DNA from: an uncultured bacterium
GTDB lineage: Bacteria > Cyanobacteriota > Vampirovibrionia > Gastranaerophilales > Gastranaerophilaceae
DNA length: 64,000 bases
Direction of reading: 5' to 3'
Assembly (NCBI GenBank): GCA_902760645.1
Contig: CACWHC010000001.1
Coordinates: 1 to 64,000 of the forward strand
Shown here: positions 1 through 64,000 of the stretch, piece by piece
How positions within the stretch are numbered: the stretch's first letter is position 1
How the letters are laid out: each line of letters opens with the position of its first letter
Made by a program: the position numbers and the translations under genes
The notes under the pieces: model-generated
What the model was told of the DNA's origin: nothing
The model's input: only the letters and a program-made list of their open reading frames with translations
Database searches by the model: none

Positions 1-526
1 GCTCATACTCGCAACGAAAACTCAACGTTTACGTTGACTCGTATTCGCCTCTCGCCTTCCGGCTCGTGGCTCTGCTCGTGCCTCGGAATCATTTTTCTTA
101 GAATTAACAAGTATTGTTTGTCGTTTCCAAACTATTCTGTTTTCAATGTTCAGGTACTTTTTAGACCAAACCGACACCATACTGTGCCATCTGATTTTCA
201 TCAATTCACCGACCATTACGGTCACGGGGTTCTGTCTTCCTTTCATAAAAACGGCTAATACAAACCGCATTTACTATCTTATTCCTTAAATTTTCACTGT
301 CAAGTTTTATTTTATATTTATCTTAATATTTGTTAATCATCAAATTTATATAATGATTGCTTGACCCGTATGCAACATGTTATTACATAAAATAATTTTG
401 TCAAGTGCTATAATTGAACAAAATTTTCAGTATTTGTGTAAAAATTTTACACTAAACGTAGGACGATTAATTTTTGCTTATATTTTATAATCAGTATGTA
501 GATGTATTAAAGTGTGAGGAGATTTT
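1..526. other. Gene-free left edge; G+C-rich mini-hairpins, then A+T-rich upstream region
   Basis: Bases 1-100 are much richer in G+C than the surroundings and hold short hairpins such as CAACG-ttta-CGTTG near 24-37, like the mini-hairpins downstream of tRNA-Val and tRNA-Ser. Bases 100-270 encode short overlapping ORFs on both strands, none with a ribosome binding site or a recognisable family. Bases 270-526 are A+T-rich and lead into the secreted protein gene at 527. I see no RNA gene here; the edge may be the tail of a tRNA-associated element lying outside the window. Confidence 0.4.
436..452. promoter_or_regulatory. 17-nt palindrome upstream of a secreted-protein gene
   Basis: GTGTAAAA-a-TTTTACAC is a perfect inverted repeat with an 8-nt arm, about 75 nt before the start at 527. 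It has no T-run after it, so an operator is more likely than a terminator. No regulator can be named. Confidence 0.35.
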
Positions 527-946
527 ATGAAAAAATTCAGTAAGATTGTTTTATCAATTATATTTGCATGTGCATGCTCGGGGGTTGTTATGGCGGCAGA
601 TTTTACTCCGCTGAATTTTGAAGATGCAACATACACAAGCAGTAGTAACAATACTGTTATTGCAGCTACTACACAGGATGCCAAAGCACAGTCAGCAGTA
701 AAACCGGCAGTTGCAGATACAACAGGCAGCAAAAATATGCAAAGTGCCATTTCTCAGCTTGACAATGCACAGGTTGAAGTAAGAAATGAACTTTTAAATT
801 ACAAAACAAAATATTCTGAAGTAGATGCAAAATACAATGCTATCAAGGAAGAAAGAGCAAGTCTTCATAAACAAATTAAGGCATGCGAAAGAAAAATCAG
901 AAGATTAGATAATGCAAAAGAAAAAATCAGAAAAAACATGGTTTAA
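527..946 (+). CDS. Small secreted coiled-coil protein, function unknown
   Basis: The 139-residue product starts with a clear signal peptide (MKKFSKIVLS, hydrophobic core, cleavage near VMA-AD at about residue 24). A low-complexity Ser/Thr/Ala stretch follows to about residue 67, and residues 70-139 form a charged helical segment with coiled-coil spacing (Leu, Lys, Glu and Arg rich). The start is supported by GAGGAG about 7 nt upstream of ATG. It is a single-gene unit closed by a strong terminator at 971-1008. It is probably periplasmic or envelope-attached. No family is recognised, and a function is not inferred. Confidence 0.8.
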   Translation: MKKFSKIVLSIIFACACSGVVMAADFTPLNFEDATYTSSSNNTVIAATTQDAKAQSAVKPAVADTTGSKNMQSAISQLDNAQVEVRNELLNYKTKYSEVDAKYNAIKEERASLHKQIKACERKIRRLDNAKEKIRKNMV

Positions 947-970
947 TTGAATTTTAGTTAAAACATAGCA

Positions 971-1008
971 AAAATCCCGTCAGACAATTGTTTTGACGGG
1001 ATTTTTTA
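971..1008 (+). terminator. Rho-independent terminator
   Basis: AAAATCCCGTCA pairs with TTGACGGGATTTT across a short loop and runs into a T-stretch, just after the gene ending at 946. Confidence 0.9.
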
Positions 1009-1070
1009 ATGAATTCATGTAGCTGATTTTAGCGACTTTTCAAACAGTTTTAAACCTATATAATTATACT

Positions 1071-1100
1071 TAGAAAATGTAATTAAAATTACATTTTCTA
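1071..1100. repeat. 30-nt perfect inverted repeat
   Basis: TAGAAAATGTAATT is followed after two A residues by its exact reverse complement. The arms are 14 nt and purely A+T-rich apart from one G/C pair. It lies between the terminators of two facing genes and may be an extra terminator, a small-element remnant or an operator. Confidence 0.5.
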
Positions 1101-1127
1101 ATCCTTTAATTATCTTACTCTCTTTGC

Positions 1128-1156
1128 GGGGGGTGCGTTTGTACCCCTCTTTTTTT
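1128..1156 (+). terminator. Second plus-strand terminator
   Basis: GGGGT pairs with ACCCC around an 8-nt loop and is followed by a run of eight T. It stands downstream of the 527-946 gene and acts as a back-up stop. Confidence 0.6.
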
Positions 1157-1161
1157 ACGCA

Positions 1162-1199
1162 TAAAAAAAAACAGGAAGTGATTTCATTCCCCCCCTGTT
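1162..1199 (-). terminator. Terminator of the 721-residue protein gene
   Basis: On the minus strand AACAGG...CCTGTT forms a stem with an inner GGAATGAAATCACTTCC stem and continues into nine U. It follows the stop at 1314. Confidence 0.75.
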
Positions 1200-1313
1200 A
1201 AGATTTACACTAGCCGAAATATAAATAGCATGTATATTATACCACCTTATTGCATAAAGTTCAAAATATAATAAGAAATGTTAATAAATATTTATATTTG
1301 AACAATCTTAGAT

Positions 1314-3479
1314 TTATGAAGACTGGAACATCTTAAAGGTTTTATCGATGCTGCCTTTTATCAGATTTTGAACGGATTGCATTTCAGTGGTTAATGCACT
1401 AATTTCGGCATCTATTGATTTCATTTCGATATCAATTTCATCTTCTTTATAGTTAATTTTGCTCTTTTTATATTCATATTCACGTTCAGCCTGAGCAACT
1501 GCTTCTAAATCAGTTTCTTTTCTGATATTTTCGCCATAGGCTTCTGTATATTTTGACTGATAATAGTAATTATCTGCATTTTTTGAAACGACAAATAACT
1601 GACCGTTCATCAACGCATTATTTAAATACTCATTTTCTTGAACTTGTTCATTTTCGTACATGCCATTTGTACAAATACTATTAAATATAATGCTGTAAAA
1701 TTCTGATTCCCAAATATGTTCTTCTGCCTCTTCAGCAATATTTACGTTGTACAAATATCCGCCGTAATCAGTAATATATGTAGATTTTCCGGCTTTTTTA
1801 TCAATTAAACATTCATCTTGATAAGCATCCATACCATTTACGAAATTAGTTAAGAAGGTTTCAGTAAGGTTAGAAAGACTTATTGCCCATTCATTACCAT
1901 ATTTAACCCAGCAATTATAGCCGTCTGCTGCTCTTACTGCTCCTTTAGCACAGGATTCAGAGTTAAACGGTATATCAGAAATTGTTACATAGTTCGGATC
2001 CGAACCGTTATAACCATCAATATTTCTAAATCTGGTAATTATGTCTGCCAATGCGGTATAAAAAGCATTCTGCTCAACTTTACCCGGATTTTCAGGATTC
2101 GGCATCAATAATGCATACATGCTTTTTGCCAATTTATCGAAATAGTTTAAGATTGCAAGTGAACTTTTAGCCTTTTCAGAATCAGTACCGCCTTCTTTGG
2201 CTAATCTTACTAAGTCAGCATATGTATGTAAATTTGCATCTGAGCCATTTTCTTGTGCAGTTTTAGTGTAACTGGCTTTCATCTTATCATACCAGATATC
2301 AACATCATCTGTAATTAATGTCCAGGTATTCATGTTGGAAACATTGTTGATAAGGTGACTCATCATCTCAAGAATTTCACTATAGTTTTGTTGTCCGGTA
2401 ACTACCATTGTAATATCTTCATTTAACAAATCTGCTAAAGTAAACGATCTTGAAGAATAAGTACCATATTTAGCTTTGTCAGCATCTGAAAGTTTCTGAT
2501 ACTCCTCACTGGAAGTATCAGGACATATTTTCCCGGTTGTACCAAAACTTGCATTATTCAAGTAGTCACCATTTTTTAAAACACATGTTGAACCTGATTC
2601 CTTATCCCAAGTATAATTCAGATTACATGATAAATCTGCTCTTTTACCCCCCAGTACAGCTTCGCCACCTGCCTGATGGAAACGTTTTTCATTTTCCCAT
2701 TCTTCCGGAGTATCATAATACTCTGTTCTGTTGAAATCAAATATTAAATTTTCTGCCAGAGCAGCTTGCGTGGAACCGGGTTCAAAGTATCCGTTTGCCG
2801 TATTTATCGTAATATAATCAATATAACTCAGCAAATTGGTCATATTCATAACATTCGCAACTTCTCTGCCATATAATTCATCGCCTAATCCGGCTTTATC
2901 AAAATAAACATATTTTGGTTGCAAATTACCATCAGTATTAAGCATACTGTTTGCCAAACCTGAAGAAATGGCCTTATTATCACGAAGTGCATCTATATAT
3001 TTTGCAAACATTTCACCTTTGACAACGCTATAATCAACTTCATGACCGTTTGCATCGTATATCTTATCACCCGGATATACAACTTTACCACCATATAAAA
3101 TACCGCCATCTGTACTCCAAGTACCGGTTGTAGGGTCTTGTACCATATTAAATATACCTTCAGCTGCTTTCATAAATTTGTCATTCATCGCAATCTTGCC
3201 ATCCTGACGTGCAAGCAAATATGGCATATATTTATTATATTCTGACGGATTCATCAATAAATCATAAGATAAGTCATAAACATAATTACCCGGATCTGTA
3301 GGAGTCAAATCCCAAACAAGTTTAGCTGCCTGAATTGCATCCTGATAATCTTCCGTTGCCGCCTGAAGTTCACGAGACATCGATAACTTCTGTTGGGCAA
3401 GTTCCATTGATCTGAATTCACAATTTGCCTTTCGTGAAGTTACTGCGAGAAATCTAGCTTGTGATGCTGATAAACCCAT
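1314..3479 (-). CDS. Large unknown protein with MGLSASQAR-type N-terminus and C-terminal coiled coil
   Basis: The 721-residue product has no signal peptide. Its N-terminus (MGLSASQARFLAVTSRKANC, then a helical Gln/Leu-rich segment to about residue 60) is a pattern I recall on families of large unnamed proteins in Gastranaerophilales. The middle is rich in Asn, Tyr and Asp with many aromatic residues. Residues about 655-710 are a charged helical segment (alternating Glu and Lys) likely to form a coiled coil. AAGGAACG lies about 11 nt before ATG. It stands alone between facing terminators. A helical start, a variable body and a coiled-coil end with no Sec signal would suit a protein exported by a dedicated route, but nothing in the sequence proves export. 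Function unknown. Confidence 0.8.
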   Translation of the reverse strand: MGLSASQARFLAVTSRKANCEFRSMELAQQKLSMSRELQAATEDYQDAIQAAKLVWDLTPTDPGNYVYDLSYDLLMNPSEYNKYMPYLLARQDGKIAMNDKFMKAAEGIFNMVQDPTTGTWSTDGGILYGGKVVYPGDKIYDANGHEVDYSVVKGEMFAKYIDALRDNKAISSGLANSMLNTDGNLQPKYVYFDKAGLGDELYGREVANVMNMTNLLSYIDYITINTANGYFEPGSTQAALAENLIFDFNRTEYYDTPEEWENEKRFHQAGGEAVLGGKRADLSCNLNYTWDKESGSTCVLKNGDYLNNASFGTTGKICPDTSSEEYQKLSDADKAKYGTYSSRSFTLADLLNEDITMVVTGQQNYSEILEMMSHLINNVSNMNTWTLITDDVDIWYDKMKASYTKTAQENGSDANLHTYADLVRLAKEGGTDSEKAKSSLAILNYFDKLAKSMYALLMPNPENPGKVEQNAFYTALADIITRFRNIDGYNGSDPNYVTISDIPFNSESCAKGAVRAADGYNCWVKYGNEWAISLSNLTETFLTNFVNGMDAYQDECLIDKKAGKSTYITDYGGYLYNVNIAEEAEEHIWESEFYSIIFNSICTNGMYENEQVQENEYLNNALMNGQLFVVSKNADNYYYQSKYTEAYGENIRKETDLEAVAQAEREYEYKKSKINYKEDEIDIEMKSIDAEISALTTEMQSVQNLIKGSIDKTFKMFQSS

Positions 3480-3629
3480 TTGTACCGCTCGTTCCTTTCG
3501 CTTATCTTAGTCGCATGTAGTCCTATTAATCTGCATGACGGATTTATCAGCAAAAACTTTAAGTTTTTTATTGATTATGTTAACAAATGTTTACAATGCG
3601 GAATATCAGCCTAAACATTTAAATATTTA

Positions 3630-6146
3630 TTACAAAGATTTTCTTTCAACTTCTTCGGTAGTGGAAACTTCTATAATATCACCTTCGGCTATATCGTTCC
3701 ACTTAGCAAAAGAAATACCACACTCAAACCCTTGAGCAACCTCTTTAACATCATCCTTGAAACGTTTCAGCTGGTCAATTGCACCTTCAAAGATAACTTC
3801 GCCATCTCTGATAAGTTTTGCATCTTTTGAGCGAACAATCTTACCCTCAGTAACGTAACAGCCGGCAATTTTTGTAGTCTTGCCGATTGTAAATACCTGT
3901 CTGACCTCGGCTTTACCAAGTTCAACTTCTTTAACTTCCGGCTCAAGAAGAGATAACATCGTTTGTTCAATATCTTCCAATATTTGATAAATAATATCAT
4001 ATTTTTTGATAGTTACACCTTCTCTCTCAGCCGCAGCAAGAGCATTTGAATCTTCCTTAACGGTAAATCCCAAAATTAAAGCGTTTGATGCTGATGCCAA
4101 CATAACATCGGCTTCTGAAATATCACCTACACCAACGTGAATAATCTTTGTCGTAATTTCTTTTGAATCTAACTGAGCAATTGCCTGTGAAACAGCTTCT
4201 GCCGAACCATGAGTATTTGCTTTTATAATCAAATTCAAATTAGGAATATCCTCTTCCCCTGCAGCAGCTTCACGTCTGATATGTGCAGGCAGCATAGCCT
4301 CTAATCGCTTGTCACGTTCTTTTTCTTTACGAGCAGCAACTATAGACTTCATTTCCTTTTCGTTTTTAACAACTTCAAATTTATCACCTGCCTGAGGAAC
4401 CTCTGTTAAACCTAAAATTTCAACAGGAGTAGATGGTTCAGCTTTTTGGATACGCTCCCCGCTGTCAGACAACAATGCCCTGACACGACCGCAGGCAGTA
4501 CCGACAACAACGCAGTTCCCGACTCTTAATGTACCGTTTTGTACAAGCAATGTTGCAACAGGACCTTTACCTTTATCAAGATTTGCTTCAATTACAACAC
4601 CTGAAGCCTCAGCTTTCGGATTAGCTTTTAAATCCTGAACATCTGCAACAAGCAAAATATATTCCAATAATTCATCAATACCTGTTGCCTGAAGTGCAGA
4701 AACTTTGACCGTAATTGTATCTCCGCCCCATTCTTCCGGAACAAGTCCATGCTCGGTTAACTGCTGAAGAATTTTATCAGGATTAGCTCCCGGCTTATCA
4801 ATCTTATTAACCGCAACAATGATAGGAACATCCGCTGCTTTGGCATGGTTAATAGCTTCAATAGTCTGAGGCATAATTCCATCATCAGCTGCAACAACAA
4901 GAATAGCAATATCTGTAGCCTTTGCCCCGCGGGCTCTCATTTCGGTAAATGCTTCGTGACCCGGAGTATCCACGAATACAATTTTCTTTTCCTGTTTATT
5001 ATCAAGATAAACCGTATAAGCACCTATAGACTGAGTAATACCGCCGACTTCAGTCGCAACAATCTTATGTTTTGAAGCACGAATACTGTCTAACAATGTT
5101 GTTTTACCGTGGTCAACGTGCCCCATAATACTTACAACAGGAGCACGCTTTTTAAGAAGTTTCTTATCAATCTCCGTCAAAGCTTTCTTTTCTTCTTCTT
5201 TTTCCATCTCCTGTTCTATGTATGCTTCTAAATCTTCTTCCAAAACTTCAAGATTATATTCGGCACAAATCTTTTTAATTACATCCACATCAATAAGCTG
5301 ATTTACGGTAGCCATAATTCCGTTCATCATAAGGAATTTTACTATTTCAGCAGGTGTACGCTGAATTTTTTCTGACAATTCACTAATTGTCATGGCATGT
5401 GTTACGACAATTTGAGTAACTTCTTTTACTTCTTCTTCTTTTTGAGTTCTTTTTTTATGCTTTTGTGCAGCTGCTTTTTCTAATGAAATACGTTCCTGTT
5501 CTTCTTTTTTATTGAAATCTTTATCTTTTCTCTTTGAATTATCAGGACGTTTTTTTGAAGGGCTTTTGGTTTCATAAATTTCCTGAGAAATTATGTGACG
5601 TTGAATAGGTTTTTTCCTTTGTTCATCAGATTTTTCAGCCGATTTTGGTTTATCTGAACTTTCAGGTTTGCCTGCAAAAGGCTTGCGATTTCTATCCGCA
5701 AATTTAGAACCTGTATTTTTTCTTTCATCAGAAGTTCTTGCCGCAGAATTTGAAGAATCTGCAGGTTTTGCTTTCCTTACAATTTCAATTCCGCTTGTTT
5801 TAGGACGTTTTACAACTTCTACTCTCGGACGCTCCGGAATTTCTTTTTTTGCCTCTGTATTTTTAATAATTGGTTTTTCCTGAACCGAATTTACAGGGGT
5901 TTCCTTAATTTCAACTTTTTCAACTTCCTTAGACTTTTTAACAATAAATGCTTTTGGCTTTGCAGGTTTTTGAACTACCTCGCCTCCTGCAATAAAGTCT
6001 TTAATCTTCTTCACCTGTTCGGGAGTTAATGTGCTTGAATGAGTTTTACCAACAATAGAAATCTTTGCCAGTTTTTCCAGCAATTCTTTATTGGATAAAT
6101 TCAATTCTTTTGCAAGCTCATTAATTCTGATTGTGTCGTAACTCAT
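3630..6146 (-). CDS. infB: Translation initiation factor IF-2
   Basis: IF-2 is the GTPase that brings fMet-tRNA to the 30S subunit and promotes subunit joining. The 838-residue protein has an IF2_N helix domain at the start (about 3-50), a long Lys/Glu/Pro-rich linker (about 55-245), a second IF2_N domain (about 250-300) and the G domain with GHVDHGKT (342-349), DTPGH (393-397) and NKID (447-450). The translation-factor beta barrels and the C-terminal fMet-binding domain follow to the end. Length is normal for the long IF-2 form. Its start lies inside the end of ylxR (26-nt overlap), so translation is probably coupled. The usual nusA upstream and rbfA downstream are not here; rbfA-truB lie at 12.9 kb. 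Confidence 0.98.
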   Translation of the reverse strand: MSYDTIRINELAKELNLSNKELLEKLAKISIVGKTHSSTLTPEQVKKIKDFIAGGEVVQKPAKPKAFIVKKSKEVEKVEIKETPVNSVQEKPIIKNTEAKKEIPERPRVEVVKRPKTSGIEIVRKAKPADSSNSAARTSDERKNTGSKFADRNRKPFAGKPESSDKPKSAEKSDEQRKKPIQRHIISQEIYETKSPSKKRPDNSKRKDKDFNKKEEQERISLEKAAAQKHKKRTQKEEEVKEVTQIVVTHAMTISELSEKIQRTPAEIVKFLMMNGIMATVNQLIDVDVIKKICAEYNLEVLEEDLEAYIEQEMEKEEEKKALTEIDKKLLKKRAPVVSIMGHVDHGKTTLLDSIRASKHKIVATEVGGITQSIGAYTVYLDNKQEKKIVFVDTPGHEAFTEMRARGAKATDIAILVVAADDGIMPQTIEAINHAKAADVPIIVAVNKIDKPGANPDKILQQLTEHGLVPEEWGGDTITVKVSALQATGIDELLEYILLVADVQDLKANPKAEASGVVIEANLDKGKGPVATLLVQNGTLRVGNCVVVGTACGRVRALLSDSGERIQKAEPSTPVEILGLTEVPQAGDKFEVVKNEKEMKSIVAARKEKERDKRLEAMLPAHIRREAAAGEEDIPNLNLIIKANTHGSAEAVSQAIAQLDSKEITTKIIHVGVGDISEADVMLASASNALILGFTVKEDSNALAAAEREGVTIKKYDIIYQILEDIEQTMLSLLEPEVKEVELGKAEVRQVFTIGKTTKIAGCYVTEGKIVRSKDAKLIRDGEVIFEGAIDQLKRFKDDVKEVAQGFECGISFAKWNDIAEGDIIEVSTTEEVERKSL

Positions 6147-6381
6147 CTGTTAATTGTCCTTTCAGCTCCGCCGGAACGGGTGTTTTTAATATTTTTTGTA
6201 ATTTATTTTTTTTAAAAGCATTTTCAATACAAGTATTATTATAGCAAAGATATGCAGATCTGCCAAATACATTTGAATTTCCGTTTATAACAAGGCTATT
6301 GGTCGAATGCTCCTTTGTAATTTTGATTAAATCATTACGATTTTTTATTATACCGCACCCGACACATTTTCTATCTGACAT
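6121..6381 (-). CDS. ylxR: YlxR/RnpM family RNA-binding protein
   Basis: This 86-residue protein matches the YlxR (DUF448) family, small basic proteins of the nusA-infB operon; in some bacteria the family binds RNase P RNA (RnpM). The diagnostic N-terminal pattern RKCVGCG...RNDLIKI is present, followed by the FGRSAYLC segment with a second Cys pair region. The start has AAGGGTGG just upstream. The gene sits between prfA and infB and overlaps the infB start, consistent with one transcript. The last 20 residues are charged and less conserved. Confidence 0.92.
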   Translation of the reverse strand: MSDRKCVGCGIIKNRNDLIKITKEHSTNSLVINGNSNVFGRSAYLCYNNTCIENAFKKNKLQKILKTPVPAELKGQLTDELRHNQN

Positions 6382-6390
6382 AAACCACCC

Positions 6391-7473
6391 TTATTCAACC
6401 TGAGCAAGCTTTTCCAGTTTTAATTTTTGGTCATACTCCATAAGCAGTTTAATAAGTTCATCCAAATCGCCGTCAATAACAGTCCATACATTCAGGTTAT
6501 GATTAATACGATGGTCGGTTAATCTGCCCTGAGGGAAGTTATACGTTCTGATACGTTCGCTTCTGTCACCTGTGCCGACCTGAGAACGGCGTAAATCAGT
6601 AATTTCCTGCATTTGCTTTTGCACTTCCAAATCATAGAGTTTTGAACGCAAAATTTGCATCGCACGTTCTTTATTTTGTAACTGAGAACGTTCTTCCGTA
6701 CAGAAAATCATTATACCTGTCGGTTTATGGAACAATCTTGCCGCGGTTTCAACTTTGTTTACATTTTGTCCGCCTGCACCGCCCGAACGAGCCGTTGACA
6801 TTTCTATATCTTCAGGTCTGATTTCAATTTCTACATCATCAACTTCAGGCATAACAGCGACCGTAGCTGTAGAAGTATGAACTCTGCCCTGGGATTCCGT
6901 TGCGGGAACACGCTGTACACGGTGAACACCCGATTCATATTTTAGTCGTGAATACACGGAATCACCCTTTATTGAAATAATAATTTCGGAATATCCGCCT
7001 GCTTCACACTCTGTTTTAGACAAAATTTGAGTCGTCCAGCCCTGCTTATCGGCATATTTCAAATACATTCTTGCCAAATCACCCGCAAAAATATTTGCTT
7101 CATCACCACCTGCACCGCCTCTGATTTCAAGCATGATATCTTTATCATCCATCGGGTCACGGGGAAGAAGCAACACTTTCATTCTCTCTTCAAACTGAGG
7201 GATTTTGGCTTCGTTTTCTTCCATTTCCGCTTTTAAAAATGCTTTCATTTCCTCATCAGTTTCCGAATGCAGCATTTCTTTTGCATCTGCTATGGCTTCT
7301 GTTGTTTTTTTCCATTCATAATATACATTTACGGTTTCTTCCATTGACTTACGCTGCTTTGACAAATCTCTGAAACGGTTATAATCCTGAATAACCTCAG
7401 GATCGGACAATGTTTTGCCAAGTTCAATGTACTTTTTCTCTATCTGTAATATTTTATCTAACATATCTTTCAT
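6391..7473 (-). CDS. prfA: Peptide chain release factor 1
   Basis: RF1 recognises UAA and UAG and triggers peptide release. The product has the catalytic GGQ motif in [13 protein letters not shown] and the RF1-type PAT codon-reading tripeptide in [10 protein letters not shown], which separates it from RF2. I place the start at ATG 7473 (MKDMLDKI), giving 360 residues as in E. coli. An upstream TTG at 7509 would add 12 residues unlike RF1. No Shine-Dalgarno is visible; TGT-TAGACT lies 7 nt before the ATG, which suggests a leaderless or nearly leaderless mRNA. It heads prfA-ylxR-infB with a 9-nt gap to ylxR. ATG 7464 is an alternative start. Confidence 0.96.
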
Positions 7474-7578
7474 AGTTTTCAGTCTAACAAGAACATAAAA
7501 ATTTTTCAAATCGGCAAAATGTAAAGATGTTTTAACAATCGAACAATTATTTTTGTGTTTTTACTTTGTATCAATACT

Positions 7579-9084
7579 ATGATGAATACAGTTACTCCAA
7601 TTAATGAAACAAAAAGCCCGATGATTAAAATTTCGGGCGAGCCGCAAAAAACAAAACTTTTATCAGACAAAAAGTTTGATAACATAACTTTAAACAATGA
7701 TAAGAATTTGTTTTTAAAAGATTACGTTATGAAAAAGCTTGAAAAATCGGGTATTAAATTACCCAATGGCTGGGAAATTAACGTAGCATCACCCGAAAAA
7801 ATATCAAAAGAAGATAATAAACTTCTCAGAGATGTCAGAGTTAACACCTATAAAGCCCGTGTGGATGACTTATTTAAACTTCTCGAAAAAGATTCTCTTA
7901 CCGTAAATAACCGTATCAGAGAAATGAAAATATCCGAAGAAGAAAAAGATAACCTCGCAAAACTCAAATCAAAATATGATAATTACTATACTATTACTCT
8001 GAAAACCAACGACAAAGAATATAATCTGTTTAATCTAACCGAACAGGAAAAAGCAGAATTAAAAAGTAAAAATCCGAAAATCGCAGAATTTTCGGAACAG
8101 GAAAAAGACAATATTGACAACATTAAAAAACAATTCGCATCTTCTGAAATAAAAAAAGAAGTTCTTGCAGAATCAGGCAAATCATCCAGATACGGGGCAT
8201 ATGCACTTGTACCGGTATTACTTGTACTTGGAGCACAGGCTGTATTTGAGCAAAGAGCTGCAGCAAGAGCGATAAAAGCAGATGCGGCAAAATATTTAAG
8301 AGAACAAATTGCGATTTACAATGAGGGAAATCCTCTGAAAAAATACTTTGCAAAAGGCGGGTTCAAAGAATACGTAAATTCAATTAAAGAAGGGGAAAAC
8401 AACTGGTGGCGAGTGCTTGCCATAGCATTTGCAGGGTCTTGGGATGATGACTTGGGTGCGGTAAAAGACTTCTTTCAGGATCACGATAACTTTGGCACCA
8501 AAAAGGCTGGCTTAATTGCAATTCCGTCAATGGTTATCGGCACTTTAACAAGCCTTGTTATAGCACCGCTTATGTCAGGAATGATTGATTACAGCAGAGC
8601 AAAAGCTTATGTAGCAAAAAATGCACCACAACTGCATGTACCGTTGAGCGGTAAATCAAAGGCTGCATTTATTGCAGGAAATACGGCTCTCGGGTTAATA
8701 TTCAGTTCATTCTGCTCGGGTTCCAGCTGGACATCAGAAGCCCTTACATACTTACAGCTTAAAAATAACAAAAAACATTTAAAAGAAAATAATATTATTA
8801 CTCCGGAAGAAGATAAAAATTCTTCTACATATAAAAACTTTATGTCCTATGAGGCATACTCAGGGAAACTAAACGGTATCTTAAAAGCTGATCCGATATC
8901 AGGTGCAGGATTTGGAGCATTAGGATTGTTAACAAGTGCAAATCCATACATCAATGCAGTAGCAACAACGACCTGCGGATGTATAGAAACAATTACCGCA
9001 AGCGTAAAACAATTCACCCAGGACGGTCAACGTAAAAGAGATATTGATAAAGATAAAACAGAATTACTTAAATCCGTAGGATAA
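7579..9084 (+). CDS. Unknown protein with central hydrophobic segments
   Basis: About 500 residues, no recognised family. The N-terminal 200 residues are Lys/Glu-rich and hydrophilic. A hydrophobic stretch (YALVPVLLVLGAQAVF) lies near residues 205-220, another (IPSMVIGTLTSLVIAPLMSG) near 320-340, and a third Gly/Ser-rich one near 375-400. This suggests a membrane-associated protein with a soluble N-terminal half. A GTG at 7555 opens the frame, but ATG 7579 or 7582 is more likely; neither has a good ribosome binding site. The gene is divergent from prfA and is followed by the inverted-repeat element at 9093. Function unknown. Confidence 0.75.
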   Translation: MMNTVTPINETKSPMIKISGEPQKTKLLSDKKFDNITLNNDKNLFLKDYVMKKLEKSGIKLPNGWEINVASPEKISKEDNKLLRDVRVNTYKARVDDLFKLLEKDSLTVNNRIREMKISEEEKDNLAKLKSKYDNYYTITLKTNDKEYNLFNLTEQEKAELKSKNPKIAEFSEQEKDNIDNIKKQFASSEIKKEVLAESGKSSRYGAYALVPVLLVLGAQAVFEQRAAARAIKADAAKYLREQIAIYNEGNPLKKYFAKGGFKEYVNSIKEGENNWWRVLAIAFAGSWDDDLGAVKDFFQDHDNFGTKKAGLIAIPSMVIGTLTSLVIAPLMSGMIDYSRAKAYVAKNAPQLHVPLSGKSKAAFIAGNTALGLIFSSFCSGSSWTSEALTYLQLKNNKKHLKENNIITPEEDKNSSTYKNFMSYEAYSGKLNGILKADPISGAGFGALGLLTSANPYINAVATTTCGCIETITASVKQFTQDGQRKRDIDKDKTELLKSVG

Positions 9085-9092
9085 TAAATAAA

Positions 9093-9177
9093 CATAATAT
9101 ATGTTATAGGAACAAAAATATTTGAAATTAAAATAACAACCCTGTTTGTCATGCTGAACTTGTTTCAGCATCTGACC
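9093..9177 (+). repeat. Left 85-bp inverted repeat arm
   Basis: The inverted partner is 9529-9613. The two differences are T/C in the AAATAT(T/C)TG stretch and T/C in CCC(T/C)G. The inner end carries the TGTCATGCTGAAC-type hairpin. Confidence 0.9.
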
Positions 9178-9194
9178 CATGATAAAATCTGATT

Positions 9195-9508
9195 ATGGTT
9201 TATACTAAACAATATTATGTATATATAATCACAAATTATCAACAAACGACATTTTATATAGGCATAACGCATAATTTGGAACAACGAATATGGGAACATA
9301 AAAACAAAGTTTATGATGTTTTTCTGCGAAGTACAATCTAAATCGCTTAGTTTATTACGAATGTTTTGATGATGTGAATTACGCAGTTGCACGAGAAAAA
9401 CAACTAAAGAATTGGCATAGACAATGGAAATTAAATCTAATAAGAAATATGAACCCTGATTTTAAAGATTTAAGTATAGATTTTGGTTTGGAACCTGAAA
9501 CAAAATAA
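9195..9508 (+). pseudogene. GIY-YIG endonuclease, frameshifted
   Basis: Reading from ATG 9195 gives a GIY-YIG domain: QYYVYIITN...FYIGITHNLEQRIWEHKNK, with the Tyr-Val-Tyr and Tyr-Ile-Gly halves, and the conserved Arg and His of the helix. Near 9320 one base appears to be missing. In the next frame the homology continues as KYNLNRLVYYECFDDV and then AREKQLKNW, to TAA at 9506-9508. The span of 314 bases is two more than a multiple of three, as a single deletion predicts. Intact relatives are 90-105 residue UvrC-type or YhbQ-like proteins. The gene lies wholly inside the inverted repeats and is probably its former enzyme. Confidence 0.88.
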
Positions 9509-9528
9509 ATAATTTGAAATTTTCAGGT

Positions 9529-9613
9529 GGTCAGATGCTGAAACAAGTTCAGCATGACAAACGGGGTTGTTATTTTAATTTCAAGTATTTTTGTTCCTAT
9601 AACATATATTATG
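9529..9613 (-). repeat. Right 85-bp inverted repeat arm
   Basis: Reverse complement of 9093-9177 with two mismatches. Identity stops sharply at both ends (A versus G outside, C versus A inside). Confidence 0.9.
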
Positions 9614-9648
9614 CAACATATTCCATATAATCCCAAAAGTCTTATAAG

Positions 9649-9873
9649 TTAATCTCCAAGACTTATTTTATCAATATCAATGTATATCCTGTAACCGAGA
9701 ATTTTGCATATCATTTTCATTTCGTTGTATCTGAGAGAACCACTGGATAGTTTATGCGAAATTAAACTTTGCGAATAGTTTTTACCGCTTAATTCCGTCA
9801 TTTTCTGAGCAAGCTCTGTAATAGTCATACACTTAGAGCCGAGCATTATTTTTACTTCGTCTTTTAAATCCAT
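9649..9873 (-). CDS. Small helix-turn-helix (XRE-like) DNA-binding protein
   Basis: The 74-residue product looks like a single Cro/C1-type HTH domain: MTITELAQKM as first helices, then SQSLISHKLSSG as the recognition region, and KMICKILGYRI as the last helix. The start ATG at 9873 has no Shine-Dalgarno; TATAAT ends exactly 6 nt before it, so the mRNA probably begins at the start codon. It is transcribed away from the prepilin gene at 9979, and the intergenic region holds the prepilin promoter and palindromes. It may control itself, the prepilin, or both; this is inferred from position only. Confidence 0.75.
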   Translation of the reverse strand: MDLKDEVKIMLGSKCMTITELAQKMTELSGKNYSQSLISHKLSSGSLRYNEMKMICKILGYRIYIDIDKISLGD

Positions 9874-9879
9874 ACCGAC

Positions 9880-9885
9880 ATTATA
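9880..9885 (-). promoter_or_regulatory. -10 box (TATAAT) placed for leaderless HTH mRNA
   Basis: On the minus strand TATAAT is followed by 6 nt and then ATG at 9873. With standard spacing the first transcribed base is the A of the start codon. Confidence 0.6.
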
Positions 9886-9893
9886 GCCTTATC

Positions 9894-9922
9894 TTGACAA
9901 ATTATGAAAATAATTGTATAAT
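9894..9922 (+). promoter_or_regulatory. Consensus sigma-70 promoter of the prepilin gene
   Basis: TTGACA at 9894-9899 and TATAAT at 9917-9922 are separated by exactly 17 nt. Both boxes are perfect. The predicted start is near 9929, about 50 nt before ATG 9979. Confidence 0.85.
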
Positions 9923-9923
9923 A

Positions 9924-9948
9924 ATGAATATTATTCATATAATATGAA
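9924..9948. promoter_or_regulatory. Overlapping palindromes at the prepilin transcription start
   Basis: ATGAAT-att-ATTCAT (9924-9938) overlaps TTCATAT-a-ATATGAA (9934-9948). They sit directly after the -10 box, where a bound repressor would block initiation. The HTH product of 9649-9873 is the natural candidate, by position. Confidence 0.5.
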
Positions 9949-9978
9949 ATAACTTCATTTTTGATTAACGGAGGACAT

Positions 9979-10764
9979 ATGAAAAAAGGATTCACTTTAG
10001 CAGAAGGTGCTACGCACGTAGCTCAGTTCCCAAAGCCCAGTTGTGCTGCGTTTACCCTCGCAGAAGTCTTAATCACCCTTGGTATTATCGGAGTTGTTGC
10101 GGCTATGACTCTGCCAACACTTATACAAAACTACAGAAAACACGAAGTAGAAACAAAGTTAGCGAAATTTTATTCCGTTATGAATCAGGCAATTAAACTT
10201 TCCGAAGTTGAAAACGGTGAAATGTCCGCTTGGGGTAATGTTAAAAGCGGATTTGAAGAAGATGAAGACGGTAACAAAGATTATTCAAAACCACTTAATG
10301 AGGCGTGGCTACGTAAATACATATTCCCATACCTTAGTGCAGTCGAAATAAATAAAATTCCAAATGCAGAAAAATTTGAAGTATTTTTTAAAGATGGCAG
10401 TCTTGCCTTATTTGGAGCCGATAGTGTTATTTATTATGTAAACAAAAATGCATATAAACTTAACGGGAACACAGAAGGGAAAGCTGCATACAATCAAATA
10501 GATTTTGGGACAAGGGCATTTACTTTCTTTATTAAAAGGGCTCATACATGTGAATATTCAACTATCCCTGAAAATCAAAAATACTCATGCGATGATTCAG
10601 GACTACAACCATATAAAATAGGTTGGAATGGAACAGAAGCAATGCTGCGTAACGACTCCAGAATTGGATGCAATTTAAATGCAACAAATGAAGCTGCATA
10701 TTGTACGGCACTAATCCAGCTTTACGGTTGGAAAATACCAAAAGATTACCCGTTCAAGTTTTAA
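9979..10764 (+). CDS. Type IV prepilin-like protein with duplicated FTLAE start
   Basis: Type IV pilin/pseudopilin-like protein of about 261 residues. ATG 9979 follows GGAGG at 9970-9974. The usual start would be MKKGFTLAEVLITLGIIGVV. Here the leader reads MKKGFTLAE, then GATHVAQFPKPSCAA, then FTLAEVLITLGIIGVVAAMT, so the prepilin-peptidase motif occurs twice. The second copy adjoins the hydrophobic helix and is preceded by Ala rather than Gly. The body has four Cys near the C-terminus (TCEYS, YSCDD, GCNL, YCTAL) able to form disulphides. A perfect sigma-70 promoter drives it. It converges with the glycosyltransferase gene with a 4-nt overlap of stops. Whether it forms pili or a secretion pseudopilus cannot be told. 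Confidence 0.9.
   Translation: MKKGFTLAEGATHVAQFPKPSCAAFTLAEVLITLGIIGVVAAMTLPTLIQNYRKHEVETKLAKFYSVMNQAIKLSEVENGEMSAWGNVKSGFEEDEDGNKDYSKPLNEAWLRKYIFPYLSAVEINKIPNAEKFEVFFKDGSLALFGADSVIYYVNKNAYKLNGNTEGKAAYNQIDFGTRAFTFFIKRAHTCEYSTIPENQKYSCDDSGLQPYKIGWNGTEAMLRNDSRIGCNLNATNEAAYCTALIQLYGWKIPKDYPFKF
10006..10065 (+). other. 60-nt in-frame insertion in the prepilin leader
   Basis: Codons 10-29 (GATHV...FTLAE) are extra compared with the standard leader. The two FTLAE copies differ in third-codon positions (TTCACTTTAGCAGAA versus TTTACCCTCGCAGAA), so this is not a fresh tandem duplication. The insert contains the small palindrome CTACG-ca-CGTAG and the 11-mer GTAGCTCAGTT, which equals the usual bacterial tRNA D-arm. 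Confidence 0.7.
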
Positions 10765-11654
10765 AAAAGCAAAACCTTTAAAACAAACTTTACATACCCT
10801 CTCATTCCGAATTTTGATATAAATTCTCTGCGGTTATCTAACAGAAATTTCAATGTTTCGGGGCGGATTTTTATGTTGTTTGAGATATTTCTTTTTGTAG
10901 TTTCATCATTGTTATATTTTTTGTCCCCTGTTACATAATCAGAACCGCCTGCATTATTTTTGTGCCTTCTGTATGCAACCAACGGCATTGAAATATTTAT
11001 TGAACCGCCTATCAAATGCATTAGATTAAACAGGAACTTGTCGGGACAAACTCGCCATTCGCCGGCATTTTGATAATTTAAAATTATTTCTAAAGCGGAT
11101 TTTCTGTGCATTGCGGAACTGTTAGGTGACCAGTACCATCCGCCAAAACATTTTCTTTTAACTTTTTTGTATCGGATACTTTCCACACTTGCCAATTCTG
11201 ACAACGTCTTTATTTCATCATTATTTTGAGGGGATGAATTTGAATATGCCGTATGCATCTCATTATTTTCATCAATTTCCAATAGTTGACAGGAAGTAAA
11301 TGCCACACTTGTTTCAAGATGAGTCTTAACATGAACCGCCGCATATTCGGGCATCAGAATGTCATCAGAATCCACAAAACTTACAAATACACCCTGAGCT
11401 ATTTTCAACCCGTCAATCATTGACGCAAATTGCCCGAGATTTTTGCCGTGCTTTATGAGAGTAATTCGCATATTCTGGTTATTCTGAATAAAACGCTCAA
11501 TAATTTCCGTTGAATTATCCTCAGAACAATCATCCACAACAATAATTTCAAAATGCTTATAAGTTTGTTCTTTTATACTTTGCAGAGTTTGCTCAACAAA
11601 TTTACCGTAATTATAAGAGGTTACAATAAAACTTACCAAAGGAGTTTTAAGCAT
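10761..11654 (-). CDS. Family 2 glycosyltransferase
   Basis: GT-A fold glycosyltransferase (GT2). The N-terminus PLVSFIVTSYNYGKFVEQTL is the nucleotide-binding start, VVDDCSEDNS the first acidic motif and SFVDSDDIL the DxD metal site. Later regions (GGWYWSPNSSAMHRKSAL) fit the acceptor side. About 298 residues, no membrane anchor. The best start is ATG 11654, with GAAGGAA upstream; this ATG overlaps the stop of the TerC-like gene, so the two are probably co-translated. Substrate unknown; a surface glycan or protein glycan is likely. Confidence 0.9.
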   Translation of the reverse strand: MLKTPLVSFIVTSYNYGKFVEQTLQSIKEQTYKHFEIIVVDDCSEDNSTEIIERFIQNNQNMRITLIKHGKNLGQFASMIDGLKIAQGVFVSFVDSDDILMPEYAAVHVKTHLETSVAFTSCQLLEIDENNEMHTAYSNSSPQNNDEIKTLSELASVESIRYKKVKRKCFGGWYWSPNSSAMHRKSALEIILNYQNAGEWRVCPDKFLFNLMHLIGGSINISMPLVAYRRHKNNAGGSDYVTGDKKYNNDETTKRNISNNIKIRPETLKFLLDNRREFISKFGMRGYVKFVLKVLLF

Positions 11655-12720
11655 TTTCATTTCCTTCATTTTCGGCAATTAAATTTGCACGTCTTTTGTT
11701 ATGAACAACGGAAGAAATAAATGCGGCAACAATAAAGCCTAATCCTATTAATCCCGTTATAACTTCAGGAACTTCTTTTACCGTTGAAACAAGCATTAAG
11801 CAGGCTAAAGCACCTATCGCCCAATGTGCACCGTGTTCAAGATATAAAAACTGTGCCAGAGTTTTCTTTTCGACAAGTAAAATCGTCAGAGAACGTACAA
11901 ACATCGCACCGATTGAAAGACCTATTGTAATAATTATAATATCTTTACTTAATGCAAATGCACCGAGTACACCGTCTAAAGAGAAAGATGCATCTATTAA
12001 TTCAAGATATATAAAGCTTATCAGACCCGTACAGGCAAGTGATTTACCGGTATTTGCAGCGGCACGCATTTCTTCGTGTTTTTCCAAAAAATGCGTAAAC
12101 CCTTCAATTAATAAATATGTAATAATACCGCTTATACCTGCTATCATAACACTCACCTTTTGCTCATCAGGCACAAAGGTTTGCGTTGCAAGAAGCATAA
12201 ATAATGCAATAACAATTTCAATACCTTTTAAGTGGTCAAGATGTGAAAGCGGAAGTTCAATAAATTTAATCCAGTGAACAATTTTTTCGTGGTTGAAAAA
12301 GTAATTTAGGAACAACATAACAAGGAATAATCCGCCGAATGTAACAATCGGAGCATGGGTTAAGTGCAGATAATGTGCATATTGTTCCGCATTGGTGGTT
12401 GCAATTTTAAATACTTCCAGCATACTGAGTTTTGCAAATATAGCAACTACAAGTATCGGGAACAAAAATCTCATACCAAATACCGCTATTGCAATACCCC
12501 ACGTTATAAATCTGTGACGCCAGGTTTCCGACATCTTTTCCAATTTCATTGCATTAACAACAGCATTATCAAATGATAAACTTACTTCAAGTATTCCAAG
12601 TACAAGTGCAATAAAAGCACACTGCAAACCGCTTCCGGGATGCACGTGTTCCCCCCACAGGAAAGCACCTATTAAACCTGCTGCCGTAACCAAATATGAA
12701 CCTAAAAAATATTTTAACAT
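11647..12720 (-). CDS. DUF475/TerC-superfamily integral membrane protein
   Basis: 357 residues with about eight to nine membrane segments. Two motifs define the TerC-like superfamily: SLSFDNAVVNA near residue 48 and DASFSLDGVLGAFALS near 250, each with an Asp in the membrane. DUF475 proteins are related to TerC and YkoY, several of which export manganese or calcium; the ion here is not known. Start ATG 12720 follows GGAGACAGAGTA. No yybP-ykoY riboswitch was recognised in the short upstream region. The gene overlaps the start of the glycosyltransferase. Confidence 0.88.
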   Translation of the reverse strand: MLKYFLGSYLVTAAGLIGAFLWGEHVHPGSGLQCAFIALVLGILEVSLSFDNAVVNAMKLEKMSETWRHRFITWGIAIAVFGMRFLFPILVVAIFAKLSMLEVFKIATTNAEQYAHYLHLTHAPIVTFGGLFLVMLFLNYFFNHEKIVHWIKFIELPLSHLDHLKGIEIVIALFMLLATQTFVPDEQKVSVMIAGISGIITYLLIEGFTHFLEKHEEMRAAANTGKSLACTGLISFIYLELIDASFSLDGVLGAFALSKDIIIITIGLSIGAMFVRSLTILLVEKKTLAQFLYLEHGAHWAIGALACLMLVSTVKEVPEVITGLIGLGFIVAAFISSVVHNKRRANLIAENEGNENA

Positions 12721-12862
12721 TACTCTGTCTCCATTCTACGTTTTATTAAACCATATTAATCTGTTTCTGACAATACAACGCCTGATTGAATATCAAAACA
12801 TATTTAATCTGTCGGCAAAATTTTTTATTTCGTGTTATAATATATTCACTAAGGAGATAATT

Positions 12863-13207
12863 ATGACTTTAAGAAACGAACGAGTGAGAAAAGAACTTAT
12901 GCGTGATATTTCTGAAATCCTCAGAAAAGAAATTCGCGGATTGGCAGGTGTAGTATCTGTAGTGGATGTAGAAGTAGCACACGATAATTCTTTTGCTAAA
13001 GTTATATACAGCGTTTTAGGTTCGGAAGAACAAATAGAAAAAACCAAAGAAATTATAGAAAAAAGTACCCCGAAAATAAGATTTGAAGTAGGAAAAAGAA
13101 TCCGACTCAGATTAACTCCGGAATTAAAATTTGTGTATACTGATTCCCTGGAAAAAGGTTCAAGAGTAAATGAATTAATAAATAAGATTTCAAGAGGAGA
13201 AATCTAA
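12863..13207 (+). CDS. rbfA: 30S ribosome-binding factor A
   Basis: RbfA binds the pre-30S subunit and helps 16S rRNA 5'-end maturation. The 114-residue product has the family start RNERVRKELMRDISEILRKE and the KH-like fold segment VVDVEVAHDNSFAKVIYSVL, ending with the RLRLTPELKFVYTDSLEKG signature. AAGGAG lies 8 nt before ATG. It is followed 6 nt later by truB, the standard neighbour. Upstream is a short A+T-rich region with TATAAT-like sequences, so this is probably the start of an operon running to 16925. Confidence 0.96.
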   Translation: MTLRNERVRKELMRDISEILRKEIRGLAGVVSVVDVEVAHDNSFAKVIYSVLGSEEQIEKTKEIIEKSTPKIRFEVGKRIRLRLTPELKFVYTDSLEKGSRVNELINKISRGEI

Positions 13208-13213
13208 ACTGCT

Positions 13214-14113
13214 ATGTTCGGGGTAATTAATATATATAAGCCTAAAGGTATAACCTCGCACGATGTAGTAGGAATAGTAAGAAAAATTCTGGGGATAAAA
13301 CAGGTTGGACATACCGGTACACTGGACCCTTTTGCAGAAGGTGTTTTACCGATTTGTGTCGGCAAGGCAACCCGATTAATTGAATATTTTGATGACGATA
13401 AAGAATACATTGCATCCGTTCAGTTTGGTTCCTCTACAGAAACCTACGATACAGAGGGACAAATAACCGACAGAAGCGATAAGAAGATTACTCAAACAGA
13501 CATTCTTGAAAATCTGAGATTTTTCAGAGGGGAAATTGAACAAACTCCCCCAATTTATTCCGCAATTAAAGTTAACGGGAAAAAATTATATGAATACGCA
13601 AGAGAAGGTAAACCGGTTGAAATAGAACCGAGAAAAGTTACCATATATGAAATTGAACTGCTCGGATTTGATAACGCAAGACAAATTGCAGATATAAGAA
13701 TAAAATGTTCAAAAGGCACATATATCCGCTCAATTGCAAACGATTTAGGGAAAAAACTGGGATGTTACGGACATCTTATAAGGCTTGTCCGTTCAAAAGC
13801 AGGGAAATTTAATGTGGAAAATTCCGTTAAATTGCCGGTTTTAATTTCCTCTGACAAAAAATACACTATTGAAAACGGTGCAAAAGAAAAATTACTGCCC
13901 TTTATACAAAATCCGACAGAAGCTGTATCAATACCTGTAACAGAAATTTCAAATGCTGATTTTGAGAGAGTTTCACACGGTAATTCCATAAAAATTTCCG
14001 ATAAAAAATTTAAATGTGGTGATTTTTTAATTTTGGTTTATAATAATAATGTTGTTGCGACAGCTCAACAGCAAGAAAATGAAATTAGAGTGAAAAAGGT
14101 GTTTGTAGAATGA
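13214..14113 (+). CDS. truB: tRNA pseudouridine(55) synthase
   Basis: TruB makes pseudouridine 55 in the T-loop of tRNAs. The catalytic motif HTGTLDPFAEGVLP (Asp as nucleophile) is near residue 40, preceded by the KPKGITSHDVV start. The KGTYIRSIANDLG segment near residue 170 is also typical. 299 residues, normal length, with a small C-terminal PUA-like part. Its stop overlaps the next start by 4 nt (ATGA), indicating coupled translation. Confidence 0.97.
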   Translation: MFGVINIYKPKGITSHDVVGIVRKILGIKQVGHTGTLDPFAEGVLPICVGKATRLIEYFDDDKEYIASVQFGSSTETYDTEGQITDRSDKKITQTDILENLRFFRGEIEQTPPIYSAIKVNGKKLYEYAREGKPVEIEPRKVTIYEIELLGFDNARQIADIRIKCSKGTYIRSIANDLGKKLGCYGHLIRLVRSKAGKFNVENSVKLPVLISSDKKYTIENGAKEKLLPFIQNPTEAVSIPVTEISNADFERVSHGNSIKISDKKFKCGDFLILVYNNNVVATAQQQENEIRVKKVFVE

Positions 14114-14970
14114 AAAAAATTGCGTTAGTTTTAGGTTTAATGTTTATGCTTGGTTCCTCGGTAAATGCAAGCTCTTATGAGTTTTCATGTCCGACAAATC
14201 CGTATTCGACATCGATTGGATTAAGCAATATCACCGGAATCAATTTTTTGGCGGAAAGAACAGCCGATATGCTTATAAAAAACGCTATATTAAAAGATTC
14301 CAAGGGCAAATATAAAGTAGATATGCAGTCTTATAATATAAGTTCACTAAAGAAAGGTATATTCAAATCACTTGAAATTAACGGTAAAGACACGAATACT
14401 GACGGCATATACATCTCAAACATAAAATTAAAAACACTTTGTGATTATAACTACATTGAACTGGATAATAAAAACAACACCGCAAAATTTAAAGAAAATT
14501 TCCTTATGGCATTTGCACTTCAGCTTACTCAGGATGATTTAATAAATACAATGCAAAGTAACAGACACTATTTAGAGTTAATCAGAAAAGCCAACAGCAT
14601 AGGTAATGCATCAAAATTGTTTAATATTGTATCAACATCGGCAAAAATACATGATAACAAAATGTATTATGTAATGAAAGTTGCAATACCGCTTATCAAG
14701 AAAAGACCGGAAATTGTTATTCAAACAGATTTAAAAGCCCGTGCAGGCGAAATTATAATTGATGATTCCCATCTTATAACTAACAGTTTTTCGCTTGATA
14801 TGAGCAAATTAGACAAGATTTTAAATTACTTGAACCCGTTAGAATTTGCGATGGGTATTTTTGAAGAAAAACAGGCAGTGACAAAAGTTCATGAAATTAC
14901 AATTCAAAATAATACGATAAATGTTACGGGAACTCTTAATGTTCCGAAAGATGTAGTAACAGAACAATAG
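14110..14970 (+). CDS. Secreted DUF2993/LmeA-like protein
   Basis: 286 residues with a signal peptide (MKKIALVLGLMFMLGSSVNA). The body resembles DUF2993 (LmeA-like) lipid-binding-type proteins common in cyanobacteria and actinobacteria: an early helix (AERTADMLIKNAIL), the SLEINGKDTNTDGIYISNIK strand pattern (standard for 'l.l.g.v..nGi.vs.l') and a C-terminal paired-strand region. Function in this phylum is unknown; envelope lipid handling is a guess. ATGA overlap with truB, 18 nt to the next gene. Confidence 0.65.
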   Translation: MKKIALVLGLMFMLGSSVNASSYEFSCPTNPYSTSIGLSNITGINFLAERTADMLIKNAILKDSKGKYKVDMQSYNISSLKKGIFKSLEINGKDTNTDGIYISNIKLKTLCDYNYIELDNKNNTAKFKENFLMAFALQLTQDDLINTMQSNRHYLELIRKANSIGNASKLFNIVSTSAKIHDNKMYYVMKVAIPLIKKRPEIVIQTDLKARAGEIIIDDSHLITNSFSLDMSKLDKILNYLNPLEFAMGIFEEKQAVTKVHEITIQNNTINVTGTLNVPKDVVTEQ

Positions 14971-14988
14971 AGAAAGGGTTTATGAATT

Positions 14989-15600
14989 ATGAATAAACAA
15001 CAGCAAACGTTATTACTTGCTCTTATAGGTATTATTATCTTAGCATTATCAATTTTTATAGGAATAAAAGTCATTAGTCCTTTGTTCGGCGAACCTGCTG
15101 AAGAACCGGGAGTTGTTGCAGAAAATCCGGAATTACCGGAAAATCCGCCGGAAAATCCCGAAGAACCAAAGGATAAAGAATATGTGCCTATCGTGTTTAT
15201 AGGTAAAAATTCCAATGGTGATGAAGTTTACAAGGTTGTAAAAAGAGAATACGACAAAAATATTGACGGCTCAAAACTTCGCCACGCAATCAGTTCACTT
15301 ATTTTAGGACCTAAACAGAATGAAAAAATGAGCGGAATATACTCAGAAGTTCCGACAAGCACAACCATATTACACATTTATGATAATGAAGACAAAGTTA
15401 TCATTGATTTGTCATCGGGATTTGCATATGGCGGCGGAACGGAAAGTGTTTATAAAAGACTGTTCCAGCTTATAAAAACTATTTCAAGGAATACTGAAAA
15501 GCCTGCATATCTGTATATTGACGGCAAACAGGCAGATGTAATAGGCGGTGACGGAATAATGATTACTCAGCCGCTAAGTGAAAAATCAATCGGTGAATAA
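14989..15600 (+). CDS. Membrane-anchored GerMN-domain protein
   Basis: 203 residues. One N-terminal membrane helix (about 8-30) is followed by a Pro/Glu-rich linker (35-60) and a GerMN domain (about 65-190) with the patterns LRHAISSLILGP, VIIDLSSGFA and FQLIKTISRN. GerMN domains are found in spore GerM, but also in many non-sporulating bacteria and cyanobacteria as extracytoplasmic domains of unclear role. AGAAAGGG stands upstream of the start. Confidence 0.88.
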   Translation: MNKQQQTLLLALIGIIILALSIFIGIKVISPLFGEPAEEPGVVAENPELPENPPENPEEPKDKEYVPIVFIGKNSNGDEVYKVVKREYDKNIDGSKLRHAISSLILGPKQNEKMSGIYSEVPTSTTILHIYDNEDKVIIDLSSGFAYGGGTESVYKRLFQLIKTISRNTEKPAYLYIDGKQADVIGGDGIMITQPLSEKSIGE

Positions 15601-15603
15601 AAC

Positions 15604-15870
15604 ATGGAAAAAGACTTAGATTATTATCTTAATCTTGATTGGACATTAATTGAAGGAGAGGATTTGGATTTTGAAGGGAAACCTTATCATTACATTATGA
15701 TAGACGAAATTCCAAGCTTCTGCTTCTGCTCTAAGTCTATAGAAAAAGCCCGTGAAAACTACAAAAAGCAATTAAAACTGACTCTTACGGTAATGCTGGA
15801 AACCGGCGAACACATTAAAGAACCGGGAGAAGAAGACAATGAACCCGACTGGGAAAGTCTTTGCCCATAA
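15604..15870 (+). CDS. Small HicB-fold protein without a HicA partner
   Basis: 88 residues. The order GKPYHYIMIDEIPSFCF, then a helix of the type EKARENYKKQLKLTLTVMLE, then HIKEP matches the HicB antitoxin fold (partial RNase-H-like fold: beta strands, a helix and a final 'ip.P' segment). No HicA toxin lies nearby on either strand. It starts only 3 nt after the GerMN gene stop, so it appears to be a lone operon member. No DNA-binding tail is visible. Confidence 0.6.
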   Translation: MEKDLDYYLNLDWTLIEGEDLDFEGKPYHYIMIDEIPSFCFCSKSIEKARENYKKQLKLTLTVMLETGEHIKEPGEEDNEPDWESLCP

Positions 15871-15885
15871 TAGAAGGAATTAAAA

Positions 15886-16344
15886 ATGGAAGAAAACATT
15901 TTCGAAAACCTAATACCAGAAACAAACGAACAAGAAGAATGCAAATGCAAAAGTATTTTGATAAAAATACTTAAACTTCCGCAAAATCCGATAATATTAG
16001 CAATAATATCTTTGATTTTATTGTATACGGTAAATTTCACTCCGATTGTATTTACAACGGCAGCACTTATATGGTTCTGTTACAGAAGAAAATTCATAGA
16101 TTTTAAATCTCTGATGATATATGCAACCATATACTCTTTCGGACAGTTATTTGTAAATGCATATCTTGTATATCAGACAGGTTTTATAGATATAACAGGC
16201 TTCCAATTTATTGCATTAAGAATGTTCGGCTTCTTCGTACTTTCATTCGTTTTGGGAAGTTTGATGTTCTATCTTGCCAACGGTATTTTTTACATTGCAT
16301 ATAAGCTTTTAAGAAAAATTATGCGAACCGATAACCCTGAATAA
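15886..16344 (+). CDS. Small integral membrane protein
   Basis: 152 residues. A charged N-terminus (Glu/Asn-rich, with a Cys pair) is followed by about four hydrophobic segments: PIILAIISLILLYTV, IVFTTAALIWF, MIYATIYSFGQLFV and ALRMFGFFVLSFVLGSLMFY. GAAGGAAT lies upstream of ATG. No family is recognised. It follows the HicB-like gene by 15 nt and probably belongs to the same operon. Confidence 0.7.
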   Translation: MEENIFENLIPETNEQEECKCKSILIKILKLPQNPIILAIISLILLYTVNFTPIVFTTAALIWFCYRRKFIDFKSLMIYATIYSFGQLFVNAYLVYQTGFIDITGFQFIALRMFGFFVLSFVLGSLMFYLANGIFYIAYKLLRKIMRTDNPE

Positions 16345-16409
16345 CATTTACAAGACAAGTATTTAAGGTTATAATAAAATAAAGAATTTAATTGAAAGGC
16401 TGTAATAAA

Positions 16410-16925
16410 ATGATAGAAATGAAAGTTATGGGTATTGCACTGGATACAAGAACAGGCTCCCCGATTGTTGTTTTACATGATAAAGAAAACAGAAGAGCAC
16501 TTCCGATATGGATTGGTTCTGCAGAAGCAAGTGCTATTATCAGAAAAATAGAGAATCTTAGCGTTGCAAGACCTATGACTCACGATTTAATTATAAACGT
16601 AATAGAAAAAACGGGTTACGAACTGGAAAAAGTAACCATCAATGATGTTGAAAAAGAAACTTATTACGCTACTTTGTATCTGAAAAATGATAAAGATGAA
16701 GTCATTGAAATAGATTCAAGACCGTCAGACGCAATTGCAATTGCAATAAGAGTAGATGCACCGATTTATGTAACACCAAACGTACTTTCAAACGGTTCTG
16801 TATCAACAGATTCCGCAAAAGACGAAGAAGAAGCTCAGGAATTTAAAGAATTTATACAGAGTATAAAACCGTCAGACTTTGCAAAATTAATGAAAGATAA
16901 TGACCATCACGAAAGTGATCAGTAA
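16410..16925 (+). CDS. Bifunctional nuclease family (DUF151) protein
   Basis: 171 residues from ATG 16410 (GAAAGG upstream; a TTG at 16392 would add six residues). The patterns VVLHDKENRRALPIWIGSAEA, RPMTHDLI and EIDSRPSDAIAIAIRVDAPIYV define DUF151, whose plant and archaeal members act as nucleases. Its role in bacteria is not settled, though it is widespread in cyanobacteria. It is the last gene before two very small ones and is followed by a hairpin-like palindrome at 16950-16964. Confidence 0.92.
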   Translation: MIEMKVMGIALDTRTGSPIVVLHDKENRRALPIWIGSAEASAIIRKIENLSVARPMTHDLIINVIEKTGYELEKVTINDVEKETYYATLYLKNDKDEVIEIDSRPSDAIAIAIRVDAPIYVTPNVLSNGSVSTDSAKDEEEAQEFKEFIQSIKPSDFAKLMKDNDHHESDQ

Positions 16926-17025
16926 TTTATATTAAGAATGTAACAAAAATTTCAGAAACTGAAATCAGTAAAAAAAATATTCTTTTATATAAATACAGAG
17001 AGCAAATTATCAAGAGGTCAAGAAG

Positions 17026-17229
17026 TTGGATTATTCGGTTAAAGCAGTACAGGCACAGCAGCTATACAAGGTGCAGCCTGTCAGTCTTGAAGACAAATCA
17101 AATCAAAGAAATTTCCGTCAGCAGGAGATGGCGGGTATAAATCCGTTTACACAAAAAACGTATAACCCGTTCTATCCGTCAGTGGAAAACAGTCCCACAC
17201 TGGCACGCTCGTTGGATTTACTTGGATAA
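17026..17229 (+). CDS. Very small unknown protein (TTG start)
   Basis: 67 residues starting at TTG 17026, with AGAGGT 7 nt upstream. It is hydrophilic, Gln- and Pro-rich, and ends SPTLARSLDLLG. A dedicated terminator at 17290 follows. No family is recognised. The ribosome site, isolated position and terminator argue for a real gene, but the short length keeps confidence low. Confidence 0.5.
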   Translation: MDYSVKAVQAQQLYKVQPVSLEDKSNQRNFRQQEMAGINPFTQKTYNPFYPSVENSPTLARSLDLLG

Positions 17230-17289
17230 ATTCAGAAAAAAAATAAGGAAAATATGCCCTAAAAAGGGTAGTTAATATTTCGTAATATT

Positions 17290-17329
17290 ATGCACAAAAT
17301 TACGCAATTCTTTGTGCATTTATTTTTTT
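17290..17329 (+). terminator. Terminator after the 67-residue gene
   Basis: ATGCACAAA pairs with TTTGTGCAT around a 12-nt loop and is followed by a T-rich run. Confidence 0.75.
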
Positions 17330-17365
17330 ATATATATGTAAGGAAAAATTAAGGGGTAAATTATC

Positions 17366-17575
17366 ATGGCACCAATATTCGGACTTGGAGCAATAACATC
17401 ATTTAAACCTGTAAGTGCAATTAGCTTTGGGGAAGCACAGAAACCAGAGCAGTCCTCAAAATTTATTCAAAACACGATTGCTTCAAAGTATTCACTTACA
17501 TTTCCAAAAGCTGATAATTCTGTACCCGGAGGAGATTCACCTCTTGGGGCGAAATTACCAAGACTTTACGCTTAA
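17366..17575 (+). CDS. Very small unknown protein, MxxIFG start
   Basis: 69 residues. AAGGGG lies 10 nt before ATG, and a terminator follows at 17604. The start MAPIFGLG resembles the 94-residue protein at 40998 (MGSIFGIA), and it contains ISFGEAQK. It is hydrophilic, with no signal peptide or membrane segment. Function unknown. Confidence 0.55.
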   Translation: MAPIFGLGAITSFKPVSAISFGEAQKPEQSSKFIQNTIASKYSLTFPKADNSVPGGDSPLGAKLPRLYA

Positions 17576-17603
17576 AATTTTTATGCAATCTCGAAAAATG
17601 TAA

Positions 17604-17630
17604 ATGCCGGCTATATGCCGGCATTGTTGT
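17604..17630 (+). terminator. Terminator after the 69-residue gene
   Basis: ATGCCGGC-tatat-GCCGGCAT is a perfect stem followed by a T-rich stretch. It faces the prepilin gene at 17671 and may serve both strands. Confidence 0.8.
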
Positions 17631-17670
17631 TATATTTAGTCATATTCGCAAAAGATAATAATATATTATC

Positions 17671-18436
17671 CTAGTAATCCATTTTGCCTTCTTCAAGTAC
17701 TCTGGCTGCACAACCAATACCATAACTGCTACCATCCATTTTGCAATCATATGAAGGGTCACTGGTTGTTCTCCAGTATTGCGTATTTTCGTTTCCATTA
17801 TTCATAGCTACGGAAACAACTTGCGAACCATGAGGGTACACCCCTCCTACATTTCCTAAATATAAATAGAATATATCTCTACCTGCTGTATTTGGATTTT
17901 TCGACCCATTAACATCTAGATAAAAAACACCCAACACCCCTTTCATTACCCCATTAGTCATATGATCCCTTAGATAAAAATTAGGTTGAAAAAGATATGA
18001 ACCGTCAGGAAAGCGGATTACACAAGTATTTGATAAATTACCGACAACTCCATTCAGTGATTTCATACTAATATTTTCTTTGGTAAAAGTTATACCTGAA
18101 AAAGTATTTTGTAATCCCTCACGAAGAGTTTTACAGCTATCACTATCAAAATTAGAACTTGAACAAACAACTGACATTCCACCAAACGCTTCCGTATCTT
18201 TTAATTCGGTTACACCGTCTTTACCCATCATAAGGGCAAAACCCTGACTCAGAGAAGAGACAGATTTTTTAAGCTGATTAACATATACCTGTTTTTGGTA
18301 GTTTGCAATCAATGTCGGCAATGTCAATGCAGCGACAACACCAATTATACCAAGCGTAATCAAGACTTCAGCTAACGTAAAACCCTTGCCACAAGAGGAT
18401 TTGCCCCCCCCCCCCCATAGGTTGAAATACTGTCAT
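17671..18436 (-). CDS. Type IV prepilin-like protein with a poly-G leader, out of frame as read
   Basis: The mature part starts FTLAEVLITLGIIGVVAALT, a type IV pilin/pseudopilin signature, followed by about 220 residues with several Cys (VVCSSS, DSCKT, NTCVIR, YDCKM, IGCAA). The natural start is ATG 18436, with GGAGG 8-9 nt upstream, giving the leader MTVFQPM-polyGly-KSSCGKG. The leader holds 13 consecutive G (18404-18416). With 13 the frame runs to TGA before the helix; with 12 or 15 it is intact at 254 or 255 residues. So the gene is either switched off here by slipped-strand change or the tract is miscounted in the assembly. The first in-frame codon usable otherwise is TTG 18363, which would lose the leader. 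Confidence 0.8.
18404..18416. repeat. 13-nt homopolymeric C (G on coding strand) tract
   Basis: This is the longest G/C homopolymer in an A+T-rich window, and it lies within the leader codons of a prepilin. One base fewer restores the reading frame. Confidence 0.9.
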
Positions 18437-18609
18437 AACAATATCCTCCGCTGTTTTGTATCCACATTATCATTATAAACTATTTTTTTAATTTTTACAA
18501 CCTTTTAATGTGAAATGTTTACAAAACTCTTCTTAATCTCCATTTTACAATCAACTATCTTTATGTTAGGCTAATTATAAAAATATACTTATGTTGAGAG
18601 GGAAAAAGA

Positions 18610-21114
18610 ATGAAAGAAGCATATTTTCCGCAGGAAATAGAAAAGAAATGGCAAAAGGTATGGGAAGAAACGGGAGCATTCAAAACTCCTGATGACAGCG
18701 ATAAACCAAAATATTATGCACTGTCAATGTTTCCGTATCCGTCAGGCAAATTACATATGGGGCATGTCAGAAACTATACGATTACTGACGTCATTGCACG
18801 ATTTAAAAAAGCTCAGGGCTTTAACGTTCTTCATCCGATAGGATGGGACAGTTTCGGGCTGCCTGCCGAAAACGCAGCTATGAAACACGGTGCAAATCCT
18901 GAAACCTGGACTGATGAAAATATTGCTTATATGACTAAACAGTTAAAGATGCTTGGTCTGTCTTACGACTGGGACAGAGAAGTTGCAACCTGCAAACCCG
19001 AGTATTATAAATGGACACAATGGTTGTTTTTACAACTGTATAAAAAAGGACTTGCATATAAAAAAGAAGCTGCCGTAAACTGGTGTAACGATTGCGGTAC
19101 GGTTCTTGCAAACGAACAGGTTATTGACGGCAAATGCTGGAGATGTGACAGCGTTGTTGAAAAAAAATATCTTTCCCAATGGTTCTTAAAAATTACGGAA
19201 TATGCTGACGTTTTACTTCAGGATTTGGAAAAGCTCCCCGGCTGGGGCGATAACGTAAAAACAATGCAGGCAAACTGGATTGGAAAATCATACGGTGCAA
19301 TTTTCAGATTCCCTGTTGTTGATGCTCCAAACGGCGAAAAGATGGAAGTTCCCGTATACACAACAAGACCTGACACCGTACATGGTATTACATACCTTGT
19401 TGTAGCACCGGAATACAAAGATATAGAAAAACTTACAACACCTGAAAATAAATCTGCCGTTGAAGAATACAGAGCAAATGCCCGTAAAATGTCTGAAATA
19501 GAAAGACTTTCTACGGAAAGACCAAAAACAGGTGTTCCTCTCGGTACACACTGCAAAAATCCGTTTACGGGTGAAATATTCCCTTTGTGGACTGCGGATT
19601 ATGCCCTTGTTGAATACGGAACAGGTGCGGTTATGGCTGTTCCGACCCATGATACAAGAGATTTTGCGTTTGCAAAAAAATACAATCTGCCTTTGAAAAC
19701 GGTTATAAAACCGGCAGATGAAGATTTAGGGGACCCTGAAACTTGGGCTGATGCCTATGTTGAACCGGGTGTACTTGTAAATTCATGCGGATTTGATGGT
19801 ATGGATAACGAAAGTGCTAAAAAAGCCATTACTCAAAAAGCCGTAGATGAAGGCTTCGGTGAATTTAAAACACAATACAGACTTCGTGACTGGTTAATTT
19901 CCCGTCAAAGGTACTGGGGAGCACCTATTCCTGTCGTATATTGCGACAAATGCGGTATTCAACCTGTTCCGGAAAATCAATTACCCGTAATGTTACCAAA
20001 AGATGTTGATTTCTCTGTAGTGGGTAAATCCCCGATTACGACTTCCCCGACATTTAAAGATACGGTTTGTCCTGTATGCGGCGGACATGCTACAAGAGAA
20101 ATGGATACAATGGATACTTTTATTTGTTCAAGCTGGTATTATTTAAGATATGCCGATGCAAGAAATGATAAAGAATGTTTTAATAAAGATAAAGTAAACC
20201 ACTGGTTACCTGTTGACCAGTATGTAGGCGGTATTGAACACGCAATTCTTCACCTGCTGTATTCAAGATTCTTTACAAAAGCACTAAGAGATTGCGGATT
20301 ATTGGATTTTGATGAACCGTTCAAAAACCTGTTAACACAGGGTATGGTATTAAAAGACGGTTCAAAAATGTCAAAATCAAAAGGAAATACGGTAGACCCT
20401 GATGAAATATTTGAAAATTATGGTGCTGACACCGCAAGATTATTTATTCTTTCCGATTCACCGCCGGCAAGAGATTTTGACTGGTCAGATGCAGGTGTTG
20501 AGGGCTGCTACAAATTCTTAAACAGAGTTTGGAGATTAATCTCAACAAATCAAAATAATATTTCACTTCAAATTCCTGAAATCAAAGCAGGGGATTTAAA
20601 GAAGAAAGAAAATGATGACCTGCTGCGTATTGTCCATATGGCAATCAAAGGAATCACAAATGACATTTCCAACGATTTCCAGTTCAATACGGTAATCTCA
20701 AAATACAGAGAATTAACAAATGCTATATACGATTGGCAGGGTAAAAAATCTTCACTTGATGAAGAAGATAAATTGATTTTGAGTTTTGCCATCACTTCAT
20801 TAATGAAACTGATGTCCCCTGTTGCCGTACACTTAACGGAAGAAGCATGGCACGAATTGGGCGGTCAGGGTTCTATTCATAATCAGGAATGGTGCAAGTG
20901 GGATGAAAATCTTGCAAAATCAAGTTCAATAACTTTGGTTGTCCAGATTAACGGGAAAGTTAAGGATAAAATTGAAGTTGATGAAGGACTCGGTCAGGAT
21001 GAGTTAAAAGAAAAAGCTTTAGCCAGCGAAAAAGTTAAGGCTTTGACTGACGGTAAAACAATTATAAAAACAATAGTTGTACCAAAGAAACTTGTAAATA
21101 TCGTAGTTAAATAA
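18610..21114 (+). CDS. leuS: Leucyl-tRNA synthetase
   Basis: Class I synthetase charging tRNA-Leu. The HIGH motif is HMGH (in PSGKLHMGHVRNY, about residue 50) and the KMSKS motif is in GSKMSKSKGNTVDP (about residue 590). The CP1 editing domain has TTRPDT (about 255). 834 residues, normal for bacterial LeuRS. GAGAGGG precedes ATG by about 8 nt. It is followed by a terminator that overlaps the start region of the next gene. Confidence 0.98.
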   Translation: MKEAYFPQEIEKKWQKVWEETGAFKTPDDSDKPKYYALSMFPYPSGKLHMGHVRNYTITDVIARFKKAQGFNVLHPIGWDSFGLPAENAAMKHGANPETWTDENIAYMTKQLKMLGLSYDWDREVATCKPEYYKWTQWLFLQLYKKGLAYKKEAAVNWCNDCGTVLANEQVIDGKCWRCDSVVEKKYLSQWFLKITEYADVLLQDLEKLPGWGDNVKTMQANWIGKSYGAIFRFPVVDAPNGEKMEVPVYTTRPDTVHGITYLVVAPEYKDIEKLTTPENKSAVEEYRANARKMSEIERLSTERPKTGVPLGTHCKNPFTGEIFPLWTADYALVEYGTGAVMAVPTHDTRDFAFAKKYNLPLKTVIKPADEDLGDPETWADAYVEPGVLVNSCGFDGMDNESAKKAITQKAVDEGFGEFKTQYRLRDWLISRQRYWGAPIPVVYCDKCGIQPVPENQLPVMLPKDVDFSVVGKSPITTSPTFKDTVCPVCGGHATREMDTMDTFICSSWYYLRYADARNDKECFNKDKVNHWLPVDQYVGGIEHAILHLLYSRFFTKALRDCGLLDFDEPFKNLLTQGMVLKDGSKMSKSKGNTVDPDEIFENYGADTARLFILSDSPPARDFDWSDAGVEGCYKFLNRVWRLISTNQNNISLQIPEIKAGDLKKKENDDLLRIVHMAIKGITNDISNDFQFNTVISKYRELTNAIYDWQGKKSSLDEEDKLILSFAITSLMKLMSPVAVHLTEEAWHELGGQGSIHNQEWCKWDENLAKSSSITLVVQINGKVKDKIEVDEGLGQDELKEKALASEKVKALTDGKTIIKTIVVPKKLVNIVVK

Positions 21115-21119
21115 AATCA

Positions 21120-21148
21120 GTGCCCCTTAAATAAAGGGGTACTTTTTT
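21120..21148 (+). terminator. leuS terminator
   Basis: GTGCCCCTT-aaata-AAGGGGTAC followed by TTTTTT. Confidence 0.9.
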
Positions 21149-21161
21149 ATGAGGATAAAAC

Positions 21162-22550
21162 GTGAAAGAAAAATTATTTAATATATCAATTGAAAAAATT
21201 TTTGTTGTAATTGCACTCGTTTTTGGATTCTTATACACGATAATACTTCCGCCGTTCCAATCCGTAGACGAAGCTTCTCATTTTTTTAGGGCATATCAGA
21301 TTTCTGAGGGTAATTTTAAAGCCAAACATGTTGATAACAATATCGGAGATTATCTTCCGACCGCACTTCATACTTATTATCAGAAATATCAGCCTATGAT
21401 TAAAAACATAGATAATAAAACGAATTTTGCAAACATTAAAGAAGATTTTAATATTAAAACGGATAAAAATGATACCGAATTTATCACTTTTTCAAATACA
21501 GCATTGTATTCTCCTGCTTGTTATATAGGACAGTTACCCGGCATTATATTGGGAAAACTTATTACAAATAAAATAGCTTTGCAATATTATTTCGGCAGGT
21601 TCAGTAATTTGCTTATGTACTGTTTACTTATATTTCTCGCCATAAAAATTATACCGTTTTACAAATTACCCTTGGCTGTTATTGCATTAATGCCTATGAG
21701 TTTATCTGTCGGAAGTGCCTATTCATCCGATGTTATGGTATTCGGATTAAATTTTTTATGGACAGCCATAATTCTAAAAATTGTTTTCGGAAAAGAAAAT
21801 ACTAATATTAAAATGTTATCCTGTATATTGATATTACTGGCATTTTTTATAGCACTTACAAAATCATACATACTGTTGATTCCGTTGTGTTTTTTAATTA
21901 CACCCCAAAAATTTAATTCTGCCAAAGTATATACGGCAACAATGTTTGCAATAATACTATCTGCGGCCGCAGGACTCGTTTTATGGCACGGTTTAATATC
22001 GGATATTCCTGTAAACATGAATGAGGGAATAGCAGATCCGAACAGCCAAATCCGTTTTATACTGTTGCATCCGTTAAGTTATGCAATTATTTTGCTTAAA
22101 ACGTTAATTATAAAATTACCAAGATTAATCATAACAATGGTAGGAGTCCTTGGTTGGCAGGATACTCCGCTCGATTTCTGTACATATATCCTGTATCCTG
22201 TTATTCTTTATATTTCAATGTTTTACAATAATATTGAATTTGAATTGAACAAATTTCAAAAGATTGTGGTTATTTTGACCTTAATATCAGGGATAATTAT
22301 TACCTTCACAAGCCTCTATATTATGTGGTCGCCTGTAGAAAACGGCGTTATACTCGGACTAAACGGCAAATATTTTATTCCTCTGTTAATCCCTGCATTA
22401 TTACTGTTAAAAAAGATACGACCAAATTACGACTACGAAAAATTAATCGGAATTGGAATATTTTTGTTAATTCTGACTTTGTTTTCAAGCGAATTATCGT
22501 TACTGCACAGGTTTTATGACATCACACCACAGCTTTACTACAAAATATAA
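21162..22550 (+). CDS. DUF2142 polytopic membrane protein, GT-C-like
   Basis: 462 residues with about ten membrane helices. The N-terminal LPPFQSVDEASHFFRAYQI after the first helix is the DUF2142 signature: a first extracytoplasmic loop with an Asp-Glu pair, like GT-C glycosyltransferases that use lipid-linked sugars. The start is GTG 21162 with GAGG upstream. Family members occur in cell-wall and O-antigen loci, but the reaction is unproven. No sugar operon is adjacent. Confidence 0.8.
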   Translation: MKEKLFNISIEKIFVVIALVFGFLYTIILPPFQSVDEASHFFRAYQISEGNFKAKHVDNNIGDYLPTALHTYYQKYQPMIKNIDNKTNFANIKEDFNIKTDKNDTEFITFSNTALYSPACYIGQLPGIILGKLITNKIALQYYFGRFSNLLMYCLLIFLAIKIIPFYKLPLAVIALMPMSLSVGSAYSSDVMVFGLNFLWTAIILKIVFGKENTNIKMLSCILILLAFFIALTKSYILLIPLCFLITPQKFNSAKVYTATMFAIILSAAAGLVLWHGLISDIPVNMNEGIADPNSQIRFILLHPLSYAIILLKTLIIKLPRLIITMVGVLGWQDTPLDFCTYILYPVILYISMFYNNIEFELNKFQKIVVILTLISGIIITFTSLYIMWSPVENGVILGLNGKYFIPLLIPALLLLKKIRPNYDYEKLIGIGIFLLILTLFSSELSLLHRFYDITPQLYYKI

Positions 22551-22556
22551 ACTTTA

Positions 22557-22565
22557 TGCTAAAAT
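22557..22565 (+). promoter_or_regulatory. Extended -10 box for leaderless rsmI mRNA
   Basis: TGC-TAAAAT ends 6 nt before ATG 22572, with no Shine-Dalgarno present. Confidence 0.6.
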
Positions 22566-22571
22566 AAAACT

Positions 22572-23387
22572 ATGAGAGAATTTGATTTTTACATAGTACC
22601 GACACCAATAGGCAACCTCGGAGATATAACAAACAGAGCCGTTGAAATATTAAAATCTGTTGATATTATTGCCTGTGAAGACAGCCGTAATACCCAAAAA
22701 CTCCTTAACCATTTTTCAATAGGAACAAAATGTGTTTCTTACCACAAATTCAATGAAAAAGAACGAGTATCCTATTTTATAAAATTAATAAAGGAGGGTA
22801 AAAAAATAGCACTTGTATCAGATGCCGGTACTCCTTTATTCTGCGATCCCGGTGCAATACTTGTAAATGAATTAAAAAAGGAAGGTATAACAGTAACCGC
22901 ACTTCCGGGAGCGAATGCTGTTGTAACATTTCTTTCCCAAATACCAAGAGATACTGAAGAATATGCGTTTGTAGGATTTTTACCGAAATCACAAAAACAA
23001 ATTATTGAACTTATTAATAAATACCAAAATACCGATATGATTTTTTACGACTCCCCAAACAGACTTTTGGAAACTTTAAAAATTATCGCATCAGAATACC
23101 CTGCCAGTACAGTTTCAATAGGCAGAGAATTAACAAAAGTTTTTGAAGAAGTAATAACCGATACAATTGAAAATATAATTGAACATTTTTCCGGAAATGA
23201 AATTAAAGGCGAAATTGTCGGTATGGTACATAAAAACACATCTCATGACGGAATAGAAAAATTTGCAGACAAAATCAGACAGCTAAAAGTTAAACACTAC
23301 TCTGATAAAGACATTTCCGTAATAATTTCAACCCTTTTCGATATAGGGAAAAATGAAGTATACGGGTATCTACAAAAAACAAAGTAA
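22572..23387 (+). CDS. rsmI: 16S rRNA 2'-O-methyltransferase RsmI
   Basis: Methylates the ribose of C1402 in 16S rRNA. The tetrapyrrole-methylase fold shows as YIVPTPIGNLGDITNRAVEIL at the start, IACEDSRNT, LVSDAGTPLFCDPG and LPGANAV, all standard for RsmI. 271 residues, normal length. The start has no ribosome site; TGC-TAAAAT lies 6 nt before ATG, so a leaderless mRNA is likely. Confidence 0.97.
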   Translation: MREFDFYIVPTPIGNLGDITNRAVEILKSVDIIACEDSRNTQKLLNHFSIGTKCVSYHKFNEKERVSYFIKLIKEGKKIALVSDAGTPLFCDPGAILVNELKKEGITVTALPGANAVVTFLSQIPRDTEEYAFVGFLPKSQKQIIELINKYQNTDMIFYDSPNRLLETLKIIASEYPASTVSIGRELTKVFEEVITDTIENIIEHFSGNEIKGEIVGMVHKNTSHDGIEKFADKIRQLKVKHYSDKDISVIISTLFDIGKNEVYGYLQKTK

Positions 23388-23468
23388 ATTATATATTTAC
23401 ATGTTTTCTTTTTTATTTTTTGATGATATAATGTTTGTCGGGTAGGAAAATTATTAAGGACCGGATGT

Positions 23469-25433
23469 TTGAAAAATCCCAAGATTTATAAGTTAATATT
23501 AGCATTTGCACTGGCTGCAACATTTCCATTGTCAGCGTTTGCCGTAGATAATTATTTTCCGAGCATTGCTGCTGTCGGGGAAAATACTGCCGCAACTCAA
23601 CAGGAAACAGAAACTCCGCAAGATAATAATGAAGAATCCACTCAGTCAGATGAAAATATTAAATATATAAAAGACGTTGAAATTCACGGAACAAACGTTA
23701 TATCGGATGAAGAAATTTTATCAAAATTAAATCTTCATAAAGGGGATGTTTTTAAAAGGGAAAGTATAAAAGACGGTCTTAATGCTGTTTATGCGACAGG
23801 TTATTTTACGGAAAAAATGAGAGCATTACCTGTTAACAATCCGGATGGAACAATTACCCTGAAAATTATCTTAGAAGAAAATGCTCCTATAACAGATTTT
23901 ACAATTGAAGGAAACACGGTCCTTTCTACCGAAGAAATACTTACCCCGCTACTACCTCTGAAAGGTAAGCCGCAAAATATTGCAAAACTTAATGAAGCAG
24001 TTGAAAAAATTCAGGCGGAATATAATTCTAAAGGTTATATTCTTGCCCGTATTGAATCAGTAACAGATGACCCTGACGGAACCGTTAACATCAAAATTCA
24101 GGAAGGTATTATAAATTCAATTGCAATATCCGGAAATAAAAAGACCAAAGATTATGTAGTCGCAAGAAATATTCTTACAGAACCCGGTACCGTATATAAC
24201 GAAAATCAAATCCGACAAGATTTGGTAAGATTATACGCTACACAGGCATTTAAAGATGTTACACGAGAAATTGAACCTTGCGAAGATGATCCGGACAAAT
24301 ACGACGTTACCATTAATGTTCAGGAACCTAAAGGGGCAACAACAGTATCTGTCGGTGCCGGTTTGGATTCTGTAACAGGTGTATTCGGTAATGTCGGAAT
24401 AGCAAACAACAATTTCAGAGGCTTGAATCAAAGAATTTCGTTGAACGGTATCGTAGGTACCGGTACAATCTTGAATGATTCTTCAATTAAAAGAAGAATG
24501 AATATGCAGTTCGACCTGAGTTTCTTTGAACCTCATTTCCTGAATGCCGATACTTCATTACTGGCAAAATTATTCTATAGAGATTACGGTTCTTATCAAG
24601 TTCCTCTTGCGATAGAAAGACGTTTCGGCGGAGAAGCAACAATTGCCCACCGAATGAAGAAAAATAAATACTTAACTTCACGATTTACATTAGGAGTTGA
24701 AAATATTAATGTCCGAGAAGGTGATTTTAACAAGATTTCAGATATGTATGCCGGTGCCGGTATTCCTATAAGCGAACGTGCTAAAGAACTTAGCGGCGGT
24801 TTATTCATGACACTAAGTCCTGCACTTGTATATGATACAAGGGATAACAGCACTGTTACAAGAAAGGGAACTATTGCAAATATCAGATTTGACGAAAGTT
24901 TCTGTCTGAATGGATTTAATAAAACACACGGCAAACTTTCGGGATCAATAAAACAATACATTCCTATAGGTAAGAAATCTTCATTATCATTTATGGCAAG
25001 AGCCGGCGGCAAAATACACGGCGATCATATGCCTGAAGTTATGGCATACCATTTGGGCGGACCGTATTCTGTAAGAGGTTATAAGATGAGTGCAGTCGGT
25101 ACAGGTAATGCATTTATAATGGGTTCTATGGAATTTGCTACTCCTATCCCGTTTCTCGACAGAACAAAACTGTCCAGAGGAAAGATGGGAAATTTCTTGA
25201 ACAATATCAGATTGACAGCCTTTGTTGATGCCGGAAAAGTTTTCGACAAAACGATTGCATCGACATTGTATGACAGACCTATGTATGGTGTATCTGCCGG
25301 TGTCGGTGTAAAATTATACGTTCCGGGAATGGGACCGATATCAATTGATTATGGTATTCCGTTCACTAATGTCGGCAAATACGGCTCTAAACATGGTTAC
25401 TTCACTTTTGGTGCAGGTGATTTCATATACTAA
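23469..25433 (+). CDS. bamA: Omp85/BamA outer-membrane assembly protein with three POTRA domains
   Basis: Inserts beta-barrel proteins into the outer membrane. The start is TTG 23469 with AAGGA 8 nt upstream; the nearby ATG 23465 leads to an early stop. A signal peptide (to about residue 26) precedes a short acidic linker and three POTRA domains (about 58-125, 128-205, 208-290; the third begins INSIAISGNKKTKDYVV). The barrel follows, with GGPYSVRGYK as the lid-lock motif. Three POTRA domains are the cyanobacterial number; proteobacterial BamA has five. ompH follows 45 nt later, as in many Gram-negatives. Confidence 0.95.
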   Translation: MKNPKIYKLILAFALAATFPLSAFAVDNYFPSIAAVGENTAATQQETETPQDNNEESTQSDENIKYIKDVEIHGTNVISDEEILSKLNLHKGDVFKRESIKDGLNAVYATGYFTEKMRALPVNNPDGTITLKIILEENAPITDFTIEGNTVLSTEEILTPLLPLKGKPQNIAKLNEAVEKIQAEYNSKGYILARIESVTDDPDGTVNIKIQEGIINSIAISGNKKTKDYVVARNILTEPGTVYNENQIRQDLVRLYATQAFKDVTREIEPCEDDPDKYDVTINVQEPKGATTVSVGAGLDSVTGVFGNVGIANNNFRGLNQRISLNGIVGTGTILNDSSIKRRMNMQFDLSFFEPHFLNADTSLLAKLFYRDYGSYQVPLAIERRFGGEATIAHRMKKNKYLTSRFTLGVENINVREGDFNKISDMYAGAGIPISERAKELSGGLFMTLSPALVYDTRDNSTVTRKGTIANIRFDESFCLNGFNKTHGKLSGSIKQYIPIGKKSSLSFMARAGGKIHGDHMPEVMAYHLGGPYSVRGYKMSAVGTGNAFIMGSMEFATPIPFLDRTKLSRGKMGNFLNNIRLTAFVDAGKVFDKTIASTLYDRPMYGVSAGVGVKLYVPGMGPISIDYGIPFTNVGKYGSKHGYFTFGAGDFIY

Positions 25434-25477
25434 TAAATTAACATTACAGGATTATATAACAGACTACAGGAGGTTTT

Positions 25478-25933
25478 ATGAAAAAATTTAAATTAGCAAC
25501 GGCTATAATAGGATGCGGATTTATGCTTTGCGGCATCAATCAGGCATTTGCCGGCGGCATAGGATACATTGACTATGGGAAAGTTCAGGAAGATTATCCG
25601 TTAGCACAACAAGCTATTAAAGAGGTTGATGCTAAAGCACTTGAACTGCAGCAATTTATGGTTGATAAAGAAAAACAATATAAATCGTTGGATACACCGC
25701 TAAAAAAACAGAACTTTGAAGAAGCAACAAGCAGAGAACTTGATGCTAAGCAGGATGAATATGCGAGATTAAGAAACCAAAAAGAAGAATTAGTATATAA
25801 CAACATTCAAGCAGCAGCAAAAAAAGTTCTTGTTGAACAAGGTTTAGATGCAGTTGTTGACTATCGTGTAATATTTGTTGGCGGAGTAGATATTACAAAC
25901 CAGGTAATTCAAAAATTAAGAAGCGGTAATTAA
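25478..25933 (+). CDS. OmpH/Skp-family periplasmic chaperone
   Basis: 151 residues with a signal peptide ending near QAFA-GG. It then has IGYIDYGKVQEDYPLAQQAI, the OmpH/Skp start strand and helix, a long charged helical hairpin (about 40-115) and a final strand (LDAVVDYRVIFVGGVDIT). Skp escorts unfolded outer-membrane proteins to BamA, and it lies directly after bamA. ACAGGAGG precedes ATG. The stop is 2 nt before the next start, so these three genes are one operon. Confidence 0.92.
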   Translation: MKKFKLATAIIGCGFMLCGINQAFAGGIGYIDYGKVQEDYPLAQQAIKEVDAKALELQQFMVDKEKQYKSLDTPLKKQNFEEATSRELDAKQDEYARLRNQKEELVYNNIQAAAKKVLVEQGLDAVVDYRVIFVGGVDITNQVIQKLRSGN

Positions 25934-25935
25934 TA

Positions 25936-27246
25936 ATGAGAATAGTCGATATTATCGATGAGAAAAAAAAAGGGTTAGAGTTAACCAAGGATGAGATAAA
26001 TTATTTTATAACATCTTTGGTTAACGGTTCAATGCCTGATTATCAGGCAAGTGCTTGGCTAATGGCAGTATGGTTTAAGGGGATGACAGAAGATGAAACC
26101 GCATACCTCACTGAAGCTATGCTTAATTCGGGAGAAAGAATCGATTTCGGGTATTTAGCCAAACAAATTGTCGATAAACATTCAACAGGCGGAGTCGGAG
26201 ATAAAGTTACCATAACCCTTATACCGTTGCTTGCAGCCGCAGGAATACCTATTGCCAAGCTGTCGGGTAAAGGGCTTGGGCATACCGGGGGAACTATTGA
26301 TAAGCTCGAATCTATTCCTGGCTTTAATTGCAATTTAACAATCGAAAAATTAAAAGAACAGGTTGAAAAAATCGGAGTTGCAATCGGTCAACAGACCGGC
26401 AATCTTACTCCTGCAGACGGGAAACTTTATGCTCTGCGGGATGTAACTGCTACAGTAGATTCGCTTCCGTTAATTTGTTCCTCAGTAGTTTCGAAAAAAA
26501 TTGCTGCCGGGGCTGACAATATTGTATTAGATGTGAAATACGGCTCGGGAGCATTTATGAAAACTCCTGAAAAAGCCGTTGAACTCGCACGACTTATGGT
26601 TAAAACCGGTCAAAAACTAAATAAGCAAATAACTGCAGTAGTAACATCCATGGAAGAGCCATTGGGCAGAGCAGTCGGAAATTCTCTCGAAATAATTGAG
26701 TCCGTTGAATTTTTGAAAGGAAATATTGTAACAGGAGATATTGCAGAACTGACATATGATTTTGCGGTAATTGCATTAATGCTTACCGGGAAATTCCTTG
26801 ATGAAAACACCGCAAGGAGCTATTTGCAAGAATTGATACACAGCGGGCAAGCACTGGATAAATTTAAAGAATTAATAGCTGCTCAAGGCGGGAATGCCGA
26901 TGTTACCGAAGATTATTCATTATTTGAACAAGCAAAGTATAAAATAGAAGTACCGTCTAAAAAATCAGGTTACGTTTCAAAGATTGATGCCTATAATATT
27001 GCATACGGATGTAAATTGCTTGGGGCAGGCAGAGAAAAGAAAACTGATTCAATTGACTATAGTGTTGGAGTCTTTTTAAACAAGAAAACCGGTGAGAAAG
27101 TTATTGAGGGTGATATTTTATACACTATTTACGCTAATTCGGAAGATAAAGCCGAATTATGCAAAAAATATTGTGATGATGCTTTTGAATTTTCTTTTGA
27201 GCAACCGGAAGCAATAAAACCTATATACGAAGTTATAAAAGCATAA
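25936..27246 (+). CDS. pdp: Pyrimidine-nucleoside (thymidine) phosphorylase
   Basis: Cleaves uridine or thymidine to the base and (deoxy)ribose-1-phosphate. The signature SGKGLGHTGGTIDKLESIPG lies near residue 112, with DKHSTGGVGDKVT for phosphate binding and SSVVSKKIAAGADNIVLDVKYG in the pyrimidine site. 436 residues, standard. Pdp and DeoA cannot be separated with certainty by reading; the alignment pattern fits the Firmicute-type Pdp. It is an odd operon mate for bamA-ompH. Confidence 0.93.
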   Translation: MRIVDIIDEKKKGLELTKDEINYFITSLVNGSMPDYQASAWLMAVWFKGMTEDETAYLTEAMLNSGERIDFGYLAKQIVDKHSTGGVGDKVTITLIPLLAAAGIPIAKLSGKGLGHTGGTIDKLESIPGFNCNLTIEKLKEQVEKIGVAIGQQTGNLTPADGKLYALRDVTATVDSLPLICSSVVSKKIAAGADNIVLDVKYGSGAFMKTPEKAVELARLMVKTGQKLNKQITAVVTSMEEPLGRAVGNSLEIIESVEFLKGNIVTGDIAELTYDFAVIALMLTGKFLDENTARSYLQELIHSGQALDKFKELIAAQGGNADVTEDYSLFEQAKYKIEVPSKKSGYVSKIDAYNIAYGCKLLGAGREKKTDSIDYSVGVFLNKKTGEKVIEGDILYTIYANSEDKAELCKKYCDDAFEFSFEQPEAIKPIYEVIKA

Positions 27247-27255
27247 TACGGGTAA

Positions 27256-28740
27256 GTGGATATGTATAAAAATAATAAAATGCAGTATGTTATTAAAACT
27301 TGTTCCGGAGAAAATCCTCAGGATTTGCAGAACCTGTTGAATGAAATGTCAATGAACGGCTGGGAATTATACAGCCTTAATGAAATGGAAACGGATGACG
27401 GACTCAAGTATAATTGCATTTTTATGTCAGAAACAGCAAGTTCTGACGATGAAAGTGCAGGAGATTTAATCAATATAACATCTTTTAAAAGCCAGATGGA
27501 AAAAATGTTATCACCTGAACTCACCCCGTATGAGAATTGCCTTGATATACAATCAAAAATATCAACTCAGCAAAAAAAGGTTTCAAAAATAAAATCCGAA
27601 CTTGAAGGAGAAGCTCCTGCATCTGTTAACAGAAAAAAATTAAATGACAAAATTTCTGCCGGATTAAAAGAACTTGATGAATTAAAAAGAAAACTTGCAA
27701 GAGCAACGTCACCGGATATAATGTTTTCAAGATTAAAAGAGGACAAATTATCCGTTAATCTGAGTGAAGAATTACTGGATTATGTTGATTCCGAAAAAGA
27801 TTTTTCTGAAGATGATTTAGTGGCAGCTACAGTTAAATCGAGATTAAAACTGACTGATGAATACGGTTATGTTATGCCGCAAATTACGTTTAACGAAGAC
27901 CAAACGCTGAATCCTTATGAATTTTCTATAAAAGTAAGAGGATACGAAGTTCACAAATCCTGCGTATACCCGGCACATACTATGTTTTTTGCAGATGATT
28001 TACACATGGATAAAATGCCCAAAGAAGCGATTAAAGATATAGATACAATTACCGGAAAGAAAATCGTATGGCTGGGAAAAGCTCAGACAAAAGATTTCTG
28101 GGAAAAAGGATTTTCAGGTTCGGAATATATTACAAGGATGTTGGAGTTTTTCGCAATAAAATACGCAGATGAGCTTGTTGATTATGCGGAAATAGAAAAA
28201 TATATTGATGTTGTTGAAAAGGTTAATCCGTTTCTTGTTGAAAATATAATTCCGGATTATATTGCTCTGTCAGATTTAAAATTTATTCTGACAAACTTAA
28301 TCAAAGAAAGAATTTCAATAAAAAACATAGTTTACATATTTGAAAAACTTAATGATTACGCAGATGATTGCCCGAAATCAGACTTACTGAAAAAATTACG
28401 CTTGGCAATGGCAAAGACAATTTGCAGCAAATATGTAAATTCTGACGGAGTAATTACGGTATTTGATTTGAGTGATAAAACACTTGAAGAATTTGCACCA
28501 AGCTGCGAAGAAGATGATTCTTTTGTTATAACAATTGATAGTACCTTTGCAGAAAAACTTGCACAAAAAATAGCCAAAAAAGCTGCCAAACTTGGTATAT
28601 CAGCTCCTATTCTTGTAGTTCCGCTTGAATTCAGACAGCTGTTCTTCACGCTGTTATCAAACTATTTGAATAACATTACTGTCCTGACGATGGAAGAATT
28701 GGGATGTAATTTTAAAATAGAAATTGCAGCAGAAATATAG
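27256..28740 (+). CDS. Soluble FlhA/SctV cytoplasmic-domain homologue fused to a DUF4177-like domain
   Basis: 494 residues with no membrane helix. Residues about 8-58 resemble DUF4177 (QYVIKTCSG...LLNEMSMNGWELYSL). Residues 95-150 are a helical, Lys/Glu-rich linker. Residues about 163-494 match the cytoplasmic domain of FlhA/SctV, the nonameric type III export-gate ring: LNPYEFSIKVRGYEVHKS aligns with LQPNEYRLKIKGNEVAKG, and LSDLKFILTNLIKERISIKN with VGDIQKVLAKLLKEKVSIRN, followed by IFEKLNDYADDC, LAMAKTICSKY and a C-terminal LTMEELGCNF. FlhA normally has about eight N-terminal helices; these are absent. GTG 27256 or ATG 27262 can start it. Neighbours are pdp and a glucanotransferase, not export genes. 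Confidence 0.85.
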   Translation: MDMYKNNKMQYVIKTCSGENPQDLQNLLNEMSMNGWELYSLNEMETDDGLKYNCIFMSETASSDDESAGDLINITSFKSQMEKMLSPELTPYENCLDIQSKISTQQKKVSKIKSELEGEAPASVNRKKLNDKISAGLKELDELKRKLARATSPDIMFSRLKEDKLSVNLSEELLDYVDSEKDFSEDDLVAATVKSRLKLTDEYGYVMPQITFNEDQTLNPYEFSIKVRGYEVHKSCVYPAHTMFFADDLHMDKMPKEAIKDIDTITGKKIVWLGKAQTKDFWEKGFSGSEYITRMLEFFAIKYADELVDYAEIEKYIDVVEKVNPFLVENIIPDYIALSDLKFILTNLIKERISIKNIVYIFEKLNDYADDCPKSDLLKKLRLAMAKTICSKYVNSDGVITVFDLSDKTLEEFAPSCEEDDSFVITIDSTFAEKLAQKIAKKAAKLGISAPILVVPLEFRQLFFTLLSNYLNNITVLTMEELGCNFKIEIAAEI

Positions 28741-28797
28741 TTGAAAAAATTTACAAATAAATAGCAAAAAATTTTTTGTAGAGGTTTTAGATTAACC

Positions 28798-30804
28798 ATG
28801 CTAGTTGGAAAAATTAACGTATATACAAACAATAAAATTCAAAATCATACTTCTGTGCCTTCATTTACCCGTAAATTAGAAAAGGATGAAATACAGGACT
28901 ACAACGAAAATGCCATTCGGGCAGCTTTGGATTATCTTGGCACTCAGTCTGTTGCAATGATTTTACATGGTTCTTGTAATCCTGTAATAGAAAACGATTT
29001 AGGTATAGGTTCACCCTGTAATAAAAAAGCAAAAGAAGTTATTGATTTTGAAAGATTACACGGATTCAACGCAAATCAGCTCGGACCTATGGGCGAAATA
29101 ACAAGAGGAGATATTTCACCATATTCGGCATCCGTATTTGCTCTGAACCGGTTATTTATTGATGCCGATGCTTTAACAAGTGACGAATATGCTCACATTA
29201 TACCTGTAGATGAATTAAAAACCCTTCGTGTAAATTATGAAAATGAACACGGAGCATATACTTATTCAAAATTCTTTGATTCTTTTGCAAACTATGACAA
29301 AATTATCAAGGATGCATATTTGAATTTTAAAGAAAAAGTAAGAGAAAAAGATCCGCAGGCAATAAAACTGGCAAAAGAATATGATGCCTTCAAAGCTAAA
29401 AAACAAAATCGGGCAATGATGGCTGCCATATTTGAAGAATTAAGTAAAGTTTACGGGACAAGGGATACTTCCGTATGGGAGAGCGAAATTGACAGAAATT
29501 TACCTTGGCTGTTAGAACAAAAAAACAAACAGGCACTTGAACGATATAAACAGATTATAAAACGTTCCGGCGAAGACATTAACAGCTACATGTTCGGGCA
29601 ATTCCTCATTAATAAGCAATTAAAAGACAATAAAGCTTATCGGGATTCTGTTGGATTTGAATATATAAATGATAATCTTATAGGAAACGATAAAAGCGAA
29701 GAGTGGATGTATCCGGAGGTATTTTTAAAGGACTACAGACTTGGCTGCCCTGAAGGCGGCAAAGATAACGGACCTCAGCTGTGGGATATTCCGGTAATTG
29801 ATCCGAAAAAATTATTCAATGCAGACGGAACACTCGGACCGGCAGGTCAATTTTTAAAAGATAAACTTGATGCAGGACTTGAATACTGCGAAAATATCCG
29901 TATAGATCACGCACTTGGGGTAGTTGATCCGTATTTATATGACAAGAGAACCGTATATATAACAGACGGACACTTAGACAGAGGAAGATTATACGGCGAC
30001 AATATTTCAAGAATGCAGCATGTTGACCCGCAAGGTGATTACAAGAATATTCTTGAACGTATAGTATTACCAACACTTGCTGAACACGGTATTACTCCGC
30101 AAAAAGCTGTTTGGGAAGACTTGGGAAATCAAACGGACACTTTCAGATACATATATCACGACAAACTTCATATCCCCGGAATGACACAATTACATTGGGA
30201 TAGAGGTGAACTCAAGCCAAGAGAGAATTGGGCATTGATGGGTTCACATGATGAGCCGACAGCAATAAGTCTTATAAAAGAAGACTGGATGAAAAATCAA
30301 TGGGATAACAGTGATACTGCTTGGCATATTGATTACCTTGCAGGATACCTGAACCAAGATGATGCAAGAGTAAAAGAGCGTGAACAGTTTAAACAAAAAC
30401 TGCTGAGCAATCCAATAGAGCGTGTAAAAGCAAAATTTGCCGAGCTGTTTACCACATCTGACAGAGTACAAATTCCTTATACGGATTTCTTTGGAATAGA
30501 AGCAAGATATAATGAAAAAGGTTCGAAGTCTGCAAAAAACTGGAAATTGCGTTTGAATGAAAACTATAAAGATGAATATTACAAAAATCTGCAAAGCAGT
30601 AACCCGACAGCACTGAACATGCCGGAAATACTAAAAATTGCTGTACAGGCAAAGGTTGATCATAGCGTTACACAATATAAGAGAAGCAACGGTAATATTG
30701 AGAATGAAGCAGTTCAGCAATACAGAGAAAAATTAAATGAACAGGTTAAACCAATTTTAAGAAAACTTGATTACTACGAAAAAGTTTTAAAGGAACAAGA
30801 ATAA
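28798..30804 (+). CDS. Divergent GH77 4-alpha-glucanotransferase
   Basis: GH77 enzymes (MalQ, amylomaltase) transfer alpha-1,4-glucan segments. Conserved features are RGDISPYSASVFALNRLFID near 103, GCPEGG...QLWDIPVID near 316-336, RIDHALG (Asp 370, nucleophile), AVWEDLG (Glu 440, acid-base), MGSHDEPT (Asp 485) and a NWKLRL end block. Thus the Asp-Glu-Asp triad is kept. 668 residues is longer than short MalQ forms. The N-terminal 25 residues (YTNN...PSFTRK) look like an added tag, shared with the protein at 59283. Only a weak AGAGG stands 14 nt upstream. Confidence 0.82.
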   Translation: MLVGKINVYTNNKIQNHTSVPSFTRKLEKDEIQDYNENAIRAALDYLGTQSVAMILHGSCNPVIENDLGIGSPCNKKAKEVIDFERLHGFNANQLGPMGEITRGDISPYSASVFALNRLFIDADALTSDEYAHIIPVDELKTLRVNYENEHGAYTYSKFFDSFANYDKIIKDAYLNFKEKVREKDPQAIKLAKEYDAFKAKKQNRAMMAAIFEELSKVYGTRDTSVWESEIDRNLPWLLEQKNKQALERYKQIIKRSGEDINSYMFGQFLINKQLKDNKAYRDSVGFEYINDNLIGNDKSEEWMYPEVFLKDYRLGCPEGGKDNGPQLWDIPVIDPKKLFNADGTLGPAGQFLKDKLDAGLEYCENIRIDHALGVVDPYLYDKRTVYITDGHLDRGRLYGDNISRMQHVDPQGDYKNILERIVLPTLAEHGITPQKAVWEDLGNQTDTFRYIYHDKLHIPGMTQLHWDRGELKPRENWALMGSHDEPTAISLIKEDWMKNQWDNSDTAWHIDYLAGYLNQDDARVKEREQFKQKLLSNPIERVKAKFAELFTTSDRVQIPYTDFFGIEARYNEKGSKSAKNWKLRLNENYKDEYYKNLQSSNPTALNMPEILKIAVQAKVDHSVTQYKRSNGNIENEAVQQYREKLNEQVKPILRKLDYYEKVLKEQE

Positions 30805-30832
30805 TTACATCATTTTCAATTAAGCACAATTA

Positions 30833-30841
30833 TGATAAAAT
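30833..30841 (+). promoter_or_regulatory. Extended -10 box for a leaderless mRNA
   Basis: TGA-TAAAAT ends 6 nt before ATG 30848. Confidence 0.55.
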
Positions 30842-30847
30842 ATAATT

Positions 30848-31747
30848 ATGAGGAGAGCAATACTTACAATTTTATTTGCTGCAGTTCTGTCATTTTACCC
30901 TGCAAATAAGGTAACAGCAGAATATAATGCTGATATGGAACAGAATAATCCGACAATAAATACGGAAGAAACTCCGGTGTTGCCGAGCATATTTATATGG
31001 CAGCTTCCGGATACAGTAACTAATCAGGAAGAAAACACCGATGATTATGCGGATTATTTTGAAGACAATACGCAAGCAGAAAATTCCGATTATGAAGATA
31101 TTTTTTTAACGGATGAAGCTCCTCTCAAGGGTTATCTTGAATTTGTTGAAGACTCAAACGCAATAACTTTGAAAGAAAATCATAACGAACATGTCATAAA
31201 TTTAAGGAAACCGCAAAAATTTAGCGGTAAAAAACTGCAAACACATGATATAAATTTGCCGCAAACAACTTTTTCAAGAAACGTATATACAAGAGCAGGC
31301 AATATAGAATATTATATTGCACCACTTGACGCATCATCAGAAATTACCAAAAAGAAATTAAAGTATGGCAGTTTATCCTTTGGTACATCGTATAATGAGA
31401 GTATTGATACATCCGATTTAGGCTTCACTACTTCATTTTATACAAAATATGAGAATAAATATTTTGCACTAAGCACCTCTTACGACAAAAATTCCGGAGT
31501 AGCATACAGCGAAGTTATTGATAAATTTTCTTTCGCACCTGAGATTAAATTAAACAGATATATTTCAATAAAAGATATTATTACTTCAGATATTACTCGA
31601 AACCGAACCAAAAATGAGATTATACTGTCAATAAAACCTACCAAAAGCGATAGAGTAAGATTTGAGTTTGGAGCTAATCAAACTTATGACCAGAATAATG
31701 CTCTTCTACGTTCACAATTAAAATTTTCTACTAAAGTAAAACTATAG
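30848..31747 (+). CDS. Secreted protein with probable C-terminal beta barrel
   Basis: 299 residues. A signal peptide (MRRAILTILFAAVLSFYPAN) is followed by a long acidic segment (about 40-95, Asp/Glu/Asn). The C-terminal half (about 155-299) has alternating polar and hydrophobic or aromatic residues in 9-11 residue strands, ending LKFSTKVKL, as in small outer-membrane barrels. Leaderless start with TGA-TAAAAT 6 nt before ATG. No family recognised. Confidence 0.65.
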   Translation: MRRAILTILFAAVLSFYPANKVTAEYNADMEQNNPTINTEETPVLPSIFIWQLPDTVTNQEENTDDYADYFEDNTQAENSDYEDIFLTDEAPLKGYLEFVEDSNAITLKENHNEHVINLRKPQKFSGKKLQTHDINLPQTTFSRNVYTRAGNIEYYIAPLDASSEITKKKLKYGSLSFGTSYNESIDTSDLGFTTSFYTKYENKYFALSTSYDKNSGVAYSEVIDKFSFAPEIKLNRYISIKDIITSDITRNRTKNEIILSIKPTKSDRVRFEFGANQTYDQNNALLRSQLKFSTKVKL

Positions 31748-31790
31748 ACAGTCATAGAAATTTTATATATAATTATATTAGGAGTACTGT

Positions 31791-32228
31791 ATGGAAAACG
31801 AACAAAAATATAATGAGCAATCTCCCGATAATAATCCGCAAGTTAACAGCAAGATTGTTGAAAAAGCAAAAAATAAATCAAAAAGGCACAAACGCAAAAT
31901 TGTGTTTTACTATTCGTTTTTGACCTTTGTCCTGCTGTTTTGTATTGTTCAGGTAGGAGCAAGCGTTATCCTCAATACTTCAAAAACTGTTGCCTACCGC
32001 AGTAAAATAAAAACTATGAACAAAGTTCGTGATGAAGCTGAACAGAGAAATAAAGACTTAAAAAACGACATAAAATTGTTCTCAAAAGCCTCAAGCCTTG
32101 AAGAAATTGCGAGAAATAATTTAAAAATGGCAGGAAATAAAGAAGTTCTTGTTATCATAAACAACACACAACCAACATCAACAGGTAAAGAAAAAAAGAA
32201 AAAAAAGCATAGTAAAAACAATGATTAA
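31791..32228 (+). CDS. FtsB/DivIC-like septum formation protein
   Basis: 145 residues. A basic N-terminus (KNKSKRHKRK) precedes one membrane helix (about 41-63). A coiled coil follows (about 72-105) and then LEEIARNNLKMAG, the FtsB/DivIC 'iEeiAR..lgmv' segment. A Lys-rich tail ends the protein. FtsB/DivIC form the FtsQLB (DivIB-FtsL-DivIC) complex in cell division. AGGAG upstream; 17 nt to the TPR gene, so one transcript is likely. Confidence 0.8.
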   Translation: MENEQKYNEQSPDNNPQVNSKIVEKAKNKSKRHKRKIVFYYSFLTFVLLFCIVQVGASVILNTSKTVAYRSKIKTMNKVRDEAEQRNKDLKNDIKLFSKASSLEEIARNNLKMAGNKEVLVIINNTQPTSTGKEKKKKKHSKNND

Positions 32229-32245
32229 ATTACAACGGGGGCATC

Positions 32246-33823
32246 ATGGCAGAGAATGAAGAAATTTTATCATATATAAAAAGAGCATTTGAACTTAAAG
32301 AGCAAGAATGCTACAAGCAAGCTATTGAAATGCTGTATAAAGCAATTGCCCTTGAACCTGATAATACGGAAATTCTGTTCCAGATAGGAGAACTGTATTA
32401 TATGCTCAACAATTATACAAGAGCCATACAATATCCCGAACAGGTTTTAGAACAGGATGGAAACCACATCCCGTCCCTGAAGCTCCTTAAAAATATCTGC
32501 TTAAAACAAAATGAATTATACAGAGCAAAAGAAACTGCCGAAAAAATATATGAATTAGAAAAAACAGACGAAAATCTGTCTTCTTTAATCGATATATACG
32601 GGAAACTTGATTTGTTTGAGGAAATAGAACAATACACTTCCGAAATAGAAAGAAGTGAACTTTGTTTATTGGCTTATGCAAAAACTTGTTATTATGCATT
32701 AAAAATTGATAAAGCAGAAACAATTACAGATAAAGCACTTTGTATAAATCCTGAGAATGAAGATTTACTTGTATTAAAAGGGAAAATATTATTTGATAAG
32801 AATGAGCCTGAAAAAGCAAAGGCTATTTTTTCTAAATTTGATAAAAATACAACTAATCCGGAAGTTTTAAACTACTTAGGATTATTTGCAACAGATGAAT
32901 TGAATTTTATAGAAGCAATTAAATATTTTTCAAAAGCAGGGAATCTGGACAAAAACAACCCGAGATATTTATTTAATCTTGGAAATGCATATTATTTGAA
33001 CGGATGGTATGAAGAATCTGTAGCAGCCTATCAAAAAGCTATTCTTTTGGCTCCTGAAAACTGTGAGTACAGATATGCCATAGCTTACGCATATTATGAA
33101 CACAACAGTTTTGATAAAGCCAAAAAAGAAGTAGATTATATATTGCTTAATAACAACACTCATGCCGGAGCTAAGGTTTTAAGGGCCCTTTTAATGTTTC
33201 ACGACAAAAATTTCATTGAGGCAGAAAATATACTTAAATCTAATATCGCTTCCGGCAGTAATGATAACTTTACACTGTCATCTATTGCAAAAATTGAAGC
33301 AGAACTGGGCAAATATGAAAATGCAGAAAATCATATTAAAGAAATTCTCAAAAGAACAAATCATAATTTAAGCTATAAATATGACCTTGGAGAAATATAT
33401 ATCCGAGAAAAAAAATATACTGAAGCTATTTCTATTGCAAATGAAATTCTGGAAGAAAATCCGAATTATATAGACGGCTACATTCTAGGAGCAAAAGCTG
33501 CATATAACAACAATAATTTGGATGAAGCAAAAAAATACGCTCAGGAAGCACTTTCAACTGATATTAACTGTGATGGTGGTTATTATTATCTTGCTATGGT
33601 AAGGAAAAATGAAGGTGATTATGAAGAAGCCGTTGAATGTATGAAACGGGCCATAATGTACAACGTCAATAATGCGGAATACTATGCGGAAATGGCAGAT
33701 ATATACAGATTGTCCGGAGATAACAAAACTGCGTTTGAATATGTAAAAGAAGCAGAAAATATTGATTCTTCAGAAGAATACAAGCAGCTTTTCCGTCAAT
33801 ATGCGGCCATGAACAGGAAGTAA
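32246..33823 (+). CDS. Tetratricopeptide-repeat protein
   Basis: 525 residues built almost wholly of TPR units, with typical Trp/Leu-Gly-Tyr-Ala-Phe-Ala-Pro positions, for example FQIGELYYMLNNYTRAI, YLFNLGNAYYLNGWYEESV and YYLAMVRKNEGDYEEAV. I count roughly a dozen units. There is no signal peptide or membrane helix, so it is a cytoplasmic scaffold, perhaps for the division protein encoded upstream. AACGGGGG lies upstream of ATG. Partner unknown. Confidence 0.9.
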   Translation: MAENEEILSYIKRAFELKEQECYKQAIEMLYKAIALEPDNTEILFQIGELYYMLNNYTRAIQYPEQVLEQDGNHIPSLKLLKNICLKQNELYRAKETAEKIYELEKTDENLSSLIDIYGKLDLFEEIEQYTSEIERSELCLLAYAKTCYYALKIDKAETITDKALCINPENEDLLVLKGKILFDKNEPEKAKAIFSKFDKNTTNPEVLNYLGLFATDELNFIEAIKYFSKAGNLDKNNPRYLFNLGNAYYLNGWYEESVAAYQKAILLAPENCEYRYAIAYAYYEHNSFDKAKKEVDYILLNNNTHAGAKVLRALLMFHDKNFIEAENILKSNIASGSNDNFTLSSIAKIEAELGKYENAENHIKEILKRTNHNLSYKYDLGEIYIREKKYTEAISIANEILEENPNYIDGYILGAKAAYNNNNLDEAKKYAQEALSTDINCDGGYYYLAMVRKNEGDYEEAVECMKRAIMYNVNNAEYYAEMADIYRLSGDNKTAFEYVKEAENIDSSEEYKQLFRQYAAMNRK

Positions 33824-33897
33824 AAAAAATTTGACGGAATAATAAATATCAGTATAATGTAAATATCATTGAGAATTAAGAGGAGATTTTACATAGC

Positions 33898-34569
33898 ATG
33901 AATTTGAAAAAGATTACATTAACACTTGCCGCAATACTATTGTTACCGATAAGTACACCGGCAAAGTCTGATAATATTGTTATACCGCAAAATTTTCCGG
34001 ATAAATATACCAAAGAATATATTCTGGACGTTATGCCGCTATACAAATCTGTAAGTAAAGAACCGGTAATAATGGCGGCTCTCGATATGCTTATCGGAAC
34101 AACCGGAGAATTTTCCCGTAACGCAATTTTAGGAAATAATTTAAGCCAAAGACCGATGAAAGTAGAATTTAAAAATCTGAGTGAAATAGACAGTAAATAT
34201 GCTAATTTTGATGCACTTGGCTGGAAAAAAGGTAAACAACTATACATATATATAAATGCAAAACATAAAGATGCACCTCCGGGAGCTATAGCAGCCCTCT
34301 TATCACACGAAGCTTTGCATCAGGATGAATACAATTCCGTTGCGGAAGAAACTTATGCCTGGACAATGGAAGCCGCTGTTTGGTGCGAAATTTTAAGAAT
34401 TTATCCAAAAAGTGATGAAAATCTCTCTTCACTTGTAAAACGTGAAAACAACCTAAAAAGGATGTTTGAAAAAGGGAATTATTCCGATAAATACATAAAA
34501 AAAGAAATTCGGGTAAATCCGGGATACAAAAATCTTCCGCAAACATCACCCGGTTTTGAAGACATATAA
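33898..34569 (+). CDS. Secreted HExxH-type putative metallopeptidase
   Basis: 223 residues with a signal peptide (cleavage near PAKS). HEALH at residues 137-141 is a zinc-binding HExxH, and EE at 150-151 or Glu residues in the next helix (EETYAW) could be the third ligand, as in gluzincins. The family is not recognised and the substrate is unknown. AGAGGAG lies about 14 nt before ATG, which is rather far. It stands as a single gene converging with dxs. Confidence 0.65.
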   Translation: MNLKKITLTLAAILLLPISTPAKSDNIVIPQNFPDKYTKEYILDVMPLYKSVSKEPVIMAALDMLIGTTGEFSRNAILGNNLSQRPMKVEFKNLSEIDSKYANFDALGWKKGKQLYIYINAKHKDAPPGAIAALLSHEALHQDEYNSVAEETYAWTMEAAVWCEILRIYPKSDENLSSLVKRENNLKRMFEKGNYSDKYIKKEIRVNPGYKNLPQTSPGFEDI

Positions 34570-34579
34570 AAATTTGAAA

Positions 34580-36355
34580 TTATACACCTACTTTTAAGCA
34601 TTTTACTGCATCAGCAATAATTTGAGAAGTAGTTAATCTGTAACGGGAATATAATTCATCTAAGGAATTTCTGTCCGTAAATTCTTTATTTGCACCATAA
34701 TTCAGGACTTTTACATCAGAATCACCAAGATAACTTGCTATCTTTTCACCAAAACCGCCGTTCAGCTCACCATCTTCAAGCGTGATTACAACATCATGAT
34801 TTGCTTTCAAACCGTCAAGCATATCTTTATCAATACCTGTTATAAAACGGGGATTAATCAATGTCGCATCAATATCAAGTTTGTTTTTAATTTCCTCAAC
34901 AACTTTTTTGCCGAGATTAAAGAAATTACCCAAACCTATAACAGCGATTTTTTCGCCTTCTTTAACCATTTTAAATTTATTGATTTCATTAGAATAGTCT
35001 GTTATATCTTTAATTCCTGTTGAATTTAATCCGCAGGTAGGAACTCTTATTGCAGTGGAATATTTATTTTGATTTACTGACCAGTCAAGCATCCCAAGAT
35101 ATTCTTCTTTATTTGTCGGAGCCAAATAAATCAAATTAGGGATATTTCCCATCATTGCCATATCAAATGTACATAAATGCGTAGCATCCGCACCTGAAAT
35201 ACCACCCCACCAAATAAGTAATGTTATCGGAGAATTGTTCAGGCACAAATCCTGAGATAATTGGTCGTAAGTTCTTTGAATAAACGAACTCATTACATTT
35301 AAAATAGGTTTTGCACCACCCTTTGCGATACCGGAAGAAAAAGCAACTGCATGTTCTTCACAAATACCAACATCAACGTAATGGCTGCCTAACAGTTTTC
35401 TGTAGTTTGCATCGAATCCAAATACTCCCGGAGTACCTGCATTCACAACAACTACTGAATTATCATCTTTAATTTTGTTTAAAATATAATCTTTTGTAAT
35501 ACTGTTCCAATCTTCGCCCGAGCTGTCTTGTGATTTTACAATTTCATTGTTTTCATCAAGAGTATTCGGCATAATCCAGTGGAACATTTCCTTATTTTCA
35601 GTAGCAGCCTTTAATCCGTGACCTTTTTCCGTCACAATATGAACAATTACAGGATGATTTATGTCTTTAACTTTATTAAAACCGTTAATAAGTTTTTCAA
35701 TATCATTACCATCGTCAATAAATAAATAATCAAAACCCAATGATTTAAAGAAATTACATTCAGCCTGACCGTTTGTATCACGGAGCTCTTTTAAATTTTT
35801 ATATAAACCGCCCTCATTAGGAGCAATTGACATATCGTTATCATTAACAACAATTATAATATTCGTACCAAGTACGGCAGCATTATCCAAACCCTCAAAT
35901 GCCTCGCCTCCGCTGAGTGAACCGTCCCCGATAATGGCAATAACATTATATTTTTCGCCTTTCATATCTCTTGCTTTAGCCAAACCTGTTGCAAGGGAAA
36001 CAGAAGTTGAAGTATGTCCGATTTTAAACATATCATGTTCACTTTCTTCCGGGGCGGTATAACCTGTATAAAGGAAATAATTTTCAGGATTAGTAAACCC
36101 TTCTTTTCTGCCTGTCAGGAATTTATGCGGATAACATTGATGTGAAACATCAAATACAAATTTATCCTTAGGCGAATTAAAAACATAATGTAGAGCTATT
36201 GTAGCTTCTGCGATACCTAAATTCGGTCCGCAATGTCCGCTTATTGTATTAACCTTTTTTATAACAAAACCTCTAATCTCATCAGCTAAAGTACTCATTT
36301 CAGCTGCAGATAATTTCTTAACATCATCTGGTGAATTAACTTTATCCAATATCAT
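34580..36355 (-). CDS. dxs: 1-deoxy-D-xylulose-5-phosphate synthase (variant)
   Basis: Thiamine-diphosphate enzyme joining pyruvate and glyceraldehyde-3-phosphate at the start of the MEP isoprenoid pathway. GHCGPNLGIAEATIALHYVF replaces the usual GHLGSNLG; FDVSHQCYPHKFLTGR follows. The TPP motif is GDGSLSGGEAFEGLDN and the transketolase central motif VGICEEHAVAFSSGIA. 591 residues, somewhat short. Its form resembles a Dxs subgroup seen in Clostridia and Enterococci; whether it is the only Dxs here is unknown. AGGAG precedes ATG. Confidence 0.85.
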   Translation of the reverse strand: MILDKVNSPDDVKKLSAAEMSTLADEIRGFVIKKVNTISGHCGPNLGIAEATIALHYVFNSPKDKFVFDVSHQCYPHKFLTGRKEGFTNPENYFLYTGYTAPEESEHDMFKIGHTSTSVSLATGLAKARDMKGEKYNVIAIIGDGSLSGGEAFEGLDNAAVLGTNIIIVVNDNDMSIAPNEGGLYKNLKELRDTNGQAECNFFKSLGFDYLFIDDGNDIEKLINGFNKVKDINHPVIVHIVTEKGHGLKAATENKEMFHWIMPNTLDENNEIVKSQDSSGEDWNSITKDYILNKIKDDNSVVVVNAGTPGVFGFDANYRKLLGSHYVDVGICEEHAVAFSSGIAKGGAKPILNVMSSFIQRTYDQLSQDLCLNNSPITLLIWWGGISGADATHLCTFDMAMMGNIPNLIYLAPTNKEEYLGMLDWSVNQNKYSTAIRVPTCGLNSTGIKDITDYSNEINKFKMVKEGEKIAVIGLGNFFNLGKKVVEEIKNKLDIDATLINPRFITGIDKDMLDGLKANHDVVITLEDGELNGGFGEKIASYLGDSDVKVLNYGANKEFTDRNSLDELYSRYRLTTSQIIADAVKCLKVGV

Positions 36356-36419
36356 CTAAATTTTCTCCTATCTAATATATAATAATTTTATAACTTGATA
36401 ATTACGATTAGTCAAGCTT

Positions 36420-37736
36420 TTAAAAAATATAAGCGGCAAGAATTGCGAAAATAATCAACGGGATATTGAAATGCAAGAATGTCGGAATACAGGTATCCGA
36501 AATATGATTATGCTGATTATCAGCATTTAAACCTGCCGTAGGTCCAAGAGTAGTATCCGAAGCAGGAGAACCTGCATCACCTAACGCAGCCGCCGCTGCA
36601 AGAATTACAACGGATGCGGCAGGAGAAAAGCCCAAATGTGAACAAACAGGAATAAATAATACTGCCAAAATCGGAATCGTACCGAAAGAAGTACCTATAC
36701 CCATAGTAACAAATAATCCGACAATAAGCATTAATCCGACGGCAATAAATCTGCTGTTCTGCATAAACGGTATCATTGAATTTACAAGCACCTCAATACC
36801 GCCTGTCTGTTTTAAAACCAAAGCAAATCCGGCAGCTACAAGCATAACAAATGCTACATATCCCATTAAACCGATACCTTCGTTTATCAGTTTATCCATT
36901 TTTTTATGGCTGACAGCACCGCCGCCAAACACAATACCAAGCCCAACCAACGCACCAAGCGGCAGTGATTTTGTAAGTAGCTGAATAACTAATGTTGCAA
37001 ATGCCCCAACCAAAGTTATATAGTGATTTTTATTAAATTTTAAGGCTTCTTCATCATCTTCCTCGAGTTTATTCTTGGCAAACTCAACATCATTATACTC
37101 TCTTGGCTTTCTATACGATATAATAACCGCGACCAAAAGTCCTATAAACATACCCAGACCTAAAATCCAGGTGGACTTCCATATATCATTTTTCAAAACA
37201 GACATTCCGTTCAACGTCATATTTTCAGCAATTAACCCCTGAAATATCAGACCAAATCCTGCCGGAATAGTAATATAAGGTGCCTTTAAACCGAACGATA
37301 ACGAACAGGCAACAGCACGTCTGTCAAGTTTTAATTTATTCATAACATGCAACAGAGGCGGAATTAATATCGGGATAAAAGCAATATGAACAGGTATTAA
37401 ATTTTGAGAAAGCATTGCAATAACGGTAATTATGGAAAGCAAAATATATTTTTTACCATCAATAACAGCTGCAATTTTCTTAGCCAAAATAGTTGCAAGT
37501 CCCGTATGAGTCATAGCTGCCGCAAAAGTCCCCAGCAAAATATAACTCAAAGCGGTTTCCGCATTACCACCCATTCCTGAAATAAAAGTATCCATAACCT
37601 GACTGACAGGCATACCGCCTGTAATACCTGCAACTATTGCAGATATAATAATGGCAAGCAGAACATTAACTTTGCGTAAACATAATATACAAAGCAAAAT
37701 TACGGATATTACTACAGGGTTTAAGACTATATTCAT
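36420..37736 (-). CDS. Na+/H+ antiporter-family transporter (YuiF/NhaC-like)
   Basis: 438 residues, about eleven membrane helices. The conserved YuiF-like pattern includes SQNLIPVHIAFIPILIPPLL, the central GIGTSFGTIPILAVLF and the end GDAGSPASDTTLGPTAG. Some relatives carry amino acids rather than sodium, so the substrate is open. TGA-TATAAT ends 6 nt before ATG 37736, suggesting a leaderless mRNA. It lies between udg and dxs on the same strand. Confidence 0.85.
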   Translation of the reverse strand: MNIVLNPVVISVILLCILCLRKVNVLLAIIISAIVAGITGGMPVSQVMDTFISGMGGNAETALSYILLGTFAAAMTHTGLATILAKKIAAVIDGKKYILLSIITVIAMLSQNLIPVHIAFIPILIPPLLHVMNKLKLDRRAVACSLSFGLKAPYITIPAGFGLIFQGLIAENMTLNGMSVLKNDIWKSTWILGLGMFIGLLVAVIISYRKPREYNDVEFAKNKLEEDDEEALKFNKNHYITLVGAFATLVIQLLTKSLPLGALVGLGIVFGGGAVSHKKMDKLINEGIGLMGYVAFVMLVAAGFALVLKQTGGIEVLVNSMIPFMQNSRFIAVGLMLIVGLFVTMGIGTSFGTIPILAVLFIPVCSHLGFSPAASVVILAAAAALGDAGSPASDTTLGPTAGLNADNQHNHISDTCIPTFLHFNIPLIIFAILAAYIF

Positions 37737-37742
37737 AAGAAA

Positions 37743-37751
37743 ATTATATCA
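37743..37751 (-). promoter_or_regulatory. Extended -10 box (TGA-TATAAT) for a leaderless mRNA
   Basis: The perfect TATAAT with a TGN extension ends exactly 6 nt before ATG 37736 on the minus strand. Confidence 0.65.
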
Positions 37752-37759
37752 TAAAAACG

Positions 37760-38341
37760 TTAAAGGCTGTCGTAAACCCGCTTTACTTCCTTAATATCCT
37801 GCCACATCAGCCATTTTGGGCTGCCTTTTTCATGAGATTCATTCCTCAAAAGATATGACGGATGAAAAATCGGCATCATAAGACTTCCGTAAGGTCCTTC
37901 AAACCACTGACCCCTTACCTTTGTAATACCTGATGAAGTATTGAGCATAGAAGTTAATGCTACCTTTCCGCAAAGAAGTATTATTTTTGGTTTGAGTATC
38001 TCTATTTGTGCATCAAGGAATGCACGACATGCTTCTTTTTCTTCCGGCAGAGGATCTCTGTTATTCGGGGGTCTGCATTTTAAAGTATTGCAGATATAAA
38101 TATCTTTCTCCCTTGATAAACCCACAGATTCAAAAATTTTATCCAGAAGCTGACCGGCCTTACCGACAAAAGGTTTCCCCTGCATATCTTCATTATACCC
38201 CGGAGCTTCGCCTATCAGCATTAGTTTATGATTTGGTACGCCGTCAGAGAATACAATATTAGTACGGGTTTCCCCAAGTGAACAGTTATTACACAATTCA
38301 CACAGCTCTTTTATTTCTTTTAATTCTTCCTCAACACTCAT
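37760..38341 (-). CDS. Family 4 uracil-DNA glycosylase
   Basis: Removes uracil from DNA. CELCNNC near the start and later Cys (CNTLKC region) form the [4Fe-4S] cluster ligands of family 4. LMLIGEAPGYNEDMQGKPFV contains the GEAPG catalytic motif, and IFHPSYLLRN is the second motif. 193 residues. AAGGAT upstream of ATG. Most UDG-4 proteins are from thermophiles, cyanobacteria and anaerobes. Confidence 0.93.
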   Translation of the reverse strand: MSVEEELKEIKELCELCNNCSLGETRTNIVFSDGVPNHKLMLIGEAPGYNEDMQGKPFVGKAGQLLDKIFESVGLSREKDIYICNTLKCRPPNNRDPLPEEKEACRAFLDAQIEILKPKIILLCGKVALTSMLNTSSGITKVRGQWFEGPYGSLMMPIFHPSYLLRNESHEKGSPKWLMWQDIKEVKRVYDSL

Positions 38342-38477
38342 ATCAAATCCTTAATCCGTAATAAAAATCTAGCACGAATAATTTAACGAATCAAATATTT
38401 CAGACTAGCCTGACTGATGAATTTAATTTTTACAAATCCGTTTTACATTTTTTGTGTAAAAGAAAGGAGCATAAGTT

Positions 38478-39767
38478 ATGAAATTTAATCCGCTAAAAGA
38501 AAAAGGAATACCCTTAGAAAAACAATTAAGGACTTGGCACAACATAGCACACAGGAAATATAACAAAACAAAAGTAAATTGCTACACAAGAACCCGGCAA
38601 ATTCTAATGAACGGCATCGAGGTAGAAGCCTGGAATTTTAAGCACAATTTTGCAAGAAATACTAATGACAAAGAAACATTGGAATTTTTAGCAAGAACAA
38701 AACGCATAGAAGATGCACAGCAAACAACAATAAACTGGCTTGCACCATGCGACCAGTCTGTATTGGAAACAACACTTGGTTATGAACAGGTGGCAGTAGA
38801 TTTAACCGCCTGGATGGCACAGAATGAACCCGACAAATATGTAAAAGAAACATTCGATTTTGGATTGTTGGAAGATTTTGACCACTTATACAGGTATTCA
38901 CAATGGGCATATATGGTACACGGTATTGAACCCGATGATATAGTTCAGGGTAACACTGACGTAATACTCGGCCGCCCGACCCAAAATCACCATAACTGCA
39001 ACGTATTAAGGTTAAGAAAACCGTACGACAAAGCTACAGCAGCACCTCAGACTAAAGTAAATATTTTGACTCTTGTTGCAGGGGAACAACAAACACACAA
39101 TTATTATGGAGAACACGGATTTGAGTACGGCAGCGAATTATTAAGAGAAACTTACGCCGAAATAAAAGACGTTGAAGAAGAGCATGTTACGATGTACGAA
39201 TCTCTTATTGACCCGACAGAGTCATGGTACGAAAAATTACTTTTGCATGAATTTACTGAAGTTTGTACATACCACAACTGTTATGAAGACGAAAGTGATG
39301 AGCTTATAAAACCAATATGGGAAGAATTTTTGGCAATAGAATTAGACCATTTAAAAACGGCGGCAGAATTATTTAAAAAGCACGAAAACAGAGATCCTGA
39401 AGAAGTTATCGGGGAAGAAGTCGTTCATCCTTGTCATTTTGAATCTCAAAAGAAATATGTAAACAAAGTTCTGGGAAAAGAAATAAATAAGAGATTAGGA
39501 ACAGATAAAGATTACTTATATCTTGAAAACTTACCTGATGACTGGGCAAGTTACCAAGTTCAAAAAACGGTAGGTGAAGACGGTTCCCCGTCAGAAGTTA
39601 CGATAAGAGTAATAAATGAGCAAAAAAATCACGATATAGTAGCGGCATCGGACGAAATGATAAACAATATTCCCGAAATGATGAAACAAGCCACTCAGGC
39701 AAAGGGAATGACCTTTGATACTTTTACTCCGGATGAGTATGAAGCAATGGTCAGAGATGACGAATAA
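38478..39767 (+). CDS. Large ferritin-like domain protein
   Basis: 429 residues. The middle (about 90-310) has helices bearing Glu and ExxH-type pairs that suit a di-iron four-helix bundle: LGYEQVAVDLTAWMA, LEDFDHLYRY, LVAGEQQTHNYYGEHG, DVEEEHVTMYESL and LAIELDHLKTAAELF. This is the pattern of ferritin-like or rubrerythrin-type proteins, but the helices are longer and the N-terminal 85 residues and the C-terminal 110 are unlike named families. A Fe/O2 or storage role is an inference. AAAGGAG precedes ATG; a terminator follows. Confidence 0.65.
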   Translation: MKFNPLKEKGIPLEKQLRTWHNIAHRKYNKTKVNCYTRTRQILMNGIEVEAWNFKHNFARNTNDKETLEFLARTKRIEDAQQTTINWLAPCDQSVLETTLGYEQVAVDLTAWMAQNEPDKYVKETFDFGLLEDFDHLYRYSQWAYMVHGIEPDDIVQGNTDVILGRPTQNHHNCNVLRLRKPYDKATAAPQTKVNILTLVAGEQQTHNYYGEHGFEYGSELLRETYAEIKDVEEEHVTMYESLIDPTESWYEKLLLHEFTEVCTYHNCYEDESDELIKPIWEEFLAIELDHLKTAAELFKKHENRDPEEVIGEEVVHPCHFESQKKYVNKVLGKEINKRLGTDKDYLYLENLPDDWASYQVQKTVGEDGSPSEVTIRVINEQKNHDIVAASDEMINNIPEMMKQATQAKGMTFDTFTPDEYEAMVRDDE

Positions 39768-39778
39768 GCATTCAATAC

Positions 39779-39808
39779 AGCAGACAGAAAATTCTGTCTG
39801 CTATTTTT
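39779..39808 (+). terminator. Terminator after the ferritin-like gene
   Basis: AGCAGACAGAA-aa-TTCTGTCTGCT is a perfect 11-nt stem followed by ATTTTTAT. Confidence 0.85.
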
Positions 39809-39835
39809 ATATGTTTTTGCTAAAATAATTTTGTT

Positions 39836-40843
39836 ATGGGAAATAATGGTTCAAAAAACATATTAGCAATAAATTTTGGCGGAATAGGTGACGAAATATT
39901 CTTTTTACCCACACTTATTTCATTAAAAAAGGAGTTTCCCGATTCAAAAATAACACTGGCATTAGAGCCGCGAAGCAAAAGTGTTAAAGATTTAACCAAC
40001 ATAATTGATAATTTATTTTTAATTGACATAAAGGGAAAAAACAAATACTTTGAAATACTGAAACTTATTTTTCAGGCACGCAGGGGGAATTTTGACATGG
40101 CAATTTCTGCAGGCGGAAATAAGTTTATGAGTATCATATTATGGCTGACCGGAATTAAGGAACGGTACGGATATGATACAGGTGCATTAAGCAGAAAACT
40201 TCTGACAAAAGCTATACCTTTAAACAAAAATCAATATGCCTGTGCAATGTACCATGATTTAGTCAGACCTGTGACAGAACATAACACGGAATTACCGATT
40301 ATTAACATCACCCCCCGAAACAAACTTGAAAACACCGTTTTAATCCATCCCGGAGTGAGCAAAATGAGCATAAGCAAAGGATGTATAAAAACAGTAGGTG
40401 CGGAAGTTTGGGCAGATGTGGTTGATTTACTTGTACAAAGAGGTAAAAAGGTAATACTTGCAGGCGGACCTGATGACAGGGAATGCATAGAAACAATATT
40501 AAATAAAATTTCGTGTAAAGACAGCGATAATTTTGAAAATTATTACGGTAAAACCAAGTCATTAAAGGATTTGGGAGAATTAATATCCGGTGCGGAAAAG
40601 TTTTTATGTTCGGACTCAGCTCCGTTACATGTTGCAGTAGCCTTAAAAACACAAACTTATGTAATATTTGGGTCAACTGATGATAACAAATTAATTCCGA
40701 AATCGGATAAAGTAGTACCGATAAAAGCGAATGATAACTGTCCCCTAAAACCATGTTTATGGGAAAGACGGATGACAACATGCGAAAGCTTAGACTGTTT
40801 AAAGATAACAGCAGAAGATATAGTAAATAAGGTTTTATCATAA
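39836..40843 (+). CDS. Family 9 glycosyltransferase (heptosyltransferase-like)
   Basis: 335 residues. ILAINFGGIGDEIFFLPTLISLKKEFP is the GT9 start, with Gly-Ile-Gly-Asp in place of 'LGDvv.t.p.l..lk..fP'. VLIHPGVS and CSDSAPLHVAVALKTQTYVIFGST are the nucleotide-sugar motifs of the second Rossmann domain. GT9 enzymes often add heptose to lipopolysaccharide core. TGC-TAAAAT lies 9 nt before ATG with no Shine-Dalgarno. A hydrophilic N-terminus makes it cytoplasmic. Confidence 0.9.
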   Translation: MGNNGSKNILAINFGGIGDEIFFLPTLISLKKEFPDSKITLALEPRSKSVKDLTNIIDNLFLIDIKGKNKYFEILKLIFQARRGNFDMAISAGGNKFMSIILWLTGIKERYGYDTGALSRKLLTKAIPLNKNQYACAMYHDLVRPVTEHNTELPIINITPRNKLENTVLIHPGVSKMSISKGCIKTVGAEVWADVVDLLVQRGKKVILAGGPDDRECIETILNKISCKDSDNFENYYGKTKSLKDLGELISGAEKFLCSDSAPLHVAVALKTQTYVIFGSTDDNKLIPKSDKVVPIKANDNCPLKPCLWERRMTTCESLDCLKITAEDIVNKVLS

Positions 40844-40894
40844 TTTAAACTTGACAATATATTATGTGTTTCGTATTATTATGGAACGAGGTGA

Positions 40895-40966
40895 GGCGAC
40901 ATGGCCAAGTGGTAAGGCAGGAGCCTGCAAAGCTCTTATCCCCCAGTTCGAATCTGGGTGTCGCCT
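40895..40966 (+). tRNA. tRNA-Cys (GCA)
   Basis: Acceptor GGCGACA pairs with TGTCGCC; the anticodon loop is CTGCAAA with anticodon GCA; the discriminator is T, a cysteine identity base. CCA is not encoded; T-run follows directly and serves as terminator. 72 nt. Confidence 0.96.
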
Positions 40967-40997
40967 TTTTTAAGTAATATGGTACAGGGGTATAAAA

Positions 40998-41282
40998 ATG
41001 GGTTCAATTTTTGGCATAGCAGATTTACCGATAGGTACAATAGGTGATACAGTACAGATTAACAGCAACGGCAAGGTTCCTGAACCTGAGGTCAGACCGA
41101 TTGAAATCAGAGATTTTGGGAAGTCGGTAAAAGGCTCAAATTTAGCACCATTAAATTCTGATGTTGCACAATTTCCGAAGAAAAAACCTTTTGCAAACAG
41201 CATTATAAAGATGAGAAATGGTTTTGGAAAATTAATGCATCACTTTAGCGGAATAAACCCTAAAAATATAATCAGAAAGTAG
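40998..41282 (+). CDS. Small basic unknown protein, MxxIFG start
   Basis: 94 residues beginning MGSIFGIADLPIG, similar in its first residues to the protein at 17366. It has GGGG upstream of ATG. The C-terminal third is basic (KKKPFANSIIKMRNGFGKL). It lies between tRNA-Cys and tRNA-Val, in 350 bp that otherwise lack genes. No family recognised. Confidence 0.5.
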   Translation: MGSIFGIADLPIGTIGDTVQINSNGKVPEPEVRPIEIRDFGKSVKGSNLAPLNSDVAQFPKKKPFANSIIKMRNGFGKLMHHFSGINPKNIIRK

Positions 41283-41326
41283 ATTTTAATAAAAACCGGC
41301 GATTGGCACTCTGCCGACGCAGAAAA

Positions 41327-41402
41327 GGGCGATTAGCGCAGTTGGTAGCGCATCTGAACGACATTCAGAGGGTCACAAGTTCGAGTCTTGTATCGCCCAC
41401 CA
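41327..41402 (+). tRNA. tRNA-Val (GAC) with unusual C33
   Basis: 76 nt including an encoded CCA. Acceptor GGGCGAT/ATCGCCC, D-stem GCGC/GCGC, anticodon stem TCTGA/TCAGA and T-stem ACAAG/CTTGT all pair. The anticodon loop reads ACGACAT, giving anticodon GAC but C at position 33, where almost all elongator tRNAs have U (and A at 32). It may be functional, a tRNA pseudogene, or affected by a sequencing error. Its 3' end is repeated exactly 212 bp downstream. Confidence 0.85.
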
Positions 41403-41403
41403 T

Positions 41404-41438
41404 AAAAAGAGGATAGGATTTTTCCTTATCCTCTTTTT
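41404..41438 (+). terminator. tRNA-Val terminator
   Basis: AAAAAGAGGATA-GGA pairs with TCC-TTATCCTCTTTTT (one bulge), ending in five T. Confidence 0.9.
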
Positions 41439-41455
41439 ATCTTGGGATTCTGAAA

Positions 41456-41616
41456 GACGAGAACTTGCACAGCAAAGCTGTGCCAAAGTTCGAGCGGATT
41501 TCCGTACGGCATTTATGCCGGATAGCGAACAGATTGAGCATACTGTGGCAAAGCCACAAATGCGAAACTCTGTGAGCGTGGAGGAAATCCAAGAAGGTCT
41601 TGTATCGCCCACCATA
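41456..41616 (+). repeat. tRNA-Val tail element: partial tRNA 3' copy split by a 102-bp insert
   Basis: Order of parts: GAACTTG, mini-hairpin CACAG-caaag-CTGTG, AAGTTCGAG (41486-41494, the 5' half of the tRNA-Val T-arm), a 102-bp insert (41495-41596) with inverted ends GGATTTCC and GGAAATCC, and the exact 20-mer GTCTTGTATCGCCCACCATA (41597-41616), which equals 41385-41404 of the tRNA. Short palindromes in the insert are CGGCAT-tt-ATGCCG and TGTGGC-aaa-GCCACA. Short ORFs here are artefacts. Confidence 0.75.
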
Positions 41617-41617
41617 G

Positions 41618-41640
41618 AACCTCCGAGATAATCGGGGGTT
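41618..41640 (+). terminator. Hairpin after the tRNA-Val tail element
   Basis: AACCTCCGA-gataa-TCGGGGGTT, then a weak T-stretch. Both tRNA tail copies are followed by such a hairpin. Confidence 0.5.
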
Positions 41641-41658
41641 GTATTATGCGATACAATT

Positions 41659-41750
41659 GACGAGAACTTGTCGTTTCAAGTTCGAGAGTGAACGAGCTGA
41701 GGCTGGAGCATTTTTGTTTGGAAGAAACGAAGTTTCTGAAAACAAAATGC
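41659..41750 (+). repeat. Third, truncated T-arm copy with long hairpin
   Basis: GACGAGAACTTG and CAAGTTCGAG (41677-41686) repeat the parts seen at 41456-41494. The sequence then runs into a hairpin with arms GCATTTTTGTTT and AAAACAAAATGC (41708-41750) containing GAAAC-gaag-TTTC. There is no acceptor-end copy. No gene is seen between it and TspO at 41814. Confidence 0.55.
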
Positions 41751-41801
41751 GGAATTGCCGTACTTACACTATTGAGGGATGTAAAATTTTTATGCAAACA
41801 A

Positions 41802-41807
41802 CATAAT
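41802..41807 (+). promoter_or_regulatory. -10 box (CATAAT) for leaderless TspO mRNA
   Basis: CATAAT, one base off consensus, ends 6 nt before ATG 41814; no ribosome binding site is present. Confidence 0.45.
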
Positions 41808-41813
41808 TAAAAT

Positions 41814-42206
41814 ATGATTGATTTAACCTGGTACAACGAATTAATAAAACCTGCATTCAGCCCGCCATCTTGGATATTTGCTCCCGTATGGGCTTTGCTA
41901 TATATCACAATAATAATATCATTCATGTTATTTGTCGTTAAACAATCCGGCTGCCGAAAAACCGAAGGATATGTTTGGTTTTTTGTACAAATTCTGCTGA
42001 ATTTATTATGGTCCCCTGCATTTTTTATTTTAAAAAATATAGGACTTGCCTTGGCTATTGTAATATTTATGGATATAGCAGTATTTATTGTAATAAGAAA
42101 ATTTTATTGCGTATCAAAATTTGCAAGTACACTGCTTATTCCGTATTTTGCATGGATACTGTATGCGACATATTTAAATTTTGGATTTTACTTGCTAAAC
42201 CGATAA
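41814..42206 (+). CDS. TspO/MBR family membrane protein
   Basis: 130 residues, five membrane helices. WYNELIKPAFSPPSWIFAPVWALLY is the TspO start (WY-x-L-x-KP...PP-x-x-F-x-x-VW), FVQILLNLLWSPAFFIL the central helix and LIPYFAWILYATYLNFGF the last. TspO proteins bind tetrapyrroles and act in stress or photosynthesis regulation in alphaproteobacteria and cyanobacteria. It is slightly short compared with the usual 150-160 residues. A leaderless start is likely. Confidence 0.88.
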   Translation: MIDLTWYNELIKPAFSPPSWIFAPVWALLYITIIISFMLFVVKQSGCRKTEGYVWFFVQILLNLLWSPAFFILKNIGLALAIVIFMDIAVFIVIRKFYCVSKFASTLLIPYFAWILYATYLNFGFYLLNR

Positions 42207-42302
42207 TGTTTGGTTGACATATCAACAAATACGTTTTCATAACCTTATTTTTTAATAATTAGTTAAAATGTTACTAAAACTTAAAAAAAGCATAGGAAAT
42301 TT

Positions 42303-42331
42303 TTGACATGACAATATTTTATTGATATATT
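42303..42331 (+). promoter_or_regulatory. Sigma-70 promoter of the TolC-fusion gene
   Basis: TTGACA, 17 nt, TATATT. The predicted start lies about 45 nt before ATG 42383. Confidence 0.75.
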
Positions 42332-42382
42332 GAAAACGAATTTATAAATGGGATTAATGGGACATAGGAGTTAAATAAGGTT

Positions 42383-44944
42383 ATGAAGAGATTATTATGC
42401 ACAGTATTGTCATTAATGCTGTTAAACTCATATAGTACGTTAGCATACGGTGCGGCAGTAAATCCGAACATGCCTGCAATACCAAAGCCAAACTTACAGG
42501 CAGCACCGAATGCCAGGTCAATAGAATTTGCATTTGTATTTGACGGACCGTCAGATAAGAATGCAGAAGTATTAAAGACTTTCCAAAAGACAATTACTAT
42601 ATCATTGTTGCCTGACTACAAAGCGTCATTTCCAAAAGACCTAATATTTTCGGGGGACTGGACTAAACAGGGAGCAATTAATGCTTCAAACAAGGCACTT
42701 TCTTCAAGAGCAACTATGGTAATTTCATTAGGATACATGTCCAGTGATTATTATTCAACTAAGAAAAATAAAAATAAATATGTAGTAACAATTGACCAAT
42801 ACGGCTTACGAGATTTGGGAAATAATTTCTTCAACCCATTGCAACAGTCAATAAACGACTTTGTAACATTTAAAAACCTTGTTCCAAATATCAAAAAAGT
42901 CGCAATTTTGATGAATGAAAACTTTTACAGAACGCAGTCAAGCTGGAACACAATAATTTCAAAAAAATTAAAAGAAAAAAATTGTGATATCAATTATGTA
43001 GTTATACCAGTAAATTCAAATGTCAAAGCATCCTTAGCGAAAATCCCTTCAGATGTTGATTCGGTATTCGTTACTCCTCTGTTTAATCTGACTTCTGCAC
43101 AGAGAAAAGAGGTTTTTAGTTATATAAACAGTAAAAAATTACCTTCATTCTCGACAGTCGGACAGGAAGATGTTGATTTAGGAGTAATGCTTGGTACATC
43201 CGCATTTGATGTAGACAGAAAACTTGCGGAAGCAACATCATTTAATATTCACGGTGTTTTGCACGGTAATGTTGTAAAAAATGAAAAAATTCCTTACTAT
43301 GATGATAAAGTTTTGTTCTTTAATTCAGATACTGCCGAAATGTTAGGCTATACCGCACCTTTGAGATTACTTAACAATTCTACCGTAATTTCACATAAGG
43401 TATTACCGCAGTACGATTTGGATATGCTTTTGACGTCATTAGACAGCGGCAACCTTGATATGGCAAGAAAAAAATACCTCGTCAGTGCCGCGAGAAGATC
43501 TGTTGCAAGTGCATATTTAAGATACCTGCCGACTTTAAGGCTTGATTTGGGTTATCAGACATATAACGGTGATTATGCAGAATCATATGCTGCTGTTCCA
43601 TCCCGTGTCGGTGCATTCACAATAGGAATGGATCAGATTATTTATTCACCTGACTTAGTTACAAACATTATTGTTAAACATAAAAAATTAAAGTTTGATA
43701 AAGCTGAAGAAGCCCTTGTGAGAGCAAACACGGAATATCAAACCGCGGATTTATATATTGATACTTTAATGCTCGGAAATGCAATCAAAGTACAGGAAGA
43801 ATATGTAGAACAGGTTAGAGAAAGCCTTGCTATGGCACGTGTAAGAGAAAAAACCGGCAAATGCGGTAAAGAGGAAACTCTACGCTGGGCAGGTGAAGTA
43901 AGCGAAGCCGAAAAGAAACTTCTTGGTATGAAAGCTGAATATAAAAATATTAAAATTCATATCAACAAACTTCTGAATAAAGACCAAAAAGATGATTTTA
44001 CGTTAAAACCGCTGACAGCGAGTGATAAGGCATTTTTCTCGTCAGACGTACATATTATCGACCACGTCAGAAATCCGAAAAAATTAGAAAAATTCACGGA
44101 AATGCTGATTAATGAAGTAATATACTTATCACCTGAAACTACAAAATTAAAAGCTGCAATAGCAATGAAAAAAGCAGAAATGTCAAATTATGCACAAAAA
44201 TTTGTACTGCCGAATGCAAAAATGTCATTAGAGTACACTACACAGTTTGACAGACATATACCTTATGAAGATGCAGGTCATGACCAATTAAAAGCTGCAA
44301 AAGCTACTGCAAAAGGGTATGAAGCTCAGGCAAGGGCGACCGCAGCTGCTGCTGCAAATCCTGCAAGCTGGGCAGATCCTGCAACAGTTTCCGGTATTTT
44401 AGGCTCAGGAGCTAAAGCATTCAGTGATGCCTGGGCTGATTCACCTTATCTCGGATTGGATAAAAATTCATTCAGATTCTTAATCGGTGCACAATGGAAA
44501 CCGTTTGAAGGTGGTCATAAGATTGCAGAGATTGCAAGATGTAAATCAGAACTAAATGAATTGAAGGCATACCTGGAGGAGGTTGATACCGAAATTGAAA
44601 TGAAAGTTCGTTCGGTTGTAAACAGAGCTATTTCAAAATACTTTATGATAGAAAAATCATATAAAGCAATGTTTGCACAGGCAGAAAATTACCAGATGGT
44701 TAAACAGCGTTATTTGGTAGGTAAGGCTCCTGTTGACCAGCTTGTTGATGCTCAGGAACTTTATTTCAACGCTAAATTAGAGGCATTAAATTCTCAATAT
44801 GAGTTTTTCAAAGAACTTATATGGGTACAGAGAGGTTTGTTGGCTGTTAACTGGGCTAAAGCAAACGATAAGGCAAAAGAATGGATGAACAAAGTTCCTT
44901 CTATATTGCCATACGAAGAAGATTTTTCATTACAGAATTTATAA
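42383..44944 (+). CDS. Fusion of an ABC-type substrate-binding domain and a TolC-like efflux domain
   Basis: 853 residues with a signal peptide (to about residue 24). Residues about 45-340 have the two-lobe pattern of periplasmic binding proteins (PF04392-like): MVISLGYMSSDYYS, VKKVAILMNENFYRTQSSW and PSFSTVGQEDVDLGVMLG. Residues about 355-830 form a TolC/OEP-like long helical hairpin, with repeated coiled-coil segments and AYLRYLPTLRLDLGYQ as the usual OEP start strand; MVKQRYLVGKAPVDQLVDAQE is the second repeat end. A periplasmic binding module on a TolC-type protein is unusual. Strong promoter upstream, terminator downstream, so it is a single gene. Confidence 0.8.
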   Translation: MKRLLCTVLSLMLLNSYSTLAYGAAVNPNMPAIPKPNLQAAPNARSIEFAFVFDGPSDKNAEVLKTFQKTITISLLPDYKASFPKDLIFSGDWTKQGAINASNKALSSRATMVISLGYMSSDYYSTKKNKNKYVVTIDQYGLRDLGNNFFNPLQQSINDFVTFKNLVPNIKKVAILMNENFYRTQSSWNTIISKKLKEKNCDINYVVIPVNSNVKASLAKIPSDVDSVFVTPLFNLTSAQRKEVFSYINSKKLPSFSTVGQEDVDLGVMLGTSAFDVDRKLAEATSFNIHGVLHGNVVKNEKIPYYDDKVLFFNSDTAEMLGYTAPLRLLNNSTVISHKVLPQYDLDMLLTSLDSGNLDMARKKYLVSAARRSVASAYLRYLPTLRLDLGYQTYNGDYAESYAAVPSRVGAFTIGMDQIIYSPDLVTNIIVKHKKLKFDKAEEALVRANTEYQTADLYIDTLMLGNAIKVQEEYVEQVRESLAMARVREKTGKCGKEETLRWAGEVSEAEKKLLGMKAEYKNIKIHINKLLNKDQKDDFTLKPLTASDKAFFSSDVHIIDHVRNPKKLEKFTEMLINEVIYLSPETTKLKAAIAMKKAEMSNYAQKFVLPNAKMSLEYTTQFDRHIPYEDAGHDQLKAAKATAKGYEAQARATAAAAANPASWADPATVSGILGSGAKAFSDAWADSPYLGLDKNSFRFLIGAQWKPFEGGHKIAEIARCKSELNELKAYLEEVDTEIEMKVRSVVNRAISKYFMIEKSYKAMFAQAENYQMVKQRYLVGKAPVDQLVDAQELYFNAKLEALNSQYEFFKELIWVQRGLLAVNWAKANDKAKEWMNKVPSILPYEEDFSLQNL

Positions 44945-44971
44945 TAATAAGGAGAGAGATTTGGACAAATG

Positions 44972-44998
44972 CCGACACTTATAAGTGTCGGTTTTTTA
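44972..44998 (+). terminator. Terminator of the TolC-fusion gene
   Basis: CCGACACTTA-TAAGTGTCGG is a perfect 20-nt palindrome followed by TTTTTTA. Confidence 0.9.
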
Positions 44999-45041
44999 TT
45001 TATATACCGTTACATTTCTTGCTAAATAACAAATTCGGCAT

Positions 45042-45047
45042 TATAAT
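45042..45047 (+). promoter_or_regulatory. -10 box for leaderless U32-like mRNA
   Basis: TATAAT ends 6 nt before ATG 45054, with TTGCTA 17 nt upstream as a weak -35 box. Confidence 0.6.
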
Positions 45048-45053
45048 GCAGTT

Positions 45054-46736
45054 ATGAAAGATATAAAAATCGTTGCACCGGTCAAAAAACCTGAAGATAT
45101 TGAGCATTTTGCAAAAAATACGTCATGTCGGGATTATTATGTTTATTACAAAAAGTTTTTAAATAATAATTTTGAGTATGTAAAAGATTTTGTAAGCATT
45201 GCTCAGGGATTTAACTGCAATATTTACATCAATTTTAAGCATGATATAAATGAAGAAAATCTGCCTGAAATTAAAAAGATGCTGAAATTTCTGAAAACTT
45301 CAGGTATAAGCGGAATATTTATCAACAGCTATGCAATGCTTGAAGCAATAAAACTTTTTAACCTGCCTTTTAAAGTTATAGTTGATTCATATTTTGATAT
45401 ACATAATCTTTCGGGAATAGACTTTATTAACAATTTCCACAAGGTCGATGAAGTAATTATTACTGAAGAAATCTATATGAAAAATATAGAAAAAATAAAA
45501 AAATATACAAAATTACCGCTTGCAATTGATACGGATAATCTACCGTATTGTGCGGAAGAAATTAAAAAATCCGGTGCAATCGACAAAGTAGTTATAAAAG
45601 GGAAATTTGAAACATCAGAAGATATTTTGGATGCAATAGAATTAATCCAAAAAATATTGGATAAGCCTAAACTGTTCAGGAAACAAAAATTACCGTTCAA
45701 ACACGTCAGAAAAAGTATTTATCAGACTAACCATTTCTCAGGAGAAATGATTTGTGCGGAAGGCAAAAACTTTAAATTCAGCAGAAATATCCAAAACTTT
45801 GAATGGGATATAAAAAGGACAAGAATTAACAGAGATATAGATTTTGAGAAATCCGAAGAATTTAAAATTAATCTCAGACTTTCAGAACTCGCCCAAATTA
45901 AAGAGTTAGAAAATTATATAAAAAAAATAGGTTTAAATCCGGTTTATTCTATTGAGTATGGAGAAATTCTTTCAACTTCAGACTTATCGACGAGCAGTTT
46001 TTGTGAAATTATAACCAAGGTTAAAAAATTCTGCAAAAAATATGATATAAAATTTCAGCTTTCCACACCCCGTATTCTGATTGAACGTGATTTTGACAGA
46101 GTATACGAGTACGGAAAGCAATTAATGCTTACCGACTTTGAACCGGACAGTATAATAATAAACAATATAGGATATTTCTGGACATTTATTAATGACAACG
46201 ACATTAATCACATCCCTATAGAAATCGGACAGGGAATAAATCTCTTAAACAGCCTTTCAATAAAATGCTTAAATAATCTCGCACCAATCAGCACAGTAGA
46301 TTTTACGGCATTTGACGATATTGAACTGGCAATACAAACAGCCAAAAAAGTTAAAAATATTATTCCGAATAAGAAATATACTATTGCAGGAAACATAAGA
46401 GTACCAAGCCTTGGGCTGTGTCCGTTGAATAATGACAGCGCAATAATATCAAGACTATCCTGTGCAGCACCTTGCCACAGAGGAGGTTATGCACTTAAAG
46501 ATCCGTCCATAAACAAAATCTTCCCGTTTACATGTGATGGATTTTGCAGAATGCACATGTTTGAAGACAGAGTTCTTGAAGATTTTGAAGATGTCGAAAG
46601 ACTGCATAAAGCAGGAATAAATGAGTTTATCTTTGACTTTTCTGCTCTTAACGCAAAGTTTGTTCCGATACTCCTTGATAAATTTTTAAGGATGGATAAG
46701 CCCTGCATAAAGCCTAAAGAACTAATGCTGTCTTAA
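45054..46736 (+). CDS. U32 peptidase-related protein
   Basis: 560 residues, cytoplasmic. The early part is an TIM-barrel-like stretch (IKIVAPVKKPEDIEHFAK...), and the end contains SLGLCPLNNDSAI...LSCAAPCHRGGYALKD, with a Cys cluster and 'y.L.D' block as in U32 peptidases and their RNA-modifying relatives, followed by FTCDGFCRMH and GINEFIFDFSAL. U32 names include collagenase-like proteases and tRNA hydroxylation proteins, so the activity is open. Leaderless start. Its stop overlaps that of ctpA by 4 nt (convergent). Confidence 0.7.
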   Translation: MKDIKIVAPVKKPEDIEHFAKNTSCRDYYVYYKKFLNNNFEYVKDFVSIAQGFNCNIYINFKHDINEENLPEIKKMLKFLKTSGISGIFINSYAMLEAIKLFNLPFKVIVDSYFDIHNLSGIDFINNFHKVDEVIITEEIYMKNIEKIKKYTKLPLAIDTDNLPYCAEEIKKSGAIDKVVIKGKFETSEDILDAIELIQKILDKPKLFRKQKLPFKHVRKSIYQTNHFSGEMICAEGKNFKFSRNIQNFEWDIKRTRINRDIDFEKSEEFKINLRLSELAQIKELENYIKKIGLNPVYSIEYGEILSTSDLSTSSFCEIITKVKKFCKKYDIKFQLSTPRILIERDFDRVYEYGKQLMLTDFEPDSIIINNIGYFWTFINDNDINHIPIEIGQGINLLNSLSIKCLNNLAPISTVDFTAFDDIELAIQTAKKVKNIIPNKKYTIAGNIRVPSLGLCPLNNDSAIISRLSCAAPCHRGGYALKDPSINKIFPFTCDGFCRMHMFEDRVLEDFEDVERLHKAGINEFIFDFSALNAKFVPILLDKFLRMDKPCIKPKELMLS

Positions 46737-47980
46737 TCGTTATGACTAATCATTTTTGATACTATATTCTTTGCTGTCTGGAGCTGTACATCTTCCTTAT
46801 TACGGATATTTTTTTCGGTAAACTGAACCTCAACATCCGGTTTGATACCTTTTTTGTTGATATCAATACCATGCGGAGTCAGATATTTTGCAACAGTTAA
46901 ATTAAGTCCTGTTTCATTTTCCAGCGGGAAAATTTTCTGAACCATGCCTTTACCAAAAGTTTTGGTTCCGACAAGAGTAGCCTTTTTGTAGTCTTTCATT
47001 GCACCTGAGAAAATTTCGCTTGCACTGGCACTTCCGCCATCCACAAGGATAACTGTAGGTTTATCTATAAAGAAATCGGTATTTTGAGCATTTATGTCAT
47101 ATCTGTATCCGCCCCTGCCTACGATACTAACCAGTTTACCCTCAGGAATAAATAAGTTCGCAATAAATATAGCATTTGGGAGCAAACCGCCTGTATTTCC
47201 TCTTAAATCGATAACCAAGCCCTCAGCATCCTTCGTTTTTTCGGCAGCTTCCAAAAACTCATTCGGGGTTGTAGAACCTATAAAACTTGCTATCTGAATA
47301 TACCCTATATTATTCTCGACAGAACTTTTAACGGTCTTAATTTTTATTTCTTTTCTGACAATTTTTTTAACAAATTTATCATTGTTTCGCATAATAGTTA
47401 ACTGAACAGGGGTATTTTCAGGACCTCTGACAAGATTTGCCACCTCCGCAACAGAAAGTCCGCTCGCTTCTTTGCCGTCAATATCAAGAATTATATCACC
47501 TGACTGAAGATTTGAAGCTTGTGCCGGAGTGCCGTCAATAACATTTATTATATGAATTTTACCTGATATTGAAGATATATTCACTCCAATACCACAAATT
47601 TTAGAATTTATGGAAGTATTTTGATCATTATATTCTTCCTTATTCATAAATCTTGAATAAGGATCATTTAAACTGGCAAGCATAGTATCAATAGCAACTT
47701 TGGCATCTTCGTCATTTTTGATTAGTCCGTCATAACGGTGCTTCCACCTGTGCCAATTTTGTTCATTCATGTCAGAATCATAATAATTTTTCTTTACTAA
47801 ATTCCAAACATTTTCATATAATTTTTGAGAAGAAATTTTATCATGGTTTATGAGCTCCTCGTCACCCGAAGTTACAGGATTATTAATGACCATGACCGCC
47901 TTGTTAAGTCCCAACAAAACACAGATTACAATTAATATAGAAATATATAACTCTTTTCTTCTCATACAAGTATTAAACAT
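46733..47980 (-). CDS. ctpA: S41 family C-terminal processing peptidase
   Basis: Periplasmic serine protease, trimming C-termini of envelope proteins. One N-terminal signal or anchor helix (about 10-30) precedes a PDZ domain (NVIDGTPAQASNLQSGDIILDIDG), a catalytic domain with the Ser in GGSASASEIFSG and the Lys in KTFGKGMVQKIFPL. About 415 residues. Start ATG 47980, with TAGAAT 7 nt upstream and no ribosome site; ATG 47965 is also possible. Confidence 0.93.
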   Translation of the reverse strand: MFNTCMRRKELYISILIVICVLLGLNKAVMVINNPVTSGDEELINHDKISSQKLYENVWNLVKKNYYDSDMNEQNWHRWKHRYDGLIKNDEDAKVAIDTMLASLNDPYSRFMNKEEYNDQNTSINSKICGIGVNISSISGKIHIINVIDGTPAQASNLQSGDIILDIDGKEASGLSVAEVANLVRGPENTPVQLTIMRNNDKFVKKIVRKEIKIKTVKSSVENNIGYIQIASFIGSTTPNEFLEAAEKTKDAEGLVIDLRGNTGGLLPNAIFIANLFIPEGKLVSIVGRGGYRYDINAQNTDFFIDKPTVILVDGGSASASEIFSGAMKDYKKATLVGTKTFGKGMVQKIFPLENETGLNLTVAKYLTPHGIDINKKGIKPDVEVQFTEKNIRNKEDVQLQTAKNIVSKMISHND

Positions 47981-48115
47981 CAATAAAATTCTATAATCAA
48001 TATACTTTTTAAGTAGTTTACAAAGATATTAAAATATATTTTAGAATTTTAATCTTATTATGAGCAATTTTAAGAATTAAAAAACGTTTATATAAATATA
48101 CGGGGAAAATATTTT

Positions 48116-48971
48116 ATGACGGGGAAAATACAAGGTAACAAACCTATATATTTCAGATATCATGAAGGCACATCACAGGAATCAAGAGATGCCGTCAAAA
48201 ATACTGTCGTCGATTTTTTAAAAAAAACAGGATATAATGCAGAATTTTTAAGAGGTACAAATATTTTCGTAGTTGATAAATACGGTAATCTTTCAACGAC
48301 TTCTCCATTTTTAAATTATCTCCAAAAACATGGAGATAAAAACCACCCACTGACACACGGATGCACTATTTACCCCGAAATTAATAATAATAAAAAAGAA
48401 ATTGTTATAAAAACGGAAGAATATAAATTCCCTCAGAATATATGGCGAAAAAGCCTGAAACCAAATATTTTAAAACAAGGTGTAATGCATGAAATCGGGC
48501 ATCTGTTTGATGATTATTACGGAACAAAAAACAGTCGAATAATTAAAAACATAAAAAGAATACGGTTATCGGATAATTTTAATCCCAGAGAAACACAGCT
48601 CTTAAAAGAATATGAAAAACATAAAGACTTAAGCGATAATCAGGATTTTAAGGATGCCTGGAAAAAAGATGTTGAGGATTGATAAAAAGAAATATGAAAA
48701 ATTCAAATCAGGTCAAATAACTTCATACTACACTCCTATAGAAATTGACATAACTGATGGAGTAACTGATGCTGAAGCAGAAAAAGCAGATAAGGCCCGT
48801 TCTGAAATATTTGCACAGCTGTTTAGTTATGCGTTTGGGAAAGATGACGGCTGTAAACAAGAAATTCTTGAAACTTACCCGAATACATACAAAATAGTAA
48901 AAAAATACATTCAAAAATATTTAGGTGTAGATTGTAATAATCCGCATGCACATTTAACATTTTTATATTAA
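48116..48971 (+). pseudogene. Zinc-metalloprotease-like protein, frameshifted
   Basis: The first frame (48116-48682) has HEIGH at residues 125-129 followed by LFDDYYG, a zinc HExxH-type site. It ends at KKDVED. The second frame (from about 48672 to 48971) continues IDKKKYEKFKSGQITSYYTP and includes ARSEIFAQLFSYAF, where the Glu may be the third zinc ligand. Removing one G at about 48677 (GAGGATTGA to GAGATTGA) joins them into about 284 residues. The span of 856 bases is one more than a multiple of three. No signal peptide. A sequencing error is possible. Confidence 0.75.
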
Positions 48972-49030
48972 AATAATCTTAATGGTAGGTCAGACATCGA
49001 CTGACAACGTTAATAAGGAGAGATATAAAA

Positions 49031-50329
49031 ATGTTAACAAAAAGTTCATCGGTTAAAACAAGCTTTTCAGGAGTTGATTTTTCAAAATACTCTTCAAAAG
49101 TTTCTGAATTTGTAAGAGAATTTTCTTCTCGCGCAAATAAAACGGGGCATTTTCTTAATTGGGTAAACCTCCCATCAGAACAACTTAAAAGAGTAGACGA
49201 ATTATATGCAATGGTATCAGCATTTAAAGCTCAGACAGGGGTTTCAAAACTAAGCGTAATGGGTATTGGCGGTTCAAAGCATACCGTCGAACATATGCTT
49301 TCCATAAATGGTTTAAATGTTAAACACGATTCCGTAGAATTTTATTCTGATGTAGATTCCGTAAGTTTAAACAGATACTTATACAGATTAGGTGATATTA
49401 CATCATCAAACTTCATGATTGCATCAAAATCAGGTTCTACTTTTGAAACTAAAGACGGATTTTTAAGAGTACAAAAAATGTTAATTGATGCATATATGGC
49501 AAAAGGTCAGTCAGAAGAAGCTGCTAAAAAATCCGCAGCAAAACATTTTATTGCAGTAACTGACGGAAACAGTGAAAAAAGTGAATTACGCCGTACATCA
49601 ATTTCTGACGGGTGGTTAGGTGATTTATTTATTCACGATGATGTTGGCGGAAGATTTTCAGCATTTGATGATCACGCTTTATTTACACTTATTTGGGCAG
49701 GCATGAAGAAAGAAGATATGATTTCTATGCTGAATGCAGCTCAGGATATGTCTAATCAATCCTTATCAGATGATTTGGATATTAATGATGCTTTAAAAGA
49801 AGGTATTTTCTGGGCAGATGCTAAATTAAACGGAATTGAAGCATCTGTTCATCAGTATATGGGTTCATTATTCGAAAACACAGTATACTGGCATGCTCAA
49901 ATGCAAAATGAATCCGTAAAAGATACATTAAAACAAGTTGCAAAAGTACCTGATGCAATGCACCACTCAGCAGAAGCTCATTTCAATCCGGCAAACAAAT
50001 TAGTATTTGCTCTGACGGTTCCCGTTGATAACGGAGTATGCAGAGAAAATGCCCAAAGCTATATTGAAGCATTAACAAAATCCTACACAATTACCGGTGC
50101 ATTCTTTAAGGAAGAAGTCGAAACCTCATCAATGGGGTTAACTCCGGAAGCAGCAGGTGCTATGACAATGCTTAGAGCATACGCAACAGTTTATCAGGAA
50201 ATTGTACAAGCTGTTATGACAGGTAAAACATTGCCGGAAGTTCTTGACAGCGTGCTTCAGCCACACGTAGAATTCTACAAAAAGAATTTAAAAGGCGGTG
50301 TAGTTGTTCCGGGAAGAATTTCTCAATAA
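49031..50329 (+). CDS. pgi: Glucose-6-phosphate isomerase (divergent)
   Basis: Interconverts glucose-6-phosphate and fructose-6-phosphate. SIS domains show GIGGSKHTVEHML, ASKSGSTFETKDG (phosphate site) and IHDDVGGRFSAF, followed by a C-terminal GLTPEAAGAM region. 432 residues, shorter than the usual 450-550. The first 15 residues (SSSVKTSFSGVDF) look like an added tag. AAGGAGAG precedes ATG; a bidirectional terminator follows. Confidence 0.9.
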   Translation: MLTKSSSVKTSFSGVDFSKYSSKVSEFVREFSSRANKTGHFLNWVNLPSEQLKRVDELYAMVSAFKAQTGVSKLSVMGIGGSKHTVEHMLSINGLNVKHDSVEFYSDVDSVSLNRYLYRLGDITSSNFMIASKSGSTFETKDGFLRVQKMLIDAYMAKGQSEEAAKKSAAKHFIAVTDGNSEKSELRRTSISDGWLGDLFIHDDVGGRFSAFDDHALFTLIWAGMKKEDMISMLNAAQDMSNQSLSDDLDINDALKEGIFWADAKLNGIEASVHQYMGSLFENTVYWHAQMQNESVKDTLKQVAKVPDAMHHSAEAHFNPANKLVFALTVPVDNGVCRENAQSYIEALTKSYTITGAFFKEEVETSSMGLTPEAAGAMTMLRAYATVYQEIVQAVMTGKTLPEVLDSVLQPHVEFYKKNLKGGVVVPGRISQ

Positions 50330-50351
50330 TAAAACTGTAATATTAATACAC

Positions 50352-50386
50352 AAAAAAGGTCAGATTTTAATAAATCTGACCTTTTT
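50352..50386. terminator. Bidirectional terminator between pgi and ugd
   Basis: AAAAAGGTCAGATTT pairs exactly with AAATCTGACCTTTTT, with A and T runs on the outer sides, so it serves both converging genes. Confidence 0.9.
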
Positions 50387-50396
50387 ACAATTTAAC

Positions 50397-51695
50397 TTAT
50401 CTCCCGATACTTATATATTCAAATCCCATTTTCTTTAATCGTACGACATCATACTGATTTCTTCCGTCAAAAATTAACGGTTCTTTTAAGAGTTGTTTTA
50501 TTCTCTCAAAATCCGGACGGCGAAATTCATTCCACTCGGTCAACAAAACCATAGCATCCGCACCATCAAGAGCCTCATACGAATTTCCCATATATGAAAT
50601 TTTATCCCCAAAATGTAATCTTGCATTATCATACGCTTTAGGGTCATAAGCTTTTATTATTGCGCCATGCTCAAGCAAGCTGTTAATAATAGTTATTGAT
50701 GGAGCTTCTCTCATATCATTTGTATTTGGTTTAAAAGATAATCCCCATACAGCAATTGTTTTACCACTCAAATCATCGCCCAATTTTTTGAAAATCTTAT
50801 TAACAAACAGCAGTCTTTGCCTTTGATTAACATCGTCAGCAGCTTTTAATATTTCATAATCACAATCAAAATCTTTTGCTATTTTGGACAATGCTTTTAT
50901 ATCCTTAGGGAAACAGCTTCCGCCAAAACCCAATCCCGGGAAAAGAAATTGCGAACCGATACGTTTATCGGAACACATTCCTAATCTGACCATCTCGACA
51001 TCAGCTCCGACTTTTTCACAAATATTTGCAATTTCATTTGCATAAGAAACTTTTACTGCCAAAAACGAATTTGAAGCATATTTTGTCATCTCAGCAGATC
51101 TTACATCCATAATTATAATAGGATTACCGGTTCTCATGTAAGGGGAATACAGCTCCTGCATAATAGAAGTTGCCCGCTCTGAATTTGAACCGATAATAAT
51201 TCTGTCTGGTTTAAGGAAATCTTCAACCGCAGCACCCTGTTTTAAAAATTCAGGGTTTGATACTACATCAAAATCCTTATCCGTCTTAGATTTTATAATC
51301 TCTGCAACCTTATCAGCCGTACCGACAGGAACAGTAGATTTATCCACAATAACTTTATATTCATTTATTGCTTCCCCGATTTGACCTGCGACATCATATA
51401 CATACTTCAGTTCTGCACTGCCGTCATCTCCCTGAGGAGTACCAACAGCTATAAAACAAACCATGGAATTTTCAACAGCATATTTTAAATTATCGGTAAA
51501 ACTCAATCTGCTTTCCGCAACATTCAATGTAATCAGTTCTTCTAACCCCGGCTCATAAATAGGAATAATACCCTGCTTTAGTTTTTCCAGTTTCACTAAA
51601 TCGTTATCAACACAAATAACATTATTTCCCATAGATGCAAGACATGTTCCTGCAACAAGCCCTACATAACCCGTACCTATAACACATATTTTCAT
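50397..51695 (-). CDS. ugd: UDP-glucose 6-dehydrogenase
   Basis: Oxidises UDP-glucose to UDP-glucuronate. [20 protein letters not shown] is the NAD-binding start, VIVDKSTVPVGT the family motif, and LGFGGSCFPKDIKAL contains the catalytic Cys. 432 residues. Its ATG overlaps the stop of the UDP-xylose synthase gene (TAATG), so the enzymes are co-translated and act in series: UDP-glucose to UDP-glucuronate to UDP-xylose. Confidence 0.96.
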   Translation of the reverse strand: MKICVIGTGYVGLVAGTCLASMGNNVICVDNDLVKLEKLKQGIIPIYEPGLEELITLNVAESRLSFTDNLKYAVENSMVCFIAVGTPQGDDGSAELKYVYDVAGQIGEAINEYKVIVDKSTVPVGTADKVAEIIKSKTDKDFDVVSNPEFLKQGAAVEDFLKPDRIIIGSNSERATSIMQELYSPYMRTGNPIIIMDVRSAEMTKYASNSFLAVKVSYANEIANICEKVGADVEMVRLGMCSDKRIGSQFLFPGLGFGGSCFPKDIKALSKIAKDFDCDYEILKAADDVNQRQRLLFVNKIFKKLGDDLSGKTIAVWGLSFKPNTNDMREAPSITIINSLLEHGAIIKAYDPKAYDNARLHFGDKISYMGNSYEALDGADAMVLLTEWNEFRRPDFERIKQLLKEPLIFDGRNQYDVVRLKKMGFEYISIGR

Positions 51696-52645
51696 TATCT
51701 GTTATTCTCCCTGATTAATTTCGCAAAATATTCAATTGTTTTGGACAAACCTTCCCTAATATCTACCTTTGGTGTCCAGCCGAGTTTTTCTTTTGCAAGA
51801 CTGATATCAGGTTTACGGCGTGTCGGGTCATCACTTGGTAAAGGTTTATTAATAATATTTGACTTTGAACCTGTCATTTCTATTACAAGTCTTGCAAAAT
51901 CAAGTATGGTAGTTTCCGTAGGATTACCCAAGTTTACCGGACCTATAAAATTCTCTTTGTTATTCATCATTCTTACCAAAGCATCTGTCAAATCAGCAAC
52001 ATAACAGAATGAACGAGTTTGGCTGCCATCACCATAAATAGTTATATCCTCATTTTTCAATGCCTGGACGATAAAATTTGAAACAACTCTACCGTCATCC
52101 ATACACATATTAGGTCCGTATGTGTTAAATATACGAACAATTCTGGTATCTACATTATGCTGCCTGTGATAATCCATCATAAGCGTTTCTGCACAACGCT
52201 TGCCTTCATCATAGCAGCTTCTTATTCCAATAGGATTAACATTACCCCAATAGTCTTCTGTTTGGGGATGAATTTTTGGATCACCATATATTTCGGAAGT
52301 AGAAGCCTGTAATATTTTTGCATTACAACGTTTTGCAATTCCCAACATATTAATTACACCGATAACAGAAGTTTTAATAGTCTTAATTGCATTATATTGG
52401 TAATGCGGAGGACTCGCAGGGCACGCCATATTATATATTTCATCAACCTCAGTAAAAAATTCCTTTGTAATATCATGCCTTACAAGTTCAAAATGATTGT
52501 CTTCAAGTAAATGCCTTATATTGTCTTTTGAACCGGTAAAGAAATTGTCTAAACACACAACGTCATTGCCGTCTTTTAATAAACGTTCACATAAATGACT
52601 GCCTATAAATCCTGCACCACCTGTAACCAGTATACGTTTTGACAT
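51695..52645 (-). CDS. uxs: UDP-glucuronate decarboxylase (UDP-xylose synthase)
   Basis: Short-chain dehydrogenase that converts UDP-glucuronate to UDP-xylose. [17 protein letters not shown] is the NAD-binding start, and [11 protein letters not shown] holds the catalytic Tyr-x-x-x-Lys. [11 protein letters not shown] and [17 protein letters not shown] are family-specific. 316 residues. AGAGGG upstream of ATG. It sits between manC and ugd. Confidence 0.95.
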
Positions 52646-52666
52646 TATATAAAAGCCCTCTTAATT

Positions 52667-54055
52667 TTATACTCTTCCGTAACAATCTTCATAACGAATA
52701 ATATCATCCTCTGATATATAATCACCTTTTTGTACTTCAATAATCTTTAATTCCGTATCATAAGGATTTTGCAATGAATGCTTTGATTTTAACGGTATGT
52801 CGATACTATCACCTGTATTAACGGTATATTTTTCCCCGTCAAGCAGTACAAGTGCGGTACCTTCTAACACCACCCAATGTTCGGAACGATGATTATGTGA
52901 CTGAACAGATAATTTTTGATGAGGAAGTACGCATATTGTTTTTGTTAAATACCCTTCACCGCTATTCATGCAAGTATAATATCCCCACGGTCTGAATACA
53001 GTTTTATGAAGCTTTGTTGTATCACTTGCATTAGCTTTTAACTTCTCATACAGCTTTTTTACACCCTGTGATTCATCCATTTTGCAAGCCATAATGGCAT
53101 CTTCGGTTTCCACAATAATAACATTTTCTAAACCGGAAACAGCAACAATCTCTTTTTGGGAATATATAAGTGAATTCTTGACATTATCCGTAACAACTTT
53201 TCCTGTTATAACATTTCCGTTTTCATCTTTATCTTTTACATTATAAATTGATTGCCAAGAACCCAAGTCGTTCCAGTCTGACTGTAATTTCACAAGAGCA
53301 ACTTTATCGGATTTTTCCATTACGGCATAATCAATAGAAATAGATTCCATACACTCATATACCCCGTAATTTATTTGAGTAGAAGATGAAAAATCAAGTT
53401 TTGAAAGGTTTGAATATATTGAATTTGCATATTTTTTAAATTCCTCCATGAATACGGAAATTTTACCCATGAATATTCCGCCGTTCCAATAGTAATCCCC
53501 GCTTTCAAAATATTTTTTTGCAGTATCAATATCGGGTTTTTCAACAAATTTTTCTACCTTGTAACCGCCTAATAAAGGTTCAGAAGTCTTTATGTATCCG
53601 TAACCTGTTTCAGGATAAGCAGGTTTAATACCAAAAGTAACTATATAACCTTGCTGTGCAAGAGCTATACCTGCCTCGACAGTTTTATTAAACTTATCAA
53701 TATCATTAATCAAATGATCGGAAGGTACAATCAGAACAATGTCGTCGGAAACCTTATTTTGCAAAAAATACTCCAATGCTGCGGCTATAGCCGGTGCAGT
53801 ATTTTTACCCATAGGCTCACCTATAACAATGTTTGATTTATCAATAGAATTCAACTGAAGTTTAATATTAGGGTAATGTAAAACATTAGTAATAGTAACA
53901 ATCTCTGACGGTTCAGAAAAAGCTGTTAACCTTTTAAAAGTTTTTTGCAATAAACTTTCGTCCTCATCGAATTTCAAAAGCTGTTTTGGAAACATATCTC
54001 TTGATAAAGGCCATAAACGACTCCCCGACCCTCCTGCAAGTATAATAGACTTCAT
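52667..54055 (-). CDS. manC: Mannose-1-phosphate guanylyltransferase / mannose-6-phosphate isomerase
   Basis: Makes GDP-mannose. ILAGGSGSRLWPLSRDMFPKQ is the nucleotidyltransferase signature, FVEKPD the metal/sugar motif. The C-terminal 110 residues are a cupin isomerase-like domain (FRPWGYY...LPHQKLSVQSHNHRSEHW, with His metal ligands). 462 residues, the normal two-domain form. GAGAGGA precedes ATG. It heads manC-uxs-ugd, giving precursors for a surface polysaccharide; the transferases are not in this cluster. Confidence 0.96.
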   Translation of the reverse strand: MKSIILAGGSGSRLWPLSRDMFPKQLLKFDEDESLLQKTFKRLTAFSEPSEIVTITNVLHYPNIKLQLNSIDKSNIVIGEPMGKNTAPAIAAALEYFLQNKVSDDIVLIVPSDHLINDIDKFNKTVEAGIALAQQGYIVTFGIKPAYPETGYGYIKTSEPLLGGYKVEKFVEKPDIDTAKKYFESGDYYWNGGIFMGKISVFMEEFKKYANSIYSNLSKLDFSSSTQINYGVYECMESISIDYAVMEKSDKVALVKLQSDWNDLGSWQSIYNVKDKDENGNVITGKVVTDNVKNSLIYSQKEIVAVSGLENVIIVETEDAIMACKMDESQGVKKLYEKLKANASDTTKLHKTVFRPWGYYTCMNSGEGYLTKTICVLPHQKLSVQSHNHRSEHWVVLEGTALVLLDGEKYTVNTGDSIDIPLKSKHSLQNPYDTELKIIEVQKGDYISEDDIIRYEDCYGRV

Positions 54056-54167
54056 GCTGCAAATTCCTCTCTGTTACATCCCATCGCCATTTAATAATAA
54101 CATAAAATCAGGATTTTAACACTATAATAATCAAACATACAGAACAAATTTTAGATTAATTATAAAA

Positions 54168-54362
54168 TTAAGATATTTTCGCTGATTCGGTCACAATTGG
54201 TAGAATAAAACCAAATACATTACTATTATCCTCATAACTTTTTGCATATATACTACCGTTATGAGCATCTATTATTTGTTTGGACAGATATAAACCAAGG
54301 TCAACTCCAACTTTATTAAATTTTGCAGCATGCGAAACATATTTTTTAAACAAGTTATTCAT
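54168..54362 (-). pseudogene. Histidine-kinase remnant (end of the ATPase domain)
   Basis: 64 residues: LFKKYVSHAAKFNKVGVDLGLYLSKQII, then HNGSIYAKS and a FGFILP end. This is the F-box and G2-box of a HATPase_c kinase domain (normal GLGLYLSK). The DHp domain, N-box and G1-box are missing. GVDLGL in place of GxGLGL suggests decay. No response regulator is nearby. Confidence 0.75.
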
Positions 54363-54614
54363 TGTTTCCGGGTTTATATATCACCCAAAAAACTATTATC
54401 CGGGTGGGTAATAAATTTATAAATAATATTTTACATTAAGGATAATTTTTTGTCAGCTGAAAAAGCTCCTAATGGCGACTAACACAGGCTTTAAATAAAC
54501 AATCAACAGTAATAGTCCGGCAAATCTCAAGGCTATAAACCTGCCTCTATCGCCCTGTAATTAGGCATATTTACCTAAAAACTCCAATCACAACTGTCCT
54601 GAAAACCTATAACA
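54363..54614. other. Gene-free 250-bp region, possibly structured
   Basis: No ORF with a ribosome site. On the minus strand a GGGCGAT stretch can pair with an AGTCGCC stretch about 75 nt further on, enclosing smaller stems such as AGGC-aggtttata-GCCT. I could not match it to a known riboswitch or small RNA. It may be remains of the lost kinase gene. Confidence 0.3.
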
Positions 54615-54650
54615 ATTAAACCCGATAAGGCGATGCCTATCGGGTTTAAT
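54615..54650 (-). terminator. Hairpin after the tRNA-Ser tail copy
   Basis: ATTAAACCCGATA-ggc...-TATCGGGTTTAAT is a long stem directly next to the copied tRNA-Ser 3' end. Confidence 0.7.
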
Positions 54651-54796
54651 TCGGAAAAGGTGGGATTTATCTTGCTCGGGTGCGTTTAACGTGTCTACGG
54701 ATTTTGACATCAAGAATTTCATTCTTTCATCAAAAGTCCTCCGCACTCAGCACCCTCGCGTTGAACCCACTGACAAAACTTCGTTTTGTGTGGGTT
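54649..54796 (-). repeat. tRNA-Ser tail element: partial tRNA 3' copy split by a 92-bp insert
   Basis: Read on the minus strand: AACCCAC, mini-hairpin ACAAAAC-gaag-TTTTGT, GTGGGTTCAA (54761-54770, 5' half of the tRNA-Ser T-arm), a 92-bp insert whose ends GCGAGGGTGC and GCACCCGAGC are inverted with 8 of 10 matches, and the 20-mer at 54649-54668, identical to 54856-54875 in the tRNA (plus strand ATTCGGAAAAGGTGGGATTT). Same layout as the tRNA-Val tail element. Confidence 0.75.
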
Positions 54797-54818
54797 AAAT
54801 TCTAATCCCTCTATACAC

Positions 54819-54858
54819 AATGATAGCCGACATATCTAAAGATATATCGGCTATCATT
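54819..54858 (-). terminator. tRNA-Ser terminator
   Basis: AATGATAGCCGA pairs with TCGGCTATCATT, with an inner TATATCT/AGATATG stem. It abuts the tRNA 3' end. Confidence 0.85.
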
Positions 54859-54947
54859 CGGAAAAGGTGGGATTTGAACCCACGGTGCAGGTAGCCCCAC
54901 ACAACACCTTAGCAGGGTGCCGCCTTAAGCCACTCGGCCACTTTTCC
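54859..54947 (-). tRNA. tRNA-Ser (GCU)
   Basis: 89 nt with the long variable arm of a class II tRNA. Acceptor GGAAAAG/CTTTTCC, anticodon loop CTGCTAA (anticodon GCT), discriminator G, T-arm GTGGG-TTCAAAT-CCCAC. CCA is not encoded. Confidence 0.96.
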
Positions 54948-55136
54948 AATCTCGTATTGTCATGGGAATCTTATCCCTATTTCATACTAGCATAAAATTT
55001 TTATTTTGCAAAACTTAAATATATCACCCGATAGGGCAATCTGTTATTTTATTCTAAAAAACATTTATATAGATGATTTATTACAACAAAAATTAGTATA
55101 TAAACATACTGTTGTATAACAAGGAGGACTATATTA

Positions 55137-55691
55137 ATGGTTATTAAAAAAAATTATGAAGATTTAATCAGAAATTATCAGGGCGGAGATTTGAATTTAT
55201 CAGGATGCAACATGAAAACCCTGCAAATTGACCACGTTAGCGGTAATCTTAATATTTCAAAATCCAAAATCGGAACTTTGACAATAGGCTGGGTAAGCAA
55301 TGAATTAAATATGGCAGGTGCCGAAATTAAGACTATTACAAATCCTATAGATGCTGAAAGTGTTATTATGACCGGTGCTACTATTAAAAAATTACCGGCT
55401 CACGTATATACAAATTATTTTGATATTTCAAAAAGCTCTATTACTAAGCTTAACACAGATGTCAAATGTAATATTTTAAATATCAAAAATTCTAAAATAG
55501 AAACTTGGCCTAAAGAATTGAAAGTAAAAAGACTTGTTGTTGACTCTAAAACAGCGAAAAATTTGCCGCTCAGCACTCTTATGAATTGTGAAGCAGTAGA
55601 GTTTGACGGAACAGTATTCTCAAGTGTTACAATGAATAATTTTGAATTTTGCAGCGTTAATTCAGAAGAAACCTCTTGCTGCGGAGTTTAA
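55137..55691 (+). CDS. Repeat-fold protein (LRR/pentapeptide-like), function unknown
   Basis: 184 residues with about seven repeats of roughly 20-22 residues, such as GGDLNLSGCNMKTLQIDHV, SGNLNISKSKIGTLTIGWV and SNELNMAGAEIKTI. Alternating Leu/Ile and Asn/Ser with regular spacing suggests a right-handed solenoid or short LRR. The end has a Cys-Cys pair (ETSCCGV). AAGGAGG upstream, terminator downstream. Cytoplasmic; probably a binding protein, partner unknown. Confidence 0.7.
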   Translation: MVIKKNYEDLIRNYQGGDLNLSGCNMKTLQIDHVSGNLNISKSKIGTLTIGWVSNELNMAGAEIKTITNPIDAESVIMTGATIKKLPAHVYTNYFDISKSSITKLNTDVKCNILNIKNSKIETWPKELKVKRLVVDSKTAKNLPLSTLMNCEAVEFDGTVFSSVTMNNFEFCSVNSEETSCCGV

Positions 55692-55713
55692 AAATTTAAA
55701 ATCACTATTTAGC

Positions 55714-55745
55714 AAAAGACCGTATTTAACAATACGGTCTTTTTA
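55714..55745 (+). terminator. Terminator after the repeat-fold gene
   Basis: AAAAGACCGTATT-taac-AATACGGTCTTTTT. Confidence 0.9.
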
Positions 55746-55773
55746 GTATATAATTTTACCGAAAGGATAATTT

Positions 55774-56559
55774 ATGCTTGCAGATTACCATATACATACA
55801 AGCTATAGTGATGATTCAATGTATCCTATGGAGGACTGCATAAATAAAGCGATTTCGCTTGGGCTTGATGAGATTTGTTTTACCGAACACATTGATTATG
55901 GTATTCCTAATGCGTTTTGCTGCGATTGCGATAAATATTTGGACGGATTTAAATATTACAAAGACAAATATATAAATAAAATAACTCTTAAATTTGGTAT
56001 TGAATTTGGTATGCAGGCACATCACAAAGACCACTTCGAAAAAATATTTCATAAATATCCCTTTGATTTTGTCTTAATGTCCTTTCATCAAATTGAAGAT
56101 AAAGAATTGTGGAACGGAGATTTTCAGTCCGGTAAAACTCAGGCTGAGTACAACAGAATATATTTTGAAGAAATGTACAATTCCGTAAAAGCATTTAATC
56201 ACTACAGCGTACTTGCTCACATGGACCTGATGAGAAGATACGACGATGCAGGAGAATATCCTTTTGAAAAATCAAGAGAGCAAATTGAAGAAATATTAAA
56301 ACACCTGATAAATAATGAAAAAGGAATTGAAGTTAATACTTCTTCGTTCAGATATAAATTAAAAGACCTCATGCCTGCTACACCTATACTCAAACTATAC
56401 AAAGAATTAGGCGGTGAAATTATTACTATAGGTTCAGATTCACACAGAGAAGCCCATCTTGGCAGCAATGTAGAATACGTCAGAGAAATTCTAAAATCAT
56501 TAGGTTATAAATATTTTGCAACATTTGATAAGATGAAACCCGTTTTTAACACCTTATAG
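55774..56559 (+). CDS. PHP-family histidinol-phosphatase (HisJ/HisK type)
   Basis: 261 residues. DYHIHTSYSDDS contains the first metal-binding HxH, TEHIDYG the second site, GIEFGMQAHH the third and ITIGSDSHREAHLG the last Asp-x-His. The order fits the HisJ/HisK family, which dephosphorylates histidinol phosphate; some members have other substrates. No his operon is nearby. GAAAGG precedes ATG. Confidence 0.88.
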   Translation: MLADYHIHTSYSDDSMYPMEDCINKAISLGLDEICFTEHIDYGIPNAFCCDCDKYLDGFKYYKDKYINKITLKFGIEFGMQAHHKDHFEKIFHKYPFDFVLMSFHQIEDKELWNGDFQSGKTQAEYNRIYFEEMYNSVKAFNHYSVLAHMDLMRRYDDAGEYPFEKSREQIEEILKHLINNEKGIEVNTSSFRYKLKDLMPATPILKLYKELGGEIITIGSDSHREAHLGSNVEYVREILKSLGYKYFATFDKMKPVFNTL

Positions 56560-56672
56560 CCAAATTTATTTGTGCTTAATATTATGAAATAAAATCTGAA
56601 TTTTGGGCAATTTTGGCAAAAAAATTTCCTTATTAAAATTATAGAAGGTAATGTTTTATAGGAGTTTTTTAG

Positions 56673-57014
56673 ATGATGAATCCACCAATTCAACCGGTAC
56701 AACAGAGTTATACTACTGCTCCAATAAATGGAGTAACTTCACAACCTCAACCATCCGTTGAACAGCAGCAAAAATTTAACGAAGAACAAAGAATGGCAAT
56801 ATCTTTTGATATAGCGGCAGAATATAGTGCAATCAGCAGAATGCAATCAATTATTGCAGATATGTCGAATCAGCTGCAAAAAGAAGAAGACCCTGACAGA
56901 AGAACGTTGATTGAAAACAGAATTAATACGCTGAATAATATGATTTTACAAAGAGAAGCTAAAATTAATCAAATGGAACAGACAAAAGCACAGTATAATA
57001 CCCAAATCAAATAA
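56673..57014 (+). CDS. Small helical protein with Gln-rich N-terminus
   Basis: 113 residues. Residues 1-40 are rich in Pro, Gln, Thr and Ser; residues 45-110 form two helices with coiled-coil spacing (AISRMQSIIADMSNQLQKEE and ENRINTLNNMILQREAKINQ). No signal peptide. AGGAG upstream of ATG. It ends 2 nt before the stop of the BrkB gene on the other strand. Function unknown. Confidence 0.65.
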   Translation: MMNPPIQPVQQSYTTAPINGVTSQPQPSVEQQQKFNEEQRMAISFDIAAEYSAISRMQSIIADMSNQLQKEEDPDRRTLIENRINTLNNMILQREAKINQMEQTKAQYNTQIK

Positions 57015-57016
57015 CA

Positions 57017-57916
57017 TCATAACTTTTTAAGTGCGTCAAAATCAGCCTGAATTTCATCCGCTTTATCATTCAGTCTGTTATATGTCTGTGAATTTATTTC
57101 ACCGCCTATAAGAATAAGAATAGATGTATAATACAACCACACCATCAATACAGCGAAAGCTCCTATTGTACCATATACCATATTATAAGTTTTTAAATTA
57201 TTGACGTATATTGAAAAACCCCAGGAAGCAACCAACCAAAAAATTACAAAGAAAAATGAACCCGGAATTGCACTTTTTCTTTTAAACTGTTCGTTCCCTT
57301 TTAAATCCGGCAAAATATAATAACTTAAAAATGCCATTAAAAACAGAGCCGCAAAAGCAATCGGCCAACGCAGCAGCATTAACAATTTTGCAACTGTCGC
57401 TGTAATAAAAGCGTGATTTAAAAGGAAATTTATGATTATTCTGCCGAAAATAATTAAGTTTATTGACAAGAACAGCACCATGACATCGACAAGCAACATT
57501 AACAAAGCCAATATTCTGGTATAAAGAAAATTTCTTGTTTCTTTGACTTTGTATGCACGATTTAAACCCTTGAGTACGACTGCCATAGCATTCATTGATA
57601 AAAACGTTGTCGCAATAATACCGATAATTACCATTATTCCGCCCTGTTCAAAAATCATAACCTCGGAAATAACAGTTCTTATAAGATTCATTGCCTGCTC
57701 GGGCATAAAATTACCCAAAAATATCATGATAGGATCCATTAATGACTGATTTCCAAGCCAGCCAAAAATAGCCATTAAGAAAAGCATAAAAGGGAAAATA
57801 CCTATTACAAGCATAAACCCCATTTCGGCGGCCATTCCAAAAAAATCATTATCAATAATAGAACAGATAAGACGCTTAATTCCTTCTATAAATCCGTAAT
57901 GACCCTTTATCCTCAT
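57017..57916 (-). CDS. YihY/BrkB family inner-membrane protein
   Basis: 299 residues with six membrane helices. FGMAAEMGFMLVIGIFPFMLFLMAI is the 'aa.lAy.a..slfPlll' family start. LLMLVDVMVLFLSIN and the late GTIGAFAVLMVWLYYTSILILIGGEIN are the other signatures. Members were once called ribonuclease BN in error; the function is unknown. ATGA overlap with the nrnA stop shows coupled translation. Confidence 0.92.
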   Translation of the reverse strand: MRIKGHYGFIEGIKRLICSIIDNDFFGMAAEMGFMLVIGIFPFMLFLMAIFGWLGNQSLMDPIMIFLGNFMPEQAMNLIRTVISEVMIFEQGGIMVIIGIIATTFLSMNAMAVVLKGLNRAYKVKETRNFLYTRILALLMLLVDVMVLFLSINLIIFGRIIINFLLNHAFITATVAKLLMLLRWPIAFAALFLMAFLSYYILPDLKGNEQFKRKSAIPGSFFFVIFWLVASWGFSIYVNNLKTYNMVYGTIGAFAVLMVWLYYTSILILIGGEINSQTYNRLNDKADEIQADFDALKKL

Positions 57917-58878
57917 AATTTCAGATTTGTAACCTCATCAAGCATTCTTTTTGCTGCATCTTCGGCAGAAGCTTTAATCAAACATCCGGCAGCAAGTTTA
58001 TGACCTCCGCCTCCAAATTTTGCACAAACTGATGAAATATCAACAGATTCACTTCGCATAGAAATTTTTGCGGATGAAGCTGAAAGCTGCTTCACAATAA
58101 ACGCTATCTGTACTGATTTTATTGCTCTTAATTTTTCGGTAAGCCCTTCTGTACAGTCTTCTGCAACATTATAACGTTCCATATCTTTTTTATAAACTAT
58201 GATATAAGCAATTTTATTGTCGTTACAAAATACGGCATTACTAATACAATGTGCCTGAAATTGCACATGTTCTTTTGTATTCGATTCATAACAATACTTA
58301 TAAATTTCAGACGGGACTACACCTATATCCGCCAATTTTGATACTGTCAGCAAAGCCTTTGAAGTAGTATTACTAAATCTGAAAGAACCTGTATCCGTAA
58401 GTATAGCGGTATATAAAGCCTTTGCAGTATTTAAGCTGATTTCCCAATTTAAATTTTCCATTATATCAAACAAAACTTCACCTGCAGAACTTGCCTGAGA
58501 AGAAATAATATTCATATTTGCATAACCTTCGTTAGTAATATGATGGTCAATATTGACGGTATATTTGGCTTTATCAAATAAAATTTTTGACTCAAACATT
58601 CTGTCATAAGATGCAACATCTACGTTTATAACAAGATCATATTCCCTTGAAGTGTCATATTCGCTAATATGTTTTGCCAGTCCCACATAAGGAATAAATG
58701 TATAAACATCAGGCAGTTTAGACATCAAAAGCATATCCGGTTTTTTCTTGTAATTGTCAGATATAGCCGAATACATAGCACACATACTGCCCAACGTATC
58801 CCCATCAGGATTAAGATGAGATATAATCAATATATTTTTTGATGATTTTATGATATTATCTAATTGCAAGCAATCCAT
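57913..58878 (-). CDS. nrnA: DHH/DHHA1 phosphoesterase (NrnA-like)
   Basis: Degrades nano-RNA/pAp or cyclic-dinucleotide products. ISHLNPDGDTLGSMCAMYSAI gives the first metal site (usually HxxPDxD), NVDVAS and NIDHHITNEGY the DHH core, and KFGGGGHKLAAGC the DHHA1 nucleotide loop. 321 residues. TGA-TATGAT ends 6 nt before ATG, so the mRNA is probably leaderless. brkB overlaps its stop. Confidence 0.92.
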   Translation of the reverse strand: MDCLQLDNIIKSSKNILIISHLNPDGDTLGSMCAMYSAISDNYKKKPDMLLMSKLPDVYTFIPYVGLAKHISEYDTSREYDLVINVDVASYDRMFESKILFDKAKYTVNIDHHITNEGYANMNIISSQASSAGEVLFDIMENLNWEISLNTAKALYTAILTDTGSFRFSNTTSKALLTVSKLADIGVVPSEIYKYCYESNTKEHVQFQAHCISNAVFCNDNKIAYIIVYKKDMERYNVAEDCTEGLTEKLRAIKSVQIAFIVKQLSASSAKISMRSESVDISSVCAKFGGGGHKLAAGCLIKASAEDAAKRMLDEVTNLKL

Positions 58879-58884
58879 TTTCTA

Positions 58885-58893
58885 ATCATATCA
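58885..58893 (-). promoter_or_regulatory. Extended -10 box for leaderless nrnA mRNA
   Basis: TGA-TATGAT ends 6 nt before ATG 58878 on the minus strand. Confidence 0.55.
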
Positions 58894-58914
58894 AAAAAAA
58901 CACGGTGACGCAAA

Positions 58915-59244
58915 TTGAAAAAAATTTTATATACTGATTTCGTATCCACGGAAGAATTAATGACAGAACTAATGGGAGATAAAGAAATTAAAAAAGCCAT
59001 CACCCGTTCAAACCTGTACAAATTTTGGGGACGTATTGCAGGTTCTAAATTTGCACAAAAATCCAAACCGTATTCTATGCAGCCGGGAGGGATTATGGTA
59101 ATAGCTTGCGAAAGTCCGGTTGTTGCACAAGAGCTTATGCTGAAAAAAACTCAGTTGATTATTAAATTCAAACCTTATCTTGACTCATTAAAGATAAAAA
59201 TCAATGATATGAAATTTGATACAAAAAAATGGAAACAGGAATAA
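58915..59244 (+). CDS. DUF721/DciA-like protein
   Basis: 109 residues starting at TTG 58915 with GGTGA about 8 nt upstream. The region YKFWGRIAGSKFAQKSKPYSMQPGGIMVIACESPVVAQELMLKK fits DUF721 ('W..ivG..la.hs.p..l..G.L.v.v.s..wa..L...'). DciA recruits replicative helicase in many bacteria lacking DnaC. The N-terminus differs from longer DciA. Divergent from nrnA. Confidence 0.7.
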   Translation: MKKILYTDFVSTEELMTELMGDKEIKKAITRSNLYKFWGRIAGSKFAQKSKPYSMQPGGIMVIACESPVVAQELMLKKTQLIIKFKPYLDSLKIKINDMKFDTKKWKQE

Positions 59245-59282
59245 AATTTTAATAATAAAAAAATCTATACTGCCTTGCGGAA

Positions 59283-59852
59283 TTATAACTGTTTAGCTGA
59301 ATACCACTTATACAAAGGACTTGAGGCAATATCTTTAAAATATTTATCAGTATTTTCCGCGCATAAATAATCTTTGCCGTCCTTTACAAAAACTCTCCAC
59401 GGATAAGATGTTTCATACCTCTGTATAAAGCCATAATCATCAACTATAACTGTTCTTATGGGGAACTTTTTGTTTACATCGTCTGAATAGTAAAAATCTA
59501 CTTTTTTATTACCGTCTTTAAGCATCTTTATACTTATTACATCTCCGTTTTTGGTTCTGAATTCACCTGCCGGCACACCATAAGAACTTATTTTGTTCTG
59601 AATTTTTGCAATAAATTTATTATTTACAGTTATCTCATTATTATCAACAACACGATTTGACGAAAATGATTTTATGAATTTATTCCACATACAGCTTAAA
59701 TCTTTAAACATTTTATTTGTACGCAATTTAAAAACATCAATACTACTGCGTTCATTATACAAACGAACAGCCCCAAAAGCAGGATTATATTGCTCACGCT
59801 TGGAAACAAAATTATTACTGTATAATTTTATAGGACTTACTTTTGTAATCAT
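59283..59852 (-). CDS. Unknown protein with YSNN-PAF N-terminal tag
   Basis: 189 residues from ATG 59852, with GGAG 6 nt upstream (a GTG at 59864 adds four residues). The start MITKVSPIKLYSNNFVSK, then NPAFGAV, resembles the start of the GH77 protein (YTNN...PSF). The rest is a beta-rich domain (ISIKMLKDGNKKVDFYYSDD). No signal peptide. Function unknown. Confidence 0.65.
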   Translation of the reverse strand: MITKVSPIKLYSNNFVSKREQYNPAFGAVRLYNERSSIDVFKLRTNKMFKDLSCMWNKFIKSFSSNRVVDNNEITVNNKFIAKIQNKISSYGVPAGEFRTKNGDVISIKMLKDGNKKVDFYYSDDVNKKFPIRTVIVDDYGFIQRYETSYPWRVFVKDGKDYLCAENTDKYFKDIASSPLYKWYSAKQL

Positions 59853-59898
59853 AATAGACTCCACACTACACTACAAAACACACAAATTATTTTTTTTG

Positions 59899-61440
59899 CT
59901 AACTGTGCATTTCATTTTGATTAAACATTCTATACTGAAGTGCCTGCATTAAATGCACCCGACTTATAATTTCCGCTCCCTCCAAATCGGCAATAGTTCT
60001 TGCGAGTTTAAGAATCCTGTCATAACGCCTGCCTGAAAGCTGATATTTAACAATAGCAACCTTGAACATATCTTCAGCTTCAGGCTCTATTTTACAATAT
60101 TTTTTGACTAGCTTTGGCGTCAACTCCGAGTTAGTTAAAAATCCTTCGCTTTTATACCTTTCTGCCTGAATTTTCCTGGCTTTAACAACTCTTTCTCTGA
60201 TTTGTGCGGAAGTTTCTTCTTTTTCGCCATATGAAAGCAATTCATCAGAAGTTAATCTCGGAACTTCTATCTGCAAATCAATTCTGTCCAGTAACGGACC
60301 GGATAATTTTGATAAATATCTTTGAATTTGATATTCCGAACATGTACACTGTTTCTCTTTATCTCCAAGATAACCGCAAGGACAAGGATTCATAGCTCCC
60401 AAAAGTATAAATTCTGCAGGATATCTTATTGAATGTTTTGCTCTTGAAATGGATACCTCACCATCTTCAAGCGGCTGCCTTAAAACCTCAAGGACATTTC
60501 TCGGAAATTCTACCATTTCATCAAGGAATAACACCCCCCTGTGAGCCAAAGTAATCTCACCCGGCTTAGGATTAGTTCCGCCACCGATAATACCGACAGG
60601 GGAAGCCGTATGATGAACGGTACGAAACGGTCTTTGTCTTATCAAAGGTTCGTCCGAATGCAACAATCCGCAAACACTGTATATTTTAGTAAGCTCCAAA
60701 GCCTCCGATAATTCCAAAGGAGGCAAAATTGAAGGAAAACACTTTGCCATAAGAGTTTTCCCTGAACCCGGAGAACCGAACATCAACATATTATGTCCGC
60801 CGGCAGCAGCAATTTCCAGTGCTTTTTTTGCTTTGTGCTGTCCTTTTACATCTTTAAAATCGTAAACATAATCCTGCCCCGCAGAAGAATTTAAATATTC
60901 CGATATATCAACTTCAGTTTTTTCAAGCGGATTTTCAACAAAATGATCAATTACTTCACCCAAATTATTTGCACCAAACACATTTATTCCCTGCACAAGT
61001 GCGGCTTCCTTTGCATTATGTGCCGGCACTATGACATTTGAAATTCCAAAACTTTTTAATCCCATAACAAGAGAAAGAACACCGGTAACGGGTCTTAAAC
61101 TGCCGTCAAGAGAAAGTTCACCTATAAATCCGTAGTTTTCAACAGCCTGAGGAGTAATGACTTCTTCTTCGACCTGAATTCCAACCGCAATCGGTAAATC
61201 AAAATTAGACCCTTCTTTCTTTAAATCCGCAGGTGCAAGATTTACGATAACTCTGCCTGACGGGAACGTCAGATTAGAATTTCTTGTTGCCGAGCGGACT
61301 CTGTCTCTTGCCTCATTAACCGCAGCATCAGGCAAACCTACAATGGATATCATTGGGGAAGAATGCGTTGTATCAACCTCCACATCAACCCTGTACGCAT
61401 TTAAACCAATTACGGTTGCTGTTGTGACTTTATTTACCAT
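59899..61440 (-). CDS. comM: YifB/ComM family AAA+ ATPase (Mg-chelatase-like)
   Basis: 513 residues. An N-terminal Lon-S16-like fold (VEVDTTHSSPMISIVGLPDAAV) precedes the AAA+ core, with MLMFGSPGSGKTLMAKCFPSILPPL as Walker A, GVLFLDEMVEF as Walker B and AMNPCPCGYLGD as the family Cys loop. The C-terminal helical domain (LSGRRYDRILKLARTIADL) is complete. ComM acts in branch migration during natural transformation in some bacteria. TATAAT ends 6 nt before ATG: leaderless. Confidence 0.93.
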   Translation of the reverse strand: MVNKVTTATVIGLNAYRVDVEVDTTHSSPMISIVGLPDAAVNEARDRVRSATRNSNLTFPSGRVIVNLAPADLKKEGSNFDLPIAVGIQVEEEVITPQAVENYGFIGELSLDGSLRPVTGVLSLVMGLKSFGISNVIVPAHNAKEAALVQGINVFGANNLGEVIDHFVENPLEKTEVDISEYLNSSAGQDYVYDFKDVKGQHKAKKALEIAAAGGHNMLMFGSPGSGKTLMAKCFPSILPPLELSEALELTKIYSVCGLLHSDEPLIRQRPFRTVHHTASPVGIIGGGTNPKPGEITLAHRGVLFLDEMVEFPRNVLEVLRQPLEDGEVSISRAKHSIRYPAEFILLGAMNPCPCGYLGDKEKQCTCSEYQIQRYLSKLSGPLLDRIDLQIEVPRLTSDELLSYGEKEETSAQIRERVVKARKIQAERYKSEGFLTNSELTPKLVKKYCKIEPEAEDMFKVAIVKYQLSGRRYDRILKLARTIADLEGAEIISRVHLMQALQYRMFNQNEMHS

Positions 61441-61446
61441 AAATCA

Positions 61447-61452
61447 ATTATA
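61447..61452 (-). promoter_or_regulatory. -10 box for leaderless comM mRNA
   Basis: TATAAT is followed by TGATTT and ATG 61440 on the minus strand. Confidence 0.65.
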
Positions 61453-61486
61453 CTACATTTTTTAATATTAGCAAAAATGTTTTTAA

Positions 61487-62206
61487 CTAATTATTTAGCC
61501 AATTAAAACAAATTTGTTTAAATTCATCTTCAAAATGAAGGTACAAATCTTCTGCATGACAGCCGTTCTCAAACAATTTAAACTCTTTTTTACATAAAGC
61601 TTTATCGTACAGCTCTTTTGTATGCCAACAGTGAACGGTAGGATCTTTTTCGCCTGCCAAAAACAATACCGGGCATTCAACTTTATCAATTATATCTGTC
61701 GGCTTTATCTTTTTTAAAGGAATCGGATAAGGTCTGACTGATAAGAATCGGCTTAACTCAAATTTTTTAAATGTTTCCCCCCAGGCTTCTTTTTTCCACA
61801 TTTGATTTTCGATTTTGCCAAAATCAGCAGGAGCCGAAACCGCTATTACCGAATTTATATTTTTATTTTGGGATGCATAAATTAAAGATGTACCTGCACC
61901 TAAAGAAAACCCTGCAAGATATATTTTTTTATAATTTTTTGTTTCCGCAAACTGAACTACCGCATCTAAATCCAATAATTCTTTTGCAGTAAAGGTAAAC
62001 CAGCCGCCGCTTTTTCCGTGTCCCCTGAAATCAAAACTTAATACATCAAACTGTTCAGAAAACATCTGAGCAATACTTTTAAAAGCACCCGAATCTTTTG
62101 TCATACACCAACCGGGACTGATAATAACAATGCCGTCATTTTGGTTTTCATAATAGTCTGCTGCAATTTTTACATTATCATTTGTTGTTAAACTTATAAT
62201 TTCCAT
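61487..62206 (-). CDS. Alpha/beta hydrolase
   Basis: 239 residues from ATG 62206. GIVIISPGWCMTK is the oxyanion strand, AGFSLGAGTS the nucleophile elbow (Ser), LAGEKDPTVHCWHT the Asp region and NGCHAEDL the His. FDFRGHGKSGGW is the usual second strand. Substrate unknown. TATAAT lies 7 nt before ATG with no ribosome site; an upstream TTG 62242 is less likely. Confidence 0.88.
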   Translation of the reverse strand: MEIISLTTNDNVKIAADYYENQNDGIVIISPGWCMTKDSGAFKSIAQMFSEQFDVLSFDFRGHGKSGGWFTFTAKELLDLDAVVQFAETKNYKKIYLAGFSLGAGTSLIYASQNKNINSVIAVSAPADFGKIENQMWKKEAWGETFKKFELSRFLSVRPYPIPLKKIKPTDIIDKVECPVLFLAGEKDPTVHCWHTKELYDKALCKKEFKLFENGCHAEDLYLHFEDEFKQICFNWLNN

Positions 62207-62259
62207 ACAATTTATTATAATATTCATAAATTCAATCTGCAAATACTTTATATATATGG

Positions 62260-62288
62260 TTGAGCAGTATGAAAAAATATGTTATAAT
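62260..62288 (+). promoter_or_regulatory. Sigma-70 promoter of the flavoprotein gene
   Basis: TTGAGC and TATAAT (62283-62288) with a 17-nt spacer, about 40 nt before ATG 62335. Confidence 0.6.
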
Positions 62289-62334
62289 AAACAATAGTTT
62301 TAAAGTACAATCCATATTATCCGGAGGGCAATTA

Positions 62335-62874
62335 ATGAAAAAGATAGTGATAATATCCGCATCACCAAGGAAAGAAGGTAACTCAGATATTTTATGTGAC
62401 AAATTTGTAGAAGGAGCAACCGATGCGGGTCACCAAACAGAAAAAATATTTTTAAGAGATAAAGATATAAATTACTGTATGGGATGTGGTTATTGCAGCA
62501 TTAGCGGCTTTAACGGATGTGCAAAAAATGATGATATGGATTCTATTTTAGACAAGATGATAGCAGCAGATGTTATAGTTTTTGCAACACCGATATATTT
62601 TTGTGCAATAGCAGGGCAATTAAAAACCTTTATTGACAGAATTTATGCAAAATATACAAAGATTAAAAACAAAGAATTTTATTATATTATGACTGCCGGA
62701 AAAGACGATTATGAAACCATACAGCATGCTCTTGGGGAATTTAAAGGGTTGCTCAGATATTTGGCAAACTCTCAGGAAAAAGGATACGTTTTTGCCGGCG
62801 GAGTAACCCAAAAAGGTGATATTAAAGATACGGAATATATGCAGCAAGCCTATAATATGGGTAAAAACGTATAA
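62335..62874 (+). CDS. Flavodoxin-fold NAD(P)H-dependent oxidoreductase
   Basis: 179 residues. Start ATG 62335 follows CGGAGGG; an earlier ATG would add 25 unlikely residues. KKIVIISASPRKEGNSDIL is the FMN-phosphate loop, CMGCGYCSISGFNGCAKNDD the Cys-rich segment of the iron-sulfur flavoprotein/NADPH-FMN reductase group, and FATPIYFCAIAGQLKTFIDRI the second FMN site. No further Fe-S domain. Confidence 0.9.
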   Translation: MKKIVIISASPRKEGNSDILCDKFVEGATDAGHQTEKIFLRDKDINYCMGCGYCSISGFNGCAKNDDMDSILDKMIAADVIVFATPIYFCAIAGQLKTFIDRIYAKYTKIKNKEFYYIMTAGKDDYETIQHALGEFKGLLRYLANSQEKGYVFAGGVTQKGDIKDTEYMQQAYNMGKNV

Positions 62875-62960
62875 TAAAACCATATTAAATACACCGCTTG
62901 CTTGATGTTAAAAAACTTTCGTCATTATACAATAGTAAAATATTTTAGCGGAAGGTTTTT

Positions 62961-63716
62961 ATGGCTGCAAATTTTGATTTTTTAAAAAAAACAGACAAAG
63001 ATATATTTGATATTATTGATGAAGCCGAATCATTATATCGTGATGAATATTTTGATCAGTGTATGGCTCAGGCAAGAAGATTTGGAGAAAATGTATGCAA
63101 AAAAGTTTTGGGCGACAAACGCACAACAGAGGATACATTTGACGAAATGCTTGCAACATTAAAAGACACAAGTTCAGGAGAAGAACAGGAAAAAGAATTT
63201 ATTGACGACTTATACTTCCTAAAAAAATACGGGAATGATGCCGTGCATTCATCCAAAGTAAACAAAAGCGGAATGGATGCACTTGAATGCTTAAAACGTG
63301 CATTCGAAGTTGCTATAAATTATGCTGTTTATACCAAGGGTGCTGATAAAGACATTTTAAAATTAAGATATGATACAGAACTTTTAGTTACCGGTAAAAA
63401 AGCTAAAAAATCTTTGTCTGAAAAATATCAGGAAGAAAGCCGCAAAACAACCTCAATAAAAGCAGAAAAGAAATCAACAGGAAATAAACGGGGAAGAAAA
63501 TCTAAAAAATCCATAAATATATTTCCGATAGGCTGGGGATTACAGAAGGAAAAACCTCAAAAGAAGGAACCAAAGAAAAAATTCACAAAGCAATCCTATT
63601 CTATGTCTGTACAAAATTCAGGGAAAAAGCATTCAATATTTTGGGTAATGGTAGGAATAACATCATTTATATCTATGATAATTATTTTGGGATTATTTGT
63701 TGCTACACGTTTGTAA
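62961..63716 (+). CDS. DUF4145-like protein with C-terminal membrane anchor
   Basis: 251 residues. Residues about 10-125 match the DUF4145 pattern seen with restriction and nucleotide-binding proteins (AQARRFGENVCKKVLG ... DDLYFLKKYGNDAVHSSK). Then come a Lys/Ser-rich linker (about 135-215) and a single C-terminal helix (SIFWVMVGITSFISMIIILG). GGAAGG precedes ATG. The tail-anchor orientation puts the domain in the cytoplasm. Role unknown. Confidence 0.75.
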   Translation: MAANFDFLKKTDKDIFDIIDEAESLYRDEYFDQCMAQARRFGENVCKKVLGDKRTTEDTFDEMLATLKDTSSGEEQEKEFIDDLYFLKKYGNDAVHSSKVNKSGMDALECLKRAFEVAINYAVYTKGADKDILKLRYDTELLVTGKKAKKSLSEKYQEESRKTTSIKAEKKSTGNKRGRKSKKSINIFPIGWGLQKEKPQKKEPKKKFTKQSYSMSVQNSGKKHSIFWVMVGITSFISMIIILGLFVATRL

Positions 63717-63778
63717 AATTAAAAATATAGATGTATAATATAGTTCCAAACTATATTTTTAAAGTGAAAGGTTTTTAT

Positions 63779-64000
63779 ATGAAAAAGGTTTTCCTGATTG
63801 TTATACTTGCATTGTTATTGCCAAGTGCCGGTTTTGCAGATATATATAACAGTTCGTATAACAATGGGCAACAATATATATCCCTGCATGCACCCGAATA
63901 TATGAAATTTTACGATTTAAATCCGACTGAAATTACTATCAAATTCAACCGGCTAAACGAAACTGCCGAAAAGCAATTATCGGGAAAAACCAAGGAAATA
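63779..64000 (+). CDS. Secreted protein, cut by the window end
   Basis: The first 74 residues are seen: a signal peptide (MKKVFLIVILALLLPSAGFA, cleavage before DIYNSS), then a Tyr/Asn-rich mature start and NPTEITIKFNRLNETAE. GAAAGG precedes ATG by about 9 nt. The frame is open to base 64000. Family not determined. Confidence 0.7.
   Translation, partial: MKKVFLIVILALLLPSAGFADIYNSSYNNGQQYISLHAPEYMKFYDLNPTEITIKFNRLNETAEKQLSGKTKEI

Follow-up and report, generated by a model that had tools for sequence, protein, structure and literature searches.

A folded, cassette-like element behind tRNA and tmRNA genes of Gastranaerophilales

Duplicated tRNA ends in the window

Two tRNA genes of the window, the whole 64,000-nucleotide stretch of DNA analyzed, are each followed by a terminator, a folded element, a copy of the gene's own 3' end and a second terminator (Table 1). 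At tRNA-Ser(GCU), encoded on the minus strand, the 20-mer AAATCCCACCTTTTCCGAAT of the tRNA 3' end occurs at 54856-54875 and again, as an exact copy, at 54649-54668, 207 bp apart, and the T-arm 5' half GTGGGTTCAA also has an exact second copy. Both repeats had been noticed in a preliminary description of this DNA, as had a mini-hairpin, which was found within hairpin 1 of the element as ACAAAAC-gaa-GTTTTGT. The "partly inverted ends (8 of 10)" of the same description exist as inverted arms and covary; they form the base of hairpin 2, a long imperfect hairpin, and do not represent terminal repeats of the transposon type. Hairpin 2 occupies the 94 bp between the T-arm halves, and without these 94 bp the final 26 nt of the tRNA would stand there a second time with no mismatch. 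Within this duplicate tRNA end, the hairpin is placed exactly in the T-loop.

None of 3,000 random 20-mers of the window had an exact copy within 3 kb downstream. Since, in addition, the same pattern was found behind 17 of 42 tRNA genes and the tmRNA gene of the genome, the tail repeats are not due to chance.

The layout reported for tRNA-Val(GAC) was also recovered, with the tail located at 41385-41402 and 41597-41614. Separately, a repeat of about 98 bp starting with TATAGGTTTTCAGGACAG was observed at 54514-54611; it also ends contigs C8 and C16 of the genome, where it sits inside folded sites behind tRNA-Gly and tRNA-Leu, and represents another repeat family that lands in such sites. A mirrored case was seen upstream of a tRNA-Met gene (L023) of the same genome, where two copies of a tRNA 5' head (e.g., GTGGGACTGTGGC), each followed by ACTCTGCCG with its own hairpin, stand in tandem, and a degenerate head copy lies upstream of tRNA-Val (41298-41319). 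These look as if a second type of element inserted at the D-arm.

Table 1. Features of the two host loci in the window.
Feature	Position	Strand	Basis
tRNA-Ser(GCU); T-arm/T-loop is the inferred insertion point, between TTCAA and ATCCC	54858..54948	-	ARAGORN and Rfam RF00005
Proximal terminator hairpin of tRNA-Ser	54822..54855	-	Sequence; shared by orthologous loci of relatives, whether these carry the element or lack it
Folded element behind tRNA-Ser	54813-54667	-	Covariance model R1 match 54658-54813
Outer stem, 5' strand (GAGGGATT)	54804..54811	-	Pairs with tail copy AATCCC; R1 match, DNA fold, covariation
Hairpin 1, made up of an inverted copy of the T-arm 5' half, a mini-hairpin looped by GAA and the T-arm 5' half itself	54764..54796	-	Fold; strand match to own T-stem
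T-arm 5' half copy (GTGGGTTCAA)	54761..54770	-	Exact match
Hairpin 2, class A core (GAGTGCGGAGG ... CCGTAGACACGTTAAACGC ... GAGCAAGATAA, junction after the last)	54667..54760	-	R1 model, 102 aligned relatives, strong covariation
tRNA-Ser 3' tail copy: T-arm 3' half and acceptor 3' strand (16 nt)	54651..54666	-	Exact match
Distal terminator hairpin after the tRNA-Ser tail copy, different from the proximal one	54619..54646	-	Sequence
tRNA-Val(GAC), second host gene	41327..41402	+	ARAGORN and Rfam RF00005
Proximal terminator of tRNA-Val	41404..41439	+	Sequence
Class B folded site (hairpin 1 with ACAGCAAAGCTGT, core CCGGATAGCGAA ... GAGCGTGGAG)	41453..41596	+	Model R2 match 41487-41604, E 3e-31, the site itself being among the four that built R2
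tRNA-Val 3' tail copy including CCA	41597..41614	+	Exact match
Distal terminator behind the tRNA-Val tail copy	41617..41642	+	Sequence
Second, decayed folded site of the tRNA-Val array, with no recognizable tail behind it	41659..41769	+	Sequence only

Fold and covariation of the element

The covariance model R1 was built from 12 aligned class A sites. The element forms a three-way junction composed of an outer stem (GGGAT/ATCCC, the right strand being the tail copy), hairpin 1 (GAACC...GGTTC), which tracks the T-arm 5' half, and hairpin 2, the conserved core at the T-loop position. The strand formed by the outer stem and hairpin 1, 5'-GGGAT-GA-GAACC, differs from the bottom strand of the tRNA gene, 5'-GGGAT-TC-GAACC, in the two central bases and in no others; at tRNA-Ser the outer-stem strand GAGGGATT is part of this inverted T-arm mimic. 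The hairpin-1 strand matched the T-stem of its own tRNA at 2.82 of 5 positions against 2.06 ± 0.18 (one site per tRNA type).

In an alignment of 102 sequences, 94.5% of cells were paired and 751 two-sided changes were counted, compared with 202 ± 17 in shuffled and 68-158 in slid controls, counts which lean to the model because the alignment was fitted to its structure. The 12-sequence alignment, made without structure, gave the same picture (71 two-sided changes vs 23.7). Covariation, which the preliminary description had proposed as a check, was strong in both alignments, and the inverted arms, whose vanishing from alignments would have spoken against that description, were retained and covarying. 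Folding with DNA parameters returned the three-way junction from either strand (z -4.4 and -4.05).

The pairing is of the DNA type. Hairpin 2 contained 21 G.T cells and an equal number, 21, of A.C cells, and G.T made up 1.0% of its standard pairs vs 8.5% in the tRNA T-stems of the same loci. Three-base loops closed 98 of 156 hairpin tips, 47 of these 98 being GNA. G.U is far better tolerated in RNA, and GNA triloops with a C-G closing pair are unusually stable in DNA. As G.T is as rare as A.C in hairpin 2 and the tips are mostly three-base loops, the structure appears to act as DNA and not as RNA. The covariation including G.U that marks a structured RNA family was not found in hairpin 2, and an Rfam scan returned tRNAs only, with no match for the element.

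Distribution, cargo and differences between genomes

The genome of the window (G000, 1.96 Mb, 42 tRNA matches) carries own-tail copies 110-2,313 bp downstream of the 17 tRNA genes and the tmRNA gene mentioned above. Nearly all of them directly follow CAAGAYA or a close variant, the end of a conserved element of about 150 nt; tail copies of tRNA-Pro are preceded by a different, 132-bp tandem unit. Two further arrays extend into contig ends, and on a separate contig a site is followed by a tRNA-Leu(GAG) tail. Class A sites number 18 in G000, and R1 matched 37 of 57 Gastranaerophilales genomes, those with names being Candidatus Gastranaerophilales or Melainabacteria MAGs, mostly from the gut. Class B sites (model R2) were found at tRNA-Val of the window and at tRNA-Gly, tRNA-Ser and tmRNA loci of other genomes, and a third class at tRNA-His of G008.

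Of 77 model matches located downstream of a tRNA within the same locus, 54 agreed with the tail of that tRNA in at least 12 of 14 positions, and the majority of orphan matches still had a recognizable tRNA tail. Many sites were separated from the tRNA by 0.2-3 kb or stood where there is no tRNA. The recurring process suspected in the preliminary description, with a conserved structure and a sequence that tracks the host tRNA, was thus seen genome-wide and in the covariation. The tmRNA and the tRNAs share only the T-arm/acceptor part, and this suggests that the recognized feature is the T-arm.

Some sites have other neighbors. Genome G025 (L182, L189, L190) carries multi-copy variant sites that end in CCAAGCAG joined to GTTCTTNTCGGCACTTCGTG, the latter being downstream sequence of non-tRNA type. 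In three loci (L159, L173, L146) class A sites are followed by GTCCGRTTTYGRNANCAAAAATGTCC, a recurring non-tRNA sequence; other targets may be served there too. A Methylotenera match from a genome pattern scan received no score with the covariance model, and of nine matches on viral contigs eight were due to chance and the ninth was a prophage adjoining a Val(TAC) tail.

Cassettes of gene plus site, arranged in arrays as in integrons, were present. The Leu(TAG) array carries ParD/ParE genes, the tmRNA array an LprI-like gene, and the His and Gln arrays small proteins without a confident Pfam match. Units with open reading frames span about 0.8-2.4 kb (at His, Gln, tmRNA, Leu and Val), and most units are gene-less.

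Presence and absence were compared between genomes of different, close species. At tRNA-His, the sequences of G005 and G009 share 98.4% identity over a stretch that begins about 1 kb upstream and takes in the tRNA, terminator, site and distal tail, beyond which the two sequences are unrelated until synteny returns kilobases later at about 75% identity. The only terminator at tRNA-His of the site-less G002 resembles the distal terminator of G000, which matches the prediction for an insertion of tail, terminator and site at the T-loop. The outcome was mixed at tRNA-Ser, where a lack of the copy in close relatives had been named as evidence against the preliminary description: the site is absent from G002, G003 and G006, present in G000 and G007 and truncated in G012. 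The proximal terminator is common to all of them, site-less relatives included, and the cassette reading therefore requires at this locus either a subsequent deletion or an insertion inside an existing array.

Sequences shared across host tRNAs were also seen. A foreign Arg(TCT) tail lies within an Arg(ACG) array of G012. Some hairpin-2 cores are closest to those of other tRNAs (Met2/His1 of G000, 91%; Gln of G000 and a tmRNA site of another genome, 89%), and others stay with their own tRNA (tmRNA, 95%; His2, 98%).

Origin of the units and comparison with known systems

These data give good support to a cassette-like system that operates at the DNA level and targets T-loops. The reading preferred here, at a probability of about two in three, is that the element is a site-specific recombination site working as folded single-stranded DNA and that the units are gene cassettes inserted at tRNA and tmRNA T-loops. 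Each cassette would consist, in this order, of a host tRNA tail (T-arm 3' half and acceptor strand), a terminator, an optional gene or genes and a folded site ending in CAAGAYA. It would insert between TTCRA and NTC of the tRNA and push the old tail and terminator downstream; the tRNA would stay intact thanks to the matching tail supplied by the cassette, and repeated insertions would build arrays. Once the strand is folded, the outer stem and hairpin 1 may stack as a quasi-duplex (GGTTC-GA / ATCCC) that mimics the double-stranded host T-arm, hairpin 2 protruding at the position of the T-loop; an integron attC, when folded, imitates a duplex core site in a similar way. The exact cleavage position, the single-strand exchange and the role of a recombinase are parts that we infer. 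A tail that travels with each cassette and is joined at the T-loop accounts for the data better than one copied anew, and the match of hairpin 1 and the outer stem to a new host tRNA is explained only in part.

The movement of cores between tRNA types while the tails stay put is beyond simple cassette exchange by itself and speaks against the cassette reading. The shared proximal terminator at tRNA-Ser, the predominance of gene-less units and the failure to find an integron integrase over cut-off or a dedicated recombinase weigh against it as well. Such chimeras could arise in two steps, a foreign cassette being inserted distally and neighboring sites then recombining; homologous recombination between tails or sites could also mimic several of the observations.

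The search for a mover gave few candidates. The integron integrase profile TIGR02249 was over cut-off in none of the 57 genomes, no dedicated recombinase stood beside the arrays examined, and no integrase gene lay inside the units inspected. The tyrosine recombinases of G000 are intact XerC and XerD, plus one truncated integrase (L070, G000:C14:89188-89466) 206 bp downstream of tRNA-Ile. As common movers, Y1 transposase (PF01797; absent in G000, found in one of eight genomes searched), serine recombinases and RVT_1 reverse transcriptases (both absent in G000) were rejected, as were FimB-like tyrosine recombinases of about 185 aa near some arrays, which are parts of other elements and do not occur in G000, and an integron-like integrase fragment of G022, which neighbors unrelated genes with no site near. 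In three genomes (L183, L184, L185), genes that by eye resemble Mu-like transposase and ATPase genes stand a few kb or less from class A sites. In G012, two serine recombinase genes are located shortly downstream of tRNA-His (L231, G012:C2:150201-152540), with no folded site there. The mover may be XerC/XerD, a lost or trans-acting enzyme, an unrecognized enzyme or homologous recombination.

It is unlikely that RecA or replication slippage between tail and terminator repeats near strong hairpins formed the units, with no site-specific enzyme and with cargo brought in by homologous recombination. Slippage would fit the same terminator standing twice in the Met and Ser(GGA) units and the near absence of the searched enzyme families in G000, and a deletion between ATTGT(G)TATAG repeats could yield the site-less state at tRNA-Ser, but it does not explain why a three-way junction should be conserved and covary, why its pairing should be of the DNA type or why it should sit at the T-loop, and the first appearance at so many tRNAs is unaccounted for. 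An origin as scars of ordinary tRNA-targeting integrative elements, in which the tail copies are attR of prophages or islands and the remainder is decayed element DNA, appears quite improbable. Tail repeats of 15-20 bp at tRNA 3' ends are the classic scar, some arrays have integrases, Mu-like genes or a prophage in their vicinity, and there is the truncated integrase behind tRNA-Ile; nevertheless, the conserved fold of about 150 nt that precedes each tail and shows compensatory changes by the hundred, units of just about 190 bp, tandem arrays, and the presence of one element at some 20 different tRNAs and tmRNA are left unexplained. It is very improbable that the element is an RNA, processed or regulatory, transcribed together with the tRNA. 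Its location behind tRNA genes in the same orientation, its good folding and its conserved core would fit, but Watson-Crick pairs are replaced by other Watson-Crick pairs and G.T is no more frequent than A.C in hairpin 2, hairpin tips are mostly triloops, a terminator usually separates tRNA and site, many sites are at a distance from the tRNA or where there is none, and Rfam gave no match.

Of the two origins offered in the preliminary description, the mobile unit is favored by presence and absence between close species, gene cargo and tail breakpoints, and the processed RNA is disfavored by DNA-type pairs and triloop tips. The arrangement is real and widespread, and apparently undescribed: no account of such a system was found in the literature on integrons at tRNA T-loops, Melainabacteria and Gastranaerophilales, in a search whose coverage left out most subscription journals. 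If the cassette reading is true, about two fifths of the tRNA genes of this genome are gene-capture platforms in a lineage without a recognizable integron integrase, which would bear on multiple origins of integron-type folded-DNA recombination and on how essential single-copy tRNA genes stay intact while used as targets. It also predicts a rule by which the site of a cassette must match the T-arm of its target tRNA.

Among known systems, IS200/IS605 and REP/RAYT share the use of single-stranded DNA hairpins and of a guide strand that pairs with the cleavage-site strand; unlike them, the units described here have one end structure instead of two, with cargo between sites, and Y1 transposase is absent in G000. 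Prophages, ICEs and tycheposons with tyrosine integrases resemble the units in their tRNA attachment sites, rebuilt tRNA 3' ends and direct repeats of the tail. The present units differ in being about 170-2,300 bp long and without integrase, and a single family, by way of its conserved folded site, is used at about twenty tRNA genes and at tmRNA.

In integrons, attC is recombined as a folded bottom strand with an unpaired spacer, extrahelical bases and a variable terminal structure, and attI is used as a duplex (PMC8946536). Like integron cassettes, including integrase-less CALIN arrays, the units stand in tandem with one folded, imperfectly palindromic site at each 3' end, the structure is conserved over sequence, the fold is at DNA level with unpaired spacer and extrahelical parts, and array content is variable with small cargo genes including toxin-antitoxin pairs; recombination of the folded strand would be a further, putative parallel. 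In contrast, the inferred insertion points are T-arms of many tRNA and tmRNA genes instead of one attI with a cassette promoter, no such platform having been noticed at the loci inspected, the fold is a three-way junction mimicking the host T-arm, and the cassettes bring a tRNA tail and terminator, many being gene-less. The R box GTTRRRY/RYYYAAC was not seen by eye in the aligned sites, which run from GGGAT-GAGAAC to CAAGACA joined to ATCCC, and no IntI was over cut-off. Since no integrase over cut-off, no core motif on inspection and no single attI were seen, the units are called integron-like and not integrons. Tentatively, and at somewhat less than even odds, they may represent a recombination system of a kind other than integrons: the genes for tRNAs and tmRNA are themselves the insertion sites, base complementarity lets the folded single-stranded site imitate the host T-arm, each tRNA type keeps a compatible cassette pool, and a housekeeping recombinase such as XerC/XerD or an unrecognized enzyme runs the exchange.
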